This document shows, in pieces, positions 1-64,000 of a stretch of DNA of 64,000 nt; positions within the stretch are counted from its first letter, which is position 1; the number at the start of each line of letters is the position of its first letter. Both the position numbers and the translations under genes were made by a program. The DNA comes from Ceratorhiza oryzae-sativae. Taxonomy: Eukaryota; Basidiomycota; Agaricomycetes; Cantharellales; Ceratobasidiaceae. Under the pieces are notes generated by a model. It did not search any database, was not told where the DNA came from, and saw nothing but the letters and a program-made list of their open reading frames with translations. The stretch covers positions 992,001 to 1,056,000 of the forward strand of contig JARWMV010000238.1 of assembly GCA_030998015.1 (NCBI GenBank). The letters run 5' to 3'.

Positions 1-202
1 ATGGGAATACAAAGAACGGCAGGCTCCCTGAGTTTACCCATTCCACATTCTTTGCCACCCATCTTTCCCCCTCCTCTCCTTCTATGTCAGACCAGCATTT
101 GGTGATGGCTGTCCAGCTGTTGCCCAGTATGATGGTTGGCTGGACCTTCATAGTTTTCACATGGCTGTAGCACCCTGTGAAGTCTGCTTCATACTGGCTC
201 AG
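1..202 (-). pseudogene. Distal part of interrupted host-like gene HG1 (runs off window)
   Basis: Read on the minus strand, all 202 bases are open in one frame, and this frame continues the frame that reaches 13267 once element A and one copy of its 5-bp target duplication CTCAG (198-202 and 13262-13266) are removed. The joined frame reads KALSQYEADF across the insertion point. The segment is aromatic-rich (TIILGNSWTAITKCW) and ends at the window edge without a stop, so the gene continues outside. I do not recognise the family. The join across a 13-kb insertion is strong evidence that this was coding before A landed; the function is unknown. Confidence 0.6.
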
Positions 203-576
203 TGTCAGAGCTATGACCTGAACAGTAATGTCAAACACCTATGTGGTGATGACAAGCCTATGGGCAGCGATGCCAGAGGCTTTACTGACAACATCTAAGG
301 TAGGACGTGCAGTGAGGGTGCAATGAGACACAAGGATATAGGAGTAGGTGCACTTGTCCTTAAGAGGACTGGGCAGGGACTATGGACTTGTAAGTCACAC
401 AGGTAGTAGAGGGGATACAACAGGAGGTTGAGTTCTGAGGCTTAAGGCTCTCAGACTCTCCCTTATATATTCATACAATGAGCTATATCAAATACACATA
501 TGGTGTGGGACAACTATCATACAATGTAAGAATGGTGCCATGTAACAGAATATTCCAGAAGGTACAAACAGAACGT
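203..576 (-). repeat. 3' LTR of element A, first part (LTR split by B)
   Basis: Matches 12743-13115 of the 5' LTR. All the differences I found are C/T or G/A changes at sites explained by an ancestral CpG. The LTR is cut after AACGT by element B and resumes at 7374-7377. The start TGTCA is set by the identical start of the other LTR and by the TSD just outside. Confidence 0.93.
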
Positions 577-679
577 TGGAGACGGGCGAGAGAGGTGGTG
601 GAAGAGGATAAGATTCTCTGACACGCTCTCGCACGACTACACTACCACGGGGGCATACCCCCGGTCACCTACTACTACA
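577..679 (-). repeat. 3' LTR of element B (103 bp)
   Basis: Starts TGGAGACGGG and ends CTACTACA on the plus strand; the same sequence is at 7271-7373. It is very short for a Gypsy LTR. It contains a G/C-rich palindrome at 648-663 (six-base stem CGGGGG/CCCCCG around a four-base loop). No TATA box is obvious, so its promoter is unclear. Confidence 0.92.
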
Positions 680-690
680 GGTGCCCCCCC
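680..690 (-). other. Polypurine tract of element B
   Basis: On the minus strand this reads GGGGGGGCACC directly before the LTR start TGTAGTAG, the place and composition expected of the plus-strand DNA primer of an LTR retrotransposon. It fixes the LTR boundary at 679. Confidence 0.8.
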
Positions 691-832
691 ACATGACAAC
701 GCCCGTCCTCGGGTGTCCGAGACAGTACAGAGTGTTCGTGTATACTAGGTCTCAACACAATAATAAACCAAACTCAACCACCACATAAATATAGAAAACA
801 AAACAGGCAAGAACGCCGAGAACAACAGTCCT

Positions 833-2020
833 TCATCGAGATTCTAACATACTATTTGCCTCTGGGTCTTGAACGATTACTTCTGGCACAGGCATCGAGC
901 CTCCACTCGATATATGCGCAGCCAACGCAGAGCCCGGACGGGGTGTGTACCTCCTGAGGTGCTTGGCATGGGTCCCCGGTGAGACGAGTTCCCCTTGTAG
1001 GTCCTCAAGCACATACGACGTATTCTTTCGCTCCTGAACACGGAAGGGTCCCGTCCAGCGGGGAACCAATTTCCGGTCGTTACTATGAGTGTTGTCCCAG
1101 CGGGCGTCATACTTTTGGACTAGGTCGCCTGCTTCTGCTGCTAGGACTCGGGCATGAGTATCGAAGCGTCGTTTCCTCTCTTTTGCGTGGGTAAGTGCGC
1201 GTTCAGCGCCGTCGCTTCGTAGTGCGTATGAGAGAGCCATGTTCACATCGACAGGGTTTTGTGGCAAAGTCTCGCCTTGGTACTGCTGTCTAAGAGCCGT
1301 TCCGACTTGGTACTTTCGGTCGGCCGTGAGTACCCCTGTAAGAAGTTCGCGTGGGGAATATCCCAGTGTGGGCAAGATACGGTCGTTCATTTGGCGGATG
1401 GCTTCTCTGAAGAAAGTTGGCCAGGAGCGAGGGGGGGGCGTCGGTGGACGATTTGGGTCGCCTTTAACTTCGCCAACGTCTCCTGCGCAAAGAGCGCGCA
1501 GTCTGCCTAAGAGGATACGATTGGCATCTTCGACTAGACCATTGGCCGATGGGGTGTAAGGAGGTGTATGGAGTATAGAGGCTCCGCACTGTTCGCCCCA
1601 TTCTTCCACTTCGCGACAGTCGAAATGAGACCCATTGTCCAACATAAAACTGTTTGGCGTCATGACGTGGTCGCAGAGCTTTTCTAGGCATTTGACCGTG
1701 AAGGAGCCTGTCCCAGCGTTGCGTGTTATGAACCCAAATGTGAAGCGGCTGTAGACGTCGATGAATAGTAGGACCGTTTTGTAGCCTCCGGTTCCGATGG
1801 GCAATGAGAGATAATCTCCACATATGAGGTCAAATGGGCGAGCCCGTGTGATTGGTGCTAGTAAGGCCTGCATGAGTTTAGGGCCGAAGTTTCGACACCT
1901 GGGGCAAGACGTGACGGCTGTAACTACGTCTGAACGGAGGTTTGGCCAGAAGTAACGTTCCTGTAAAGCAAGTATAGTAAGATCTCGACCAAAATGGCCT
2001 GTCGATTCGTGCGTCGCCAA
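833..2020 (-). pseudogene. Integrase of element B
   Basis: Integrates the element DNA copy into host chromosomes. The 395-residue frame shows an HHCC-type zinc-binding N-terminus (HESTGHFG, then a tyrosine-rich helix and CPRC at residues 39-42). It has a DDE core with D in ICGDYLSLP, D in FMLDNGSHF and E in GLVEDANR. A C-terminal SH3-like region follows (LVPRWTGPFRV). All catalytic residues are present. The first codon is TTG; the true protein enters from an upstream frame and is separated from RNase H by a frameshift between 2125 and 2020. No chromodomain is visible. It is therefore part of a broken polyprotein rather than a free gene. Confidence 0.88.
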
Positions 2021-2124
2021 TGCAAGCGCTGGTCCTTCCTCCTTCGGAATACACTCGACCCTTGGTGCCCTATTGGATCCTTTCCCTGCAATCCTCCATA
2101 ACTTTCCGTCGGCTACCTCAAACC

Positions 2125-2796
2125 CTACTGCTCTATGTGATGCCCTTTTTTGCGCCTTTCTACGTTTGTTGGCGTTATATCGTCTCCATAAACCACCCCC
2201 AACACCAGATATTGGACGATTTCTCCAAAATATGCGTCCTTTTCGAACCTTTCCAACACTTTCCTGCTTCCTTCATCCTCAACCAACCAAAACATATCCT
2301 CTGCCATCCCTTTATGCGCCTCCCAACTTGGATCTATTGTTTCATTTCTTCCTTCGCCCTCTTCCTCTTCCTCCCGATACTGCCATTTCCGACTAAGTGC
2401 ATCGCACACCGTGTTCTCAACTCCTGCCCTATGTCTAACCGCCGTAATCCTATGTGAAATAATCGACTCCCTCCATCGTTCGTGAGTAGAGTTTAGTTTC
2501 TTGTTTCCCAAAAGATCTGCTAACGCCTTGCAGTCCGTTTCGATCTCGACTTCTTGACCCATCAGTATTTGTTCGAAGCTGTCAAACGCGAACTTCAGAG
2601 CAGCAATTTCCAGTACAAATGGTGCGTAGTTTTCTTCGGTTCTTGAAGTGCGTTTGGACGCGAAGCCAATCGGGTATAACACGTCTTTCATCCTTCCTGT
2701 CCGTGAATCACGTTCCGGCCATCGTTGGCAGAGCATTCCCCCAAAACCGTACTTGGACCCGTCCGTGGTCAGTATGAATGGTCGGCCGTCGTACAC
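2125..2796 (-). pseudogene. RNase H domain of element B pol
   Basis: Degrades the RNA strand during reverse transcription. Motifs seen: TTDGSKYGFGGML (first catalytic D), then FVLEIAALKFAF with the conserved E, IETDCKALADLL (second D) and HRAGVENTVCDALSR (final D region) near residue 137. The preceding reverse transcriptase frame overlaps this one by about 28 bases, so a single-base indel lies near 2770-2796. After residue 150 the frame enters an acidic linker (EEEEEGEG) before integrase. Confidence 0.85.
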
Positions 2797-3854
2797 TGGG
2801 CACGAAGAATAGGGTTTGTAGTGAGTATAATTTTGAGCTCGGCAAACGCCCGTTTCCCTTCCTCTGTGAGTTCAATTCTTGCATTCTGTAGCGCCCGCTT
2901 GTATTCTCCTCTACGAGACTTCCCGTTCTCTCTACGTTCTACTTTCACGTTTCTGGTTAGATCTGATAGTGGCCTGGCAATGAGAGCGTAGTCCCGTATT
3001 TTTGGCCGAAAGGCTCCAGTGAGTCCTAAGAATCCTAAGAGCTCGAGTACTGTTCCCGGCTCTGGCCATTCGAGTATAGCCTGGACCTTTTGCGGATCTG
3101 GCTTGATACCCCGTACAGATACCTTTGCGCCTGCAAAGATAGCTTCTGACATGAACAGCAGAACTTTTGCTGGTGCGAGCGATAGGCCTTTCTCTCTGCA
3201 CCTCTCGAATAGTATCCTCGTCTTCTTTAGCCCTGCTTCGAAGTCATCGAATCCCATCCCTATATCGTCCATCCAAATCTCCGTTCCATCTCCTAGCAAG
3301 TCATGTAGGCTGTCTGCTAGCATTTCGCAGAAGGAGGTGGGCGCTCCTGTCAACCCAAACGGCATCCGAAGGTAAACATAATGTCCCTTCCCTTCCACGT
3401 AGAACCCCGTGTACTTAATGCTCCTTTCTTCCATCGGCAGAGCATTGAATCCCGACGCGAAGTCAGCTGTGTTGACAAAGCGATGCCCGGCTACGCTCCT
3501 TTGCTTGGCCGCTAAGTCGCCCATGGGGAATGGGGGAATTTTGGTTAAATCATTGACTTCGGAGAAGTTATGTACTAAACGGAATTTAGCTTCTTTAGGT
3601 GCTGGCGGGGGTGGAGCTGTCTGGATTGTGGGGTATGGGGTGGGCATGCCTGCTTCTTCGCAGGCTTTATTGGCCAAGTACTGGAGGTACTCGAGTGAAG
3701 GCTCGGATGTGCCTCCTGGTTTCGGTACGACATTGGTTGGCGAGACCGCTAGAGGGTATGTGTTTGGGACCCTTTTAATTATGTTCGCCCACCTCCATTT
3801 GGTCCAGAGTTGGATATAACCAGTCTTTCTGCGCTTGCGAGAGGGGCTTTTGCG
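2769..3854 (-). pseudogene. Reverse transcriptase of element B
   Basis: RNA-dependent DNA polymerase. The frame is open on the minus strand from 3854, just after a TAG at 3855-3857, to 2769. Motifs seen: FRLVHNFSEVND, NTADFASGFNALPM, MPFGLTGAPTSF, and the catalytic box as WMDD (IWMDDIGMGF) in place of the usual YxDD, with both aspartates intact. The thumb/connection region follows (LGFLGLTGAFRPKIRDY). A TTG near 3677 is not a real start; the domain belongs to a polyprotein. The reading between 3790 and 3880 looks better in another frame (VAQKPLSQAQKDWLYP), suggesting two compensating indels around the TAG. Confidence 0.88.
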
Positions 3855-5369
3855 CTACCCGCTTGCGGAACTTGCGCCTTCTGGTATATCTAGCCGGTGC
3901 GCGTGCGTTTTCACTGGTAGGACTTCTGATAGATTGTTCGCAAAAATATCGGCAAATTCGGCAACTAGGTCTTTGACTTGTTTTTGCTCTTCCCCTGTGA
4001 GGTCGGTGCCAATTGAGACCTTACTCAGGATGGTCGCTACACGATCCGGGGCAAATGGGTTGGCCTTTCGAGGAGATGGGGTGTCCGGTAGGTGCGCGCT
4101 GTGATTGAACTCCGTTTGGTATACGTCTGAAGCGTACTTGCTGCCTAGCTGGTCCTTTATCATGTCGCCTGCTACCTTCTCTGCTTCTTTTTGCCTACGG
4201 ACTGAGCGTTCCGCTCGATCTAGCGCGTTCGCTATACTCTCTCCTACGGCGTCCGTCTCTGGCTCGTGCCTATCGACTTCGGCTAGTGTATCTTCCGCTT
4301 TGACCATAGACTCTAGCTTCTCCACCTGCGCTACGTCGACGTGACGCATGCCTCGCGCTTTCCCTTTATGTGCATCCGACTTGTACCTCTCGCTTAGATC
4401 GGCAATTCTTCTACTCCGGCGGGGTGCCCTTCGCCATCCTACATCATCCTCATTATCATCCACCCCTATTCCCTCCGTCTCCTCTTCCTTTGCTGCTATC
4501 GCTCTATCCATTGACTCTTCCTCCTCTGCTCCTATCCCACTTCCAACTGGCTCGGTTTCCTGTTCCACCTGCTCCAGTCCTTCCTTGCTCTCCTGTTCAA
4601 CTGGTTCTGGCTCTGCTATCGCTTCATATGGTTCGGACTCCTCTTTCAGGGCAAGTGGGTACTGGTTCTGGAGTGCTCCGCCTCCCCCTGGCAACCATAG
4701 TGTGTCATCGTCAAACGATTGGACCGCTTTTGCTAAGGTGAGCCACGGTTTCCCTAGCAGTACCTCGAACACGCCTCTTGAATCGAAGACTTCGAAAGTT
4801 ATATTCCATGCCTCCTGCTCTAGCTTCACAACTCCCCGCCATCGCCCAACGCATCTGGACGCCTTCCCATCCGCAACTCGCAGCATGGTTGTTGATGGCT
4901 CAAGTGTTCCGAGTTGGTGTTCATTGGCTGCCCAAAGCGTAGCATCGAGTACGTTCGCTTGCGATCCCGCATCTACTGTTCCACGTGCGAGGATTGATCC
5001 TTGTGTGCTATGCAGCTCGATCCATCGTTGGTATGGGATTGTGTGCAAGTTCGTGATTTGTGTTTGCTGATCAGGTAGTATCTGCAGCACCGGGTATGTT
5101 CGTCCGCCTTCTACTCGCTCGCTCTTCCGCTCCACGCCATCCATGCCTTCATCTTCACCGTCTATCTCGGTCTTTCTTTTTTCTTTTTCTACTGCCAGTT
5201 CAACGTCTTCCGTGCCCTCAGGGTTGCCATAGCTTGTATATAGATCGATTAAATCGCATTCAGCTACAGTTTCCCCATGCGGCTCGTGTATACTTGCGCA
5301 AGAGGTTCGGCCAGTGGGGTGCGCGTACTCTACCACTGACCCTCGCCTTTTCCCGACACCTCCTCCCAC
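3855..5369 (-). pseudogene. Protease and linker region of element B
   Basis: Retropepsin-type aspartic protease that processes the polyprotein. The active-site loop reads GTVDAGSQANVLD near residue 132 (DAGS in place of D-T/S-G). A flap-like region follows (MLRVADGKASRCVGRW) and then the second conserved stretch FEVLLGKPWLTLAK. After it comes a long, highly charged linker (many EE and ESE runs) up to the start of reverse transcriptase, unusually long for Gypsy. The frame ends in a TAG that is in phase with the RT frame, so readthrough or a two-indel history are both possible. Confidence 0.8.
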
Positions 5370-5914
5370 ACCTCCTCCTGCCCATCTGCAATCGCCTTGG
5401 CTTCGTCCAGCAGGTCATGATCCATCAGTATCTGGAACGCATCTAACTTGGCGCTCGGCGTACGAGGGGACCTTCCGAAGTAAGTTTGATTAATGATTTT
5501 CTCTTCACTTCCTTCCGCCATTCGAGCTCCTCAGATGGAAGTGGCATTCCCGGCACACAGAATCTGAGTGCTCGCCTTTCCCCATCGGTAGAGCATACGC
5601 TTGCTGTCTGCCGAAGTGTGCCTGGGGACAGAGGGAAGGCCGATTGAGGGGTTGCTGGGTTTGGCCGGTTTGCAAAAGCAGTCGCATATTGCGCCCGCCC
5701 CGTTGGTGTGTCATCAAATGTTCTCCCCCGACCAGAGCGTGCTCGTGTTTGGCGTGAACGGTGGTTTAAGCAATGCTGACTGGCCGGTGGGCTGCGTGGC
5801 TGGGGTGTTTGGCGGAGCTACGCTTCCCCGTGGTAGGTCGTACGACCTGCTAATGCAAACTTAGGTGCAGGGCTGGCACCTCGATTGTAGGGCTCCGCAA
5901 ACCGAACTGCTGGT
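5370..5914 (-). other. Broken gag-protease junction of element B
   Basis: Between the Gag stop at 5915 and the protease frame no single frame stays clear of indels. Short conceptual stretches (for example KLDAFQILMDHDLLDEAKA at 5330-5521) look like genuine polyprotein continuing into the protease frame after a shift. I see no CCHC zinc knuckle in any frame here. Confidence 0.5.
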
Positions 5915-7211
5915 CTAGAGCCAGACATATTTAGTGCCGCAATCTGTTGGGACAAACGCGGCAATCCCTTCGGCAAGGTCTTGCTTTGGTGGCTCGACCA
6001 AGTCTGCCTTCTTTGATTTCGAAAGGTTCGTCCACATTTCGACTTGGCCGCTCTCCAGCTTCATAATGTCCGAGCACAACACTAAAACGTCTGTATAATC
6101 TGATAGTCCTTTCCGCAGCGCTCCTTTGATCAGTTCTGGTAGCACGACTTCCCAAGTATGATGTAGTTTGTCTGTCTTGCCCCCTGTGCTGTGCGCCTGC
6201 GCCAGCTTCCGATGCTCCCTAGCCCACCCAACATAGAACAATTCCTCCACCCCACCAGGCCCCTTCACCTTCGTCATCACATCCCCCTCCTTAAACCTAT
6301 GGTCATACCATTCCTTCATCGCTTTTCTCTGCAGTTCCGCCTGGTCGATCGGCTGCCACTGCTGCTTTACAGCTGCTTTGATCTTTGACCATTCGTTCAA
6401 CGAATCGGGGTCTTCACTCAGTTTCTGCTTCACCCACCGTCCTGCAGTCGACGATGGCGGTACCCTCAACCGCCATAATTGGGCCTTCTGCGATTCATCA
6501 ACTCCGTACGCATCTACAATCTGTTCAAACTCTTCCTGCCATGCCTCCTCTCGTTCACTCTCTTCATCCCCATCGAATTGTCTGAATGCAAGCACAAGCT
6601 TGCGTGCACGGTGCATATCAGCTTTATCCGCCATCACGTGAGGTGGCGGTGGTGGCTGGGTAACTTGGGTGGCAGCAGGTGGCTGTGGGGTTGTTTGGGG
6701 TATTGGAACGGTGCTAGGAATGTGTGGGGGCGAGTCGCGACTAGCGTAAAGGTCTCTAGCGGTCGGCCTAACAGGTGTAACAAACGTGTGCGGTGGGAGT
6801 GGGTGTGTGCCCTGGGTTATGGGCCAAAGTGAGGCCTCGCCGCGGGCAGGTGTTCGAGGTGAGGACTGTGCTATCCAATAGCCAGGCGGAAGAACCGTGG
6901 TAGGTGAGCCTGCTGTGACCGTGTGCTCGGAGTCCAAGTTCGCTCGGGTACGCCCGCGTGTGGGCGGAGGGGTAGACAGATAGCTGGGTTGGTGTGTCAA
7001 TGCGACAACTGGGTCGTCGTCGCTAAACGCTTCGACGCTCGGGGCCTCGCTGCTGTAAACTCGTTCGTACGAGGAGCTTGTTGCTTCGTCTTCGCTTTCA
7101 ACAGTGATGACGGATTCGACTAAGCTAGTGTCACTTTCCAGATCAACGGGGTCCTCTTGGGGTGGGGCTGCAAAGCGCCCGGTCTTAGGATCTCGGTAGG
7201 GCAGTTTGCCT
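5915..7211 (-). CDS. Gag of element B, no ATG near the open start
   Basis: Structural capsid protein. The frame is open on the minus strand from about 7211. The N-terminal ~190 residues are acidic then Pro/Thr-rich and have no in-frame ATG; the first in-frame Met (MADKADMH) is at 6634, after a run of prolines. From there comes a helix-rich capsid-like core: RKLVLAFRQFDGDEE, then WSKIKAAVKQQWQPID and ELIKGALRKGLSDYTDVL, typical of retrotransposon Gag. No zinc knuckle follows. Either translation starts at a non-ATG codon, the upstream ATG was lost, or only the core from 6634 is made. Confidence 0.7.
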
Positions 7212-7250
7212 CAACGGTCTGTCGAGCGGTAAGGCAGATATGAGTAGTAA

Positions 7251-7267
7251 GACCACTCCCGTCACCA
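7251..7267 (-). other. Primer-binding site of element B
   Basis: On the minus strand, three bases after the 5' LTR, the sequence reads TGGTGACGGGAGTGGTC. A TGG start next to the LTR is the standard complement of a tRNA CCA end. Nothing in the 103-bp LTR is complementary to it, so tRNA priming rather than self-priming is expected. The tRNA is not identified. Confidence 0.6.
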
Positions 7268-7270
7268 CGG

Positions 7271-7373
7271 TGGAGACGGGCGAGAGAGGTGGTGGAAGAG
7301 GATAAGATTCTCTGACACGCTCTCGCACAACTACACTACCACGGGGGCATACCCCCGGTCACCTACTACTACA
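7271..7373 (-). repeat. 5' LTR of element B (103 bp)
   Basis: Same sequence as 577-679 except for CA in place of CG in the stretch GCACAACTAC. Followed on the right by the target duplication ACGT and the rest of the A LTR. Confidence 0.92.
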
Positions 7374-7522
7374 ACGTAAACAACAACAAGGTCATGTGAT
7401 CATGTAAGTAATTCTATGCATATATCTGATTAAACAGGACTTGTCCAAAAATATGAAAAAGAGAGATTTATAAAATATATGAAAATCATAATAAAATCTG
7501 CATCATGGTCTAGGTCATGACA
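7374..7522 (-). repeat. 3' LTR of element A, second part
   Basis: Continues 203-576 after removal of B and matches 13116-13261. Ends TCATGACA, the inverted partner of the TGTCA start. The adjoining plus-strand run of C is the A polypurine tract. Confidence 0.92.
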
Positions 7523-7536
7523 CTTCCCCCCCATCA
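7523..7536 (-). other. Polypurine tract of element A
   Basis: Reads GATGGGGGGGGAAG on the minus strand immediately before the LTR start TGTCATGACC. The family-A copy at 39482-39494 has the same tract, confirming it. Confidence 0.85.
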
Positions 7537-7560
7537 AGGTCCAAGTGCATTGGGATGGAG

Positions 7561-8994
7561 TCAGTGGAATTCTTTGACTTGTTCAGGCACATTCTTGAGT
7601 TCAGCTTTAGGTAACCATAGGTTTTCTTCTGGTCCATAGCCTTTCCACTTGATGTAATACTCCAATCTTCTTCCAACCTTTTGAGAGTCCAGGATTTCTT
7701 CAACTTCAAATTCTTCTTCACCATCAGGAGTGACCACTGGTGGAACAGGTACAGGTTGCCAGTTATAGTCATCTATTGGTTTTGGGAATAGGAGTGAAGT
7801 GTGGAATACTGGATGAACCTTCATGGATTTGGGTAATTCCAGTTTGAAGGTATGTTTCCTGATTTGTTCCAGTACCTTGTATGGTCCAAAACGCCTGTTA
7901 TCCAATTTCTTAGAAGGGCGTATGGTTTTGATATTTGAGCTGTCTAGGAAGACCTTTGATCCAACTTCAATCTTTGGTGCTTCACAATGCTTTCGATTAT
8001 AATATTCGGAGTATGTTTGATTGGCAATCGTTAGAGCAGCCTTGGCCTCTTCTTGGATTTCCTTGAGGTGTTCAGCATGTTGATTGGCAGCAGGTACCTG
8101 GCTTCCTTTGGTATTACCCACAGTGAAGTCTGGGTTGTAACCATAGCAGGCAAAGAACAGCATGTGGCTTGATCCTGAGTGCTTCCCATTATTATATGCA
8201 AATTCCACCATAGGCAATGCTGCTACCCAATCTGTCTGTCTGTGATTTATGTCGTGATGAAGATATATTTTGACAAATTGGTTAAGTCTTTCACTTTGCC
8301 CATCAACCTGTGGTCTGTACGCCATAGAGTAATGTGGTTCAATGTTTAGGCGTTTGTACAGTTGGCGAAGGAATTTGGCATTGAAGTTAGGGCCTCAGTC
8401 AGATATGGTTTTTCAGGGTAATCCGTGTAGTTTCCAGACAAAGTTTACAAATAGGTTTGCAATGTCTACTGCAGTGGCTCCTGAGTGTGTGGGGATAAAG
8501 TGTACCATTTTTGATAATCGGTCCACCACTGTGAGTATTGCATTGTATCCTTCTGTTGTTGGTAATCCAGTGATCAAGTCATAGGTGATTTCCTCCCAGG
8601 GTTTATTTGGTAAGTCTATGGGTTGTAGGAGACCAGGAGGGGCTTGGTTTGAATTCTTGTTCCGGATACACAAGTCGCATGCCTGAATATAATTGACAAC
8701 AGATTTTTTCATTCCAGACCAATAGTAATCTCAAGATAGGAGATCTAGTGTCCTGAAATGCCCTGGGCGCCCTGCTGCAGGATTGTCATGCCAGCTTTCT
8801 ATGACTACTCATCTGATTTCTGACTTGTTTGGTACATATATGCAGTCGTGGTAGTACAACAAGTCATCTTCTAGACACCAGCATTTAACTGGAATGTTTT
8901 CCTTGAGGGACTTTAGAATCTTTGATACAGTCTTATCATCTGGTAATGCATCCCTGATTAAATCATTGAGGGAATGGTCAGTGAGAATTGCCAA
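7561..8994 (-). pseudogene. Integrase with chromodomain-like C-terminus, element A
   Basis: Integrase of a chromovirus. Read on the minus strand: N-terminal zinc-binding segment (ending CDLCIRNKNSN), core D in ITYDLITGLP, second D in TISD, E in VDGQSERLNQ, then the SH3-like stretch LDNRRFGPYKVLEQI. A chromodomain-like tail follows (EFEVEEILDSQKVGRRLEYYIKWKGYGPEENLW), which in related elements binds modified histone H3. Four in-frame stops break it. Three are TGA where the family has Arg (IR-stop-VVIES, LLS-stop-DYYW, ISD-stop-GP), the product of CGA to TGA. One is TGA where the copy at 38 kb has Trp. Otherwise nearly full length. Confidence 0.9.
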
Positions 8995-9069
8995 AATGAA
9001 AAGCTCGGGGCTGATAAGCAGCAGGGTTTCACCCCCCTCTTTAGCTGCATCTCTCCAAAGTGATTCTTG

Positions 9070-9633
9070 TCAAGATAGTATATCAGCTTTTCCGTTTTGT
9101 GCCCCTTTTCTGTATTTGATTCTGTAATTGTAGTTGGCCAGGAAGCCCATCCACCTTGCTTGTCTCCGGTTTAAGTCCCTTTTTGTCTGGAAAAACTCTA
9201 GATTTTTGTGGTCTGAGAGTACCAAGACAGGGATTTCAGATCCTTCAAGCAAGTGATGCCATTCTTTGAATGCTCGTATCATAGCCAGTAATTCTTTATC
9301 ATGTATATCATAGTTTCTTTCAGCTGGTGATAGAGTTTTGGAATAGAAGGCTACTGTGTGCAATTTACCATCTCTGCCATACTGGTTAAGGATAGCTCCA
9401 GTGGCAAAGTCAGATGCATCACATTCCAGTATAAATTCCTTTGTGACGTCTGGTTGGATTAAGACAGGAGATTCGACTAGTGCTTTTTTCAGAATTTGGA
9501 AAGATGCTTCCTCATTCTTACCCCATTGCCAATGGACATCTTTACACAAGAGCTGGTACATAGGCCAAGCTTGTCCTGCAAAGTCCTCTATGAAGCAGCA
9601 ATAGTAGTTGAAAAACCCTAGTGCTTCCTGCAC
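9070..9633 (-). pseudogene. RNase H domain of element A pol
   Basis: Contains the RT connection (ALGFFNYYCCFIEDFAG) followed by RNase H motifs: ECDASDFATGAILNQ with the first D, HDKELLAMIRAFKEW with the catalytic E, LSDHKNLEFF with the second D, and RKGAQNGKADILS. It is bounded by stops, in particular one just before the integrase frame, and is the middle part of the broken pol. Confidence 0.87.
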
Positions 9634-9792
9634 TTCCTTTACAGTCCACAGTGTTTCCCAATTAACTGCTTCCGTGACCTTTTTTGGGTCTGTTTTGACT
9701 CCTTTGCCATTGGCAATTACACCTAGGTATTCTACTTCAGAGGCGTTGAAGACACGTTTTTCCAGGTTGCAGTATAGCTGGTGTTTCCTTAG

Positions 9793-10716
9793 TCAGGATA
9801 ACACCTCCTGAACATGCTTTGTGTGATCTGCAGGGTTTTTGGAAAATATAAGTATGTCGTCAAGGTATACTATGACTGACACATCTAGTAAATCCCTAAA
9901 GATCTTGTTCATGAAGTTCTGAAAAGCCGCTGGAGCATTACAAAGACCGAAAGGCATGACCAAGTATTCAAATAGACCATATTTTGTTTTAAACGCTGTT
10001 TTCCATTCATCTCCTTCTTTAATTCTGACCAGATTATAGCCAGATTTAAGGTCCAGAGTTGTGAATACATGTGCTCCTCTCAATTTCTCTACCAAGGTGG
10101 AAATGAGAGGTATGGGATACACATTTCATACTGTGTTGGAATTGAGTGAACAATAATCAACACACATCCTTCTTTTGCCATTCTTTTTAGGAACAAAGAT
10201 TACTGGAGAGCTGTATTGTGATTTGGAGGGCCTGATTAACCCTTTGTCCAACTGCTCTTTGAGTATTCTTCTTAATTCCTCATCATCTGAAGGGCAAAGG
10301 GGGTATACCAGTCCTTTTACTGGTGCGTTTTGATCCTTGAGGACTATCTCAAGGTCATATGGATGGTGAGGAGGTAACTCCATCACTTTGTCCTCAGAAA
10401 ATACATCTGTATAGTCTTGGAGTTCCTCTGGGATGCCTTCAAGTGGTTTTGATACCACAACACCTCCAGGGTCCCTAGGGATGCCTTCAAGAGGTTGGTA
10501 AGCCTTGACACCTCCTAGGTTTTCATTGAATGGGTCAACAACACCACCAACATTGCCCAGAACTACATTAGAAGCAGGAACACAGTTTTTTATACAAAAG
10601 TTTGAGTCAAAGGTAACATGTTTATTTGGCCAGTCAATATTTGGATTATGTAATTTGAGCCATGACATTCCTAGTACTAAGGTGTGTCTACCTATGTCTG
10701 CTACATTACAAACCAA
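9793..10716 (-). pseudogene. Protease C-terminus and reverse transcriptase, element A
   Basis: One frame from 10716 to 9793 interrupted by a single stop near 10126. It begins with the end of the protease (VLGMSWLKLHNPNIDW), then the RT entry region (PYDLEIVLKDQ, RILKEQLDKGLIRPSKSQYSSPVIFVPKKNGKRRMCVDY). After the stop come [31 protein letters not shown] and [13 protein letters not shown] with the intact YLDD catalytic box. Polymerase residues are all present. The frame ends at 9793 with a stop after VQEVLS. Confidence 0.9.
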
Positions 10717-10839
10717 TTGTTCCTTATGACTGCCTATTTCTAAAATAAAAACACATTCTGTATCAACAATACCAGAAGAGATTTCACGACCATCGATAAC
10801 TTTTAATTTTTTTGGATTTTTCTTTTTATAAGTGGTTAT

Positions 10840-11064
10840 TCAATATTGTTTAACTAGGTGTGGGTGTATAAAGCATGAGGATGCACCAGAGTCAATCATG
10901 GCCCAACCATGCATGGTTTGCATACGGTTGATGCTTTTATTTTCTGGAGCGGATGGGGCTTGAGATGCAACAAAATATATATTCAAAGGGGATACGTTGT
11001 CTACAGCATATATCTCAAAGTCCATACAGGTTTTGCTTGATACATTTGCTCTGTCAATGTTCAA
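10840..11064 (-). CDS. Protease N-terminal part of element A pol
   Basis: Retropepsin with active-site AMIDSGASSCFI near residue 57. The frame starts directly at the Gag stop (GAGGATGCTTGA) and lies in the -1 frame relative to Gag, so a programmed -1 shift at the Gag end would join them, as in many Gypsy elements. A stop after HLVKQY separates it from the rest of pol. Confidence 0.75.
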   Translation of the reverse strand: MNIDRANVSSKTCMDFEIYAVDNVSPLNIYFVASQAPSAPENKSINRMQTMHGWAMIDSGASSCFIHPHLVKQY

Positions 11065-12374
11065 GCATCCTCGTTTTCCAACTCATCACCAGAAAGGGAA
11101 GCAGCTTGCCCAGAATAGGGTTTGGAGGGACAAGCGCTAGAATAATGGCCACAACCACTGCAAGTGCTGCATATAACAGGTTTTTTTCCTTTCCCAGCTG
11201 AATCTAGATCCATGGGTCCAGGACCAGACCCTTTGGCCAGGATAGGAGCCGAGGGAGCAACGACGATTGGATGCGAATCTTTTTGGATTTGTTTGAAGGT
11301 AGTTTCTTCAGATGATCCATCATTCCATTTGATTGTGGGAATCGACTGTCCTTTGGCGTTGTGGTTTATAGCTGAAATTGTTCCTTTGCGAGCCTTGCCA
11401 TCTGGACCAAGCGTGTACACCTTTTCCCCAACAGACATCTTTTCCCTGGCCTGGCCTTTGGGAGGAGCTGTTGATGGCAAGGTGGAAGCTTTGGTAGAGG
11501 TGCTAGCCACATTGGAAGAGGAAGATTTGGAGGATGGATTTTGTGCCTGGAACGACTCAATACGTTGATTGATTCTGAGTCCCTTGTCTGCAAGGGTTTG
11601 CAAGGTGACATTGGCAGCCATGTGGTTGTAGTCTTGGGCCACAAGGAACTCCTTGATTTTGACTGTGAGACCATTGTAGAAGTGATTGCGAAGAGATGCG
11701 TCATTGTAGCCAAGACCCTGGGAATATGTCTGGAAGTCTTTAAAGTATTCTTGGACTGAATTCTTTTGTTTGAGCAACTTGAATTTCACCCTGAAATTTT
11801 TGGTCTTGTTGGCAATGTTCCAGCAAGTGTTAAATTGGTTCCAGAAATCATTGACATTGTGGAGCCAAGTGACCAGATTGCCATTGATAACATCATCTTC
11901 CAGGTAGGGTTCCAGCCATTCATGGGCTTTGCCATCCAGGCAGGAAATGATGTAAGCGATCTGCTCATCAGCAGTTGCAGAGGGATAGGAAGTCTGCAAA
12001 TAATGGGCCACTGCAACCCTGAAGGATACCACTTTGTTTTTATCTGAACCATCGAATTTAGCAGGCGCCAATAACTTGGGTGCTTGAGTACACGCAATAG
12101 AGGTGCTTGTGCCAGGTGCTTGGACTGCAGCCTGGAGTGTGACTACATTTGTGTCAAGGTTAGATAGGCTTGTATTGTGGTTCTGGAGAGTGGTGTTGAT
12201 AGTGGATAGTTCGGCTGACTGTTGATTGATGAATACTGCAAGATTGTTATTTATTGCAATCAGCGCGTCCTTGATTGTGTGGGTGAATGCTAATAGGTTG
12301 GCTGGATCGGTGGGTACTTGAATCTGAGTGGCATCAAACTGAATCCAAGCAGGGGTGGGGTTTGGTGTGGACAT
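11061..12374 (-). CDS. Gag of element A with zinc knuckle and a Tudor/SH3-like segment
   Basis: Capsid/nucleocapsid protein, intact. The ATG at 12374 (STPNPTPAWIQF follows) was chosen over an upstream TTG. Regions from this start: an N-terminal coiled-coil-like stretch (about 40-85, NQQSAELSTINTTLQNHNTS), a capsid core (about 100-275, LLAPAKFDGSDKNKVVSFRV to LQTLADKGLRINQRI), and a Ser/Thr linker. An unusual small beta-rich segment at about 314-366 (GEKVYTLGPDGKARKGTI, IKWNDGSSEETTF) looks Tudor/SH3-like. A CCHC knuckle CSTCSGCGHYSSAC comes at about 402-415. The segment before the knuckle is not a usual Gag part. Confidence 0.9.
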   Translation of the reverse strand: MSTPNPTPAWIQFDATQIQVPTDPANLLAFTHTIKDALIAINNNLAVFINQQSAELSTINTTLQNHNTSLSNLDTNVVTLQAAVQAPGTSTSIACTQAPKLLAPAKFDGSDKNKVVSFRVAVAHYLQTSYPSATADEQIAYIISCLDGKAHEWLEPYLEDDVINGNLVTWLHNVNDFWNQFNTCWNIANKTKNFRVKFKLLKQKNSVQEYFKDFQTYSQGLGYNDASLRNHFYNGLTVKIKEFLVAQDYNHMAANVTLQTLADKGLRINQRIESFQAQNPSSKSSSSNVASTSTKASTLPSTAPPKGQAREKMSVGEKVYTLGPDGKARKGTISAINHNAKGQSIPTIKWNDGSSEETTFKQIQKDSHPIVVAPSAPILAKGSGPGPMDLDSAGKGKKPVICSTCSGCGHYSSACPSKPYSGQAASLSGDELENEDA

Positions 12375-12729
12375 AGCTAAAAAAGGAAGTGGGATAGACA
12401 AGTATGGTGGGTGCTCTTGAAGCCAGGATTTTCACTCTCAAACACTGTGGCTGCGCTGCTACCTAGTGTTGAACAATGACTACAACTAATCAACAAGCCT
12501 TTGACAGGTGTGATATAGAGCGTCTTTTTTTGCAAGTGGGTAGTTTGCTGTCTGCAACATGTGCAGTGATGGACAAGAGTCCTAGGGTTGGGTGATAGGT
12601 ACTGTCTGCCTTGTAGACACCTGTTACTGGATAGTCTCTTTCCGCTTTTGATTATTATGCAGTCTGAGCCTTTCTCTGTTTCACAGTAGGCTAGTACAGG
12701 GGTACGTCTCAATCCTGAGTGATGAGGAA
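12375..12729 (-). other. Untranslated leader of element A
   Basis: Lies between the primer site next to the 5' LTR and the Gag ATG. No convincing ORF; a minus-strand frame here is short and non-homologous. Typical position of an RNA packaging leader. Confidence 0.6.
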
Positions 12730-12742
12730 GAACTTGACCTAA
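12730..12742 (-). other. Primer-binding site of element A, probably self-priming (Tf1-like)
   Basis: On the minus strand TTAGGTCAAGTTC adjoins the 5' LTR and does not start TGG, so no tRNA CCA end fits. Its complement, GAACTTGACCT, nearly matches the predicted transcript start GAACTCAACCT (12975 reading down to 12965), about 35 bases after the TATATAAGG box at 13002-13010. The only mismatch is TG against CA, as expected if both came from CG. This is the arrangement of the self-primed Tf1 group. Confidence 0.65.
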
Positions 12743-13261
12743 TGTCAGAGCTACGACCTGAACAGTAATGTCAAACACCTATGTGGCAATGACAAGCCTA
12801 TGGGCAGCGATGCTGGAGGCTTTACTGACAACATCTAAGGTAGGATGTGCAGTGAGGGTGCAATGAGATGCAAGGATATAGGAGTAGGTGCACTTGTCCT
12901 TAAGAGGACTGGGCAGGGACTATGGACTTGTAAGTCACACAGGTAGTAGAGGGGATACAACAGGAGGTTGAGTTCTGAGGCTTAAGGCTCTCAGACTCTC
13001 CCTTATATATTCATACAATGAGCTATATCAAATACACATATGGTGCAGGACAACTATCATACAATGTAAGAATGGTGCCATGTAATGGAATATTCCAGAA
13101 GGTACAAACAGAATGTAAACAACAACAAGGTCATGTGATCATGTAAGTAATTCTATGCATATATCTGATTAAACAGGACTTGTCCAAAAATATGAAAAAG
13201 AGATATTTATAAAATATACAAAAATCATAATAAAATCTGCATCATGGTCTAGGTCATGACA
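12743..13261 (-). repeat. 5' LTR of element A (519 bp)
   Basis: TGTCA...TGACA ends. On the minus strand it carries a TATATAAGG promoter box (13002-13010) with the expected transcript start near 12975. Followed by the duplicated target CTCAG (13262-13266). Confidence 0.93.
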
Positions 13262-13266
13262 CTCAG

Positions 13267-14425
13267 AGCCTTGAGCAAGTATTTGCCATAAGTGGCCACC
13301 ATATCATCCAGGATCCAGATGTCAGCCTCTTCTGACAATGCACCCACATTCCATGTGTTGCACATTTGGCTGTGGGACCCCTTTGATTGTGCATAGGCTG
13401 TCTTCCCTGTTCGTGTTTTCCTTCAATTACTAGGATGTGGTGTTGCATTCCTGCCCTTCTTTCCTGCAGTTCCTCCCTGAACCACTTGTCTGCCTGGTCT
13501 ACATGCCTCCTCTCCCCTGGTATCTCCAGTTCCACTGGAATCACCTCAAGGAGTCCTGCATCCTTCTTGTACATATAGTCTGCATATGCATGTACAGAGT
13601 TCCATGCTGTTGTTAGCTGAAGGGGCCAGAGTTGTTTGTATGTGTGGTAAAACTCCTCCTTGGTGGCAGCCCCTACAATCTCCTCCCCATCCTCCAGGTC
13701 TGCTTGTTGCCTTGATTGCTTTCCTCCTTGTCCCTTTTGCAGAATCTCCTCCAATCCTTCAAGGGTCAGATCCCCTGCCATCAGATCTTCCACTTCCTCC
13801 CCATTTTCCCCCACAGCCTTCCATAGGTAGTTGAAGGCATCCTGTGCTGGATTCCCCCCTGTCAGTCCTTTAGATCCTTTGGCAGGATGTTGGGGTGATT
13901 CCCCTCAAAGTCCCAGAATTTGGTGTTCTGGGTGTTCCATCCACCCTTGTGTTCTTGGCTGATTGTTAGGGTGTGGATGTGGAGGGGGTACTTGGGGTTG
14001 TAGTTTGGTTCCTTGGGATTGTGCTGTTCTACTACTGCCAATGTGCCCAGTGGTTGGGCCAGCTCCAGCAGAAGGCCTTGTACCTATGTATATGCATATA
14101 TAAAAGGTTATTCTGCTAGGCTTCTTTTGTAGCAGGCTGCTTACCAAGCCACTAGCCCTGATGTTGGCTCATCCCTCAATGTACTCCACATTAATAACAC
14201 TGCTTGAGATTGCACACAAAATTTCAGCATCTTGGTGCTGCTTTGCCCTTGCCACCTCTGCTCTTTGGGCTTGGGATCCATCAAGGTAGGCTGTGAAGAA
14301 CTTAGCTCAGGGGGTGGGCTTGCTTCCCAGGGCCCTGGCAACAGTGAGACAGACCTCTGTAGTTTGTCTTGCTCACTTAGCTCTGGTGTTCCCTTGCTTG
14401 GTCCATTGTCAATAAAGTTCATCAT
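13267..14425 (-). pseudogene. Unrecognised intron-containing gene HG1, degraded
   Basis: The best reading on the minus strand is a patchwork of one long protein. It begins with an Ala/Arg-rich helical part (SQAQRAEVARAKQHQDAEIL), then after a 61-nt intron VQGLLLELAQPLGTLAVVEQ, then a Gly/Glu-rich stretch (AVGENGEEVEDLMAG). A long frame at 13814-13263 follows (KEEFYHTYKQLWPLQLTTAW). After a shift near 13380 comes MCNTWNVGALSEEADIWIL, running into 13267 and on at 202. The upstream stops are all TGA where Arg would fit (EG-stop-ANIRASGL, TP-stop-AKFF, AK-stop-ARQ), consistent with CGA decay. At least two single-base indels. No known domain seen; it could be a host gene or the gene of another mobile element. 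Confidence 0.5.
14084..14144 (-). other. Predicted intron in HG1
   Basis: Minus strand GTAAGC donor at 14144 and ATACATAG acceptor at 14084, 61 nt, a usual basidiomycete length. Removal joins RASGL to VQGLLLEL in phase with no stop at the junction. Confidence 0.5.
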
Positions 14426-14819
14426 GGGACAGTTGAGTATTGGATGGCTGGGGAGTGGGCATATGGGTGTGACATATCACTCCAGTTGGCATTGCCCCTT
14501 TAATAACTCTGTTTTCATTGTTTACTGGTCATATGATTGTTTCAACACTGCCCCTCTGGTTGGTGACAATGCATCTCCAAGGGGTGCCCTTCCTTCACTC
14601 CTCACATTGGCCTTTCTCCTCACTGATGCTCAGGGCCTCCACTCATTGTCTCCAGTCAATGGCCCCTCTCCAACCCCTCTGGTATAACAGGATAGTGTAT
14701 GGTCATGTGACTAGGCTGGGTCACATGGCTCATTGTTTTGTTGTTTGGTGTTGTTGTCCAACTATGCAGGGCTTTTCTTTGCAACTCTGGCCCCCCCCTT
14801 CCTTCTCATTCACTTCATC

Positions 14820-15332
14820 ATGCACAGTATCACCCTTAACTATGATCCACTGGACTGCACTTGCTGGGCTCTTCCTTCTGAGATTTATTGTGCCTACTGT
14901 GCTGCCATTTGTGATGCCACCCTTGCTGACTTTGAAAGTGGTGTGGGTGACTGGCTTACAGTGGGCCTTCCCAGTACATTCTTCTTCTTTTTTTTTTTTT
15001 TTCTTTTGTGCAACCTGGTTAACATTTCCCTGTTAGGTGCTGAGGAAACAGCTGAACACCTGGCTGCCCTTGCTGAGTTCTTCAAGGAGGGTCAGGCTCC
15101 CACTCCACATCCCCCTGAACCTGAGGGGTCTGAGGGGTCTGGGCCTCTCACTAACTTCATGTGTGATTACCCTGGGGGGGAGGCACCATGGCTTACCCAC
15201 TCCTCTGCTGGTTGGATCCAGTCCAGGGGTGATTCCTCTAAGGATCAGCCCACTGGACATGTCCCTGTGAAAAAGAGCAAACAGAAGGCTGATCAGCCTT
15301 ATTCACAGGCTTCCTCTAGTATATGGAGGTGA
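14820..15332 (+). CDS. Possible two-exon gene of unknown function
   Basis: Exon 1 14820-14973 starts at an ATG (MHSITLNYDPLDCTCW). The predicted intron 14974-15036 has GTACAT at its start, a T17-rich polypyrimidine tract, a GTTAAC branch-like site and TTAG at its end. Exon 2 15037-15332 continues in phase to a TGA. The product would be about 149 residues: a Cys-rich N-terminus (CTCW, CAYCAAIC), an Ala/Glu helix (AEETAEHLAALAEFF), a Pro/Glu stretch and a basic C-terminus (KKSKQKAD). The intron length is a multiple of three and has no stop, so an unspliced frame also exists. The gene would be divergent from HG1. No family recognised. Confidence 0.35.
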   Translation: MHSITLNYDPLDCTCWALPSEIYCAYCAAICDATLADFESGVGDWLTVGLPSTFFFFFFFFLLCNLVNISLLGAEETAEHLAALAEFFKEGQAPTPHPPEPEGSEGSGPLTNFMCDYPGGEAPWLTHSSAGWIQSRGDSSKDQPTGHVPVKKSKQKADQPYSQASSSIWR

Positions 15333-15420
15333 TATTGTGTATTACCAGAATATATTTTACTAGTTTTCTGAGATACTTGTGGAAGAAGTAAGGGTCCAGA
15401 TCATTTATGGTTTTCTTTGG
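15333..15420. other. Probable truncated edge of element C
   Basis: AT-rich stretch between the plus-strand gene and the ORF3 stop of element C. I see no polypurine tract and no LTR like that of its sister element E, so the 3' end of C is missing or unrecognisable. Confidence 0.4.
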
Positions 15421-16150
15421 TTATGGGGCACCCTGTGCAAGGAGTGGCTGCAGCTCCTCCTGTGATGCTTCCTCCAGGTCCCTTGTCATTTCTTTGTTCT
15501 CCCACCCCTGCCATTCTCCAGTTGTTGTAAGTCTTGGTGCCACCTTTTCTGGTTCCCCATTGCCTTCCAGAAGCACTAGGGATTCCATGCTATCCCCAAG
15601 CTTTTTTAGTTCTTCTTCCTCCTCCCTGGGGCAGACCTGTAGCCAGTCTTCAAAATCTTTGGGGGTGGCCCCCTTCCTGGCAATTAGGTTGTACATATCT
15701 GCCCTTGTTGTTGCTTCAAGGAGTCCCCAGTATGGGGCAGGTGGTAGTTCATGCCATTCCCTCACTTGTGTGTTCAGCCAATCCACCATATCCTTTGTTA
15801 TCTCCCCTTCTTCCCTTGGCAGCTGATGGCTGGTCACCCATTCCTTCCCTGCTGCTTGGCTGCTTTGGCCACTGCATCTACTGTGGAGCTGACCAGGTTA
15901 TCTATTACACACATCTTGGTGTGCATAATGGCACTTCATGTCTTTGGTGCCCCTGAGTGGCACCATGTGAGGGGGCCTCTATTCAGGTCCAGATATACGT
16001 GTATGTCAATCCAGTTCTGCTCATCTCTTTCTTTCTGAGGAATATAGTCTAGATTAGCCCCAGGCAGGATCCTTTGTGCATACCTCTTTGCTTCTCCTGG
16101 TGAGGGGCATAGGTGGGCATCCACCCAGGGCCTTCTGTTTTTGACTGATT
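15421..16150 (-). pseudogene. ORF3 of element C, downstream of integrase
   Basis: Unrecognised protein coded after integrase. Two frames: GEAKRYAQRI, ANLDYIPQKERDEQNWIDI and LNRGPLTWCHSG (16124-15936), then GEITKDMVDWLNTQVREW, ARKGATPKDFEDWLQVC and an acidic tail (15837-15421). Element E has the same blocks in the same order (KADLDYVPMQEQW; MTKEDLWNWLNQ; HKQGAPKEYLEFLQ). The first codons in these frames are not ATG. The family is unknown; it is not a chromodomain, RNase H or zinc knuckle. Conservation in two decayed elements argues for a real third gene rather than a chance frame. Confidence 0.6.
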
Positions 16151-16310
16151 TGAAAGGGTACTTCTTACCCCTCTAAGATTGGGTCCTTTCAACTGAAGCT
16201 GCATATCCATCAGATAGTAGGGTGTAGTGGTTGTTCATGGTGAAGGTTGGGGGGGGGCTAGTGTTGGTAGGATGGATATGGCAAGGAGGGGATCACTTAG
16301 TCCTGTCCCC
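16151..16310 (-). other. Spacer between integrase and ORF3 of element C
   Basis: G/T-rich plus-strand sequence without a convincing frame. Possibly the 5' untranslated part or promoter of ORF3; no TATA box identified. Confidence 0.3.
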
Positions 16311-17885
16311 CTACCCTTGCCTTATATTCCTCCTCCTTGTCTGTTTGTTCTTGCTTCCCCCCCCTCTCAAGTCATTGATCCTTTGACTCTGCTGTCCTGG
16401 TATTGGTGCATCTGGTAGGCACTTGCGCAAGTCATCCAGCAAGTCATTCATTTTGGCAAATTTGCTGGCATGTTCCATTGTGTCTTCTATTGGATCATAC
16501 CCTTTCCACCTGATCTGGTAATACAGTTTGCCCTTCCACCATTCCCAGTTGACCACATGATCCACTTTGTATTCCTCTTGCCCTTCCTCTGTTATGATTG
16601 GCAGAGGCTTTGCCTGGGTCCTTCCAAAATCTTTGTCCTCCTTGAATGGGGATAAGAGGTCCATGTGGAATACATTGTGTACCTCGATTGTTTTGGGTAG
16701 ATCCAGGCAGTATGCATGTGAAGATATTTTTTCCATGATGGTGAAAGGGCCCCCTTTCCTATTGTCAAGTTTCTTTGAGGGGCATTTAGTGGATAGGTTA
16801 GTTAGCATTAGCCATACTCTGTCCCCTACTTCAAACTCTGTTCCTTGACCTTCTATGCCTCTGTGGATTTCCATGGCTGCCTTAGCCTCATCCCATATCT
16901 TCTTCATGTGGTTCTTCATTGTTTCTGCTGCCAGCACCACTTGTCCAGTGCCAGTCCTGCTTAGAATTTCCCATGCTAGCTTAGTGCCATAGACTGTTTC
17001 AAATGCTGATTGGCCTGTGGCTGTATTCTTGTGGTTGTTGTGACAAAATTCTGCTATTGGCAGCCATTTTGCCCAGTCATCTTGCCTGTAATTGCAGAAG
17101 GTTCTCAGAAATCCCTCCACCCATTGGTTTGTTCTTTCTGACAGTCCATCAGTCTCCAGGTGAAAAGCTGTGGAGTATCTAGGTTCTATCCCCAAGTTCT
17201 TGTATAATGCCCTTAGGAATTGGCTGTTAAATTTGGGTCCTCTGTTGGATACTGTTGTCTTAGGTGTTCCATGCAGTTTCCAGACTTCCCTGATGAATAT
17301 TTCTGCTAGGCCTTCTGCATTGGTTGATTCCATGCATGGGATGAAGTGTGCTTGTCTTGAGAAACAGTCCACTACTGTAAAAATGCTATCATAGCCTCTT
17401 GATACTGGTAATTTGATGATAAAGTCATATGCTATGTCCTCCCAGGGCTTCTCTGGTATTGGTAGGGGCTTAAGGGGTACTGGTTGTTTGTGTCCCTTGC
17501 TTTGTTGGCAGACTTCACAGGAGTCTACATATCTATTTACCTGTGCCTTCAATCCTGGCCAATAGTATTGCCTAGATATGAGCTCCAGGGTCTGGGCATG
17601 CCCCTGGTGTCCTGCCACTGGTGAGTCATGGTGTCTGTCCAGTACTTCTAGATGTAAATTACTGTCCTCTGGTATATAAATTTTCCCATCATATCATAGT
17701 AGACTGTCTTCCATACTGTACCGCTTGAGCTCCTTCCTTATGGTTGGTGGCAAATTGTCCTTGTGTGACATGCTTTGTGTTGAGCCTGATATTGATGCGT
17801 CCTCTTCCTGTGCTTCCTTTACTTCCTGTAGGAATTTTGTCCTTACCTCTGCCTTGAATCCAATGAATCTGTCTGGTGATATCAT
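16311..17885 (-). pseudogene. Integrase with chromodomain, element C
   Basis: Upstream linker frame 17885-17694, then a long open frame 17618-16311. HHCC-type motif at the start (AGHQGHAQTLELISRQYYW, CEVCQQSKGH), catalytic D in IAYDFIIKLP, E in LETDGLSERTNQ. The second catalytic Asp is replaced by Asn (TTVSNRGPKF, where DRGP is usual), so it should be inactive. The SH3-like domain (LDNRKGGPFTIMEKI) and the chromodomain (YKVDHVVNWEWWKGKLYYQI, WKGYDPIEDT) are intact. Ends in a basic tail. Confidence 0.9.
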
Positions 17886-18059
17886 GACTTGTGGCTCATT
17901 TGGTGTGTCCTTGTGGTCATGCCTTCATGACAGGGCATCTGGTTTTTGCAATAGATTCCCTGGGCAGTATTCAATTTGGAAATTAAATGATGCTAGGGTC
18001 AGGTGCCACCTAGCATGTCTTCTGTTCCATATCTTGGCTTCTTGCCAATATTGGAGGTT

Positions 18060-19153
18060 TCAATGGTCTGTATATACTGTAATGGGTATTCTGGTTCCCT
18101 CCAGGAACAGTCTCCAATACTCCAGTGACCAGACTATTGCAAGTAACTCCTTGTTGTGTGTATCATAGTTCCTTTGTGGTGGGGTGAAGCTTTCTGATAA
18201 GTAAGCTATTGGATGCAGCCTTCCATCTTCCCCTTTTTGGCTCAGGACTGCCCCCATGGCTACTCCCAAGGTGTCTGTTTCTAGAATGTATGGCTTATTT
18301 GGGTCTGGGTGTATGAGGACTGGGTCTCTTGCCATTGATTTCTTGATCTCATTAAAGGCTTCTTGTTCTTGGGTAGTCCAGTTCCATTTGGCATCCTTCC
18401 TTGTTAGTTCTGTCAGGGGCTTTGCTATTGTGCTAAAGTTGGGCACAAATCTGTGGTAAAAGTTTGCAAAGCCTAAGAATGATTGGGTTTGTTTGAAAGT
18501 GGTGGGTTCCTTCCATTCCACTATTGCCTTGATCTTTTCTTTCTCCATCGATATGCCCTCTAGAGCTATCACAATTCCAATGAAGCTTGTTCTTGTTGTG
18601 AAGAAGTTGCATTTGTGAGGTTTCAAAATAGGTGATGCTTTCTGAGACATCTCAGAACTTCCCTCACATGTTCTGTGTGGTCCTCTTGACTATTGGAGTA
18701 TATTAGTATGTCATCCATGTATACCACCATGTACACATCTATGAGATCTTCAAATATGGAGCTTATGAATCACATCCATATTGAGGGCCCATTCCTTAGT
18801 CCAAATGGCATTACTGTGTATTCAAAGATCCCATGTTTGTTCCTAAAGGCTGTTTTCCATTTGTCCCCTTCCTTGATCCATATATTATTGAAGCCCCAAC
18901 AGATGTCCATCTCTGTAAATATTGTGGTGTCTTTTAGCTTCTCCACAAGGTCCTCTTGCACTGGCATGGGAAATTGATCTGGCTTTGTAATGGCATTTAG
19001 TTTCTGGTAGTCTACTACCAACCTTAAACCTCCATCTGCTTTGTTCACATAAAAACATGGGGCTGTGATGGTTGATTTGCTCCTCCTTATCTTTCCATCC
19101 CTAAGTTCCTTGTCTGTGTACTCCTTTAGGGCTGCTGATTCAGCTGGGGTCAT
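18060..19153 (-). pseudogene. Reverse transcriptase and RNase H, element C
   Basis: RT from TAPCFYVNKADGGLRLVVDY through FTEMDICWGFNNIWI and VMPFGLRNGPSIWM, broken by a stop and shift near 18770-18650. The intervening bases still code VVYMDDILIYSN (YMDD box). RNase H follows in frame 18650-18060 (ETDTLGVAMGAVLSQ, HNKELLAIVWSLEYW, VYTDH). The first D position reads ETDT. Relative to element E this copy keeps the RNase H part that E lost. Confidence 0.88.
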
Positions 19154-19219
19154 TGGGTATATCTTTGCTGGTTTGGGGGGTTCTGCTCCTTCACCAAATT
19201 CTATTTCACAGTCAAAGGG

Positions 19220-19735
19220 TCAGTGCTCCAGGAGCTTGCTAAATCCCTCTTCCTGGAACAGATCTATGAAATCCCTAAATTCCTCTGGAATTAGGGGTAC
19301 TTCTTCTGCTGCTTTGCTGCCAATATTGTCCTTGTACAATATGGAAAGATCTTTCCATTTAATGACTGGTTCTGCTCCTTCCAGCCAGTCTTTACCCAGT
19401 ATTACCTCTGTGTCCCCTAGGTCCATTATGTAGAAGGTGCATTTTAGTGTTTTGCCCTCTACCTCAATTTGTAGTTCGGCCTTATCTGAGATTGCATCCT
19501 TGATTTTCTTCCCATCGATTGCAATCACTGACCTCTTAGCCTTGAGAGGTTCTGTTAGGATTCCCTTTCTTCTGATGTACTCAGAGTCCATGAAATTACA
19601 GGAGGATCCTGAGTCTATCAGTGTTCTAGCTGGTTCCATGATTCCCTTGACAGTCATGTATATTATAGATTGGTTACTTGATTTCTTAAGGGAATATACA
19701 TTGACCACTGGGGTGTTTACTGGATTGACTGACAT
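19220..19735 (-). pseudogene. Protease of element C
   Basis: Retropepsin with TLIDSGSSCNFMDSEYI at the active site and VILGKDWLEGAEPVIKW at the second strand. The frame continues in phase into RT except for a TGA at 19220 (LLEH-stop-PFDCE). Element E has TGA at the same place (LPKH-stop-PFDH), so the stop may predate their split or be a parallel CGA decay. Confidence 0.85.
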
Positions 19736-19752
19736 GGATTCAGTAGATCCTA

Positions 19753-20759
19753 TTAGTTTTCCAACTCCAAATCTGTTTCTTGTTTGTTAGTTTCCTTCTT
19801 GGTGCTGGCCTTTCCCACAATTTTGCCCTTGTTGTAGGTCCATCGTCCTCTGCCATCCTTCATCACATGTCCCAGCTTGCTACATTTGATGCATAGTTTC
19901 TCCTTTCTCTGTTGGTCTTTTTCCTCATTTGGTATCCTGACAGCACTGCTTGGCAAGTGACCAGTGTATGTCCCATTCTGCCCTGTTTGGACCTTGGCCT
20001 GAAGGGGTGTTCTGCTGGCCAAGCCCCAGTTTGGGGCTCCCTGATTGGTGCTTCCTCCTGTGTTGAGCTTTCTATTGGAAAATATTAGGTCATCTGCCCT
20101 GCATGCCAGTGCAATCCATTCCTCCAGGGTCAGTTGATTTCCCACTCCATACATAGACATTCTTAGCAGTTCCTGCCTGACTTCTGGTTTCAATCCTTCT
20201 TTGAACCTGTCAATGAGTGCATCTTCATTCCAGTCTACTTCTTGTGCCAAAATGCAGAACTGGGGGCATACAATTGGGCACTCTTGATTTGGTTTAGTTT
20301 GCCTAGTTCCCAAATTGCCTTTTCTTTCTTGACATGGTCTTGGAAGTTGCTTAGGAATGCTGCCTTGAAGGCTGACCAAGACCTTAAGAATTCATGGTCC
20401 TCCTTGTTGGAGATTTTCTTTAAGAATGGCTGTGCCCAATTTGCTGCATCACCACTGCTCATGTTCATTAGGGTGATGGATATTTTCCTATTATTGTTGA
20501 AGGTTCCTTCTTCATAGTCCCCAAAGTATATTTCCATTTTGGTCAGGAATGTTTTGGCCTCCTTGCCCTTCCTCCCATTGAAGGCCTCTGGTTTCTTTGC
20601 CCATGCCTCCTTGGGGATGGTAGTGCCTGCTAGGGTAGTCTGATTCATAAAGGATGGGTTTTCTGGTTCCTTCCTTACTTGACCCACTGTTGTAGTTAAG
20701 GGCCTGACTGTGGACTCCCTTTGGAATGACCTCCTTGCAAAGGGGGTTGGGGAGGACAA
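19753..20759 (-). pseudogene. Gag core and nucleocapsid of element C
   Basis: Two overlapping frames, 20759-20235 (GRKGKEAKTFLTKMEIYFGD, DAANWAQPFLKKI, SAFKAAFLSNFQDHVKKEK) and 20379-19753 (FKEGLKPEVRQELLRMSM, EEWIALACRADDLIFS), separated by a one-base shift. The zinc knuckle reads CIKCSKLGHVMKDG: the last Cys is replaced by Gly, while element E keeps CIKCGKAGHIMRDC. RNA binding is probably lost. Confidence 0.85.
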
Positions 20760-21049
20760 TCAAGACCCTGGTTGAGTTGGAGGTTCATCCCTATCTGGTG
20801 TTTGTTGCTCTGTGGGGGGGCTTCCATCCTTAATTCATTTGCTATGTCAGTGGTTCACTGCTCAATGGCAGTGGAGATCTCCTCTAAATGGTCCAAGCAG
20901 CTGTGTGTAGACTGTATTGCTTTTGTCTGTTCTTGTATAGCTGTATTTACCTCTTGGATGGTTGAATTCCATCCCTCCATATGTCCCTCCAGGTTCTTGA
21001 TGTTTGCTTCCACATTTTGGGCTGCTTTTGCAGCAATGTATGCATTGTC

Positions 21050-21490
21050 TCATCCTCCTGCCACATTAATTTCCATTTCCTTTAGTCTCCTCTCTTGTTG
21101 TTCCAGGTCCCTCCAATTCAGCTCTGTAGCCCCAATTGCCTTCTGTATTTCATGCTGAGTGTTTTCCCTTAATGTGAGTAGTCCACCCCTTAGGGCGGTG
21201 GCAATTATTTGGACAGGGTTACTGGTTCTCCAGGGTGGGTTCCCCCCTGGTGGTTGTGATGTTGTGGTTTCTGGTGGTTCAGAAAAATACCTTGGAGTTT
21301 TGGGTTCTTCAGGATTGAGGATTTTGCCCCCCTGCTCATACATGATGCAGGTCATGTTCTCCACCTCATCTGTTGAGTCATCTGCTGGTTCCTGCTGGGA
21401 TGTTACTGGTGGTATTTGGGGAGGCCTTACCTCCTCTGGTGGCTCACTACCAATATCTCTGGGACTATGGGACATGCAGAAAATCTGCAT
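21050..21490 (-). pseudogene. Gag N-terminal region of element C
   Basis: Open from an ATG at 21490 (or MSHSPRD, five codons later). Acidic and proline-rich with VTSQQEPADDSTDEVENM, then a helical stretch (ENTQHEIQKAIGATELNW and LEQQERRLKEMEINV) likely to form a coiled coil. Separated from the core by a degraded stretch 20764-21049. Confidence 0.7.
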
Positions 21491-22184
21491 GATATGTTAG
21501 GATGTATTGTCCTTATACTCACAGCATCAGTTCTTTGTTTCTAGTACATGTTGTACTCATCTCATGTAGTTGGATTTCATGTAAATTTTAGTATGCTTCA
21601 ACTGATAAATTTAAGTATATAGTGGCTGTACTTATGTCTACATCTGGATTTGCCCCACACAACATGCTTGAGGGCAGTCTGATGTGCAATGGTGGAGTAC
21701 TTTGATGACATGATGCCATTGTGGAGCTTGCTTTGACTTGCAGTTCTGCCAATGTCTGGTGTTAAGCATTGTGCACCCAAGCAAGTGCACAAGTAATCAC
21801 ACGCAGGGGTATTTTGTAGCATATAGCCCCTTTGAGCATGAGGGGACAAAAACTGAGTGGCTGCATGAGGAAATTGATCAAATTGGAAATAATGTTATCC
21901 ATATATGGTAAATTTGAACTCTTCCTAAAGGGGAAAGTTGGAGCTAGGTAAATAACAAAAAATTGACTATATGATGTCCAGATTAGGAAGTTGCCATAAT
22001 GGGCAGTACTAGAAATTAGTCCTCAGAACCAGGCATAGTAAATTCAGTACCATGAGATTAGTATGCCCTGTACTAACTTCAGCATACTAACATATCATAC
22101 TTAATTTTTGCATGTTTTCTGTGTGTAGAGTATGGATTGGTCTCTGGGGGGTTGGTTGGAAGAATGGCACTGTCTTAGTGCAGG
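21491..22184. other. Unassigned sequence between elements C and D
   Basis: No ORF over about 80 codons and no recognised domain. It may hold the decayed 5' LTR and leader of C, but I could not find a matching copy. Ends with GCAGG next to the D LTR. Confidence 0.4.
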
Positions 22185-23486
22185 TGTTATGGGTCAGGGT
22201 ACAATTGAATATCTAGAGCTTAAGAAAATGTAGATATGTTAGTATACACTAATCGTACTCAATACTTCTTAGACTAGAGTAAGACAGCTCAAAGTAGTTG
22301 CAATGCAATCGAGTAAAACTCAAGGTAGTCTTAACCTTTCACAGTGTAAACTGACTAATTTATAGGTACAAAGAGCAAGACTACTATGGTCAGGTTCCCT
22401 TAGATATCTTAAATGTAGTTCAGCCCTAGTTGCTTGGACTAACTGATACTAATCTTAATACTAGACTTAAGCAATAGCTTATAGGATAGATAGTGGGCTG
22501 CCTAATGCATGTACTTCCTCAGCTACAGGTACTTAGATTTCCTCTAATAGCTGGTACTTAATGTGATGCTCAATCAGGCAATATTGTATCCTTATATATC
22601 TCTGTATATAAGATACAATGACTTGGACAGTATATAACTAATATGGTACTTTATTCCTCAGTACTAGTTATATAAGAAATCACACACAGACAAGAGAAAA
22701 ATAGAAAGAGAAAAGAAACCAATAACTGGTCTGGGTTGAGTAGAGGGTGGTCTGGAAGGGCCTCAGAGGAGGTTCTTTTATACCCTGAGGAGGGCATTCC
22801 AGAGCCAAATAGATACATGCATGCCAGTGTGATCATCAAAAGAGGGTACTGCTATTCTTGGGGTACACCCTAGCCCAGTGTAGGATATGAGAGTAAAGAC
22901 AGGCTGTGGATCAAAGGCATTGATGCATCTGAGACCTGCTATTGGCTTGTAGATCATATTATCATAGTATATACATGTAATGAACAGAGGCTACATCTCA
23001 GTGAGTCATAAAGTGAGTCAGAGAAGCTTCTGGATCAATTTGGAAGGCTCTCCAGACTAACTGGAGTCATTAGATCTTGATTGATGGTCCAGTAAGATTA
23101 TAATGATCTTTGGGCCATTCCGGCGCGAGGATCCGGTGGATCACGACGATCTTCGGGCAGCAGATACCGCCGAAGATTAGCTATCGATAGAGCATAAGAT
23201 CGCTTTGATAGCGTAAGCGGTTGCCGAGATATGAGCGGCGCGATGTTGTAATCAATATCTCCTGATAAGAGGAAATATTGCAACCTCTATATCTCTCTGA
23301 GTTCTTAAGATACAATCACAATAAAATATGCGTTGGAAAGAGGAGATTTTGTACTATTCAATGGAACACAAATAGTACAAATTCAGATGCATACAAATTC
23401 ATTTAATTTCAAGAAAATTACAGAGGCATTGCTTGAGGTTGGCAAAGCAGACTAAAATAATAGAAAAATATTAGTGATCCATAGCA
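22185..23486 (-). repeat. 3' LTR of element D (1302 bp)
   Basis: Plus strand TGTTATGGGTCAGGG to ...GATCCATAGCA. Same family as 36663-37965, 40021-40936, 41741-43044, 49210-50423 and 61566-62877. On the minus strand it carries GGTATAAAAGGA (promoter) and AATAAAG (polyadenylation). Confidence 0.93.
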
Positions 23487-23498
23487 TAGTCCCCCCAG
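23487..23498 (-). other. Polypurine tract of element D
   Basis: CTGGGGGGACTA on the minus strand, directly before the LTR start TGCTATGG. Confidence 0.8.
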
Positions 23499-23517
23499 TC
23501 TGGTATGTCAACTCACA

Positions 23518-23727
23518 TTAGAGAGAATCATATCCCTCATCATCAGAGCTGATGTAAATGTACTCCCTCTCTTCCAACTGGCTTGGTTCAGCTAGTTCAG
23601 AAGGAGTGGAGGCACAAGACACAGTAAAGGACTCATCATCTGACTCCTCAGCCTCAGGATCAGCTTCAGAGAGAGACAAATTGAGATGGCCCATCTTCAT
23701 TTTCAAAATGAACCCTAGGGCAACCAT
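23518..23727 (-). CDS. X4: small acidic ORF at the 3' end of element D
   Basis: 69 residues from an ATG. The C-terminal half is strongly acidic and tyrosine-rich (EADPEAEESDDESFTVS, EEREYIYISSDDEGYDSL) and ends 20 bases before the polypurine tract. It may be a separate small protein or the last exon of X3, since a GTATGC donor lies at the X3 end; the phase of that join does not work without an indel. Function unknown. Confidence 0.4.
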   Translation of the reverse strand: MVALGFILKMKMGHLNLSLSEADPEAEESDDESFTVSCASTPSELAEPSQLEEREYIYISSDDEGYDSL

Positions 23728-23808
23728 CTATCACCCCTGTATCCTTGGAGTTGGAAGACCTGTAACCCATTTGGTTAGCTGGATATGCCACTTCCATTTG
23801 CTAGGATT

Positions 23809-25330
23809 TTAAGCATACCAAGGGACAGTTTTGGGCCCTGCAGCAGCAGCCAATTGTTCCATCTTGCTTGTCAGGAACTGGTAAAACTTCTTGGAAGACA
23901 ATTGCTGCCTCAGAGTGAAGTAGACTTGCTGTTCCTTGGTTGTCAGCTTCTAACCCAAGTGTAGTAGGATCAGGCTTACCATATCATCTCCCCAAGTCTT
24001 AGGAACTCCAGACTTATTGGGCTCCAGCCATCCCTTCTTGCAGAATATAGAGTGATATAGATGGAAACAATCCTTTCCTGCAGCTATCATGGCACAAGGG
24101 AAAGGAGGGAGGACAGCTGTCTTGTCCCTACCATCATACATAGCCAGACAGTGCAGGCTGCAAACCATCTGTAAGGCCCAAATCTGCAATCGAACCACTT
24201 CAGAAATTAGGGCAGGAAGAGATTCAAAAGGATTCTGCCAGTCACAAGCAGTGAAGCCTGTTACTGGCTCTATAGGGAAGGCAATTCCAGCTTCCCTGAA
24301 GCATGCATATAGAGGTGAATCCACTGAAAAGTTATGAGACTTGTAGGCCTCTTCCAGAGTCCCATTCTGCAAGTAAGTTCCCACAGCATCTTGCACTTGG
24401 AGGAGTGCATCTACCAAGGCATGGGCTACTTGATCATGCACATACACTGGGTGACAAAAGTCTTGCAGCACTTGTGTTATGGCTCTGGGCAGTCAGGAGC
24501 AAAGGCAAAACATGACTTTTTGTATGACATATATAGGGTACCATCTAATACATATATTGCAACACTTTGTGAGAATCTGGAGTGCGTACACAGGGCACAA
24601 GGGGAGATGTGGCACAGGGGTGGTTTTTAATGTCATTGTTCCAGGCATCCCCAAGCTTAGCTGTAGTAGTAGGTATTATAGCACTGAGCCTTGCGACTGC
24701 AACTGGCATCTGGGCTTTTGTGTGCATGCCACCATTGCAGAGATATGGGCAACTGAAAGTACTGTTTTTGGGTGTTTTTGGCCAAAAAGCACCAAAATTG
24801 CCAACTTTGGGCCACCATTGCTCAATAACAGGGGCATGCACACAAAAGCTCAGATACTTGTTGAAATCTCAAAACTCAGCACTATCATGCCTACTACTAC
24901 AGCTAAGCTTGGGGACACCTGGAACAATGACCTTAAAAACCACCCCTGTGCCACATCTCCCCTCATGCACTGTGTATGCACTCCAGATGCTCACAAAGTG
25001 TTGCAATATATGTATTAGATAGTACCCTACATATGTCATACAAAAGGTTGTGCTTTGCCTTCACTCCTGACTGCCCAGAGCCATAACACAAGTGCTGCAA
25101 GACTTTTGTCACCCAGTGTACCATCCATCAGTGCCCCAGTCCTCATTGAAACTATAGTAAATTTCAATGCCATCCCTGAACTTTTGTTCCAAGATGGAAG
25201 GACTGGAGGCATATAGCCCTTCCCCCATGTGCATAGAGGCTGCCAGGCAGGCAAAGTACTTGGACAGCAGAATAGAATCTGCTACTCCCATGGCTTGCTC
25301 CTCATTGAGCATCATAGGAGGGGACTGCAT
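23809..25330 (-). pseudogene. X3: accessory gene of element D, split by a MITE
   Basis: The first frame runs 25330-25119 from an ATG in good context (CACCATGC). The second runs 24442-23809. Removing the MITE and one copy of the duplicated TA joins them exactly (EDWGTDGWYVHDQVAHALVD), giving about 281 residues with one internal TAG at LHLG-stop-KLTT. Conserved-looking stretches: ILLSKYFACLAASMHMGEGL, YLQNGTLEEAYKSHN, FTACDWQNPFESLPALI, and a lysine/glutamine-rich end (TKEQQVYFTLRQQL). A TATA box lies about 90 bases before the ATG. No family recognised. Before the MITE landed this was a single gene in the sense orientation of D, after pol. Confidence 0.65.
24445..25118. mobile_element. Foldback MITE (pogo/Tc1-like ends) in X3
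   Basis: A 674-bp palindrome with two inverted arms of about 290 bp around a ~90-bp centre. Both ends read CACTGGGTGACAAAAGTC inward and are flanked by TA (24443-24444 and 25119-25120), the target duplication of Tc1/mariner/pogo transposons. The arms differ at scattered transitions. No transposase inside. The ends differ from those of the pogo relic at 43278-45511, so that copy is not its source. The open frames inside the arms are by-products of the palindrome. Confidence 0.9.
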
Positions 25331-25417
25331 GGTGCAAGAATAGAGAGATAGTGGGTGAAAGTGCTTAAGAGCTGGTAGGGTGTTGAACCACTGAGGAGAG
25401 AGGGCTCTCAAAGGCTG

Positions 25418-25426
25418 TTTTTATAG
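25418..25426 (-). promoter_or_regulatory. TATA box before X3
   Basis: CTATAAAAA on the minus strand, about 90 bases upstream of the X3 ATG at 25330 and right after a stop in that frame, so X3 cannot be read from further upstream. Confidence 0.45.
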
Positions 25427-25528
25427 CCAAGAGACATCTTACTTTGTTCTTTTGGAATTACAGGATTGTCCCTTAAGTTCACACAGGTGGAATAGGGGAA
25501 CAATAGCATAAATTCCAAACAGAACAAA

Positions 25529-26364
25529 CTAATACATGTCATGGGTGTCCAAGATATCCCTAAGACGTCTTTGAGCAGCTCTTAGGTTCCCTACTTCTTC
25601 CACTAATTCCCTATTCAACTCCTGTACCCTACTTTCTAAGGCCAACTCTGTCACCAGAAGGTCACCAGATGACTCAGTTCCATCAGAAAGTGAGTCAGCA
25701 GGCAATTCTGGCTGGTATTCAGGAGAAGGGGAAGGAGGGTAAGCAAGTCTAAACAAGTCAACTTTAGATCTTGACTCAAAAGAAGCAAACTCACTGATAT
25801 TCAGGGAGCTCTTCTCCTGACTCATATTCCCCATCAGTAGGCTCTTCAGAGAGTATGGAAGGCTCTCTGGAAGCCTCATGGGGCTGATGTGCATAATCCC
25901 TAAACAGATCAGCTTTAGATCTTGACTCAATCAAAGTCAAGAACTTACCAGTCCATCCTCTCCAGGAACTCCTCATAGTCAACAGGGCTTATGCTCCTTG
26001 GGGGAGGCACAGGCCTTTCATCCCTCCTGCCCCATCCATGCATCAAAACCAGATCAAATGGGGTTGGCTCCAACCCTGGAGAAGGGGGAGTCAGCCATCC
26101 AATCTCAAAATGAGGACCTTGGCTGGGAGCTTCCAATGGATAAGTTGGAAGTGGAGGATAGAGTGGAGAGGGTGCTGGATTAGGATATACAGGGAGAGGC
26201 ACATCTGGTGCAGGCTTAATGCTCTCCCTTCTAGATTGTTGCCTATTCTGCCTGTTTTGAGATCACACCCTAGTGCATTCCCATCTAAGGCCCATAAAGC
26301 AATGCTCCAGGATGTCCAGATGAGTGCTGGGAGTCTGGGGACATTCAATTGAGTAGTCAGACAT
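25529..26364 (-). CDS. X2: spliced accessory gene of element D (three exons)
   Basis: Exons on the minus strand: 26364-25949, 25899-25795 and 25748-25529. Splicing gives one frame of about 246 residues with one in-frame TGA at 26265-26263 (GTG TGA TCT, readily explained by CGA decay). The N-terminus is MSDYSIECPQTPS. The middle is proline-rich (PLPVYPNPAPSPLYPPLP), then acidic (EEPTDGEYESGEELPEYQ). The C-terminus is a predicted coiled coil (ESRVQELNRELVEEVGNL) with basic ILDTHDMY nearby. Both introns are under 50 nt with consensus ends. The layout of disordered, acidic and coiled-coil parts suggests an oligomeric adaptor; the function is unknown. Confidence 0.6.
25749..25794 (-). other. X2 intron 2 (46 nt)
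   Basis: GTGAGT at 25794 to TTTAG at 25749. Shares the run TTGAGTCAAGATCTAAAG with intron 1. Joins EYQ to LAYPPSP in phase. Confidence 0.6.
25900..25948 (-). other. X2 intron 1 (49 nt)
   Basis: GTAAGT at 25948 to TTTAG at 25900, branch-like AGCTGAT near the 3' end. Without splicing the frame stops at once in the donor (TGG TAA). Joins ERMD to WDYAHQ in phase. Confidence 0.6.
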
Positions 26365-26741
26365 GTTTAGAGGGTAAACTGTGCAGTATACAGCTGTAGT
26401 ACCTTAGAGACAACACAAAAATCTTATACTGCATGTATTTCACATCCAGTTGCCAATAGGAAGCTTACTCCAAGTAAAAGAAGCTTGTAACTGGCCAAAT
26501 AGAGTGCGCTCTGCTGTTATCTGTACAGTTATCACATGCTGATCCTTCCAGATCTTTCTTATCTAGTCCTTAAACCTTACAGTTGGTGATCGGTCCAAGC
26601 AGTCAACTGAGATTACTTTGCAGTGACTCATTCAGATGATTGCTTAGGGGATCAGACAACTTTATACTTTAAATGTATATACAGAAAGTTCTGGTACAAG
26701 ACTTAAAGGGAAGATAAGGGGAAAAGGTTTCTGGATGGGGA
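26365..26741 (-). other. Upstream region of X2 and possible last exon of X1
   Basis: Contains TATAAG at 26424-26429 about 60 bases before the X2 ATG. The end nearest X1 (26741 downward) could be a 26-codon second exon of X1 if the GTAAGT at 26806 is spliced to TAG at 26742. No other ORF. Confidence 0.35.
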
Positions 26742-26802
26742 CTAGATGTGATCAATCCAAATAGATCAGTGGACTTGATAAGATGATCAGGAAAGATCTG
26801 AC

Positions 26803-27285
26803 TTACCAAGCCTGGGTAATCTTATCTACAGCTGTAGAAAAGATCCTAAGTATTGCTGTTGCTCCATCCCTTGCATTTGATCTGTCCAGAACCATAAGTA
26901 TTAAACCCAGTAAATAGGTTTTGGACTCACAGTATGGATGATCAGGCAGGATGAAAAGTTCAGAGGGCATGCCTCTGTTTCCTGGACCCCTGTAAGGACT
27001 ATACTGCCTGCAGTTCCTCACCAAGGCAATGGAGAGGATGTTGGCTGGCTTAACAGTCCAGAGGGTTTTCTGCCTGCTGAAGTATACCAGCTTATAGGGC
27101 AGAGAGATCACCACCCTGCCAGTGACAGTAATGGTGTGCTCTAGGTTGGAATACTCCATTACTACCTTTTGTCCAGGAGCAACCCATATAAAGTCTTCAC
27201 CTAAGCTGTCAAGGTAGTATAGGATGGTGATGACCATGAGTGCGATGGGGAGAGTAACAGCAACGATAATGAGGAAGTTAGCCAT
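26803..27285 (-). CDS. X1: membrane-anchored accessory protein of element D
   Basis: 160 residues starting at an ATG with strong context (CCAACCATGG). Residues 4-25 are a hydrophobic segment (FLIIVAVTLPIALMVITIL), a likely signal anchor. The rest is beta-rich and soluble-looking (IWVAPGQKVVMEYSNLEH, TVTGRVVISLPYKLVYF) with a shorter hydrophobic stretch near 128 (LLGLILMVLD). The frame ends TGG TAA inside GTAAGT, a possible donor (intron 26742-26806). It begins about 120 bases after pol ends, where retroviruses put env, but I see no fusion peptide, furin-type site or family match. A TATA-like box precedes it. Function unknown. Confidence 0.6.
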   Translation of the reverse strand: MANFLIIVAVTLPIALMVITILYYLDSLGEDFIWVAPGQKVVMEYSNLEHTITVTGRVVISLPYKLVYFSRQKTLWTVKPANILSIALVRNCRQYSPYRGPGNRGMPSELFILPDHPYCESKTYLLGLILMVLDRSNARDGATAILRIFSTAVDKITQAW

Positions 27286-27320
27286 GGTTGGTGTGGTGTT
27301 TCCAGTGGTAAATGCTAGCC

Positions 27321-27330
27321 AATTTATATC
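27321..27330 (-). promoter_or_regulatory. TATA-like box before X1
   Basis: GATATAAATT on the minus strand about 40 bases before the X1 ATG, in the short gap after the end of pol at 27405. Confidence 0.45.
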
Positions 27331-27404
27331 TACAAAATGACTTTGTCAGTAAACAAACAACAGAGAAATCATGTGTTGTTCTTGGAATGATTTTCAGGAA
27401 AGGG

Positions 27405-30400
27405 TTAAGACTTCTTAGACATCTTGAGGTGTTGCTTAAGTTCCCATTCCTTGAGAATGCTGGGAGCATTTGTCAACTGCTGCCTGGATAACCATTCATC
27501 CCATTCAGGTGGATAACCCACAAATCTTGTAAGATATCAACGCTGTTTTCTCTGTCCTTTCTTGATCATCTTTTCATCCAGAATCTCTTCCACTTCCCAT
27601 TCAGGTTCCTTGTCAAAGTCAGATCTATTCAGATGTTTCTTGGGACAGTCTGTACCATCTTTATCTCTATGATAAGGTTCCAGATGAGCTATATTAATCA
27701 CAGGGTGAATTTTGTAGCTGGCTGGAATCTTGATGCAATAAGTTACATCTGAAAGCTTCTCTAGAACTCCAAAGGGACCATCATACTTCACCTGGAGTTT
27801 TCTTCCTTTTCCCTTCTGATTTCTCAGCAGGTTCAGGGAATGTGGATTCAGCATGACCAAATCTCCTTCCTGTAGATCAAGATAACTATGGTTCTTGTTG
27901 TATTGATCCTCCATGTGAACCTGAGCCAACTTCAAGGCATCCTGAGCTTGAGAGCAAATTGCTTTCATCATCTCTTCAAAGTTCACAGCTTTAGGATCTT
28001 CTACAGAGGGTCTGGCTAAAGCTTTACCAGTAGAAGTAAGTAAATCTGAGGGTTGAAGTGGTTCAAATCCTAAAAGAAGATAAGAAGGTGTAAATCCTGT
28101 AGATGTATGCTCCATGGTGTTGCAAGCAAAGCTAAAATCATTTTGGAGGTCACTCCAATTGTCCATTGAAGGAAAGACAAAAGCTCTTAAGGCAATCTCT
28201 AAGGTTTGGTTCATAATCTCACTCTGTCCATCAGCTTGTGGGTGGTAAGCTGTAGTAAGTGATCTCTGAATTCCAACCAAAGAGGTTAAGTGTTCCCAAA
28301 GGGCTCCTGTCCATCTAGAGTCTCTGTCAGTAATAACCTGTCTTGGAAGACCATACTTAGTCCATATATGTGCATAGAATAATTTGGCAGTCTCTTCCTC
28401 ATTGATAGAAGTATTGCAAGGGATGAAGTGTGCATACTTAGTGAATTTATCAACTATAGTTAGTATGGCATTAAATCCATTGCTAAGAGGAAGATCCATT
28501 ATAAAATCCATGGTTACTACTTCAAAAGGCTGACTAGGAATTGGAATAGATTGAAGAAAACCTCTTTGTCCATGTCTTTTAGGCTTAGCCTTTTGACAAA
28601 TATCACAAGTGTGCACATATTCCTTAATGACTTGTACCATCTTAGGCCAGTAGTAGGTGGAAGCTACTTTATTGTAGGTCCTATGGCAGCCAGCATGAGC
28701 TCCTTCTTGAATAGAGTCATGTATTTCAGCTACTACTTCCTTCTGTAAGTCTTTAGGGACACACAGCTTGTAATTGTCATTTCTGCAAAAGTAAATAAGA
28801 CCATTTTCTCCAATCCTGTATTGTTTGTAGGGTGGATTTAGATGATCATACTCACCTTGCAGCTTCTTGAGTACATCAGTGAAATGGGGATCATTAGTGT
28901 ATGCTTCATAAAAGTGATTAACTTCAGATTCATTAATACTGATGTGTAGCTCATTCAAACCTGATGTAGCAAGAGAGCCATTAGCTTTATATACTTTGTT
29001 TCTTACCTTAAACCTTGTCCTAAAACCTTTGGAAGGCTTTTCTTCATTGGCTAAAGCATGCATAGTTGATTGGACTAGCAAATCGTTCTCAAAGTCTACA
29101 CCTATTTCTTGGTACAGATTCTTCAGGGCATATTCAGTGTCATTGTTAAAAGTGAGAGGGGTTGATAAGTCTGCTAAAGGTCCATCTTGTCTAGGGATCC
29201 TTCTTCTTAATCTAGAGATTGGGTCAACATTAGTATGGACTTTGCCTGCTCTATGAACTATTACTAAGTCTAGAAAGGCAGCTATTACTATGCCATAACC
29301 AGATAGCCTTCTGTTCACAGTTTGGTAAGTCTTACTCCATTTAAGGGCAGCATGATCTGACACTACTACAACTTTAGCACCTTCAAGATACATGTGGAAT
29401 TTCACTAGACCATCTCTTACACCTAGAGCTTCTCTCTCAGTGGCTGAGTACCTTGTCTCAGCTGATTTGAGGAGTCTTGACCAGTAGGCAATGACTTGCT
29501 CTATGTGTACTTCAGTTTCTTCAAAGTCTTCATTCCAAGTATCTTCATAGTCAAAAGTTTCAGTACCATCAGCCCCCCCAGTCAGGATGACCTTTGCTTT
29601 GGAGTCAGGTGTGATAAACCTGGGGACAGGTAACCCTTCTTGGTGAGCTTTCTTACATTGATCATAAACTCTAGTTCCTTTCAGGTCCTTAAGTTTCATG
29701 GTTTGAATTTGCTGTAAGATAGCAGCTATTCCAAAGTCACATGCATCAGTATAAAGCCTATAGGGCATCCCTGGTATTGGGTAAGAGAGAACTGGTGCAT
29801 TGGCTAGGACTAGCTTAGCTAGTTTGAAAGCATGGGATTCCAATTTATCCCATTTCCACTTGACACTCTTCTTTAAGAGATTAAATAATGGAGCTACTAT
29901 CCAAGTATAATATGGAATATAACTTGAAAAGTAGGTCATCATTCCTAAGAATGTTTGTAATGTAGGTATATCCTTAGGTTCCTCTAATTGTAGAACGCCT
30001 TCCACTTTCTCCTTATGGGTAGACATGCCAAGTCTGGGCACCTTTTGTCCTAAAAGGAGCAAAGATTGATATCCAAGGTGGCATTTACCAGGAGAAAGAG
30101 TCAATCCAGAGTCCGCAATGGCCTTTAATACTTTGTCTAAATGCTCACAGTGGTCTTCAAATGACTTGCTGTATATCACAATGTCATCTAAATATACTAG
30201 AGCAAATATCCATAAGAATGGGGCCAAGACATCAGTCATAACCCTTTGGAATACTGGAGGTCCATTTCTCCATCCAAAAGGCATTCTTCTGAATTGAAAG
30301 TGTCCTCTGTGACATCTAAATGCTGTCTTAGGCCTATCCTCATCCTTTATCTGGAGTTGAGTAAAGCCTGCTAGAGCATCTAGAGTACTGAGATATTGGG

Positions 30401-31821
30401 CTCCTTCAAGTGAATGAAGGATATCTTGTTGCCTAGGTAGAGGGTATTCATCTGGTATAGCTACTGCATTAAGCTTCCTGTAATCAATGCACAAGCAAGG
30501 CTTATTATTCTGCCATACTACAAGCACTGGGAAGCCCCGAGGGCTCTTAGATTCCTCAATTACACCTAAGCACAACCAATCATCTATTTGCTTGTCTATA
30601 GCAGCCTTATGTTATGACCCGCCTAGCAGACATAACCTAACAACCGAATATTGTACAGATTTATGGCATTTTTCCCGAAGCGGAACAAACCATAAACAGG
30701 ATCACATGATCTCGGCACTTACCCAACGATTAAGTGCTGGTGGTTACCCTGAACTTGCTCCAGCGTTTCTCTCCCATGTTACCTGGAGCGAGGAGCGAGT
30801 TGTCATGTGACCTTGGCGCTTACCCAACGATTAAGCGCTGGTGGTTACCCTGAACTCGCTCCAGCATTTCTCTCCCATGTTACCTGGAGCGAGGAGCGAG
30901 TTGTCACGTGACCTTGGCGCTTATCCAGCGATTAAGCGCCGGGTGCTTAAGTCCAAAAAGTCACATGACCCTCAGACCTTGCGCGGCTCTATAAGATTCG
31001 GAGCCGCACAAACTTAGGATAAACGATTACCTAAGACCTAGTACTATATAGAACCTATAACTGCTGTAGACGGCACTTAGGAAAGGGGGGCCACCGCAGC
31101 AACTGCAGTCACATGTATATAAGGGGAGTAAAGCAAGACTGGACGCCTCAGCTTGCTTTATCTCGTCAACCACCATAGACCATAGCAAACACTGTAACTA
31201 GAACGCTCAATACATACTGCATAGCACCAAACCGTCAACGCAGCCACTACTTAAGTGCTCCACAAGGGAGCCTCCAGAGGGTCACGACACCTTAGCCTCT
31301 TCACTTGGCCTATAAGGAGTTAAAGCAATTTCCTTTGCACCTTATCTGAGATTAATCTCTGCCCTGCCTGGGTAATTGCCAAGTCTGCCATCTAATCCAA
31401 AAGCTTCAAAGTTCTTCTTCACAACCTTTTGCAAGCTTTTCTTCTGATCTGGAGTCAAATTGTCTCCCCAATGTACTTCTGCCAAGAGTCTTTCCCTAGG
31501 GACTGGCTCTGGGTCAGGCAGTTCAGCAGTTTTAGGGCCTCCCTCTGGCTGCTTTGAAAGTTCAATTTCTTCAGCAGTAGGAGAAGGTACTTTGACTTCC
31601 TTCATAAGAGTATTTATTAGATGTGCCTTGGCTTCTCCTGCCTTCCTAAGTTTTTCAGGCAAATCTTTTTCTTTATCCAATGCAATCTTGGGGTCATGCA
31701 TATATCCTATGACATGTCCTTTGGGTAAATGCACTGGCCTCTGAGAAAAGTTGGTTATCTGAATAGTCTTAGTATCAGGAGTGATGATGCTGTCTGTAGT
31801 TCCATGACATCCAAGTTCCAT
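27405..31821 (-). pseudogene. Pol of element D: RT, RNase H, integrase, chromodomain-like end
   Basis: One frame over 4.4 kb, broken by the G-family solo LTR, one TAA at 31342 (INLR-stop-GAKE) and one TGA at 27537 (KQR-stop-YLTRF). RT: CLCIDYRKLNAV, LDALAGFTQL, MPFGWRNGPPVFQ, VYLDDIVIYS (YLDD). RNase H: YTDACDFGIAAIL, an insert of about 70 residues, then AETRYSATEREALGV and VSDHAALKW. Integrase: HAGCHRTYNKVASTYYW and CDICQKAK, DDE residues in TMDFIMDLP, VITDRDSRW, ADGQSEIMNQ. The tail is chromodomain-like, with YLTRFVGYPPEWDEW after the TGA. All catalytic residues are intact; a few repairs would make it whole. The RNase H insert is unusual. Confidence 0.92.
30610..31289. repeat. Solo LTR of family G inserted in D pol
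   Basis: 680 bp, ends TGTTATGACCC and GGGTCACGACA (inverted), flanked by CCTTA on both sides (30605-30609 and 31290-31294). It contains GCGC-rich subrepeats (GGTGGTTACCCTGAACT, repeated near 30740 and 30835). A degraded relative lies at 53100-53340 in the other orientation. Removing it restores AKAAIDKQIDDWLCLGVIEE in pol. Confidence 0.92.
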
Positions 31822-32683
31822 TATTACTTTCTAGACTACCTTCAATAAAACCTTCCTGCTGTCCTTCCTGGAATTCAACTAGAATAGGCACTTGTGTAAT
31901 GAATTCAGCCTTTAAAAATACATCCCTAGCTAATTTAACTGGGGTAGTACCTTCAGGCCCTTTCTTTAAGGCTTTCTTCTTAGAAGATTTTTTCCTGTGA
32001 AAGGCTCTTCTCTCTAGGTTTGTCTTGAAGTCTGGTCTAGTGTAAACTTGAAATACATTTCCAGCTTCATCCAATCTTGGTTCAGTTTCTAATTCAATTA
32101 CTTCAGCAGACCTACCAGAGTTGCCAAAGAGTATTCTGCTAGGAGAGGAAAGACGATCTAAAGAGATTCTATATTGGTTAGAAAAGTCATTACCCAGAAT
32201 GAAAGGTACTTTCATTCCTTTCACTACATAGGCTTCTACCTGCATCTTTACAGGTCCATCCTTAGTAGGGAAGGTTAAGTCTAATACTACATATCCTGTA
32301 ATACTAGTTTTACCAGTCACTTGAATAAGATTTATCTTTTGGCCAGATTTCTCTTTAGGAGGTTGTTTTAAGCTAGTCAGAAAATTATAGCTAATCAGGG
32401 TAATATCAGAGCCTGAGTCAACTGTAATTTCTGTTAAGCCTTCTTCATTCCCTACCCTAGCCATAGCTACTGTAGGTCTAGTTCCCAAGAAATGAGTTCC
32501 TGAAGGATGTTCCATCACCTTTTTAAGAGTAATAGTTTTATCCTCAGGGACTGATTTAAGGTCAAGAGGCTCATTCCTGGTAGATAATTGAATAGAAAAT
32601 GATTTGGTAGCCATTGTTTGATTTGCTAGTGCATTATAATTGTGTACTGCCTGTATATCCTGATCATCTGTATTTACTCCCAA
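31775..32683 (-). pseudogene. Protease region of element D
   Basis: 302 residues. Active site ITVDSGSDITLISYNFL near residue 110, followed by flap-like LIQVTGKTSITGYVVLDL and VKGMKVPFILGNDFSNQY. A basic stretch (RKKSSKKKALKKG) follows near 235. The frame leaves the RT frame near 31821 by a one-base shift (SNNGTWMSW against IMELGCHG). Upstream it is separated from the nucleocapsid frame by a short gap. Confidence 0.85.
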
Positions 32684-32721
32684 GTCCTCTGTCTCATTAG
32701 ATTCAGAAGGCTGGGAATTAA

Positions 32722-33243
32722 TTAAAAATCCAAGTCAGAGGAAGAGCTAGAAGAATCAGATTCTTCCTCTTGGTCTTCAAATGGCTCAGTTTCAGATGGT
32801 TCAGGATTGGAATCATTGCAGGCAGCTTCATATTCAGCATAAGCAGTTTGTTCAGCCTCAGTAGTTTCAGCAAAATAAACTTGGACATTGTTAGCATTAG
32901 ACTTATTATGCTTGCACTCCTTGTCATTGTGCATAAGACTTCCACAATGAATACAGCCTCTCATTCCTCTACCTTTAGGAGTCCCTTTCTTATGTTTGGA
33001 AACATTAGAATTGTCTGGAGGGAAGGGCCTCTTATAGCCTTTGAATTTATCAGGCTGCTTTGACTTGAACTTAGAGTTCGAAGAATTTACTGCATGAGCA
33101 CTAGCTTTGTGACCATGCTTTTTCTGATGCTTTTCAGCCTTCAAAGCTTTGATCACCTCCTTGACTGTGTCATAGGTAGCTTGGTTGTTCATATGGCAAG
33201 GCCAATCCTGCAATAAATCTTCTTGTTCCTTAATTCTAGTCAC
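32722..33243 (-). CDS. Nucleocapsid part of element D Gag
   Basis: Lys/His-rich region with one CCHC knuckle CIHCGSLMHNDKEC near residue 98 (C-x2-C-x4-H-x4-C), followed by an acidic tail (ETEPFEDQEEESDSSSSSSD). Helical start (ATYDTVKEVIKALKAEKHQK). Follows the capsid frame after a degraded 110-base junction with stops. Confidence 0.8.
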   Translation of the reverse strand: MTRIKEQEDLLQDWPCHMNNQATYDTVKEVIKALKAEKHQKKHGHKASAHAVNSSNSKFKSKQPDKFKGYKRPFPPDNSNVSKHKKGTPKGRGMRGCIHCGSLMHNDKECKHNKSNANNVQVYFAETTEAEQTAYAEYEAACNDSNPEPSETEPFEDQEEESDSSSSSSDLDF

Positions 33244-33351
33244 ATAGGTGGACCAGTCTGCAATATCCTCATGGTTGACTATAGTTCTCCATTGTGTAGG
33301 AGCTGACCTACTTCAGCAATGATAGTGAGGTCATCCCAGTCTTCAACCATG

Positions 33352-34338
33352 TCAAGCAGTTTCTTTATTGTTGCCTGAATCCTTGAACCTGGCTGCCAAA
33401 GCTTTGTTCCTAGCTTTGGTAATCCAATTAGGAGTCCAAAAGAAACTAATTAAGCAAGCTCTCATCTGATTCCAATCTGTAGACATTCTAAGCCTTTGTT
33501 CCTCATTGAACTGATACCACCATTGTTTAGCATCTCCAGTAAACCTGAATGGGATAGTCAGGGAGAGTCTGTTGTTCTCATTTAAACCCATGGCTATATA
33601 ACAACTGATTTGGTCTATCCATTGATATAGTTCATCTGGATCACCATTATACTCTGGTATCACTTCAGGCTTGAGTTTGGTTGTATTGTTACCATTTCCT
33701 CCAGCTCCTCTAGGGCCCTCTGGGCCTGTTGGACCTGGTGGACCTGGTTGACCATCTCTTCCATCCCTGCCATCCCTTCCAGGGGGACCTTGGTCTCCTG
33801 GATGTCCTGGAGGGCCTTGAATCCAAGGATAAGGACCATTAGGAGGATTTCCGGGGGGCCCTGGAGGCCCAGGTGGTCCTGGTGGTCCTGGTAGTCCTTG
33901 TGGCCTAGGAGTATTGGGTGGAATAGGTGGAATAGGAGGGACATGAGGAATATGTCCCCCTCCTTGATGAGGGTAACTTTGACCTACTGGAAGGTTAGGT
34001 GGCCCCTGTCCTCCTCCTGGAGGATTAGGTGGACCAGCACTTCCTCCTGAGAAATTCCTGCCACTAGAGGCAGGAGGTCCAGTGGGAGGAGGTCCTGGTG
34101 GCCTCCTAGGTGGAGTAGCAGCCAGACCAGAGAACCCTGGTCCTAGATTTATCACAAAGGGTTGATAAGGATCAAACCTCTGAGTTCTAAATGTTTCAGC
34201 TTCAGTAGGTCTAGAGACTTGTGGCATATGTATGCTAGCATCAGCAGGTAATTGTGACTGAGGTACTAATGGCTGGAAACCTAATAAGGTATTCCCTTCA
34301 GGACTATAAACTGGCATCTTTGAAGGATCTCCAGTCAT
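33352..34338 (-). CDS. Capsid part of element D Gag with collagen-like repeats
   Basis: ATG at 34338, but the open frame extends upstream to about 34625 through a Pro/Ser/Glu-rich stretch (TSEEDSSEEEARRPRH), so the start is not decided. Residues 148-213 (33897-33700) are Gly-X-Y triplets, about six before and thirteen after a three-triplet break, including GPPGPPGPPGPPG and GRDGRDGRDGQPG, the signature of a collagen triple helix. A capsid core follows (VIPEYNGDPDELYQWIDQI, FTGDAKQWWYQFNEEQ, FWTPNWITKARNKALAARF). A collagen-like segment in a retrotransposon Gag is unexpected; trimerisation would be the obvious role. Confidence 0.85.
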   Translation of the reverse strand: MTGDPSKMPVYSPEGNTLLGFQPLVPQSQLPADASIHMPQVSRPTEAETFRTQRFDPYQPFVINLGPGFSGLAATPPRRPPGPPPTGPPASSGRNFSGGSAGPPNPPGGGQGPPNLPVGQSYPHQGGGHIPHVPPIPPIPPNTPRPQGLPGPPGPPGPPGPPGNPPNGPYPWIQGPPGHPGDQGPPGRDGRDGRDGQPGPPGPTGPEGPRGAGGNGNNTTKLKPEVIPEYNGDPDELYQWIDQISCYIAMGLNENNRLSLTIPFRFTGDAKQWWYQFNEEQRLRMSTDWNQMRACLISFFWTPNWITKARNKALAARFKDSGNNKETA

Positions 34339-34550
34339 AGTTACAGAAGGTCCAGTAGGCTCTCTAAAACCTTCAGCCCTATGATCTTCTGTAGGCCTGC
34401 CTGCTTCAGCATCTGAAGTTCTATTAGAACTCCTATGCCTAGGTCTCCTAGCTTCTTCCTCAGAAGAGTCTTCTTCACTAGTAGTAACAATAAGGGGAAC
34501 AGCTCCTTGAGGAACAGTCCCAGAGTCATCCCTTACTGGCCTAGAAGGGG

Positions 34551-34829
34551 TTATTGGCTCCCTAGGTGGGTAAGGAGATGCTGGTCTTCCAGTATACTGT
34601 TCATGAGGTGGAAACTCTTCCTCAATAGTGACTGCATGACCTTTGCTAAGTCAACCCCTAAAGGTTCCTTTCTAATAGCATTGTCAAAGGATTGACGTCT
34701 AGCAGGTTTATTTACCAAGGGAGAGTCCTGGTCCTGATCAGTATCATCCTCATTTACTTCTCCAATAGTGGGTAAAGCTGAAGGACCAGCTTCAGTCACT
34801 TGAGCAGGAGGTAATAGAGGTTCTAGCAC
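34551..34829 (-). pseudogene. N-terminal Gag region of element D
   Basis: Acidic, Pro-rich frame (GEVNEDDTDQDQDSPLVNK) leading by a one-base shift near 34650 into KGHAVTIEEEFPPHEQYTGR and on to the capsid frame. The first codon is GTG. Probably the N-terminus of Gag rather than a separate gene. Confidence 0.6.
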
Positions 34830-34901
34830 TCTTCCTGATTGCCTAGGACCTACTCCTATGCGTCTAGGATAGTCTTTTCTCTACAGGAGTAAATGAAGTT
34901 C

Positions 34902-36140
34902 CTAGATAACTTCCAAGTAAGTAGAAGGACCTCTAACTCCCAGAATGCGAGTAGCTTCTATTTGAGACACTGATTCTGGAGTAAATAGAGCTTGTAGTCT
35001 CTTCTCACTTGGAGTCCTTATAGGAGTAATTGCACCTAAAGCTTCTGGTCTAGCTGGAGAACTAGTTACAGGGCCAAGAAGCTCTTCCTGAGCCATAGCT
35101 GAAGTAGATGCAAATCCAGAAGGTTGAATTGCAGTCATGGTAGTATCCTCAGCAGAATCATCTGCTATCCTTGTGATATCTTCCACTTCCTGCTCTTCTA
35201 TTTGAACTAGCTCCTCTCCACCACTCACTGGCTCATCTGGATCCTCCTGAACTTCTAGAGGTTTGAATTCTAGACGACCAGTAGGAGATCTAATTGAGTC
35301 AATAGTATGCTTAGGATGAGGGGCTGGAGCATATTCTGGAGTCTTGGATCTACTCTCAGAATTTTCCCACATTATTTCATTGAGCTCCCTTTGCTTCCCT
35401 TTACCAAGGTCTTGCATAGCTTGGTGTTCAATAAAGAGGTAAGCCAAAAAGCGCTCAACTTCATCCCTGAATAATACACAAGCAACTTCATGCTGTTTCT
35501 TACTGAAAGCAAAATGCTTCCTAGTTTCAGGGAATGCAGGAACATCTGGGTGAGGTATAGGATGCCTGCTCCTAACAGGGAGTAGTTGGGACTTGAAAGC
35601 AGAGAGCTTAGTCCTAAAACTCCTATGCCTGTTCAAGTCAATGAACATGACAGGTTCTCCAGATGCAGACCAAGACCATTCTGGCCTAAATGTACATAAA
35701 TAATCCAATTCTTGTAAGAGATCCTTGAAGAATTCTCTACACCCAATAGATGGATATTTAATGTGCATTACATGGGGATGAGGACGTTCATATATCTTCC
35801 TACCTACTGCTCTAACTAACCTTCTCCTCTCTGCTATCTCTGGATGCATCCTTGTTAGGTTTGTCATCCTAGTAGCAGCAGGTTGGTAAGTCAGATGCCT
35901 TTGCTCTCTAGGAGTAAGAGCAATATATGAACTAGATCCATTAGGAGGGATGGGCAAATATTGTTCATAATCTACAGTATCCTGGTGATGATAACTATAG
36001 TCTGATTGTACATGCCTACCTCCTGCATCACTTCCTACCATGGAATCTGATGCATAAGGATCTTCAGGTGGTAATGGATGGTGAGTACTGTCCCAAAAAC
36101 TTCCAGGGACATGTACAGACATATTTGAAGTACTGGCCAT
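34902..36140 (-). CDS. ORF5b: large unknown ORF upstream of Gag, element D
   Basis: 412 residues from ATG at 36140 (MASTSNMSVHVPGSFW). Regions: Pro/Tyr/Ser-rich start (STHHPLPPEDPYASDS, DYSYHHQDTVDYEQYLPIPP), a basic helical part (RMHPEIAERRRLVRAVGRKI), a compact-looking middle (GCREFFKDLLQELDYLCTF, SGEPVMFIDLNRHRSFRTKL, RDEVERFLAYLFIEHQAM), then a long acidic disordered tail (EELVQIEEQEVEDITR). Lies between ORF5a and Gag in the position where a Gag N-terminal extension or a separate leader gene would be. No zinc knuckle and no known domain seen. Intact, unlike most frames in the window. Confidence 0.65.
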   Translation of the reverse strand: MASTSNMSVHVPGSFWDSTHHPLPPEDPYASDSMVGSDAGGRHVQSDYSYHHQDTVDYEQYLPIPPNGSSSYIALTPREQRHLTYQPAATRMTNLTRMHPEIAERRRLVRAVGRKIYERPHPHVMHIKYPSIGCREFFKDLLQELDYLCTFRPEWSWSASGEPVMFIDLNRHRSFRTKLSAFKSQLLPVRSRHPIPHPDVPAFPETRKHFAFSKKQHEVACVLFRDEVERFLAYLFIEHQAMQDLGKGKQRELNEIMWENSESRSKTPEYAPAPHPKHTIDSIRSPTGRLEFKPLEVQEDPDEPVSGGEELVQIEEQEVEDITRIADDSAEDTTMTAIQPSGFASTSAMAQEELLGPVTSSPARPEALGAITPIRTPSEKRLQALFTPESVSQIEATRILGVRGPSTYLEVI

Positions 36141-36174
36141 AACAGTTCTTCTCCAATTCAAGATGAATTTGTAC

Positions 36175-36662
36175 TTAGGAATAATTTTCAAAATATGTTT
36201 CAGTTACAAATTGATAAATGGCTTGATAAACTGTATCCCAGTAGCTGGTATGGGGTGACCAGAAAGACCTAATAAATGTGTGTTGAACTTTTATTGGTTG
36301 TGGTTGATCAGGAAGATGTTGAATATAGACTTCAAATTCAAGTCCAGCACTTAGAGCACTTGATACTGAATTTATTGGAATATATGGCCTATAATTCCTA
36401 AAGGTAAATGTCAGAGTAATATGTGGGGGTGGACCACCAATACTACTATAACCTAAAACAGTAATTGTAGGGTTTGGGGCTTGAATCCAGACAGGATCTA
36501 TCTCAAGAGCCCAAGATATGTTGTTGTATTCTGTGGTAAGAAAGGTATTTCTATACACAGAGTGGTCAAAATTGAGAAATTCCGTTTTGGGCAATAGATT
36601 GACCAAAAATGGCAATGTTAGTTGATAGTTACTTGATGTAAGGACCTGGGTCGCTTCACCAA
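36175..36662 (-). CDS. ORF5a: Met-less frame starting in the 5' LTR, element D
   Basis: The frame ending at 36175 (TYFENYS) has no Met codon at all. It stays open upstream through the primer-binding site (reading NIGEATQVLTSSNYQL) and into the LTR until a TAG in CTCTAG. The protein is beta-rich (YNNISWALEIDPVWI, PHITLTFTFRNYRPYIPI, LEFEVYIQHLP). Its end overlaps the upstream extension of the ORF5b frame by 17 bases. Translation would need a non-ATG start or an exon spliced from the LTR. Alternatively it is chance. Function unknown. Confidence 0.45.
36645..36661 (-). other. Primer-binding site of element D
   Basis: TGGTGAAGCGACCCAGG on the minus strand one base after the 5' LTR. The TGG start fits the CCA end of a tRNA, and no complementary stretch is seen in the LTR. 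The tRNA is not identified. Confidence 0.65.
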
Positions 36663-37965
36663 TGTTACGGGTCAGGGTACACTTGAATATCTAGAGCTTA
36701 AGCAAATGTAGATATGTTAGTATACACTAATCGTACTCAATACTTCTTAGACTAGAGTAAGAAGGCTCAAAGTAGTTGCAATGCATCAAGTAACACTCAA
36801 GGTAGTCTTAATCTTTCACAGTGTAAACTGACTAATTTATAGGTATAAAGAGCAAGACTACTATGGTCAGGTTCCCTTAGATATCTTAAATGTAGTTCAG
36901 CCCTAGTCGCTTGGACTAACTGATACTAATCTTAATACTAGGCTTAAGCGATAGCTTATAGGATAGATGGTGGGCTGCCTAATGCGTGTACTTCCTCAGC
37001 TACAGGTACTTAGATTTCCTCTAATAGCTGGTACTTAATGTCACGCTCAATCAGGCAATATTGTATCCTTATATATCTCTGTATATAAGATACAATGACT
37101 CAGACAGTATATAACTAATATGGTACTTTATTCCTCAGTACTAGTTATATAAGAAATCACACACAGACAAGAGAAATAGAAAGAGAAAAGAAACCAATAA
37201 CCGGTCTGGGTTGAGTAGAGGGAGGTGGTCTGGAAGGGCCTCAGAGGAGGTCCTTTTATACCCTGAGGAGGGCATTCCAGAGCCAAATAGATACATGCAT
37301 GCCAGTGCGATCATCAAAAGAGGGTACTGCTATACTTGGGGTACACCCTAGCCCAGTAAGGATATGAGAGTAAAGACAGGGTGTGGATCAAAGGCATTGA
37401 TACATCTGAGACCTGCTATTGGCTTGTAGATCATATTATCATAGTATATACATGTAATAAATGGAGGCTACATCTCAGTGAGTCATAAAGTGAGTCAGAG
37501 AAGCTTCTGGATCAATTTGGAAGGCTCTCCTGACTCACTGGAGTCATTAGATCTTGATTGATGGTCCAGTAAGATTCTAATGATCTTCGGGCCATTCCGG
37601 CGCGAGGATCGGGCGGATCGCGACGATCTTCGGGAAGCAGATACCGCCGAAGATTAGCTATCGATAGAGCATAAGATCGCTTTGATAGCGTAAGCGGTTG
37701 CCGAGATATGAGCGGCGCGATGTTGTAATCAATATCTCCTGATAAGAGGAAATGTCACAACCCCTGTATCTCTCTGAGATCTTATTGTAAAAACTTAATA
37801 AAATATGCGTTGGAAAGTGGGAAATTTGTACTATTTAGTGGAATGGAAAATAGTACAATTTGGAGTGCATATAAATTCATGTATTTCACAAATTAATTAC
37901 AGAGGCATTGCTTGAGGTTGGCAGAGCAGACTAAAATAATAGAAAAATGTTAGTGATCCATAACA
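36663..37965 (-). repeat. 5' LTR of element D (1303 bp)
   Basis: TGTTACGGGTCAGGG to ...GATCCATAACA on the plus strand. TATAAAAGGA promoter at 37251-37260 and AATAAAG at 37126-37132 on the minus strand, so R spans about 100-150 bases. Retains more CpG (GGCGCGAGGATCGGGCGG near 37600) than the solo copies at 40 and 49 kb. Confidence 0.93.
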
Positions 37966-38154
37966 CAGGCACTTAAAGAGGGGGCTGAAATCCCACTGCT
38001 TATCAGCCCTGAGCTTTTCATTTCAGCAATTCTGATAGACCATTCCCTCAACAATATAATAAGGGATGTGTTACCAGATGATAAATCCATATCCAAGATC
38101 CTGAAGTCCCTTGAGGAACACATTCCGGTTTGAGGCTGGCGTCTAGAAAATGAC

Positions 38155-39481
38155 TTGTTGTACTATCACAACTGCATTCATGTACCAAACAAGCTAGAAA
38201 TCAGATGTGCAGTGATAGAAAGCCAGCATGACAATCCTGCAGCAGGGCACCTTGGGCACTTCTGGACCCTAGATCTCCTTTCAAGGGATTATTACTGGTC
38301 AGGAATGAAAAGTTCCATTGTCAAATATGTACAGGCATGTGACTTGTGTATCTGCAACAAAAATTCAAATTAGGCACCTCCAGGGTTACTACAACCAATA
38401 GAATTACCCAATAAACCCTGCAAGGAAATCACCTACAACCTGATTGTTGGGTTACTGATGTCCAAGGGATATGGCACAATACTAATGGTGGTCAACTGCC
38501 TTTCCAAGATGGTTCACTTCATACCTATGCATTCAAATGCCACCACAGTAGATGTCACAAACCTATTCATCAACTTTGTCTGGAAACTGCACAGACTTCC
38601 CTGGAAAACTATCTTGGACCACAGACCCAACTTTAATGCAAAATTCTTGCACCAAGTCTATAGTCACCTAGGAATCAAGCCACACTACTCCACAGCTTAC
38701 CAACCTCAGGTAGATGGACAAAGCAAGCACCTAAACCAGTCTGTCAAAATATATCTACATCATTATATCAATCAATGACAAACAGACCAGGTAGCTGCAC
38801 TCCCTCTAGCAGAATTTGCATATAATAATGGAAAACATTCCAGGTCTAATCACATGCTGTTCTTTGCCTGCTATGGTTACAACCCTGACTTCACAGTAGG
38901 GAATACCAGAGGAAGCAGTGTACCTCAAGCCAACAAATATGCCAAACACCTCAAGTCCATTCACAACAAGGCAAAGGCAGCACTCACAATTGCAAACTGG
39001 ACTTATACCAAGTACTATAACCAGAAACATGGCAAGGCACCCAAAATTGATGAAGGCCCAAAAGCTTTCCTTGACAGCTCTAATATTAAAACCATACAAC
39101 CATCCAAGAAGTTGGACAATTGTTGCTTTAGTCTGTATAAGGTTATCAAGAAACTTGGGAAATATATGTACCAATTGGAATTGCCCAAATCCATGAAGGT
39201 GCATCCAGTCTTCCACACCTCACTTCTATTCCCAAAACCAGTTGACAAGTACCAAAGGGAGCCAGCACCAGTGCCCACAGTTGTAACTCCTGAGGGTGAA
39301 GAGGAGTACAAAGTCAAGTGAATCCTGGACTCACACAAAGTTGGAAGACATTTTGAATACTATGTCAGTTGGAAAGGCTATGGTGCAGAAGAAAACAGTT
39401 GGGAACCCAAAGCCAATCTCAAGAATGCACCTGAAGAATTAGCCAACTTCCACCAAGACCATCCTGATGCACTGGGACCTT
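38155..39481 (+). pseudogene. Integrase with chromodomain-like tail, family A fragment
   Basis: Homologous to 7561-8994. Seen in order: YYHNCIHVPNKLEIRCAVIE, HLGHFWTLDLLSRDYYW (the Arg that is a TGA in A), CDLCICNKNSN, TILMVVNCLSKMVHFIP (a D-to-N change in VVDR), LPWKTILDHRPNFN, VDGQSKHLNQ (the catalytic E is replaced by K), the SH3-like part KKLDNCCFSLYKV, and after a stop at 39321 the tail [19 protein letters not shown]. Dead by both stops and active-site changes. The sense orientation is opposite to A. Confidence 0.88.
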
Positions 39482-39494
39482 GATGGGGGGGAAG
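39482..39494 (+). other. Polypurine tract of the family-A fragment
   Basis: GATGGGGGGGAAG directly before the LTR start TGTCATGG; same as in element A. Confidence 0.85.
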
Positions 39495-40020
39495 TGTCAT
39501 GGCCTAGACCATGACCACAACTTTATTATGAATTTTAATCATTTTATTTATCAATGATTCCTTTGTATTTTGGACAAGTCCTGTTTATTTGGATATATGT
39601 GGTTTATTTACCTAGATGTCATGTGACCTTGTTGTTGTTGACTCACTGTTTGGTATTGCTGGAATGTTCTGTGATGACATGGCATTTAGTACTTATTGGT
39701 CCTGGTATTTGATATGTACAGCCTTGGCCATGAATATATAAGGGAGAGTCTGAGAGCCTTAAGCCTCAGAACTCAACCACCTGTTCTACCCCTTTCACAT
39801 CCTTTGTGCCAGTGGTTGCCATGCCACTTGGTACCTAGCCCAGCTAGCTTCCTAGCAGGTGCACTCTACTCATACTCATCAATACACCTTGTTGCAACCC
39901 ACCTTTTCACTGCACAATATACCTTAGTTGCTGTGGTTTGACCTCTGGCCATTTTAGCCTATAGGTCTGCCCTCACCTCAGATGTGTTGGGTCTTATCTG
40001 TTCAGGTTGTGGCTCTGACA
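39495..40020 (+). repeat. 3' LTR of the family-A fragment (526 bp)
   Basis: TGTCATGGCC to GGCTCTGACA. Carries ATATATAAGGG and, about 35 bases later, CAGAACTCAACC, the same promoter and transcript-start arrangement as in A. Confidence 0.9.
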
Positions 40021-40936
40021 CAATCAGGCAATATTGTATCCTTATATATCTCTGTATATAAGATACAATGAATCAGACAGTATATAACTAATATGGTACT
40101 TTATTCCTCAGTACTAGTTATATAAGAAATCACACACAGACAAGAGAAAAATAGAAAGAGAAAAGAAACCAATAACCAGTCTGGGTTGAGTAGAGTAGGT
40201 GGTCTGGAAGGGCCTCAGAGGAGGTCCTTTTATACCCTGAGGAGGACATTCCAGAGCCAAATAGATGCATGCATGCAAGTGCAATCATCAAAAGAGGGTA
40301 CTGCTATACTTGGGGTACACCCTAGCCCAATATAGGATAAGAGAGTAAAGATGGGGTGTGGATTGAAGGCATTGCTGCATCTGAGACCTGCTATTGGCTT
40401 GTAGATCATATTATCATAGTATATACATGTATGAATGGAGGCTACATCTCAGTGAGTCATAAAGTGAGTCAGAGAAGCTTCTGTATCAATTTGGAAGGCT
40501 CTCCTGACTCACTGGAGTCATTAGATCTTGATTGATGGTCCAGTAAGATTCTAATGATCTTCAGGCCATTCCGGTGCAAGGTTCTGGTGGATTGCAACGA
40601 TCTTTGGGCAGCAGATACCACTGAAGATTAGCTATCAATAGAGCATGAGGTCGCTTTGATAGTGTAAGCAGTTGCCAAGATATGAGCAGTGCAATGTTGT
40701 AATCAATATCTCCTGATAAGAGGAAATATTGCAACCTCTATATCTCTCTGAGTTCTTAAGATACAATCAAGATAAAATATGCGTTGGAAAGAGGAGATTT
40801 GTACTATTTTAATGGAACACAAATAGTACAATTAAGACAGATACAAATTCATTTAATTTCAAGAAAATTACAGAGGCATCACTTGAGGTTGGCAAAGCAG
40901 ACTAAAATAATAGAAAAATGTTAGTGATCCAAAACA
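40021..40936 (-). repeat. Truncated D-family LTR
   Basis: Starts inside the LTR at CAATCAGGCAATATTG (equivalent to about 22572) and ends GATCCAAAACA. The missing part is replaced by the family-A LTR, so that element probably inserted into this LTR and later lost its left side. CpG sites kept in the D LTR near 37600 are TG or CA here. Confidence 0.88.
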
Positions 40937-41740
40937 CATGCAGGCTATTTTGACAGCAGTGTTTCCTTTGTCACTCTTGCCATTCCCTCTTCCTCCATGT
41001 TTCCAACAGCTACCACCAGGTTTGTAGGCTCCACCCCCTTCAGCCTGGCAATCCTTCTTGATACACCCCTTCTTTTTACAGTTGTGAAACTTGATATCTG
41101 ACCTGTTCAAGTTAGGGCAATATGGGGCTGATTTAGCAAATAGGGTGACATCAGGGCCAATCATTGTGCCTTGGTGGCAATGTTCTTTGTCCATTAATCT
41201 AGCCAGTAAGTCTGATACATATTTGACATGTTTATCAGGCTTAGTTTGGTCTACATGCCAGGATATTGTACCTATAAAAGTTTGCCAAGCAATCCAACAA
41301 CCTGTAGACCATAATTGAGCTCATTCAAGTTCTCTCCTAGCATGGTAAGTTCATCCACAGCAATGTGTAAATTGCACATATGTCCTTCAAGTGACTGATT
41401 GTCCTGCATAATAGCACAGTAGAAGTGATTTCATGCAGAAATTAATTCAAGTAGAGATGAAGATTTGTATAATGAATCTGGGTGGTTCCAGCAGTCTTTT
41501 GAGGACTTGAATCAGACAAGTTGGATAGATATAGCATTGGAGCAGCATAATTGTATTGTTCGAAGTGCTTTTCTATCATTTGACATCCATTTCATACTGT
41601 CAGTGGCCTTATTAGGGCCTGGATTAATGAGCATTCTGTCAACATAATCATATAAGCTGCAGTTGACTAGAATATCAACCATTCACATGCACCAGACAAC
41701 ATAGTTGTCTTGACTGGTAAGTTTGTCTATCTTGTGCATA
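40937..41740 (-). pseudogene. Copia-type gag, main part
   Basis: Ty1/Copia Gag relic on the minus strand, continuing from 43126-43050 once the solo LTR is removed. Seen: KIDKLTSQDNYVVW and DILVNCSLYDYVD at the start, WMSNDRKALRTIQL, the half-decayed knuckle HNCKKKGCIKKDCQAEGGG (first Cys and the His replaced), then GGSCWKHGGRGNGKSDKG. Several stops. No Copia protease, integrase or RT remains; the D-family LTR at 40936 cuts it. Confidence 0.8.
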
Positions 41741-43044
41741 TGTTATGGATTACTAACATTTTCTATTAATTTAGTCTGCTCTGCCAACCTCAAGCAATGC
41801 CTCTGTAATTGATTTGTGAAATACTTGAATTTGTGTGCACTCCAAATTGTACTATTTCCAGTTCCATTAAATAGTACAGATTTCCTGCTTTCCAACGCAT
41901 ATTTTATTCAGTTTTTACAATAAGATCTCAGATAGATACAGAGGTTGCAATATTTCCTGTTATCAGGAGATATTGATTACAACATCACACTGCTCATATC
42001 TCAGCAACTGCTTAAGCTATCAAAGCAATCTCATGCTCTATCGAGAGCTAATCCTTGGCAGTATCTGCTGCCCAAAGATCATCACAATCCACCAGATCCT
42101 CATGCCAGAATGGCCCAAAGATCATTGGAATCTTACTGGACCATCAATCAAGATCTAATGACTCCAGTGAGTCAGGAGAGCCTTCCAAATTGATCCAGAA
42201 GCTTCTCTGACTCACTTTATGACTCACTGAGATGTAGCCTCCATTCATTACATGTATATACTATGATAACATGATCTACAAGCCAATAGCAGGTCTCAGA
42301 TGCATCAATGCCTTTGATCCACACCCTGTCTTTACTCTCTTATCCTATACTGGGCTAGGGTGTACCCCAAGTATAGCAGTACCCTCTTTTGATGATTGGA
42401 CCGGCATGCATGAATCTATTTGGCTCTGGAATGCCCTCCTCAGGGTATAAATGGACCTCCTCTGAGGCCCTTGCAGACCACCCTCTACTCAACCCAGACC
42501 AGTTATTGGTTTCTTTTCTCTTTCTATTTCTCTCTTGTCTGTGTGTGATTTCTTATATAACTAGTACTGAGGAATAAAGTACCATATTAGTTATATACTG
42601 TCTGATTCATTGTATCTTATATACAGAGATATATAAGGATACAATATTGCCTGATTGAGCATGACATTAAGTACCAGCTATTAGAGGGAATCTAAGTACC
42701 TGTCGCTGAGGAAGTACATGCATTAGACAGCCCACCATCTATCCTATAAGCTATTGCTTAAGTCTAGTATTAAGATTAGTATCAGTTAGTCCAAGCAACT
42801 AGGGCTGAACTACATTCTAAGATATCTAAGGGAACCTGACCATAGTAGTCTTGCTCTTTGTACCTATAAATTAGTCAGTTTACACTGTGAAAGATTCAAA
42901 CTACTGTGAGTGTTACTTGATCACATTGCAACTACTTTGAGCCTTCTTACTCTAGTCGAAGAAGTTTTGAGTACAATTAGTGTATACTAACATATCTACA
43001 ATTGCTTAAGCTCTAGATATCTAAGTGTACCCTGACCTGTAACA
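41741..43044 (+). repeat. Solo D-family LTR in Copia gag
   Basis: TGTTATGG to CCTGACCTGTAACA, perfect 5-bp duplication GCATA (41736-41740 and 43045-43049). Shows that this family makes 5-bp target duplications. CpG largely lost relative to the D LTRs. Confidence 0.93.
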
Positions 43045-43049
43045 GCATA

Positions 43050-43210
43050 CCCAAACCAACTAATACTGAAACCTTGGCATTACTTGACATGGAGGGATTG
43101 GGCCTAGAGGCATCAGGCAAGGCCATAGTGAGGCTATGTATGCAATAAATTATAGAGGTTGGTAGTTGGTATTGCAACTAGTAGGTTATAGTCCACTGGG
43201 GCTCATAACC
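43050..43210 (-). pseudogene. Copia gag N-terminus and primer-site region
   Basis: ATG at 43126 begins MALPDASRPNPSMSSN, running to the solo LTR and resuming at 41735. Upstream at 43193-43210 the minus strand reads GGTTATGAGCCCCAGTGG directly after the LTR end, similar to the GGTTATCAGAGC type primer site of Copia elements. Confidence 0.65.
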
Positions 43211-43277
43211 TGTTGAATAAATGTGCAGTTAACTATATAGATTGAGTGGAGGAATCTTCTGGTACAGTATAAGTGCA
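43211..43277 (-). repeat. Copia 5' LTR, proximal part
   Basis: Starts TGTTGAATAA on the plus strand. Interrupted by the pogo element; continues at 45514 with a GTATATATAC promoter-like box. Confidence 0.55.
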
Positions 43278-45511
43278 CAGTGGCACCTGCAATCATGCAT
43301 ACTGGTGAATATGCATTACCTGTGAATAAGAATTGCACCCAAAGGTGGCTGGCAATGTATTTGAAATAGATCCTGGTGAATGAGTAAGGCAGTGACCTGG
43401 CAGGAAGAAGGTGCTCACAAGGCAGGATTTGTGCACCCCAACACCTGCCTTCCCAATGGTGTTGAGTCACACCCATGTAGAATTGACTAGAAAAATGAGA
43501 ATGAATATAAGCTTGCAATCCAAGCTGTCTGAGAACTTTTACACAGGGTACCACCCACCATCTGAGCTTGTAACTGCACATATACCCCTCACTCAAAGCA
43601 GGTTTTTTGTAGCTTATGGCTGTATACCATGGCTAACCATCTGTAGCAGTATGCCAGGATAGAAGCACTCATGCCCTTGCCCAATCTCTGCTGTTGTTGT
43701 TCCTAAAGTGCCAGTGAAGCAACACTGTTTAACACTCCAAGATCACCTTGATGTCATCAGGTTCTGTGAGGAGAACCCTCACCTAACAGACAGAGAGGCA
43801 GCTTGGGTGCTCAATTGTTGTGGTTATACTACAGTTAGGCAGTTGACAGTATGGCAACTAAAAAAGAATAAAACAGGGCTCCAGGGGCTAGTGCAAAACC
43901 CCAACAAGCTGTGATTCAAATGCATATGTCAAGTTGAATACCCCAACATCAATCAGGCACTGCAGAAGTGGATCCTTCAGCACCAGGGACAACATATAAC
44001 ACTTACAGGCAATGCAATTTGCCCAAAAGCACACTGTTTTGCTGTGCTGTTTGGGTATCCAAGCAACTTTCTATTGCTCTCAAATGGCTGGCTTGACAGT
44101 TTGAAGGCTTGAATGGCCCTTCAGCAGTATTGCTTCCATGGAGAGGCTGCCTCTTCCCCAGTTGGCACTCTTGGAGCCAAGATCCTTCAAGTACAGGCAC
44201 TCATTCAGATGTGCCATCTGCATAATGTCTTCAATTTTGATGAATCAGCCCTGTTCTGGCTCTCTGTACATAACAAGGGCCTAGCAACCCACCAGATGGC
44301 TGGGTTGAAGGGTAACAAGACCTGGCTTTCAGTTGGGCTCAACTTTAACATGGATGGTTCAGAGAAGCTCCCTCCCCTTATAATTGGGCATGCTCAGCAG
44401 CCTTGAGCATTTGGGAAGTGAGATGGGTGTGAGCTTGGGTATGACTATTGGTGGAACAAGAAAGCCTGGATGACTGGGTCAATTTGGTAGGGGTAAGTAA
44501 TAATTTCTGCCTATATTCACATAATTTTTGATCTATCTCATTCAATTATTGCATAGCTGGCTTGCCAATCTCAATGCAGAGATGGCACATCAACAGTAAC
44601 ATATTCTATTACTATGCAACAATGCCCCTTCCCATATACATGAGCCCTCCAAGTACCCAAATATTCAGATCAAGTATTTTGCTCCCAATCTGACTGCTTG
44701 GATTCAACCTGGTATCATTTGCTGTTGGAAGGCTAATTACCAGTGGTTATTTCTTGAACAGGCAATCAAGCATAATGAAGCAGGCAAAGCCAACATTTAC
44801 AAGGTTAATCAGCTTACAGCAATGTTGATGATACATGAGGCATGGGCCCATGTCAGTCCCAGCACTATCTGTAACTGCTGGGTACATACAAAGCTGAGTG
44901 GCACCAGCTCAGATGCATCACTATTGGCACCCCTGGTCCCAACACAAAGCAACAATGTGCAGGAGTCAATGTGGGCATTACAGACCTGTCTTAATGATCT
45001 TCACTCATGCACTGAGACAATTTCAACTGAGCCTACAAGTGCTGTCACCTTGGCCAATGTTGATTTACAGGTCCTGACTGAGCAGGATTGGACCAACACA
45101 GAAATTGTTGACCAGGTGATTGCCAAGATCAAGCAGGCAGATGCTGACATGCAGGGAGAGTTCCTGTGCAACAATGACATTGACAGCACAGTAGAACCCA
45201 AATTGTCTGACTTAAATACCACAGTGCCATTGCCAAAAGTCATCACATCCTCCCATGACACCCTTGTGTCACTCCAAGCCCTGCAAACCTTGATTTCTGG
45301 GGCCAAGGATCCTTGTCTCCAGACCAGTTTAGCTTTACTTTCAGATTTCAGCACTCAAATTTCATCATTGTAGCCTATGTGTATTTATATTCTATGTATG
45401 GTGTATTATACATGTATATGAAATCCACTGGTGTTTTAGCCAAACCCACAATGACACATCACCTGTGAATAAGAATTCCACCAATGCTATGCATCATTGC
45501 AGATACCACTG
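43278..45511 (+). mobile_element. Pogo-type DNA transposon, dead
   Basis: 2234 bp. Ends are inverted: CAGTGGCACCTGCAATCATG at the left and CAGTGGTATCTGCAATGATG read inward from the right. The right flank is TA, the left is CA (a decayed TA). Inside both ends lies a 17-bp stretch ACCTGTGAATAAGAATT in direct, not inverted, orientation. Encodes a decayed transposase. Inserted in a Copia LTR. Confidence 0.75.
43708..45373 (+). pseudogene. Pogo transposase (HTH, CENP-B-like, DDE)
   Basis: Cut-and-paste transposase relic. N-terminal psq-type HTH (LTLQDHLDVIRFCEENPHLT, AAWVLNCCGYTTVRQLTVW). After a TGA comes the CENP-B-like domain (EYPNINQALQKWILQHQG, LLLSNGWLDSLKA). The DDE core starts at VFNFDESALFWL. 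A predicted intron 44493-44556 (GTAAGT to CATAG) leads to WLANLNAEMAHQQ, a TAA, then LLLCNNAPSH, where the second catalytic Asp is Asn. The last part has KYFAPNLTAWIQPGI. C-terminal region 44822-45373 is open and Asn/Thr-rich. Stops, the D-to-N change and decayed flanks make it inactive. Confidence 0.85.
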
Positions 45512-45513
45512 TA

Positions 45514-45626
45514 TGTACATAGGTGTATATATACTATGTAGCATTCATAAAGCTATACTGCTGTAGATACAATACAAGGCAATACATCAAGTACAAACTG
45601 CTAAGCAGCACATGATTGGGGCAGTG
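45514..45626 (-). repeat. Copia 5' LTR, distal part (approximate end)
   Basis: Continuation of 43211-43277 after removal of pogo; contains GTATATATACACC on the minus strand. The outer boundary is probably near 45612 (GCAGCACA) but no TSD or partner LTR is available to fix it. Confidence 0.45.
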
Positions 45627-46055
45627 TGTAAGTGCCATCAACAAAGCCACACTGTGGCTAGGTATCAATCAGCAAGTCTTATTGTGTGTACACTCAACAG
45701 AATTGACAAGGTAGAGCAGGCTGGGGTAGACCAGCTTGCTCTCATTGCTTTTATACTATTCTAACCAAGGGAGTGACTAAGTGTACATGCAGGATGAGTA
45801 AGAATGAATGGCAGTGACCAGTCAGCCTGTTACTAATAATAGTACATCCATCAGTCAGAAAGTAACTAATAATAGTAGGATGAGTAAGGTGAATGGCTGT
45901 GATCAGTAAGCAAGAGCCTAATAATAGGACATGGCTCAGTAAGCTAGTGGAGGTGCTTACTCATGACAGGAAGATGGTCAAGCCACAAGACAAAGGTGGT
46001 AGACAAAGGGAAAAAATGATGGTTAGCCACAAGACCTTGATTGTGGCTCATGACA
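45627..46055 (-). repeat. 3' LTR of element E (left edge approximate)
   Basis: Ends GGCTCATGACA at 46055, next to the polypurine tract GGGGGGCAA (46056-46064 on the minus strand). Shares TGACAAG(G/A)TAGAGCAGGCTGGGG-like sequence with 52943-53050. Contains repeated TAATAATAG and GGATGAGTAAG motifs near 45830-45930. Confidence 0.65.
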
Positions 46056-46244
46056 TTGCCCCCCTCTTATGGTGAGTCTTAGGGACCTTAGGTGAACAAA
46101 CATAAGCTCAACCATCATTTTTTATTGAGTCCATAGAAAAAAAAATCATCCATAAGATACAGATTTAGAAGGAGGGAAGGTCTGTGATAACGTCCCAAGA
46201 TTCCTATTTTCCTTCTGTTCCTGTAGGGCCCTTCTTTCCTTTGC

Positions 46245-47144
46245 TCATTCTTCCTGTAGAAATTCTAAATATTCCTTAGGTGCTCCTTGTTTGTGAGCTT
46301 GTTGGTACTCACACTCTAGGGATTTGTATTGTGTTTGTTCATCCTCCTTGGTCATCAGTGAGTCTAGGCACAGGCTTTTCATGGCCTGCTGAGGTACTTC
46401 CTGCTTGTGGTCCCATGCTTTCTGATTGAGCCAGTTCCACAGGTCCTCCTTGGTCATGACCTCCTTTTTTGCCACATCCATCACCCCCTGTGTTCATAGG
46501 ACCTTTAGGATGTGGTGGTACCCTACTGGTACCTTAGTCTTCCACTCCTCAATCACCACCCACATTGTCTTGAGACCTGTTGAATTGTTCTCCTTCCTCC
46601 ATGCCTCTATGTCTGAGGCCCTTATCCACCATTCAGTGGACTCTGCTACCCAAACTGGGTACTTCTCCATCTCCTTCTTCCATTGCTCCTCCATTTTCTC
46701 CTGCACCTTCCTCATCCTTTCCTCCTTCCCTGCCTCCACTACCAATCTCACACTGTCTGCTACAAATTGCCCTATCACAAATAGCTTGGTTTGTTGCATT
46801 TCTTTTGCACTTTCTGGCATCCAAATCCATCTTCCCACCCATTCCAGATCACCCCACTTGGGGCACCACAGGGTCTTGTAGTCAACCCACTTGCAATTCC
46901 ATTGCTCCTGCATGGGGACATAGTCAAGGTCAGCCTTGGGGTCAAGGGATTTGGTGTGATTGTGACTCCTAATGAAGGAGTCACACCACTTTATGGCCTC
47001 CTGATAGGAGTACATGCAGCAGGTAGCTACAGTAGGGGTGTTATGCTGGTTTCTAGTGGAATGTTGGATTTGGGGCTTACACTTGAGGCCCTTGTGGGCA
47101 GTGGAAACAGCAGTGATGGTGGTGGAGGTGTGTTGAGCAGGCAT
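46245..47144 (-). pseudogene. ORF3 of element E, downstream of integrase
   Basis: ATG at 47144. One frame of 300 codons interrupted by a single stop near 46494 (KVL-stop-TQG). Blocks: a Thr/His-rich start, YSYQEAIKWCDSFI, PKADLDYVPMQEQW, WVDYKTLWCPKWGDLEWVGR, a helical charged part (GKEERMRKVQEKMEEQWKKE), WWIRASDIEAWRKEN, then MTKEDLWNWLNQ and HKQGAPKEYLEFLQEE. The same blocks occur downstream of integrase in C. Tryptophan content is high. Family unknown. Its place after pol corresponds to an env or accessory gene; no membrane segment is seen. Confidence 0.65.
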
Positions 47145-47403
47145 GTTAGGCTGGGCAAGGGTAGGTTGAGTGAGTTAAGGAGGTTTGAGTTATGTGGGCT
47201 GTGTGGTAGCAGTGCTGAGTAGCTGGTGCTGAGGTTTGAGGCTTTCCCCCCCCCCCACCTTTTTACCCTTTTCTTCCTTTTTTGTAGTTCTTTGGGAGTG
47301 GGGTCTCTGGGTGTCACTTGACTAAGTCTGCCAAGATCTGAAGGAGTTCAGCTATTTTTTCAGCCCTTTCCAGGGTGTCTTCACTTGGATCATAGCCATT
47401 TCA

Positions 47404-49054
47404 TCAAATTTGATAATAGAGTTGCTTCCCCCATTGTTCCCATGCAACCACATGGTCCACTTTGTATTGCTCCTCCCCTTCTTCTGTGATGATTGGGGGT
47501 AGTCTCATTTGACACCTGTGAAAATTATTGTCTTCTGTGAAGGGAAGAAGTAGGTTGATGTGAAATACATCATGGATCCTCATGGTGAGAGGTACCTCAA
47601 GGTGGTAAGCATGGGACAAGATCTTCTCCTTGATAGTGAAGGGTCCAGCCTGTTTGTTATCCAGCTTCTTGATTGGTCATTTGGTCCTCAGGTTTGGGGT
47701 GATCAGCTGGACTCTGTCCCTTATCTCATATTGCTTTTGGGGTTCCCCCTCTCTTGTCCTGTGGAATTCCATGGAGGCCTTGACTTCATCCTGGATCTCT
47801 AGCATTGATTTGGCTGTTAGTTTGGCTGGTGGTGAATCAATTTCCAAATCTGCAATGTTTCATCTGGGGTGTCTCCCATAGACTGTCTCAAAGGCTTAGA
47901 GATGTTGCATAGGAATACCAGTGCCTACCTGCACTGGATTTGCTTGGCAAGTTTGAATCTGTTGAGAAAACTGTATATATGTGCAGAAACCTCTCACCGG
48001 CACGAAAATGCGCATATATGCAGCTTTTTCAACGGATTTGAACTCGCCGAGCAAATCCGGTGCGGGTATGCGCTGGTATTCTGCACAATATGTTTACAAA
48101 TGCTTTCTTCACTGTGGCAGAATGTCCCTGATTGTTATCACAGAATTCTGCAATGGGAAGCCACTTTGCCCAATCATCTTGCCAGTAATTGCAGCAGCTT
48201 CTTAGGAATCCTTCTAGCCATTGGTTGGTCCTTTCTGTGATTCCATCCATTTCAGGATGGTAGGCTGTGGAGAATTTGGGGTCAATCTCCAGCTTTTGGT
48301 ATAGCACCTTGAGGAATTGACTATTGAAGGTAGTTCCCTTGTCTGATGCTGTTTTCTTGGGAAGACTGTGTAATTGCCATACTTCCTGGATGAGTAGGTC
48401 TGCCACCCCTTCAGCATTGATGCTTTCCAAGCAGGGTATGAAGTGAGCTTGTCTGGAGAATCAGTCTATGACTACCAAAATGCTGTCAGACCCTTGGGAA
48501 TCAGGTAGTTTCACAATGAAGTCATATGCAATTTCCTCCCAAGGCTGTGAAGGAATGGGTAAGGGTTTAGGTGGTGCATATTGTTTGTGTCTCTTACTTC
48601 TTTGACAGACTTCACAGGATTCCACAACACAGTTTACCTGATTCTTCATCCCTGGCCAATAGTACCTTCTGGACAGAAGTTCTAGGGTCCTTGCTTGATC
48701 TTGGTGTCCTGCTATTGGGGTATCATGGTGCATCTCCAGGAGCCATAGTTTGATCCCTTTGTTGTCTGGAATCACAACAATCCTCCCTTCATACCATGGG
48801 AGTTCTTCCATCCAATCATATTTGTCATATTGCTGTTTGATGCTAAGTGGTAGGTTTTCCTTTGCCTTGGTACTCATGATTAAGGTCTGGAGGGATTCAT
48901 CCTCTGTTTGGGCTTCTTGGATCTCAGCAATGATGTCCATTGAGGTTTCTGCCTTGAATCTGATGAACCTTTCAGCCTCAATCATGATTTGTTGGGGGTT
49001 AGGGACATCATTATGATCATGCCTTCTAAAGAGTGCATCTGGCTTTTGTGACAT
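47404..49054 (-). pseudogene. Integrase and chromodomain, element E
   Basis: Frames 49054-48461 (AGHQDQARTLELLSRRYYW, CEVCQRSKRH, IAYDFIVKLP), 48430-48029 (TASDKGTTFNSQ with the second D present, EMDGITERTNQ with E) and 47619-47404 (QYKVDHVVAWEQWGKQLYYQ, chromodomain). Interrupted by a hAT-type MITE after SATVKKAF. Catalytic residues are all present, unlike in C. Confidence 0.88.
47897..48096. mobile_element. hAT-type MITE (200 bp) in element E integrase
   Basis: Near-palindrome. Left end TAGAGATGTTGCATAGGAAT, right end read inward TAAACATATTGTGCAGAATA. Flanked by 8-bp duplications CAAAGGCT (47889-47896) and CAAATGCT (48097-48104), differing at one base, as expected for hAT. The right arm retains CpG at many sites (CCGGATTTGCTCGGCGAGTT read inward), while the left arm has TG or CA there (CTGGATTTGCTTGGCAAGTT). 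Confidence 0.8.
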
Positions 49055-49209
49055 CTTCCCTGGTCTGTTGGGATATTGAAATTATAGGAGGCTAGTTCCA
49101 AATGCCACCTAGTATGCCTTCAGTTGAAGGTTTCTGCTGTCTTCCATCTTTCCAGGTTCCTATGATCTGTGTAGACCTCAATTGGGGCCTCTGTCCCTTC
49201 TAGGTACGT
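49055..49209 (-). pseudogene. RNase H C-terminal remnant, element E
   Basis: Codes EAPIEVYTDHRNLERW on the minus strand, the second half of RNase H, ending at the D-family LTR. The first half is on the other side and about 65 residues between are missing. Confidence 0.75.
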
Positions 49210-50423
49210 TGTTGTGGATTACTAACATTCTCTATTATTTTAGTCTACTCTGCCAACCTCAATTGATGGCTCTGTAATTAAATTGTGAATTGCTTGAATT
49301 TGTATGCACCTCAATTGTACTATTTTGTATTCCATTGAATATTAAAAATTTCCTGTTCTCCAAAGCATATTTGATTAAGTTTTTACAATAAGATCTCAGA
49401 GAGATATAGAGGTTGCAATATTTCCTCTTATCAAGAAATATTGATTATAGCATTGTACAACTCATATCTCAGCAACCGCTTATGCTAGCAAAGTGATCTT
49501 ATGCTCTATCAATAGCCAATCTTTGGCAATATTTGCTTCCCAAAGATTGTTGCAATACTCCAGATCCTTGCACTGGAATGGCCCAAAGATCATTAGAATC
49601 TTACTGGACCATCAATCAAGATCTAATGACTCCAGTGAGTCAGGAGAGCCTTCCAAATTGATCCAGAAGCTTCTCTGACTCACTTTATGACTCACTGAGA
49701 TGTAGCCTCCATTCATACATGTATATACTATGATAATATGATCTACAAGCTAATAGCAGGTCTCAGATGCATCAATGCCTTTGATCCACACCCTGTCTTT
49801 ACTCTTTATCCTATACTGGGCTAGGGTGTACCCCAAGTATAGCAGTACCCTCTTTTGATGATTGCACTGGCATGCATGCATCTATTTGGCTCTGGAATGC
49901 CCTCCTCAGGGTATACAAGGACCTCCTCTGAGGCTGTTCCAGACACCCACTCTTACTCAACCCAAACTGGTTATTGGTTTCTTTCTCTTTCTATTTCTCT
50001 TGTCTGTGTGAGATTTCTTATATAACTAGTACTGAGGAATAAAGTACCATATTAGTTATATACTGTCTGATTCATTGTATCTTGTATACAGATATATATA
50101 AGGATACAATATTGCCTGATTGAGCATGACATTAAGTACCAGCTATTAGAGGAAATCAAGTACCTGTACCTGGGGAAGTACACATTAGGCAGCCCTCCAT
50201 CTATCCAATAAACTATCACTTAAGTCTAGTATTAAGATTAGTATTAGTTAGTCAAGTGACTATGGCTGAACTACATTTAAGATATTGAAGGGAACCTGAC
50301 CATAGTAGTCTTGCTCTTTATACCTATAAATTAGTCAGTTTACACTGTGAAAGATTAAGGCTACCTTGAGTGTTACTTGATTGCATTGCAACTAGATATT
50401 CAAGTGTACCCTGACCTGTAACA
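49210..50423 (+). repeat. Solo D-family LTR in element E
   Basis: TGTTGTGG to CTGACCTGTAACA. Flanks TACGT and TGAGG do not match, and about 200 bases of E RNase H are missing at the site, so the target lost sequence with or after insertion. CpG-poor compared with the D LTRs. Confidence 0.88.
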
Positions 50424-51306
50424 TGAGGGTGGGGTGTATAAGTACTGGGTCTCTTGCCATTGGCTTCTTGATTTCATCAAAGGCTTCTTGTTCAGTGGTG
50501 GTCCATTGCCATTTAGTATCCTTCCTAATAAGTTCTGTTAGGGGTTTTTGTTTTGGTACTAAAGTTTGGTACAAATCTTCAGTAAAAGTTTGCAAATCCT
50601 AAGAATGACTGGATTTGTTTTACTGTTGTAGGCTCTTTCCATTCCACAATTACCCTGATCTTTCCTGTTCCATGGAAATACCTTTAGGGGCTATGACAAT
50701 TCCTATGAAACTGGTCCTTGTTGTCAAGAAGTTGCATTTGTGTGGCTTCAGGAACAGGTGGTGCTTCCTAAGATGCCCTAGGACTTCTTGCACATGCTCC
50801 TTATGTTCCTCTCTATTGTTGGAGTAGATTATGAGGTCATCTATGTACACAACCATGCAAACATCTATGAGATCTTCAAATATGGAGCTTATGAACCACA
50901 TCCATATTGATGGCCCATTCCTTAAACTGAATGGCATTATTGTGTATTCAAATATCCTGTACTTGTTCCTGAATGCAGCCTTCTATTTATCCTCTTCCTT
51001 TATCCTTATATTGTTGAACACCTATCAGATGTCAATCTTGGTAAATATTGTGGCATCCTTCAGTTTCTCTATGAGATCCTGTTGTACTGGCATAGGGAAT
51101 TGTGCTGGCTTGGTAATGGTGTTCAGTTTTCTATAATCTACTACCAACCTCAGCCCCACATCTGCTTTGTTCACATAGAAGCAGGAGGCAGCAATGTTTG
51201 ATTTGCTTCTTCTTATGTTCCCATCCTTGAGCTCCTTGTCAATGTACTCATTTAAGGCTGCCAACTCTGCTGGGGTCATTGGGTAGACTTTTACTGGTTT
51301 AGGCAA
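50424..51306 (-). pseudogene. Reverse transcriptase and start of RNase H, element E
   Basis: Frames 51306-51025 (YPMTPAELAALNEYIDKEL, CFYVNKADVGLRLVVDYRKL), 50937-50650 (MPFSLRNGPSIWMWFISSIF, VVYIDDLIIYSNN) and 50595-50424 (TEQEAFDEIKKPMARDPVLI). The catalytic box reads YIDD. The G in MPFGL is S. Frameshifts separate the pieces. Confidence 0.86.
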
Positions 51307-51345
51307 TTCTGCACCTTCTATGAAGTCTATTGCATGGTCAAATGG

Positions 51346-51861
51346 TCAGTGTTTAGGAAGTTCACTTAAACCTTCTTCTTGGAATAGATCTATGAAATCA
51401 CTAAACCCTTGGGGTATCAGAGGTGTTTCTTCAGCTGCTTTGCCAGCAATATGGTCTTTATATGAGATGGATAGGTCTTTCCATTCAATCACAGGTTCAG
51501 CCTCTTCTAGCCAGTCTTTACCTAATATCACCTCATTATCTCCTAAGTCCATTATCTAAAAGGTGCACTTTAGTGTTTTTCCTTCTAATTCAATTTGCAG
51601 TTCACTCTTTTCTGAAATTGCATCCTTGATTTCCTTTCCATCCATTGCAATTACTGATCATGTAGCCTTAAGCTGCTCTGTCAGGATTCCCTTTCTTTTG
51701 ACATATCCTGACTCCATGCAGTTACAAGAGGACCCTGAATCTATCAGTGTTTTGGCTGGTTCCATGATTCCCTCAACAGTTGTGTATATTATTGATTGAT
51801 TATTGGATTTCTTAAGAAAATATAAATTAGCTGCTGGGGTGTTTGCAAGGTCTACTGACAT
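51346..51861 (-). pseudogene. Protease of element E
   Basis: KTLIDSGSSCNCMESGYV active site in frame 51861-51658 and DNEVILGKDWLEEAEPVIEW in frame 51552-51346. TGA at LPKH-stop-PFDH, at the same position as in C. Confidence 0.83.
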
Positions 51862-51974
51862 GGATTCAGTGGACCCTGCTAGTTTTCCAACTTGGAATCT
51901 GTCTCATGGTTGTCAGTTTCTTTTTCTGTGGTTGCCTTGCCAACAATCTTGCTTTTGTTGTAAGTCTATTGTCC

Positions 51975-52769
51975 TCAGCAGTCTCTCATGATGTGTCCAG
52001 CCTTGCCACACTTGATGCAGAGTTTCTCTTTCCTCTGCTGATCTTTTTCTTCATTGGGTATCCTGACTGTGTTGTTTGGTTTGTTCATTGTGTTTGGGCT
52101 GACCTGTCCTGTGTGCCCCTTTGTCCCTGTGGATGTCTTGCCTTGTGAGTTCCAGTTTGAGGCTCCTTGGCCTATGCTTCCTACAGTGTTAAGCTTCCTG
52201 TTAGAGAATATTATATCATCTGCCCTGCATGCCAATGTGATCCATGCTTCCAAGCTCATTTGACCTTCTGCTCCATACATTTACATCCTCAGCAGTTCCT
52301 GCCTGACCTCTAGCTTCAGTCCTTCTTTGAACCAGTCAATGAGTGCATCATCATTCCAGTCCACTTCCTGGCCAGGGCCTGGATTTGGGTGGCATATGCC
52401 TGGGCACTCCTTGTTTGGGTTAGCTTGCCCAATTCCCTGATTGCCTTTTCCTTTTTAACAGGGTCTTGGAAATTCATAAGGTTGAATCATCCACTGGGTC
52501 TTGTTGTGAGGTTACCTTTGGTGTTGGGTTAGGGTTTGTTTCCTGTTGTCCTGCCTACCCTGGAGGGTCCTGCCTGATGTTGATTGGCCTTCAGGGAGAG
52601 GGTTGGAACAGTGGTACTGGCCTTATGTGGGGCATTGCCCCTGGCATTGTATCTGGTTGCTCATCAGCTTGCAGTGTATCTTGTGGCAGGGGTTGTATTG
52701 ACTCTGTTTGTGGGTTGTTAGATGCTCAGCTCATGGATCTTGTAATCCTTCCTGTGTTCTGCTGTGTCA
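51975..52769 (-). pseudogene. Gag of element E, internally deleted
   Basis: ATG at 52769 starts MTQQNTGRITRSMS; then PHIRPVPLFQPSPGRPINIR and VTSQQDPVDDST. It then jumps directly to NFQDPVKKEKAIRELGKL, skipping about 700 bases that C retains. The end has EAWITLACRADDIIFSNRK and an intact knuckle CIKCGKAGHIMRDC. The deletion removes most of the capsid. Confidence 0.75.
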
Positions 52770-53099
52770 TAGTTTCTTAATGTTCTCTTATGTAACACAG
52801 AGGTTTGTTGGTATACCTTGTACTCAGCCCTTAATATCTGTGCTAGATATTTGTGTCTTGCCATTAGTTAAGTGTGAAGCTTGCTTTATAATGTTGAGAC
52901 CCTCTTTCTCCTTGTCTCTATTGATTCCTTAAGTAGTGGCTATGTTGTCAGTGTTAATTTGCAGTGTATATCAATAGCATTCATGTAGTATGTATGGATG
53001 ATCCCTGTGGTTGACAAGATAAAGCAAGCTGGGGTCCACAGGATTGCTTTCAACAAGTTATATATCCTTCAAGGTATGAGTCAGACTGTTCTGCAGTCT
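52770..53099. other. Leader and 5' LTR remnant of element E
   Basis: From about 52943 the sequence resembles the E LTR (GTTGACAAGATAAAGCAA against TTGACAAGGTAGAGCAGG); it loses similarity near 53040. No ORF. Confidence 0.45.
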
Positions 53100-53340
53100 G
53101 CAATATGTTATAGGTCACATGTGGTGTAAACAAGTATTACGTAAGTTACTCTTAGGGTTGTTGCAGCTCCAAATCTTATAGAGCTGCACAAGGTCCAAGG
53201 GTCTTGTGATTTAAGTGCTGAGGTGATGTGATAACTCACTCCTTGCTCCAGGTTACAATGGAGAGAATTGCAAGAGCAAGTTGTGTGCAATTTTGACTGT
53301 GGTATGGACTCACAACTAATTTTGTGACTATTGTGTAGAC
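53100..53340 (+). repeat. Degraded G-family LTR fragment
   Basis: Reverse complement of the 30610-31289 solo LTR matches in parts: AATCTTATAGAGCTGCACAA against AATCTTATAGAGCCGCGCAA, and CTCACTCCTTGCTCCAGGTT against CTCGCTCCTCGCTCCAGGTA. Nearly every change is CG to TG or CA. Ends not defined. Confidence 0.6.
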
Positions 53341-53575
53341 ACATAAGATAGTAAGTATGTGATTGCAGGTGACAAGATTGCTCTCTTGTAACCTCACTGA
53401 GAAAGAAGACTGATGCCCATTGACATTATTTATCATGACAATTAGAGCTCTGTAATAGCAAGGTACCATGGCCATACCAGCAGGCACTTCCGGTAGTAAC
53501 ATTAAGAAAATCATAGATGTCTTGATTTCCTCTGCAAATATATGAAATCTGAGATTGAAAAACAGCTTTAGATGA
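53341..53575. other. Unassigned sequence
   Basis: No frame or motif I recognise. Ends with GATGA, the left target copy of element H. Confidence 0.4.
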
Positions 53576-53966
53576 TGTCATGAGCCTTGCTCCTGACATG
53601 CTTAGTGATTCCAATTGTGATATTCCTTGCTCATTTCTTTGATTTTTGCTGCCTCTTGCCACATATGCTTGTACATGTGCTTCCATTCTCACTTGTTCCT
53701 GCTTGTCTCACTTATATTTGCTTAGATTCACTTCCTGTCACTTGTACAGTGTTAGCCTTTGCTTGTAGTTACACGTCACCTGTGATATTGGCATAGAATA
53801 GTATTTAAGCAAGTATGTGAAGCATCTCTGCTCTCTGGAGCACTTCATCTTGTCATTTCACTTCACTTTCTGCTCTCAGACTGCCTGACTTGCCCCAGAG
53901 TTCCTCTGCAGTACTTTTAAAGGCTCAGTTCTCATCCCAACCATCTACAAGTTGTTGGTTGTGACA
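53576..53966 (+). repeat. 5' LTR of element H
   Basis: TGTCATGAGCC to GGTTGTGACA. TATTTAA at 53802-53808, predicted transcript start GAGCACTTCAT at 53838. Confidence 0.92.
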
Positions 53967-53979
53967 TTGTGAAGCACTC
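53967..53979 (+). other. Primer-binding site of element H, probably self-priming
   Basis: TTGTGAAGCACTC adjoins the LTR. Its complement GAGTGCTTCAC matches GAGCACTTCAC of the LTR (60540-60550; 53838-53848 in the 5' LTR) except for TG against CA. That start lies 36 bases after the TATA box, the same geometry as in element A. Confidence 0.6.
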
Positions 53980-54145
53980 TTCTCAGGCTGTGGCCTCATC
54001 ACTCTGGATCTCATCTCACACTGCCCATTCCAGCACCATATTGTACAAGCACACCAACAACTTGCAAGCCAGCTCACATACATATTGAAGTGTCAATATC
54101 AGTTGCACCCAATTCTAAAGACTTTGATCTTGCATCTGTGACACC

Positions 54146-55848
54146 ATGTCCAAGCAACACTCCACATTGGCCACTTCATCAGCCAGGAACTCTCCTCTAC
54201 TGCCAGCTGCTTTGCTTGCACCAGCAGGGAATGCACCAAACACCAGCACACCTTCAGACAGCACACAAGCCTTTCTGTATGTTACAGAAGACCACCAAAA
54301 ACTGGGTCACCTCTTCAACTATCTGATTGGCACCAGGAGTGACAATTCCAAAGCCCTGGCACTCCATTGCATGCTGGAAGCACTACAAAACAATCTCAGC
54401 AACCAGATTCAGGCAACGGAGGCTAGGATCATGTCTGCACTCAACAATATACTCCAAGACAACACCAGGCTTGCCAGGGAGACAGAACAGCACACTCCAG
54501 TATGCTCCAGCACTCCAGCTGGGGAGAATACACACAAACCATCACTGGTCACTGGGTCAACATACAGAGACATGCCATCCCCACCAGATTTGGGTCAGAA
54601 GGTCCCTCCAGATTGCTCAGACAGCTCAAGCCAGAGCCCAGCACAGAGGAGGATGACAAGCAACGACTAGCAGTGACCAGAAGCCCTGCAGAGCAAAGCG
54701 TAATTCAATTTGACCCCATAATAGCCTCCACTGCAGCCCAGCCAAGCAGAGTAACCTTCTGCACCACCCCTGTGGTAACAGAAACCTCTTGCAATGCCAG
54801 CATGGCAGAATCACAGGCAGCAGAGCACCCAGCAACTTCTCCCCCTACTGTGTGCAACAGTGTCCCCCTACAATCCATCCCCCTTGGTGCTGAGGGCCTC
54901 TGCTGGATGCTGGCACCTGAGCAAGAGACTAAAGAGCAGGAGGAAGTGTGCACTATGAACAATATTGCCAATGTTCTCACCCATGTGCTTACCTGTCCTC
55001 TGGAGCAAGCTGTACATGCTGCAACACAGACTGCAGCTCCTCAGCAGCCACAGTCCAAAATCCCAGCTCTGGAGAAGTATAGTGGCAAGAAGGGGAACAC
55101 AGCAAAGTCATTCCTCCTGGATTGCAAAACCTACTTTGTTGCTAACCTCTCCAGCTTTCCCACAGATGATTCCAGGATCATGTATGTGCTGATGAACCTG
55201 ACAGAGGGCATGCCCAAACAGTGGGGACAATACTACCTCAACAAGCTACTCAGGGGACACCAGGATCCAATGCTTAACAGTTGGGAAGCATTTGAAATAG
55301 GATTCCTAGCCAATTGGTCTGGTCCTGCAGCCCTGCAGGTTGCTGAGCACCAAATTAATGAGCTGAAACAACCAGTCTCTGCAAGTGACTTTGCAACAGA
55401 ATTCAGGGTCATTGCAGGCAAGCAGGAATGGTCTGACAGTGCCCTCATGGCAGCATTCCAGCAAGGTCTCAAGTGTTTTGTCCACAGCAAGCTCATTGAG
55501 CATTCCATTGGCAAGAGCATCACCAGTTTGGATGAGCTCATTAACCTTGCCTGTCTAATTGACAATGCCCTGTTTGAGGCACACAAGGAGATGCAAGCAC
55601 CCTCCAATCAATCCCCTCACAATGCCCCCAAACCCACCAGTGCAAGATTGGGAGGCTTCATGACTTTGGAGATCTGGGAGAAACACAGGAAGGCAGGACA
55701 GCACCCCAAATGTGGCAATTCTGGTCACAAGTTTGAAAATTGTCCAAATGGCTGGAAACTCAAGGCTGATGAGCACCCCAAGCTGGTCTTAGGAAGGGTG
55801 GGAAGCTTGATTGACCTAGAGGAACCTGCAGAGTCAGGAAAAGTCTAA
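54146..55848 (+). pseudogene. Gag of element H
   Basis: ATG at 54146 in good context (CACCATGT). First frame to about 54650: Ser/Ala-rich start, a helical part (KALALHCMLEALQNNLSNQI, EARIMSALNNIL), then a one-base shift into frame 54502-55848. The capsid core is seen as IPALEKYSGKKGNTAKSFLL, YYLNKLLRGHQDPMLNSWEA, ASDFATEFRVIAGKQEW. The knuckle is HPKCGNSGHKFENC, the first Cys being His. The C-terminus is acidic (LIDLEEPAES). Confidence 0.88.
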
Positions 55849-56675
55849 TGCAGCCCATTTTACCTATGTCTGGTGCTGCAATCCCCCCTACAATGTCATC
55901 CAAACCCTGTGTCTGCTGTGCAATCCAATCAAAATCTTCTCTCCTAATAACTCTTGACATTGAGGGAATCACAGGCTCTCATTCTGCTCTCATTGACTCT
56001 GGATCCTCTGCAAATTTCATTGACCCATGACATGCATGTCAACTTTCTATTCCCCTAACAGAACTCAGCTCCCCACAACAGGTTGTTGGGATTAATGGCA
56101 AAGAAGTCAGGGATGTTGTCCACTTCAAATCCACCCTCAAATTCATAGTCCAATCACATTCCTTCACTGCAACCTTCTTTTTTCTCCCTCTTGGTGACCA
56201 GGCTATCATTTTAGTACTGCCCTGGCTGAGGCAGGCCAACCCTGACATAGACTGGGCAAATATGACCATCAAACTACCTGAACTGCTCTATGCAAAGAGT
56301 GCAGACATGGCAACCACTCTCAAAATCCCCCCTGAGTTCCAGGAGTTCCAGAAGACATTTGGGGAAGATTTCTTCACTTCCCTACCTCCCCACAGGCCAT
56401 ACAACTGTGTGATCCCACTGGAAGATGGTGAGGATGTGCCTTGGGGTCCTATTTACCCAATGACACCAGCTGAAACAGCTGCACTCAAAGAACACCTGGA
56501 TGCAGAGCTTGCAAGTGGCAAAATACAGGCCAGCACATCTCCTGCAGGCACCCCAGTAATGTTTGTCAAGAAGGCTGATGGCCAACTTTGCCTTGTTGTT
56601 GATTACAGGTGCCTGAATAATATCACCATCAAGGACTGCTATGTGCTGCCATGTCAGGACAAGCTAATCAAGAAG
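55849..56675 (+). pseudogene. Protease and first part of reverse transcriptase, element H
   Basis: Protease active site SALIDSGSSANFIDP, then TGA, HACQLSIPLTELSSPQQVVG and LVLPWLRQANPDIDWANM. RT entry from PYNCVIPLEDGEDVPWGPIY through PVMFVKKADGQLCLVVDYRC. The H solo LTR cuts after QDKLIKK. Confidence 0.85.
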
Positions 56676-57056
56676 TGTCACAAGCCCTGCTCCTGACATG
56701 CTATTGATTTCATTTGTGATGTGCCTCTTGTGTTTCCTTCATTTTTCCTGCTCCTTGCAATGTGTACTTGTGCATGTGCTCCCATCTTCACCTACTCTTG
56801 CTTGTGTCACTTGCCCTTCCCTATTCTTGCTTATACTCACTTACACTTGCTTCCTGTTGTTTGTACTGTGTTAGCTGATGCTTGTACTTACATGATGCTT
56901 GCCATCTTTGCCCCAATTAGTATTTAAGCAAGTCTGTGAAGTGTCTCTGGTCTCCAGAGCACCTTACCTTGTCTATTCACCCATTTTACTACTCTGAGAA
57001 TCAGTATTTCCCTCTAGGGATTTCCCCCAACTGTCTACACATTGTCAGTTGTGACA
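56676..57056 (+). repeat. Solo LTR of family H in element H
   Basis: 381 bp, TGTCACAAGCC to GTTGTGACA, perfect TSD AGAAG (56671-56675 and 57057-57061). More diverged from the two H LTRs than they are from each other, so it came from another subfamily member. Confidence 0.92.
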
Positions 57057-58010
57057 AGAAGCTCTGACATGCAAAGACATTCACCAAGCTAGATTTATGC
57101 TCAGGTTACAACAATGTGCGCATCAAGGCAGGGGACAAGTAGAAAACAGCATTCCAAACCAAATATGGGCTGTTTGAATATCCGGTCATGCCATTTGGCC
57201 TCACAAATGCACCTGTAGTATTCCAGCACTTCATGAATGATATCTTCAGGGACAGCTTGGACATCTTTGTCATTTTCTACCTAGATGATATCCTGATCTT
57301 CTCTAACAACAGAGAGGAACATGAGGGGCATGTCAGGGAAGTTCTCACAAGATTGCAGAAGCAAAAACTCTTCTGCAACCCTGCAAAGTGCCATTTTGCT
57401 GTCACCTCTGTCACCTACATTGGCTTGGTGATCACTCCTGAAGGCATCTCTATGGAGAAGGAAAAGCTCAAGGCAATCATTGAATGGCCAGCTCCTCTGA
57501 CTGTGAAACAAGTGCAGAGTTTCCTGGGATTTCTCTCACACATCTGGACGTTTCATGGCACCAGGAGAAGAGCAGCAAGCGCCATTTGATGGCATTAAGC
57601 AGGCAATTTCACCAGAATCTGTGATTGCACACCCAAATGAGGATGAACCCTATCTTCTGGAAACTGATGCTTCTGGCAATGCAATGGGTGCTGTGCTGTC
57701 CCAGCAACAGTGAGATGGGCACATTCACCCTATAGCTTTCATGTCTGCCAGCTTCTCCCCTACAGAACTCAATTATGATAATCATGACAAGGAATTACTG
57801 GCTATCATTTGCTCATTTGAACACTGACACATATTTTTGGAAGGAACAAAGCACCCAGTCACTGTACTAACAGATCACAAGAATCTGGAGAACTGGAAGA
57901 CTTCCATGAACTTCAACAGGTGGCATGCATGTTGGCACCTCACCCTTGCAGCCTACAACTTTGTTATCAAACACAGGCATGGGAAACAATCATGAAAACC
58001 AGATGCACTC
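57057..58010 (+). pseudogene. RT (catalytic part) and RNase H, element H
   Basis: FTKLDLCSGYNNVRIKAGDK, TAG, then open 57188-57589: [31 protein letters not shown] (YLDD), [10 protein letters not shown]. RNase H motifs in broken frames up to 58010: [50 protein letters not shown]. Confidence 0.87.
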
Positions 58011-59745
58011 TTGTGGTGGCCAGATCACATCCCTTCAGAGCCTGAGCTGCAGATAATGCTTCCAGAGCACCTGTTTGTTGGCAAGGCAGCAGATATGTCA
58101 GCCCTGCTTATCTCCCTGATCAAGGATGCACTACCAGATGATTCTAGCCTCAATTCAATTATCTCCACCATCTCCAGTACAAAAAAGCTACCCTCCTCAG
58201 TGGCAGCAAAGTTCAAAGACTACTCCATAGAAGATGGGGTGCTATTCTACCAGGGCAAATTGTTGTTCCTGATGAGCCTGACATCAAACAGAGCGTATTG
58301 GCTCATTTCCAGGATTCACCAGCCTCTGGACATGAAGGGCACACATGCTCTCTGGAAGTACTAGCACAACACTACTACTGGCCAGCTATGAAATTCCAGC
58401 TCAATTGCTATGTAGACTCATGTGAAATTTGTCAGAGGAGCAAGGGACATGAAAAACACTTTGCCCTGCAGCTGTTACCTGTCCCTGCAGGTGCCTGGGA
58501 AGATATCTCATATGATTTCATTGTCAAACTGCCTAAATCCAAAGGCTTTGACAACATCCTGACAGTTGTAGACTGCTTCTCTAAGATGATGCACCCCATC
58601 CCTTGGAGGGAGGCATCATCAGCAGAAGATGTTGCAGAGATTTTCCTGCATAATATGTGGAAGCTTCATGGAACACCCAGGACTACTGTATGGGATAGAG
58701 GGCCCTCTCTCAATACTAGATTCTTGAAGGCACTCTACAGACCACTCCAAATTGATCCCAAGTTCTCTACTGCCTATCACCCACAAACAGATGGGCAAAC
58801 TGAGATCAAGAATCAGTGGGTAGAGGCATAATTGCATGCCTTTGTGAACCATAAGCAAACAGACTGGGCAGACTGGCTTCCTCTGGCTGAATTTGCTCAT
58901 GACAAGGCTCAAAGTGTAGCAACAGGCAAATCAACATTTGAGATTGTTTATGGTTGCTCTCCAATAATTGCACTGTTGCTGGAACTGACTGGAGTAGCTG
59001 TGGCAGATGACAGGGCCATGGAACTGCACCAGACTATCCAGGAAGTCAATGCCACACTCAAATGGATGCAGGAACACTACAAACAAGCAGACAAATGCAA
59101 ATCTCTCCCAGAATTCAGCATTGGGGATAAGGTTTGGCTTCTGAGCACACATATCACATCTCAGCACCCCAACAAAAAGCTGGATCATAAGCAATATGGT
59201 CCCTTCCCAATCACCAAATGCATGGGCTCACATGCATACAAGCTGGACCTCCAGAGGGCATGAAGATACAAAATGTTTTCCATGTCTCACTCCTATCCCC
59301 TGTGGTTAAAGATGCCAATTTTGGCCATTCCTTTGCACCTCCCCCCCCAATAATCACTCAACAGGGGGATGAACATTACAAGGTTGACAAACTCTTGGAT
59401 GGGAAAGTCAAGGATGGGAAATGGCACTACAGGGTCAGATGGAAGGGCTTTGGTCCACTTGATGACACATGGGAAGATTTGGAGGAGCTGAAACACTTGG
59501 ATGGGAAAATCAGGGACTTCCTGGCAAATCACCTGGATGCCCCTGTGCCTGGAGACCCTGTTCCTGTTAGCAGACTCCCTGCTAAAAGAAGGAGGGTAGG
59601 GCAACAGATCAGCAAGTCAAAAACTGCCCATTTTGCACAATTACACTCTGCTGCTCCCTATGTCACTGCCTACTCTGCTCCTCCCTACCCCATACCACTG
59701 CCAGACCACCATGCTGCTGCACCTCAAGTTCAACCACATCACTGA
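58011..59745 (+). pseudogene. Integrase with chromodomain, element H
   Basis: Frames 58011-58364, 58298-58831, 58832-59263, 59218-59745. CEICQRSKGH, DDE residues in ISYDFIVKLP, VWDRGPSLN and QTDGQTEIKNQ (all present), SH3-like KKLDHKQYGPFPITK, chromodomain HYKVDKLLDGKVKDGKWHYR and RWKGFGPLDDTWEDL. One frame change near 58830 and one near 59250. Confidence 0.88.
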
Positions 59746-60298
59746 TATTGACCTCTACATAAGCACCATCCCCAAGGTCTTACTCAACTGCCTGGGACAG
59801 GAGGACACCTTCTCAGGCAACTTAACAAGCCATTTCACCCACAGAGCCTGTCGCTGGGTCAGCAGAGGTGTCTAGAAGCACCCTAGCTTTGGGTTCCTAT
59901 TTTGGCTGGATCTAAACAGCAAGGACACTCCCAAGTCACTTGCAACAGGCACCTACTGCTGCTGGCTGCATTTTGTTGCTGCAGACTGCTCCTCTTTTGC
60001 CTACATGATTCAGTCGCACTCCAATGGCCTCAACTACTGGCAGGTTCCAGAGCCTGCCCCTCAAGATGACCTAGCTGCCCACATTACAGGCCTGTCCCTT
60101 CAGTATCCACTGGAGACAACAATGCTGGAGGTGCAAATGGCACATTCATGCACCTGGACTGATGACAGAGGCAGTGGAGGGGATGAGAGTTGGGCCACAA
60201 AAGAATATGCTGAGATGCTCTCCTTGTGTGAGGCTTGCCCCAATTGCACTGCCATTGTGGTCAAAATAGGGGGGCAATGTCACAAGCCTTGCTCCTGA
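59633..60298 (+). pseudogene. 3' ORF after integrase, element H
   Basis: The same frame is open 59633-59872 and 59876-60298 with a single TAG between (SRGV-stop-KHPS), about 220 codons. It overlaps the chromodomain tail at its start. Contains YCCWLHFVAADCSSFAY, LEVQMAHSCTWTDDRGSG and an end rich in Cys (CEACPNCTAIVV) that runs into the LTR. It is not clearly related to ORF3 of C and E. Could be a decayed third gene or chance. Confidence 0.4.
60266..60277 (+). other. Polypurine tract of element H
   Basis: ATAGGGGGGCAA directly before the 3' LTR. Confidence 0.82.
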
Positions 60299-60668
60299 CA
60301 TGCTTAGTGATTCCAATTGTGATATTCCTTGCTCATTTCTTTGATTTTTGCTGCCTCTTGACACATATGCTTGTACATGTGCTTCCATTCTTGCTTGTTC
60401 CCACTTGTCTTGCTTATATTCGCTTAGATTCACTTCCTGTCACTTATACTATGTTAACCTTTGCTTGTAGTTACACATCGCTTGCGATTTTGGCATAGAA
60501 TAGTATTTAAGCAAGTATGTGAAGTGTCTCTGCTCTCCAGAGCACTTCACCTTATTGTTTCACCTCACTTACTGCTCTCAGACTGCCTGACTTGCCTCAG
60601 AGCTCCTCTGCAGTACTTTTAAAGGCTCAGGTCTCATCCCAACTGTCTACAAGTCATTGGTTGTGACA
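60278..60668 (+). repeat. 3' LTR of element H
   Basis: 391 bp, TGTCACAAGCC to GGTTGTGACA; same length and ends as the 5' LTR. Confidence 0.92.
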
Positions 60669-61013
60669 GAGGAGTTGCACCAAAAGCAAGCCATATAAGC
60701 ATACTAACTCTATATGTTTGATGGCCCCTGCTTGGGATGATCCATTTGGTCAATCTTATTGTGGCAGCTTTTGGTATGTTTTGCATGAACTAGTAGCTTG
60801 TTTCTCACCAAAATCCAAGGTTTGATTCATACTGTTATTCAATACTACACTTGATTGGTAAAGAGTTCTGGGACATGCACACATCTCACTTAACTTAAGA
60901 TCCAGTCAGATTGGTGGACTTGTAAAAACCATGTACATTAGCCCATGAATTCTGAGATTTGTTTGATTTCTGCATATAGTCCATGAAAGATTAATACTGT
61001 CCCAGGGCTCCTC
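60669..61013. other. Unassigned sequence right of element H
   Basis: No ORF, no motif and no match to other parts of the window. Confidence 0.4.
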
Positions 61014-61208
61014 AGGCCAAATATTATTGCCCCATGGGTCAAATATTATATCCCCCTGGGTCAAACACTACTTCCCCCTGGGTTAAATACTAATTCCCCC
61101 AGGTCAAATATTATCTCTCTCTGGGTAAAATACTCTCTCCCCCTGGGTCAAATACCATACTCTCTGGGTCAAATACCACCTTCTATGGGGCAAATATAAT
61201 ATATCTTT
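61014..61208. repeat. 22-bp minisatellite
   Basis: About nine head-to-tail units of 21-22 bp with consensus close to GGGTCAAATATTAYNTCCCC. Units start near 61036, 61058, 61080, 61102, 61123, 61145, 61166 and 61187, with a first, more diverged one near 61015; two looser copies follow at 61234-61268. Not part of any element recognised here. Confidence 0.85.
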
Positions 61209-61282
61209 GGTCAGTTACATTCCACCTTGGCTCAAATATAGTGTACCATGGGCCAAATTCTATGTAGTTCAGGCACTATTAG

Positions 61283-61565
61283 GTTGCCTGAGACAATAAG
61301 CTCAGTTTGATGTCATGCTCATCAAGGGCAACAAGTCTGCCCTGATAGAACAAAACTCCATCCTGCATAGAATAGTCTTTTAACTTTTCTGCCACAGATT
61401 AGGGCATGTTCTCTGAACTAGAGAGAGCAGAGATAATCAGTTCCAGGCTAGGATCCTCTGGCAGGGCATCCATCTTTGATGAGGGAAATGAGTGAGGCTG
61501 ACATATCTGCTGATTTGCCAACATCAGCTTGCTGCAGACAAAGGTCTTGAGACCTTGGTGGAAGG
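61283..61565 (-). pseudogene. Gag-integrase deletion junction, H-family copy I
   Basis: On the minus strand Gag (TFHQGLKTFVCSKL) passes directly into the pre-integrase region (DNA aligned with H ADMSALLISLIKDALPDDSS) and on to DYSMQDGVLFYQGRL. Everything from late Gag to RNase H is missing, about 2.6 kb on H coordinates, with a short shared GATGTTGGC/TTTGTTGGC at the joint. Confidence 0.75.
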
Positions 61566-62877
61566 TGTTATGGATCACTAACATATTTCTATTATTTTAG
61601 TCTGCTCTGCCAACCTCAAGTGATGCCTCTGTAATTAATTTGTGAAATACTTGAACTTGTATGCACTCCAAATTGTACTATTTTCCATTCCATTAAATAG
61701 CACGAATTTCCCGCTTTCCAACGCATATTTTATTAAGTTTTTACAATAGGATCTCAGAGAGATACAGAGGTTGCGATATTTCCTCTTATCAGGAGATATT
61801 GATTACAACATTGCACCGCTCATATCTCGGCAACCGCTTACGCTATCAATGCGATCTTATGCTCTATCGATAGCTAATCTTCGGCAGTATCAGCTGCCCG
61901 AAGATTGTCGCGACCCACTGGATCCTTGCGCCGGAATGGCCCGAAGATCATTAGAATCTTACCGGACCATCAATCAAGATCTAATGACTCCAGTGAGTCA
62001 GGAGAGCCTTCCAAATTGATCCAGAAGCTTCTCTGACTCACTTTATGACTTGCTGAGATGTAGCTTCTGTTCATTACATGTATATACTATGATAATATGA
62101 TCTACAAGCCAATAGCAGTTCTCAGATGCATACATACCTTCAATCCACACCCTGTCTTTACTCTCTTATCCTATACTGGGCTAGGGTGTACCCCAAGTAT
62201 AGCAGTACCCTCTTTTGATGATTGCACTGGCATGCATGCATCTATTTGGCTCTGGAATGCCCTCCTCAGGGTATAAAAGGTCCTCCTCTGAGGCCCTTCC
62301 AGACCACCTCCCTCCTACTCTTACTCAACCCAGACTGGTTATTGGTTTCTTTTCTATTTCTATTTCTCTTGTCTGTGTGTGATTTCTTATATAACTAGTA
62401 CTGAGGAATAAAGTACCATATTAGTTATATACTGTCTGATTCATTGTATCTTATATACAGAGATATATAAGGATACAATAGTGCCTGATTGAGTGTGACA
62501 TTAAGTACCAGCTATTAGAGGAAATCTAAGTACCTGTAGCTGAGGAAGTACACACATTAGGCAACCCACCATCTATCCTGTAAGCTATCACTTAAGTCTA
62601 GTATTAAGATTAGTATCAGTTAGTCCAAGCGACTAGGGCTGAACTACATTTAAGATATCTAAGGGAACCTGACCATAGTAGTCTTGCTCTTTGTACCTAT
62701 AAATTAGTCAGTTTACACTGTGAAAGATTAAGACTACCTTGAGTGTAACTTGATCACATTGCAACTACTTTGAGCCTTCTTACTCTAGTCTAAGAAGTAT
62801 AGAGTATGATTAGTGTATACTAACATATCTACATTTGCTTAAGCTCTAGATATTCAAGTGTACCCTGACCTGTAACA
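61566..62877 (+). repeat. Solo D-family LTR in copy I
   Basis: TGTTATGG to GACCTGTAACA. Splits Gag between EWSDSILIAV and FHQGLKTF. Flanks GAAGG and GCACA do not match, so no TSD remains. Keeps many CpG (CTCATATCTCGGCAACCGCT), so it is one of the younger copies. Confidence 0.9.
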
Positions 62878-64000
62878 GCACACAGCTATCAGGATGCTGT
62901 CAGACCATTCCAGCTCTCCTGCAACAACCCTAAAGTCCATGAGAAAGTTGCTGGCAGAGCCTGTTTGTTGCAGCTCATTGATTCAGCACTCAGCAACCTG
63001 CTGCAGGATCAGACCAATAGGCAAGGAATCTGGTTTCAAATGATTCCCAACTGTCAATAAGTGTATCCTGGTCTCCCCCAAGTGGTTTATTGAGGTAGTA
63101 TTGGCCCCATTGTTTGGGGATGCTCTCCTTCAGGTTCAGCACATACATGATCCTGGAATCATCTGTCGGAAAGCTGGAGAGGTTGGCAAGAAATATGTTT
63201 TGCAGTCAAGGATGAATGACTTTGCTTTGTTCCCCTTCTTGCTACTGCACTTCACTGGAGCAGGAATCTTTGACTTTGGTGAAGGGGAGCTGGGGTTTGT
63301 GTTGCTGAATGCACTGCTTGCTGCAGAGGACATGTGAGGGCATGGGTAACAATATTGGCAATGTTATTCATGGTGCACACTTCCTCTGGCTCTTTTGTCT
63401 CTTGCTCAGGGGTAGGAGTGCAATGGAGGCCATCAGCACTGAGTGGGATGGGTTGTGGGGGCGCACTGGAGTGCAAGGGAGGGGGAGAAACTGCTGGCCA
63501 CTCTGCTGGCTGCATTTCTGGTGCTGTGGTGTTGCAAGGGATTTCTGTGATCACTGGGGTGGCGCAGAAGGTCACTTTGCTAGGGTGAGAGGGTGTGGAT
63601 GTTCATTCCTATGGGGTAAAACTCCAGCATGCTTTGCTCTGCTGGACTCCTAGGCGCATGTACACATTGTTTGTTATCCTCCTCTGTGCTGGTTCCATTG
63701 TGGGCTGCCTGAGTGAGCCTGAGGGATCTTCTGACCCACATCTGGTTGGGATGGCATGGTCTCTGTATGCTGATCCACTGACCAGTGATGGTTTGGGGGT
63801 GCTCTCTCTTGCTAGGGTGCTTGAGCAGACTGGGGCACTTTGTTCTAGCTCCTTCACAAGCCTACTGATGTCTTGATGCATTTCTGTGAGAGCAGACATG
63901 ATCCTTGCCTCTGATGTGTGAATCTTGCTGTTGAGATTGTTGTGTATTGTTTCTAGCATTCCATGGAGCGCTGGGGCTTCAGATCTGTTGCTCCTGGTGC
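62878..64000 (-). pseudogene. Gag of H-family copy I (runs off window)
   Basis: Minus-strand frames 63959-63609 (METIHNNL-like start, TSEARIMSALTEMHQDIS), 63575-63252 (EQETKEPEEVCTMNNIANIV, PLQQAVHSATQT) and 63333-63136 (SKIPAPVKCSSKKGNKAKSF), then INELQQTGSASNFLMDFRVV near 62950. Same order as H Gag at 54300-55450. Beginning lies outside the window. Confidence 0.85.

Follow-up and report, generated by a model that had tools for sequence, protein, structure and literature searches.

Our analysis implies that element D, a chromodomain-bearing Ty3/Gypsy family of Ceratorhiza oryzae-sativae, carries three sense-strand accessory genes, X1, X2 and X3, between pol and the 3' LTR, and that these probably serve the element itself; we put the probability of this reading at roughly 0.7. 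LTR retrotransposons are usually thought to need gag and pol only. In element D, selection acting on the element keeps three more genes, none of which belongs to a recognisable family. We regard them as the element's own genes because of this selection, because of their fixed place behind one type of pol and because no host source is visible. The copy described in detail lies in the window, the whole stretch of 64,000 nucleotides that was analysed, and further copies were sought in the genome (48.8 Mb in 253 contigs).

The initial annotation had described a giant Gypsy element with 1.3-kb LTRs, a polypurine tract in the right place and gag-pol in the middle, and this architecture is confirmed. 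The element is 15,781 bp long and runs on the minus strand from 37965 to 22185, which are exactly the outer ends of its LTRs (Table 1); the latter have TG...CA termini, are flanked by a 4-bp target duplication and differ from each other at 73 of 1298 aligned positions. The RT, RNase H, H2C2 and integrase domains pass the Pfam cut-offs, and the matches to protease (22.3 bits, cut-off 24.3), Gag (13.1 bits, cut-off 24.1) and collagen (17.8 bits, cut-off 27.2) stay below theirs. The chromodomain after the integrase reaches 27.5 bits (cut-off 25.1) when scored on a relative, L012, and holds a stop in the window copy. Such an order of RT, RNase H, integrase and chromodomain, between LTRs with a target duplication, is that of a Ty3/Gypsy chromovirus. 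The primer site has ten exact matches, and no tRNA gene was found at the four of them that were examined. Positions 30702-30903 of pol hold a 101-nt tandem duplication whose copies are 92% alike.

Table 1. Features of element D in the window, in the order of the element's own strand
Feature	Position	Strand	Remarks
5' LTR	36663..37965	-	1303 nt; target duplication CCTG ahead
R-U5 and leader	36141..37235	-	nearly AUG-free; 37235 is the assumed transcription start
ORF5b	36690-36175	-	ATG-less frame inside the leader
gag	32722..36140	-	single long frame, broken in the window copy; three pieces
gag piece ORF5a	36140-34902	-	N-terminal part of the long Gag
gag piece, collagen-like and Gag part	34650-33352	-	
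gag piece, CCHC part	33312-32722	-	
pol	27403..32734	-	protease, RT, RNase H, integrase, chromodomain region; frame broken in the window copy
X1	26820..27285	-	exon 1 27285-26931 (118 codons), intron 1 26930-26882, short exon 2
X1 intron 2	26806-26742	-	65 nt, behind exon 2
X2	25529..26364	-	exons 26364-25949, 25899-25795, 25748-25529
X3 (class A)	23518..25330	-	exon 1 25330-23980, interrupted by the hairpin insert
X3 introns and later exons	23979-23518	-	intron 23979-23929, exon 2 23928-23819, intron 23818-23760, exon 3 23759-23518
Hairpin insert inside X3	24443..25120	.	306-nt inverted arms, TA at both ends
3' LTR	22185..23486	-	1302 nt; G-run polypurine tract just before, target duplication CCTG after

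The substitution patterns indicate that X1, X2 and X3 are genuine genes under purifying selection. The X1 search gave 98 matching stretches in the genome, and in 26 of 30 X1 loci the end of pol lies directly upstream, always of the same pol type. Exon 1 of X1 has a dN/dS of 0.139 in 28 of the 30 loci (a frameshifted one, L031, and one at a contig edge, L032, were left out), compared to 1.16, 2.29 and 1.42 in three control readings; the ratio is 0.26 for residues 1-29 and 0.10 for the remainder, and 24 of the 28 copies have no stop in this exon. The short exon 2 contains a stop in six copies once intron 1 is removed, and the model of the X1 C-terminus is provisional. X2 encodes 246 aa in intact copies, and its dN/dS is 0.247 (controls 0.90 and 1.10) in 27 of 28 rows, L016 and L026 having been removed before alignment; its frame is intact in 13 of 28, and codon 34 is a stop in the window copy. 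X3, with a modelled protein of about 342 aa (225 + 117 residues in L074) and a further frame break in the last exon of the window copy, occurs in two classes, A and B. Its exon 1 gives a dN/dS of 0.111 in class A and 0.245 in class B (six copies each), and the control frames give 1.18, 0.83, 0.82 and 0.53 with wide intervals, the contrast being weak for class B. The initial annotation had placed the three genes after pol and had proposed conserved position and purifying selection as a check, which they pass: they are present in dozens of copies, their proteins are kept, and dN/dS lies at 0.11-0.25, with intervals that were taken over codons and ignore relatedness among copies, some of which may represent the same insertion in two haplotypes (a stop is common to L027 and L029, and L086 and L087 look alike).

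Each gene has, as had been claimed, an ATG and an upstream TATA-like box. These boxes, defined as consensus matches, are kept in 19-25 of 27 aligned copies: ATATAAAT upstream of X1 in 19, TATAAGA upstream of X2 in 23 and TATAAAA or TATAAAG upstream of X3 in 25. They lie at 27328 (X1), 26428 (X2) and 25425 (X3). Another TATA box considered for X2, at 26666, was rejected because by eye four ATGs lie between it and X2, and the box at 26428 fits better. Introns had been attributed to one of the downstream genes; exact losses in copies confirm that introns are real, but the models, which rest on the sequence and on intron-less copies, place two in each of X1, X2 and X3. Four introns are precisely absent from at least one copy each, in eight copies altogether. 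Intron 1 of X1 (49 or 48 nt) is lost base-exactly in one of 30 loci (L038) and also in L085, L086 and L087, though not in L088, these last four being further copies chosen because the X1 search hinted at intron loss. Intron 2 of X1 is missing in two of 28 copies (L015 and L035), intron 2 of X2 (46 nt; intron 1 has 49 nt) in one of 28 rows (L033; L022 is not comparable) and intron 2 of X3 in one of six class A copies (L074). This precise absence shows that transcripts of the accessory region undergo splicing and can afterwards return to reverse transcription. The losses are most simply explained if partly spliced RNA was reverse-transcribed, or if the polymerase switched between spliced and unspliced RNA templates.

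We propose that X1, X2 and X3 would each be expressed as an mRNA of its own, spliced and driven by an internal TATA-type promoter, and that the products would act in trans in the replication of the element. X1 would be a small protein anchored in a membrane, X2 an adaptor rich in proline, and X3 a helical protein whose tail is acidic. Particles would take up full-length RNAs from many copies together, the polymerase would switch templates, and recombination would make the family a single population, with two old alleles of X3 assorting with the remainder of the element. The three proteins have no recognisable function and no known domain over the Pfam cut-off. We lean towards trans-acting functions in the assembly or transport of particles, because one protein is predicted to be membrane-bound and one is proline-rich with a conserved motif, namely YPPLPTYPLE, which is kept in 23 of 28 X2 rows and which may resemble late-domain motifs. 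In foamy viruses, an internal promoter drives accessory genes located after the main genes. Element D would only work alike in its internal promoter and accessory genes; it has neither sequence similarity to these viruses nor an envelope, and no membership is claimed.

One could argue that the element acquired X1-X3 from the host by transduction and that they travel as passengers, as they have introns and promoter-like boxes like host genes do. However, transduction should be recognised by one or a few copies and a recognisable host source, and we find dozens of copies, with the genes in one place and under purifying selection. The X3 search gave 77 matching stretches in this genome, all resembling class A or B (LTRs were not verified for each) and none a host-like paralogue, and X3 relatives elsewhere also form multi-member clusters. 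Capture with passenger status is thus unlikely. The initial annotation had left the choice between captured host genes and an accessory cassette; conserved place and purifying selection favour the cassette, and the lack of a known domain and of a host-like X3 speaks against recent capture. An ancient capture from the host may nevertheless have taken place.

We also weighed the notion that X1 is envelope-like and that the element is, or formerly was, infectious, as in errantiviruses. X1 follows closely behind pol, and 28 of 28 copies keep a strongly hydrophobic segment at residues 4-22 of its protein. A fusion glycoprotein has a large ectodomain and is anchored by its C-terminus, whereas the only hydrophobic segment of X1 is small, lies at the very N-terminus and is followed by fewer than 100 residues in exon 1. 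Together with the lack of a Pfam envelope match at the cut-off, this makes the envelope reading of X1 very improbable. No relatives of X1 outside this genome were found among 83 candidates, and none among 842.

The initial annotation had also placed extra genes upstream, on the Gag side, and this part did not stand. The ORF5a search gave 107 matching stretches, mostly of 90-100% identity and with open frames of up to 1251 aa, and the frame alignment showed that in other copies ORF5a runs through the collagen-like stretch into the Gag part; it is the N-terminal portion of Gag, with a dN/dS of 0.33 in 30 copies (other frames 1.02 and 1.19). ORF5b was rejected as a gene, being without an ATG and inside a leader that almost lacks ATGs; the dN/dS of its frame, 0.42 [0.26-0.70] against 0.68 and 0.76 in the other frames, is not decisive. 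The window leader has one ATG in the 1095 nt before the Gag ATG, compared to 17.5 +/- 3.3 expected from dinucleotide shuffles (minimum 6 in 1000 shuffles); the mean across 23 copies is 2.9, and one copy has 18. Because of this shortage relative to the shuffles, it seems that the leader is kept AUG-free so that ribosomes scan to Gag. The Gag frame is open to the end of the stretch examined in two of 23 loci starting with an ATG and broken in the other 21 (within L039-L065), in some of them at common places. Since Gag is broken in most copies while X1 exon 1 is mostly stop-free, copies may spread with help in trans.

Diversity among the copies is unevenly distributed. The mean pairwise difference is mostly 0.02-0.05 across LTR, gag and pol, climbs to 0.165 where X1 begins, drops back to 0.03-0.04 between X1 and X2 and goes up again in X2 and before X3. 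The X1-X2 spacer, at 26400-26700, is conserved to the same degree as pol. A set of 15 copies compared for both genes gives a dS of 0.069 for pol and 0.398 for X1. We give hardly any credence to local hypermutation or CpG decay, without old alleles, as the source of this extra divergence. CpG-type changes do occur, also between the LTRs (21 of 46 transitions), but at third positions the X1 excess is carried by transversions (0.071 vs 0.011 in pol) and non-CpG transitions (0.146 vs 0.028), and CpG-type changes (0.015 vs 0.007) account for little of it.

The two X3 classes have a protein identity of 46-48% and occupy about 58 places, about 36 of class A and about 22 of class B as counted by eye. 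For 26 X1 loci of known X3 class (14 A, 12 B), Fst between A and B ranges from -0.10 to 0.16 (p >=0.09) in the 21 windows that cover pol, X1 and the greater part of X2; it is 0.12 and 0.44 (p <1/500) in the windows from 25635 and 25485, and the class of one locus, L021, was read from its sequence ahead of X3, so that its use in the last of these windows is circular. At the far edge of X3, classes A and B go from a difference of 0.27-0.60 inside the gene to 0.05 in the last 16 codons and 0.014 at the polypurine tract. The gag side gives Fst values of -0.03 to 0.30 in 14 windows, with a smallest p of 0.052 (13 A, 6 B), and there may be weak distant linkage of X3 class with it. Linkage itself decays quickly in the X region, where r2 is 0.19 for sites up to 15 nt apart and 0.05 for those more than 150 nt apart (26 copies; floor 0.04), or 0.26 and 0.05 with transversions only. 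In pol r2 falls to 0.11 (15 copies), and in gag linkage is longer-ranged than in the X region (0.18-0.30 up to 400 nt, 0.09 beyond). The X3 alleles A and B seem to assort independently of the neighbouring pol, X1 and X2, for which no association was shown. Such data could also be produced, without template switching, by gene conversion among copies already integrated.

The X1 diversity and the two X3 classes could have come from a mixing of once separate element families, which swapped cassettes, and not from long-kept alleles. The sharp edges of the X3 class difference, the higher dS of X1 than of pol in the same copies and the drop of diversity to 0.03 in the X1-X2 spacer are consistent with this history; the single pol type at all 26 of the 30 X1 loci where a pol end can be recognised and the absence of class association outside X3 argue against it, and we consider it possible but doubtful. 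The two accounts differ in history, and the mechanism is the same. Under the preferred reading of one recombining family, the two X3 classes could be balanced types. A bolder version, to which we ascribe a small chance, is a sexual-like, freely recombining family in which X3 would be a balanced two-type gene for recognition, exclusion or counter-defence, X1 would be kept diverse and the rarer type would gain; if true, this would be an allele-recognition system inside a transposon.

The X3 relatives found elsewhere number 17 among 1829 candidates, and all 14 with an organism name belong to Ceratobasidium (Ceratobasidiaceae). Those of Ceratobasidium AG-Ba have 336-357 aa and the GYDSL end in common with X3. 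A trans-species age of the X3 alleles was considered and dropped: a first tree had class B outside class A and the AG-Ba proteins (80/86), and in a tree without the long rows P0012 and P0015 the four groups form an unresolved star, a host-only clade not being rejected (AU p 0.19). We claim only that classes A and B are separated from each other about as deeply as from the AG-Ba forms.

ONSEN of Arabidopsis is a Copia element. Its members are described as recombining at a high rate, likened to sexual exchange and observed directly during bursts (PMC5668417); element D likewise recombines within one family, but in element D recombination is deduced from linkage decay and two deep accessory-gene alleles are present. 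Fungal chromoviruses are Ty3/Gypsy elements with a chromodomain, and a figure legend in PMC2864245 shows additional ORFs in them. Element D has the same order of RT, RNase H, integrase and chromodomain, and it differs from the elements as presented there by its 15.8 kb, a Gag of at least 1,000 aa, three accessory genes modelled as spliced and two X3 alleles. Plant LTR elements are described in which most copies have further ORFs in sense orientation downstream of pol and ahead of the 3' LTR, one of them with a membrane segment, and splicing is reported for barley Bagy2 (PMC7264820). The extra sense genes of element D stand in the same place, in most copies, and one has a membrane segment; unlike the plant cases as described there, they are three, each with introns and a TATA-like box, and no similarity was found. 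Bdelloid rotifer elements have an ORF3 after pol, of several alternative types (env-like, esterase or exonuclease), with modular exchange and a within-genome variation called mostly neutral (PMC5408684). Element D resembles them in the extra ORF after pol, the alternative types and the modular exchange, and contrasts with that description of ORF3 by proteins without a recognisable family and by clear purifying selection. Additional ORFs in LTR elements of plants, bdelloids and fungal chromoviruses are already known, as is within-family recombination from ONSEN. In the literature searched, by titles and abstract openings and with few subscription journals, we found no account of element D, of a fungal LTR element with three spliced accessory genes or of an accessory gene with two alleles. 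With its two deep, apparently assorting X3 alleles, the family offers a means of testing, in fungal genomes, whether the transposons of one family can form a recombining population with balanced alleles.

The hairpin insert in X3 of the window copy is not part of the element D family; by its look it is a Tc1/mariner-like MITE, and its arms have 40 matches in the genome. Element D itself has retroelement neighbours on both sides, a Gag-like frame at 19753-21496 on the minus strand and an integrase-like frame at 38374-39321 on the plus strand, which by eye come from other retroelements.
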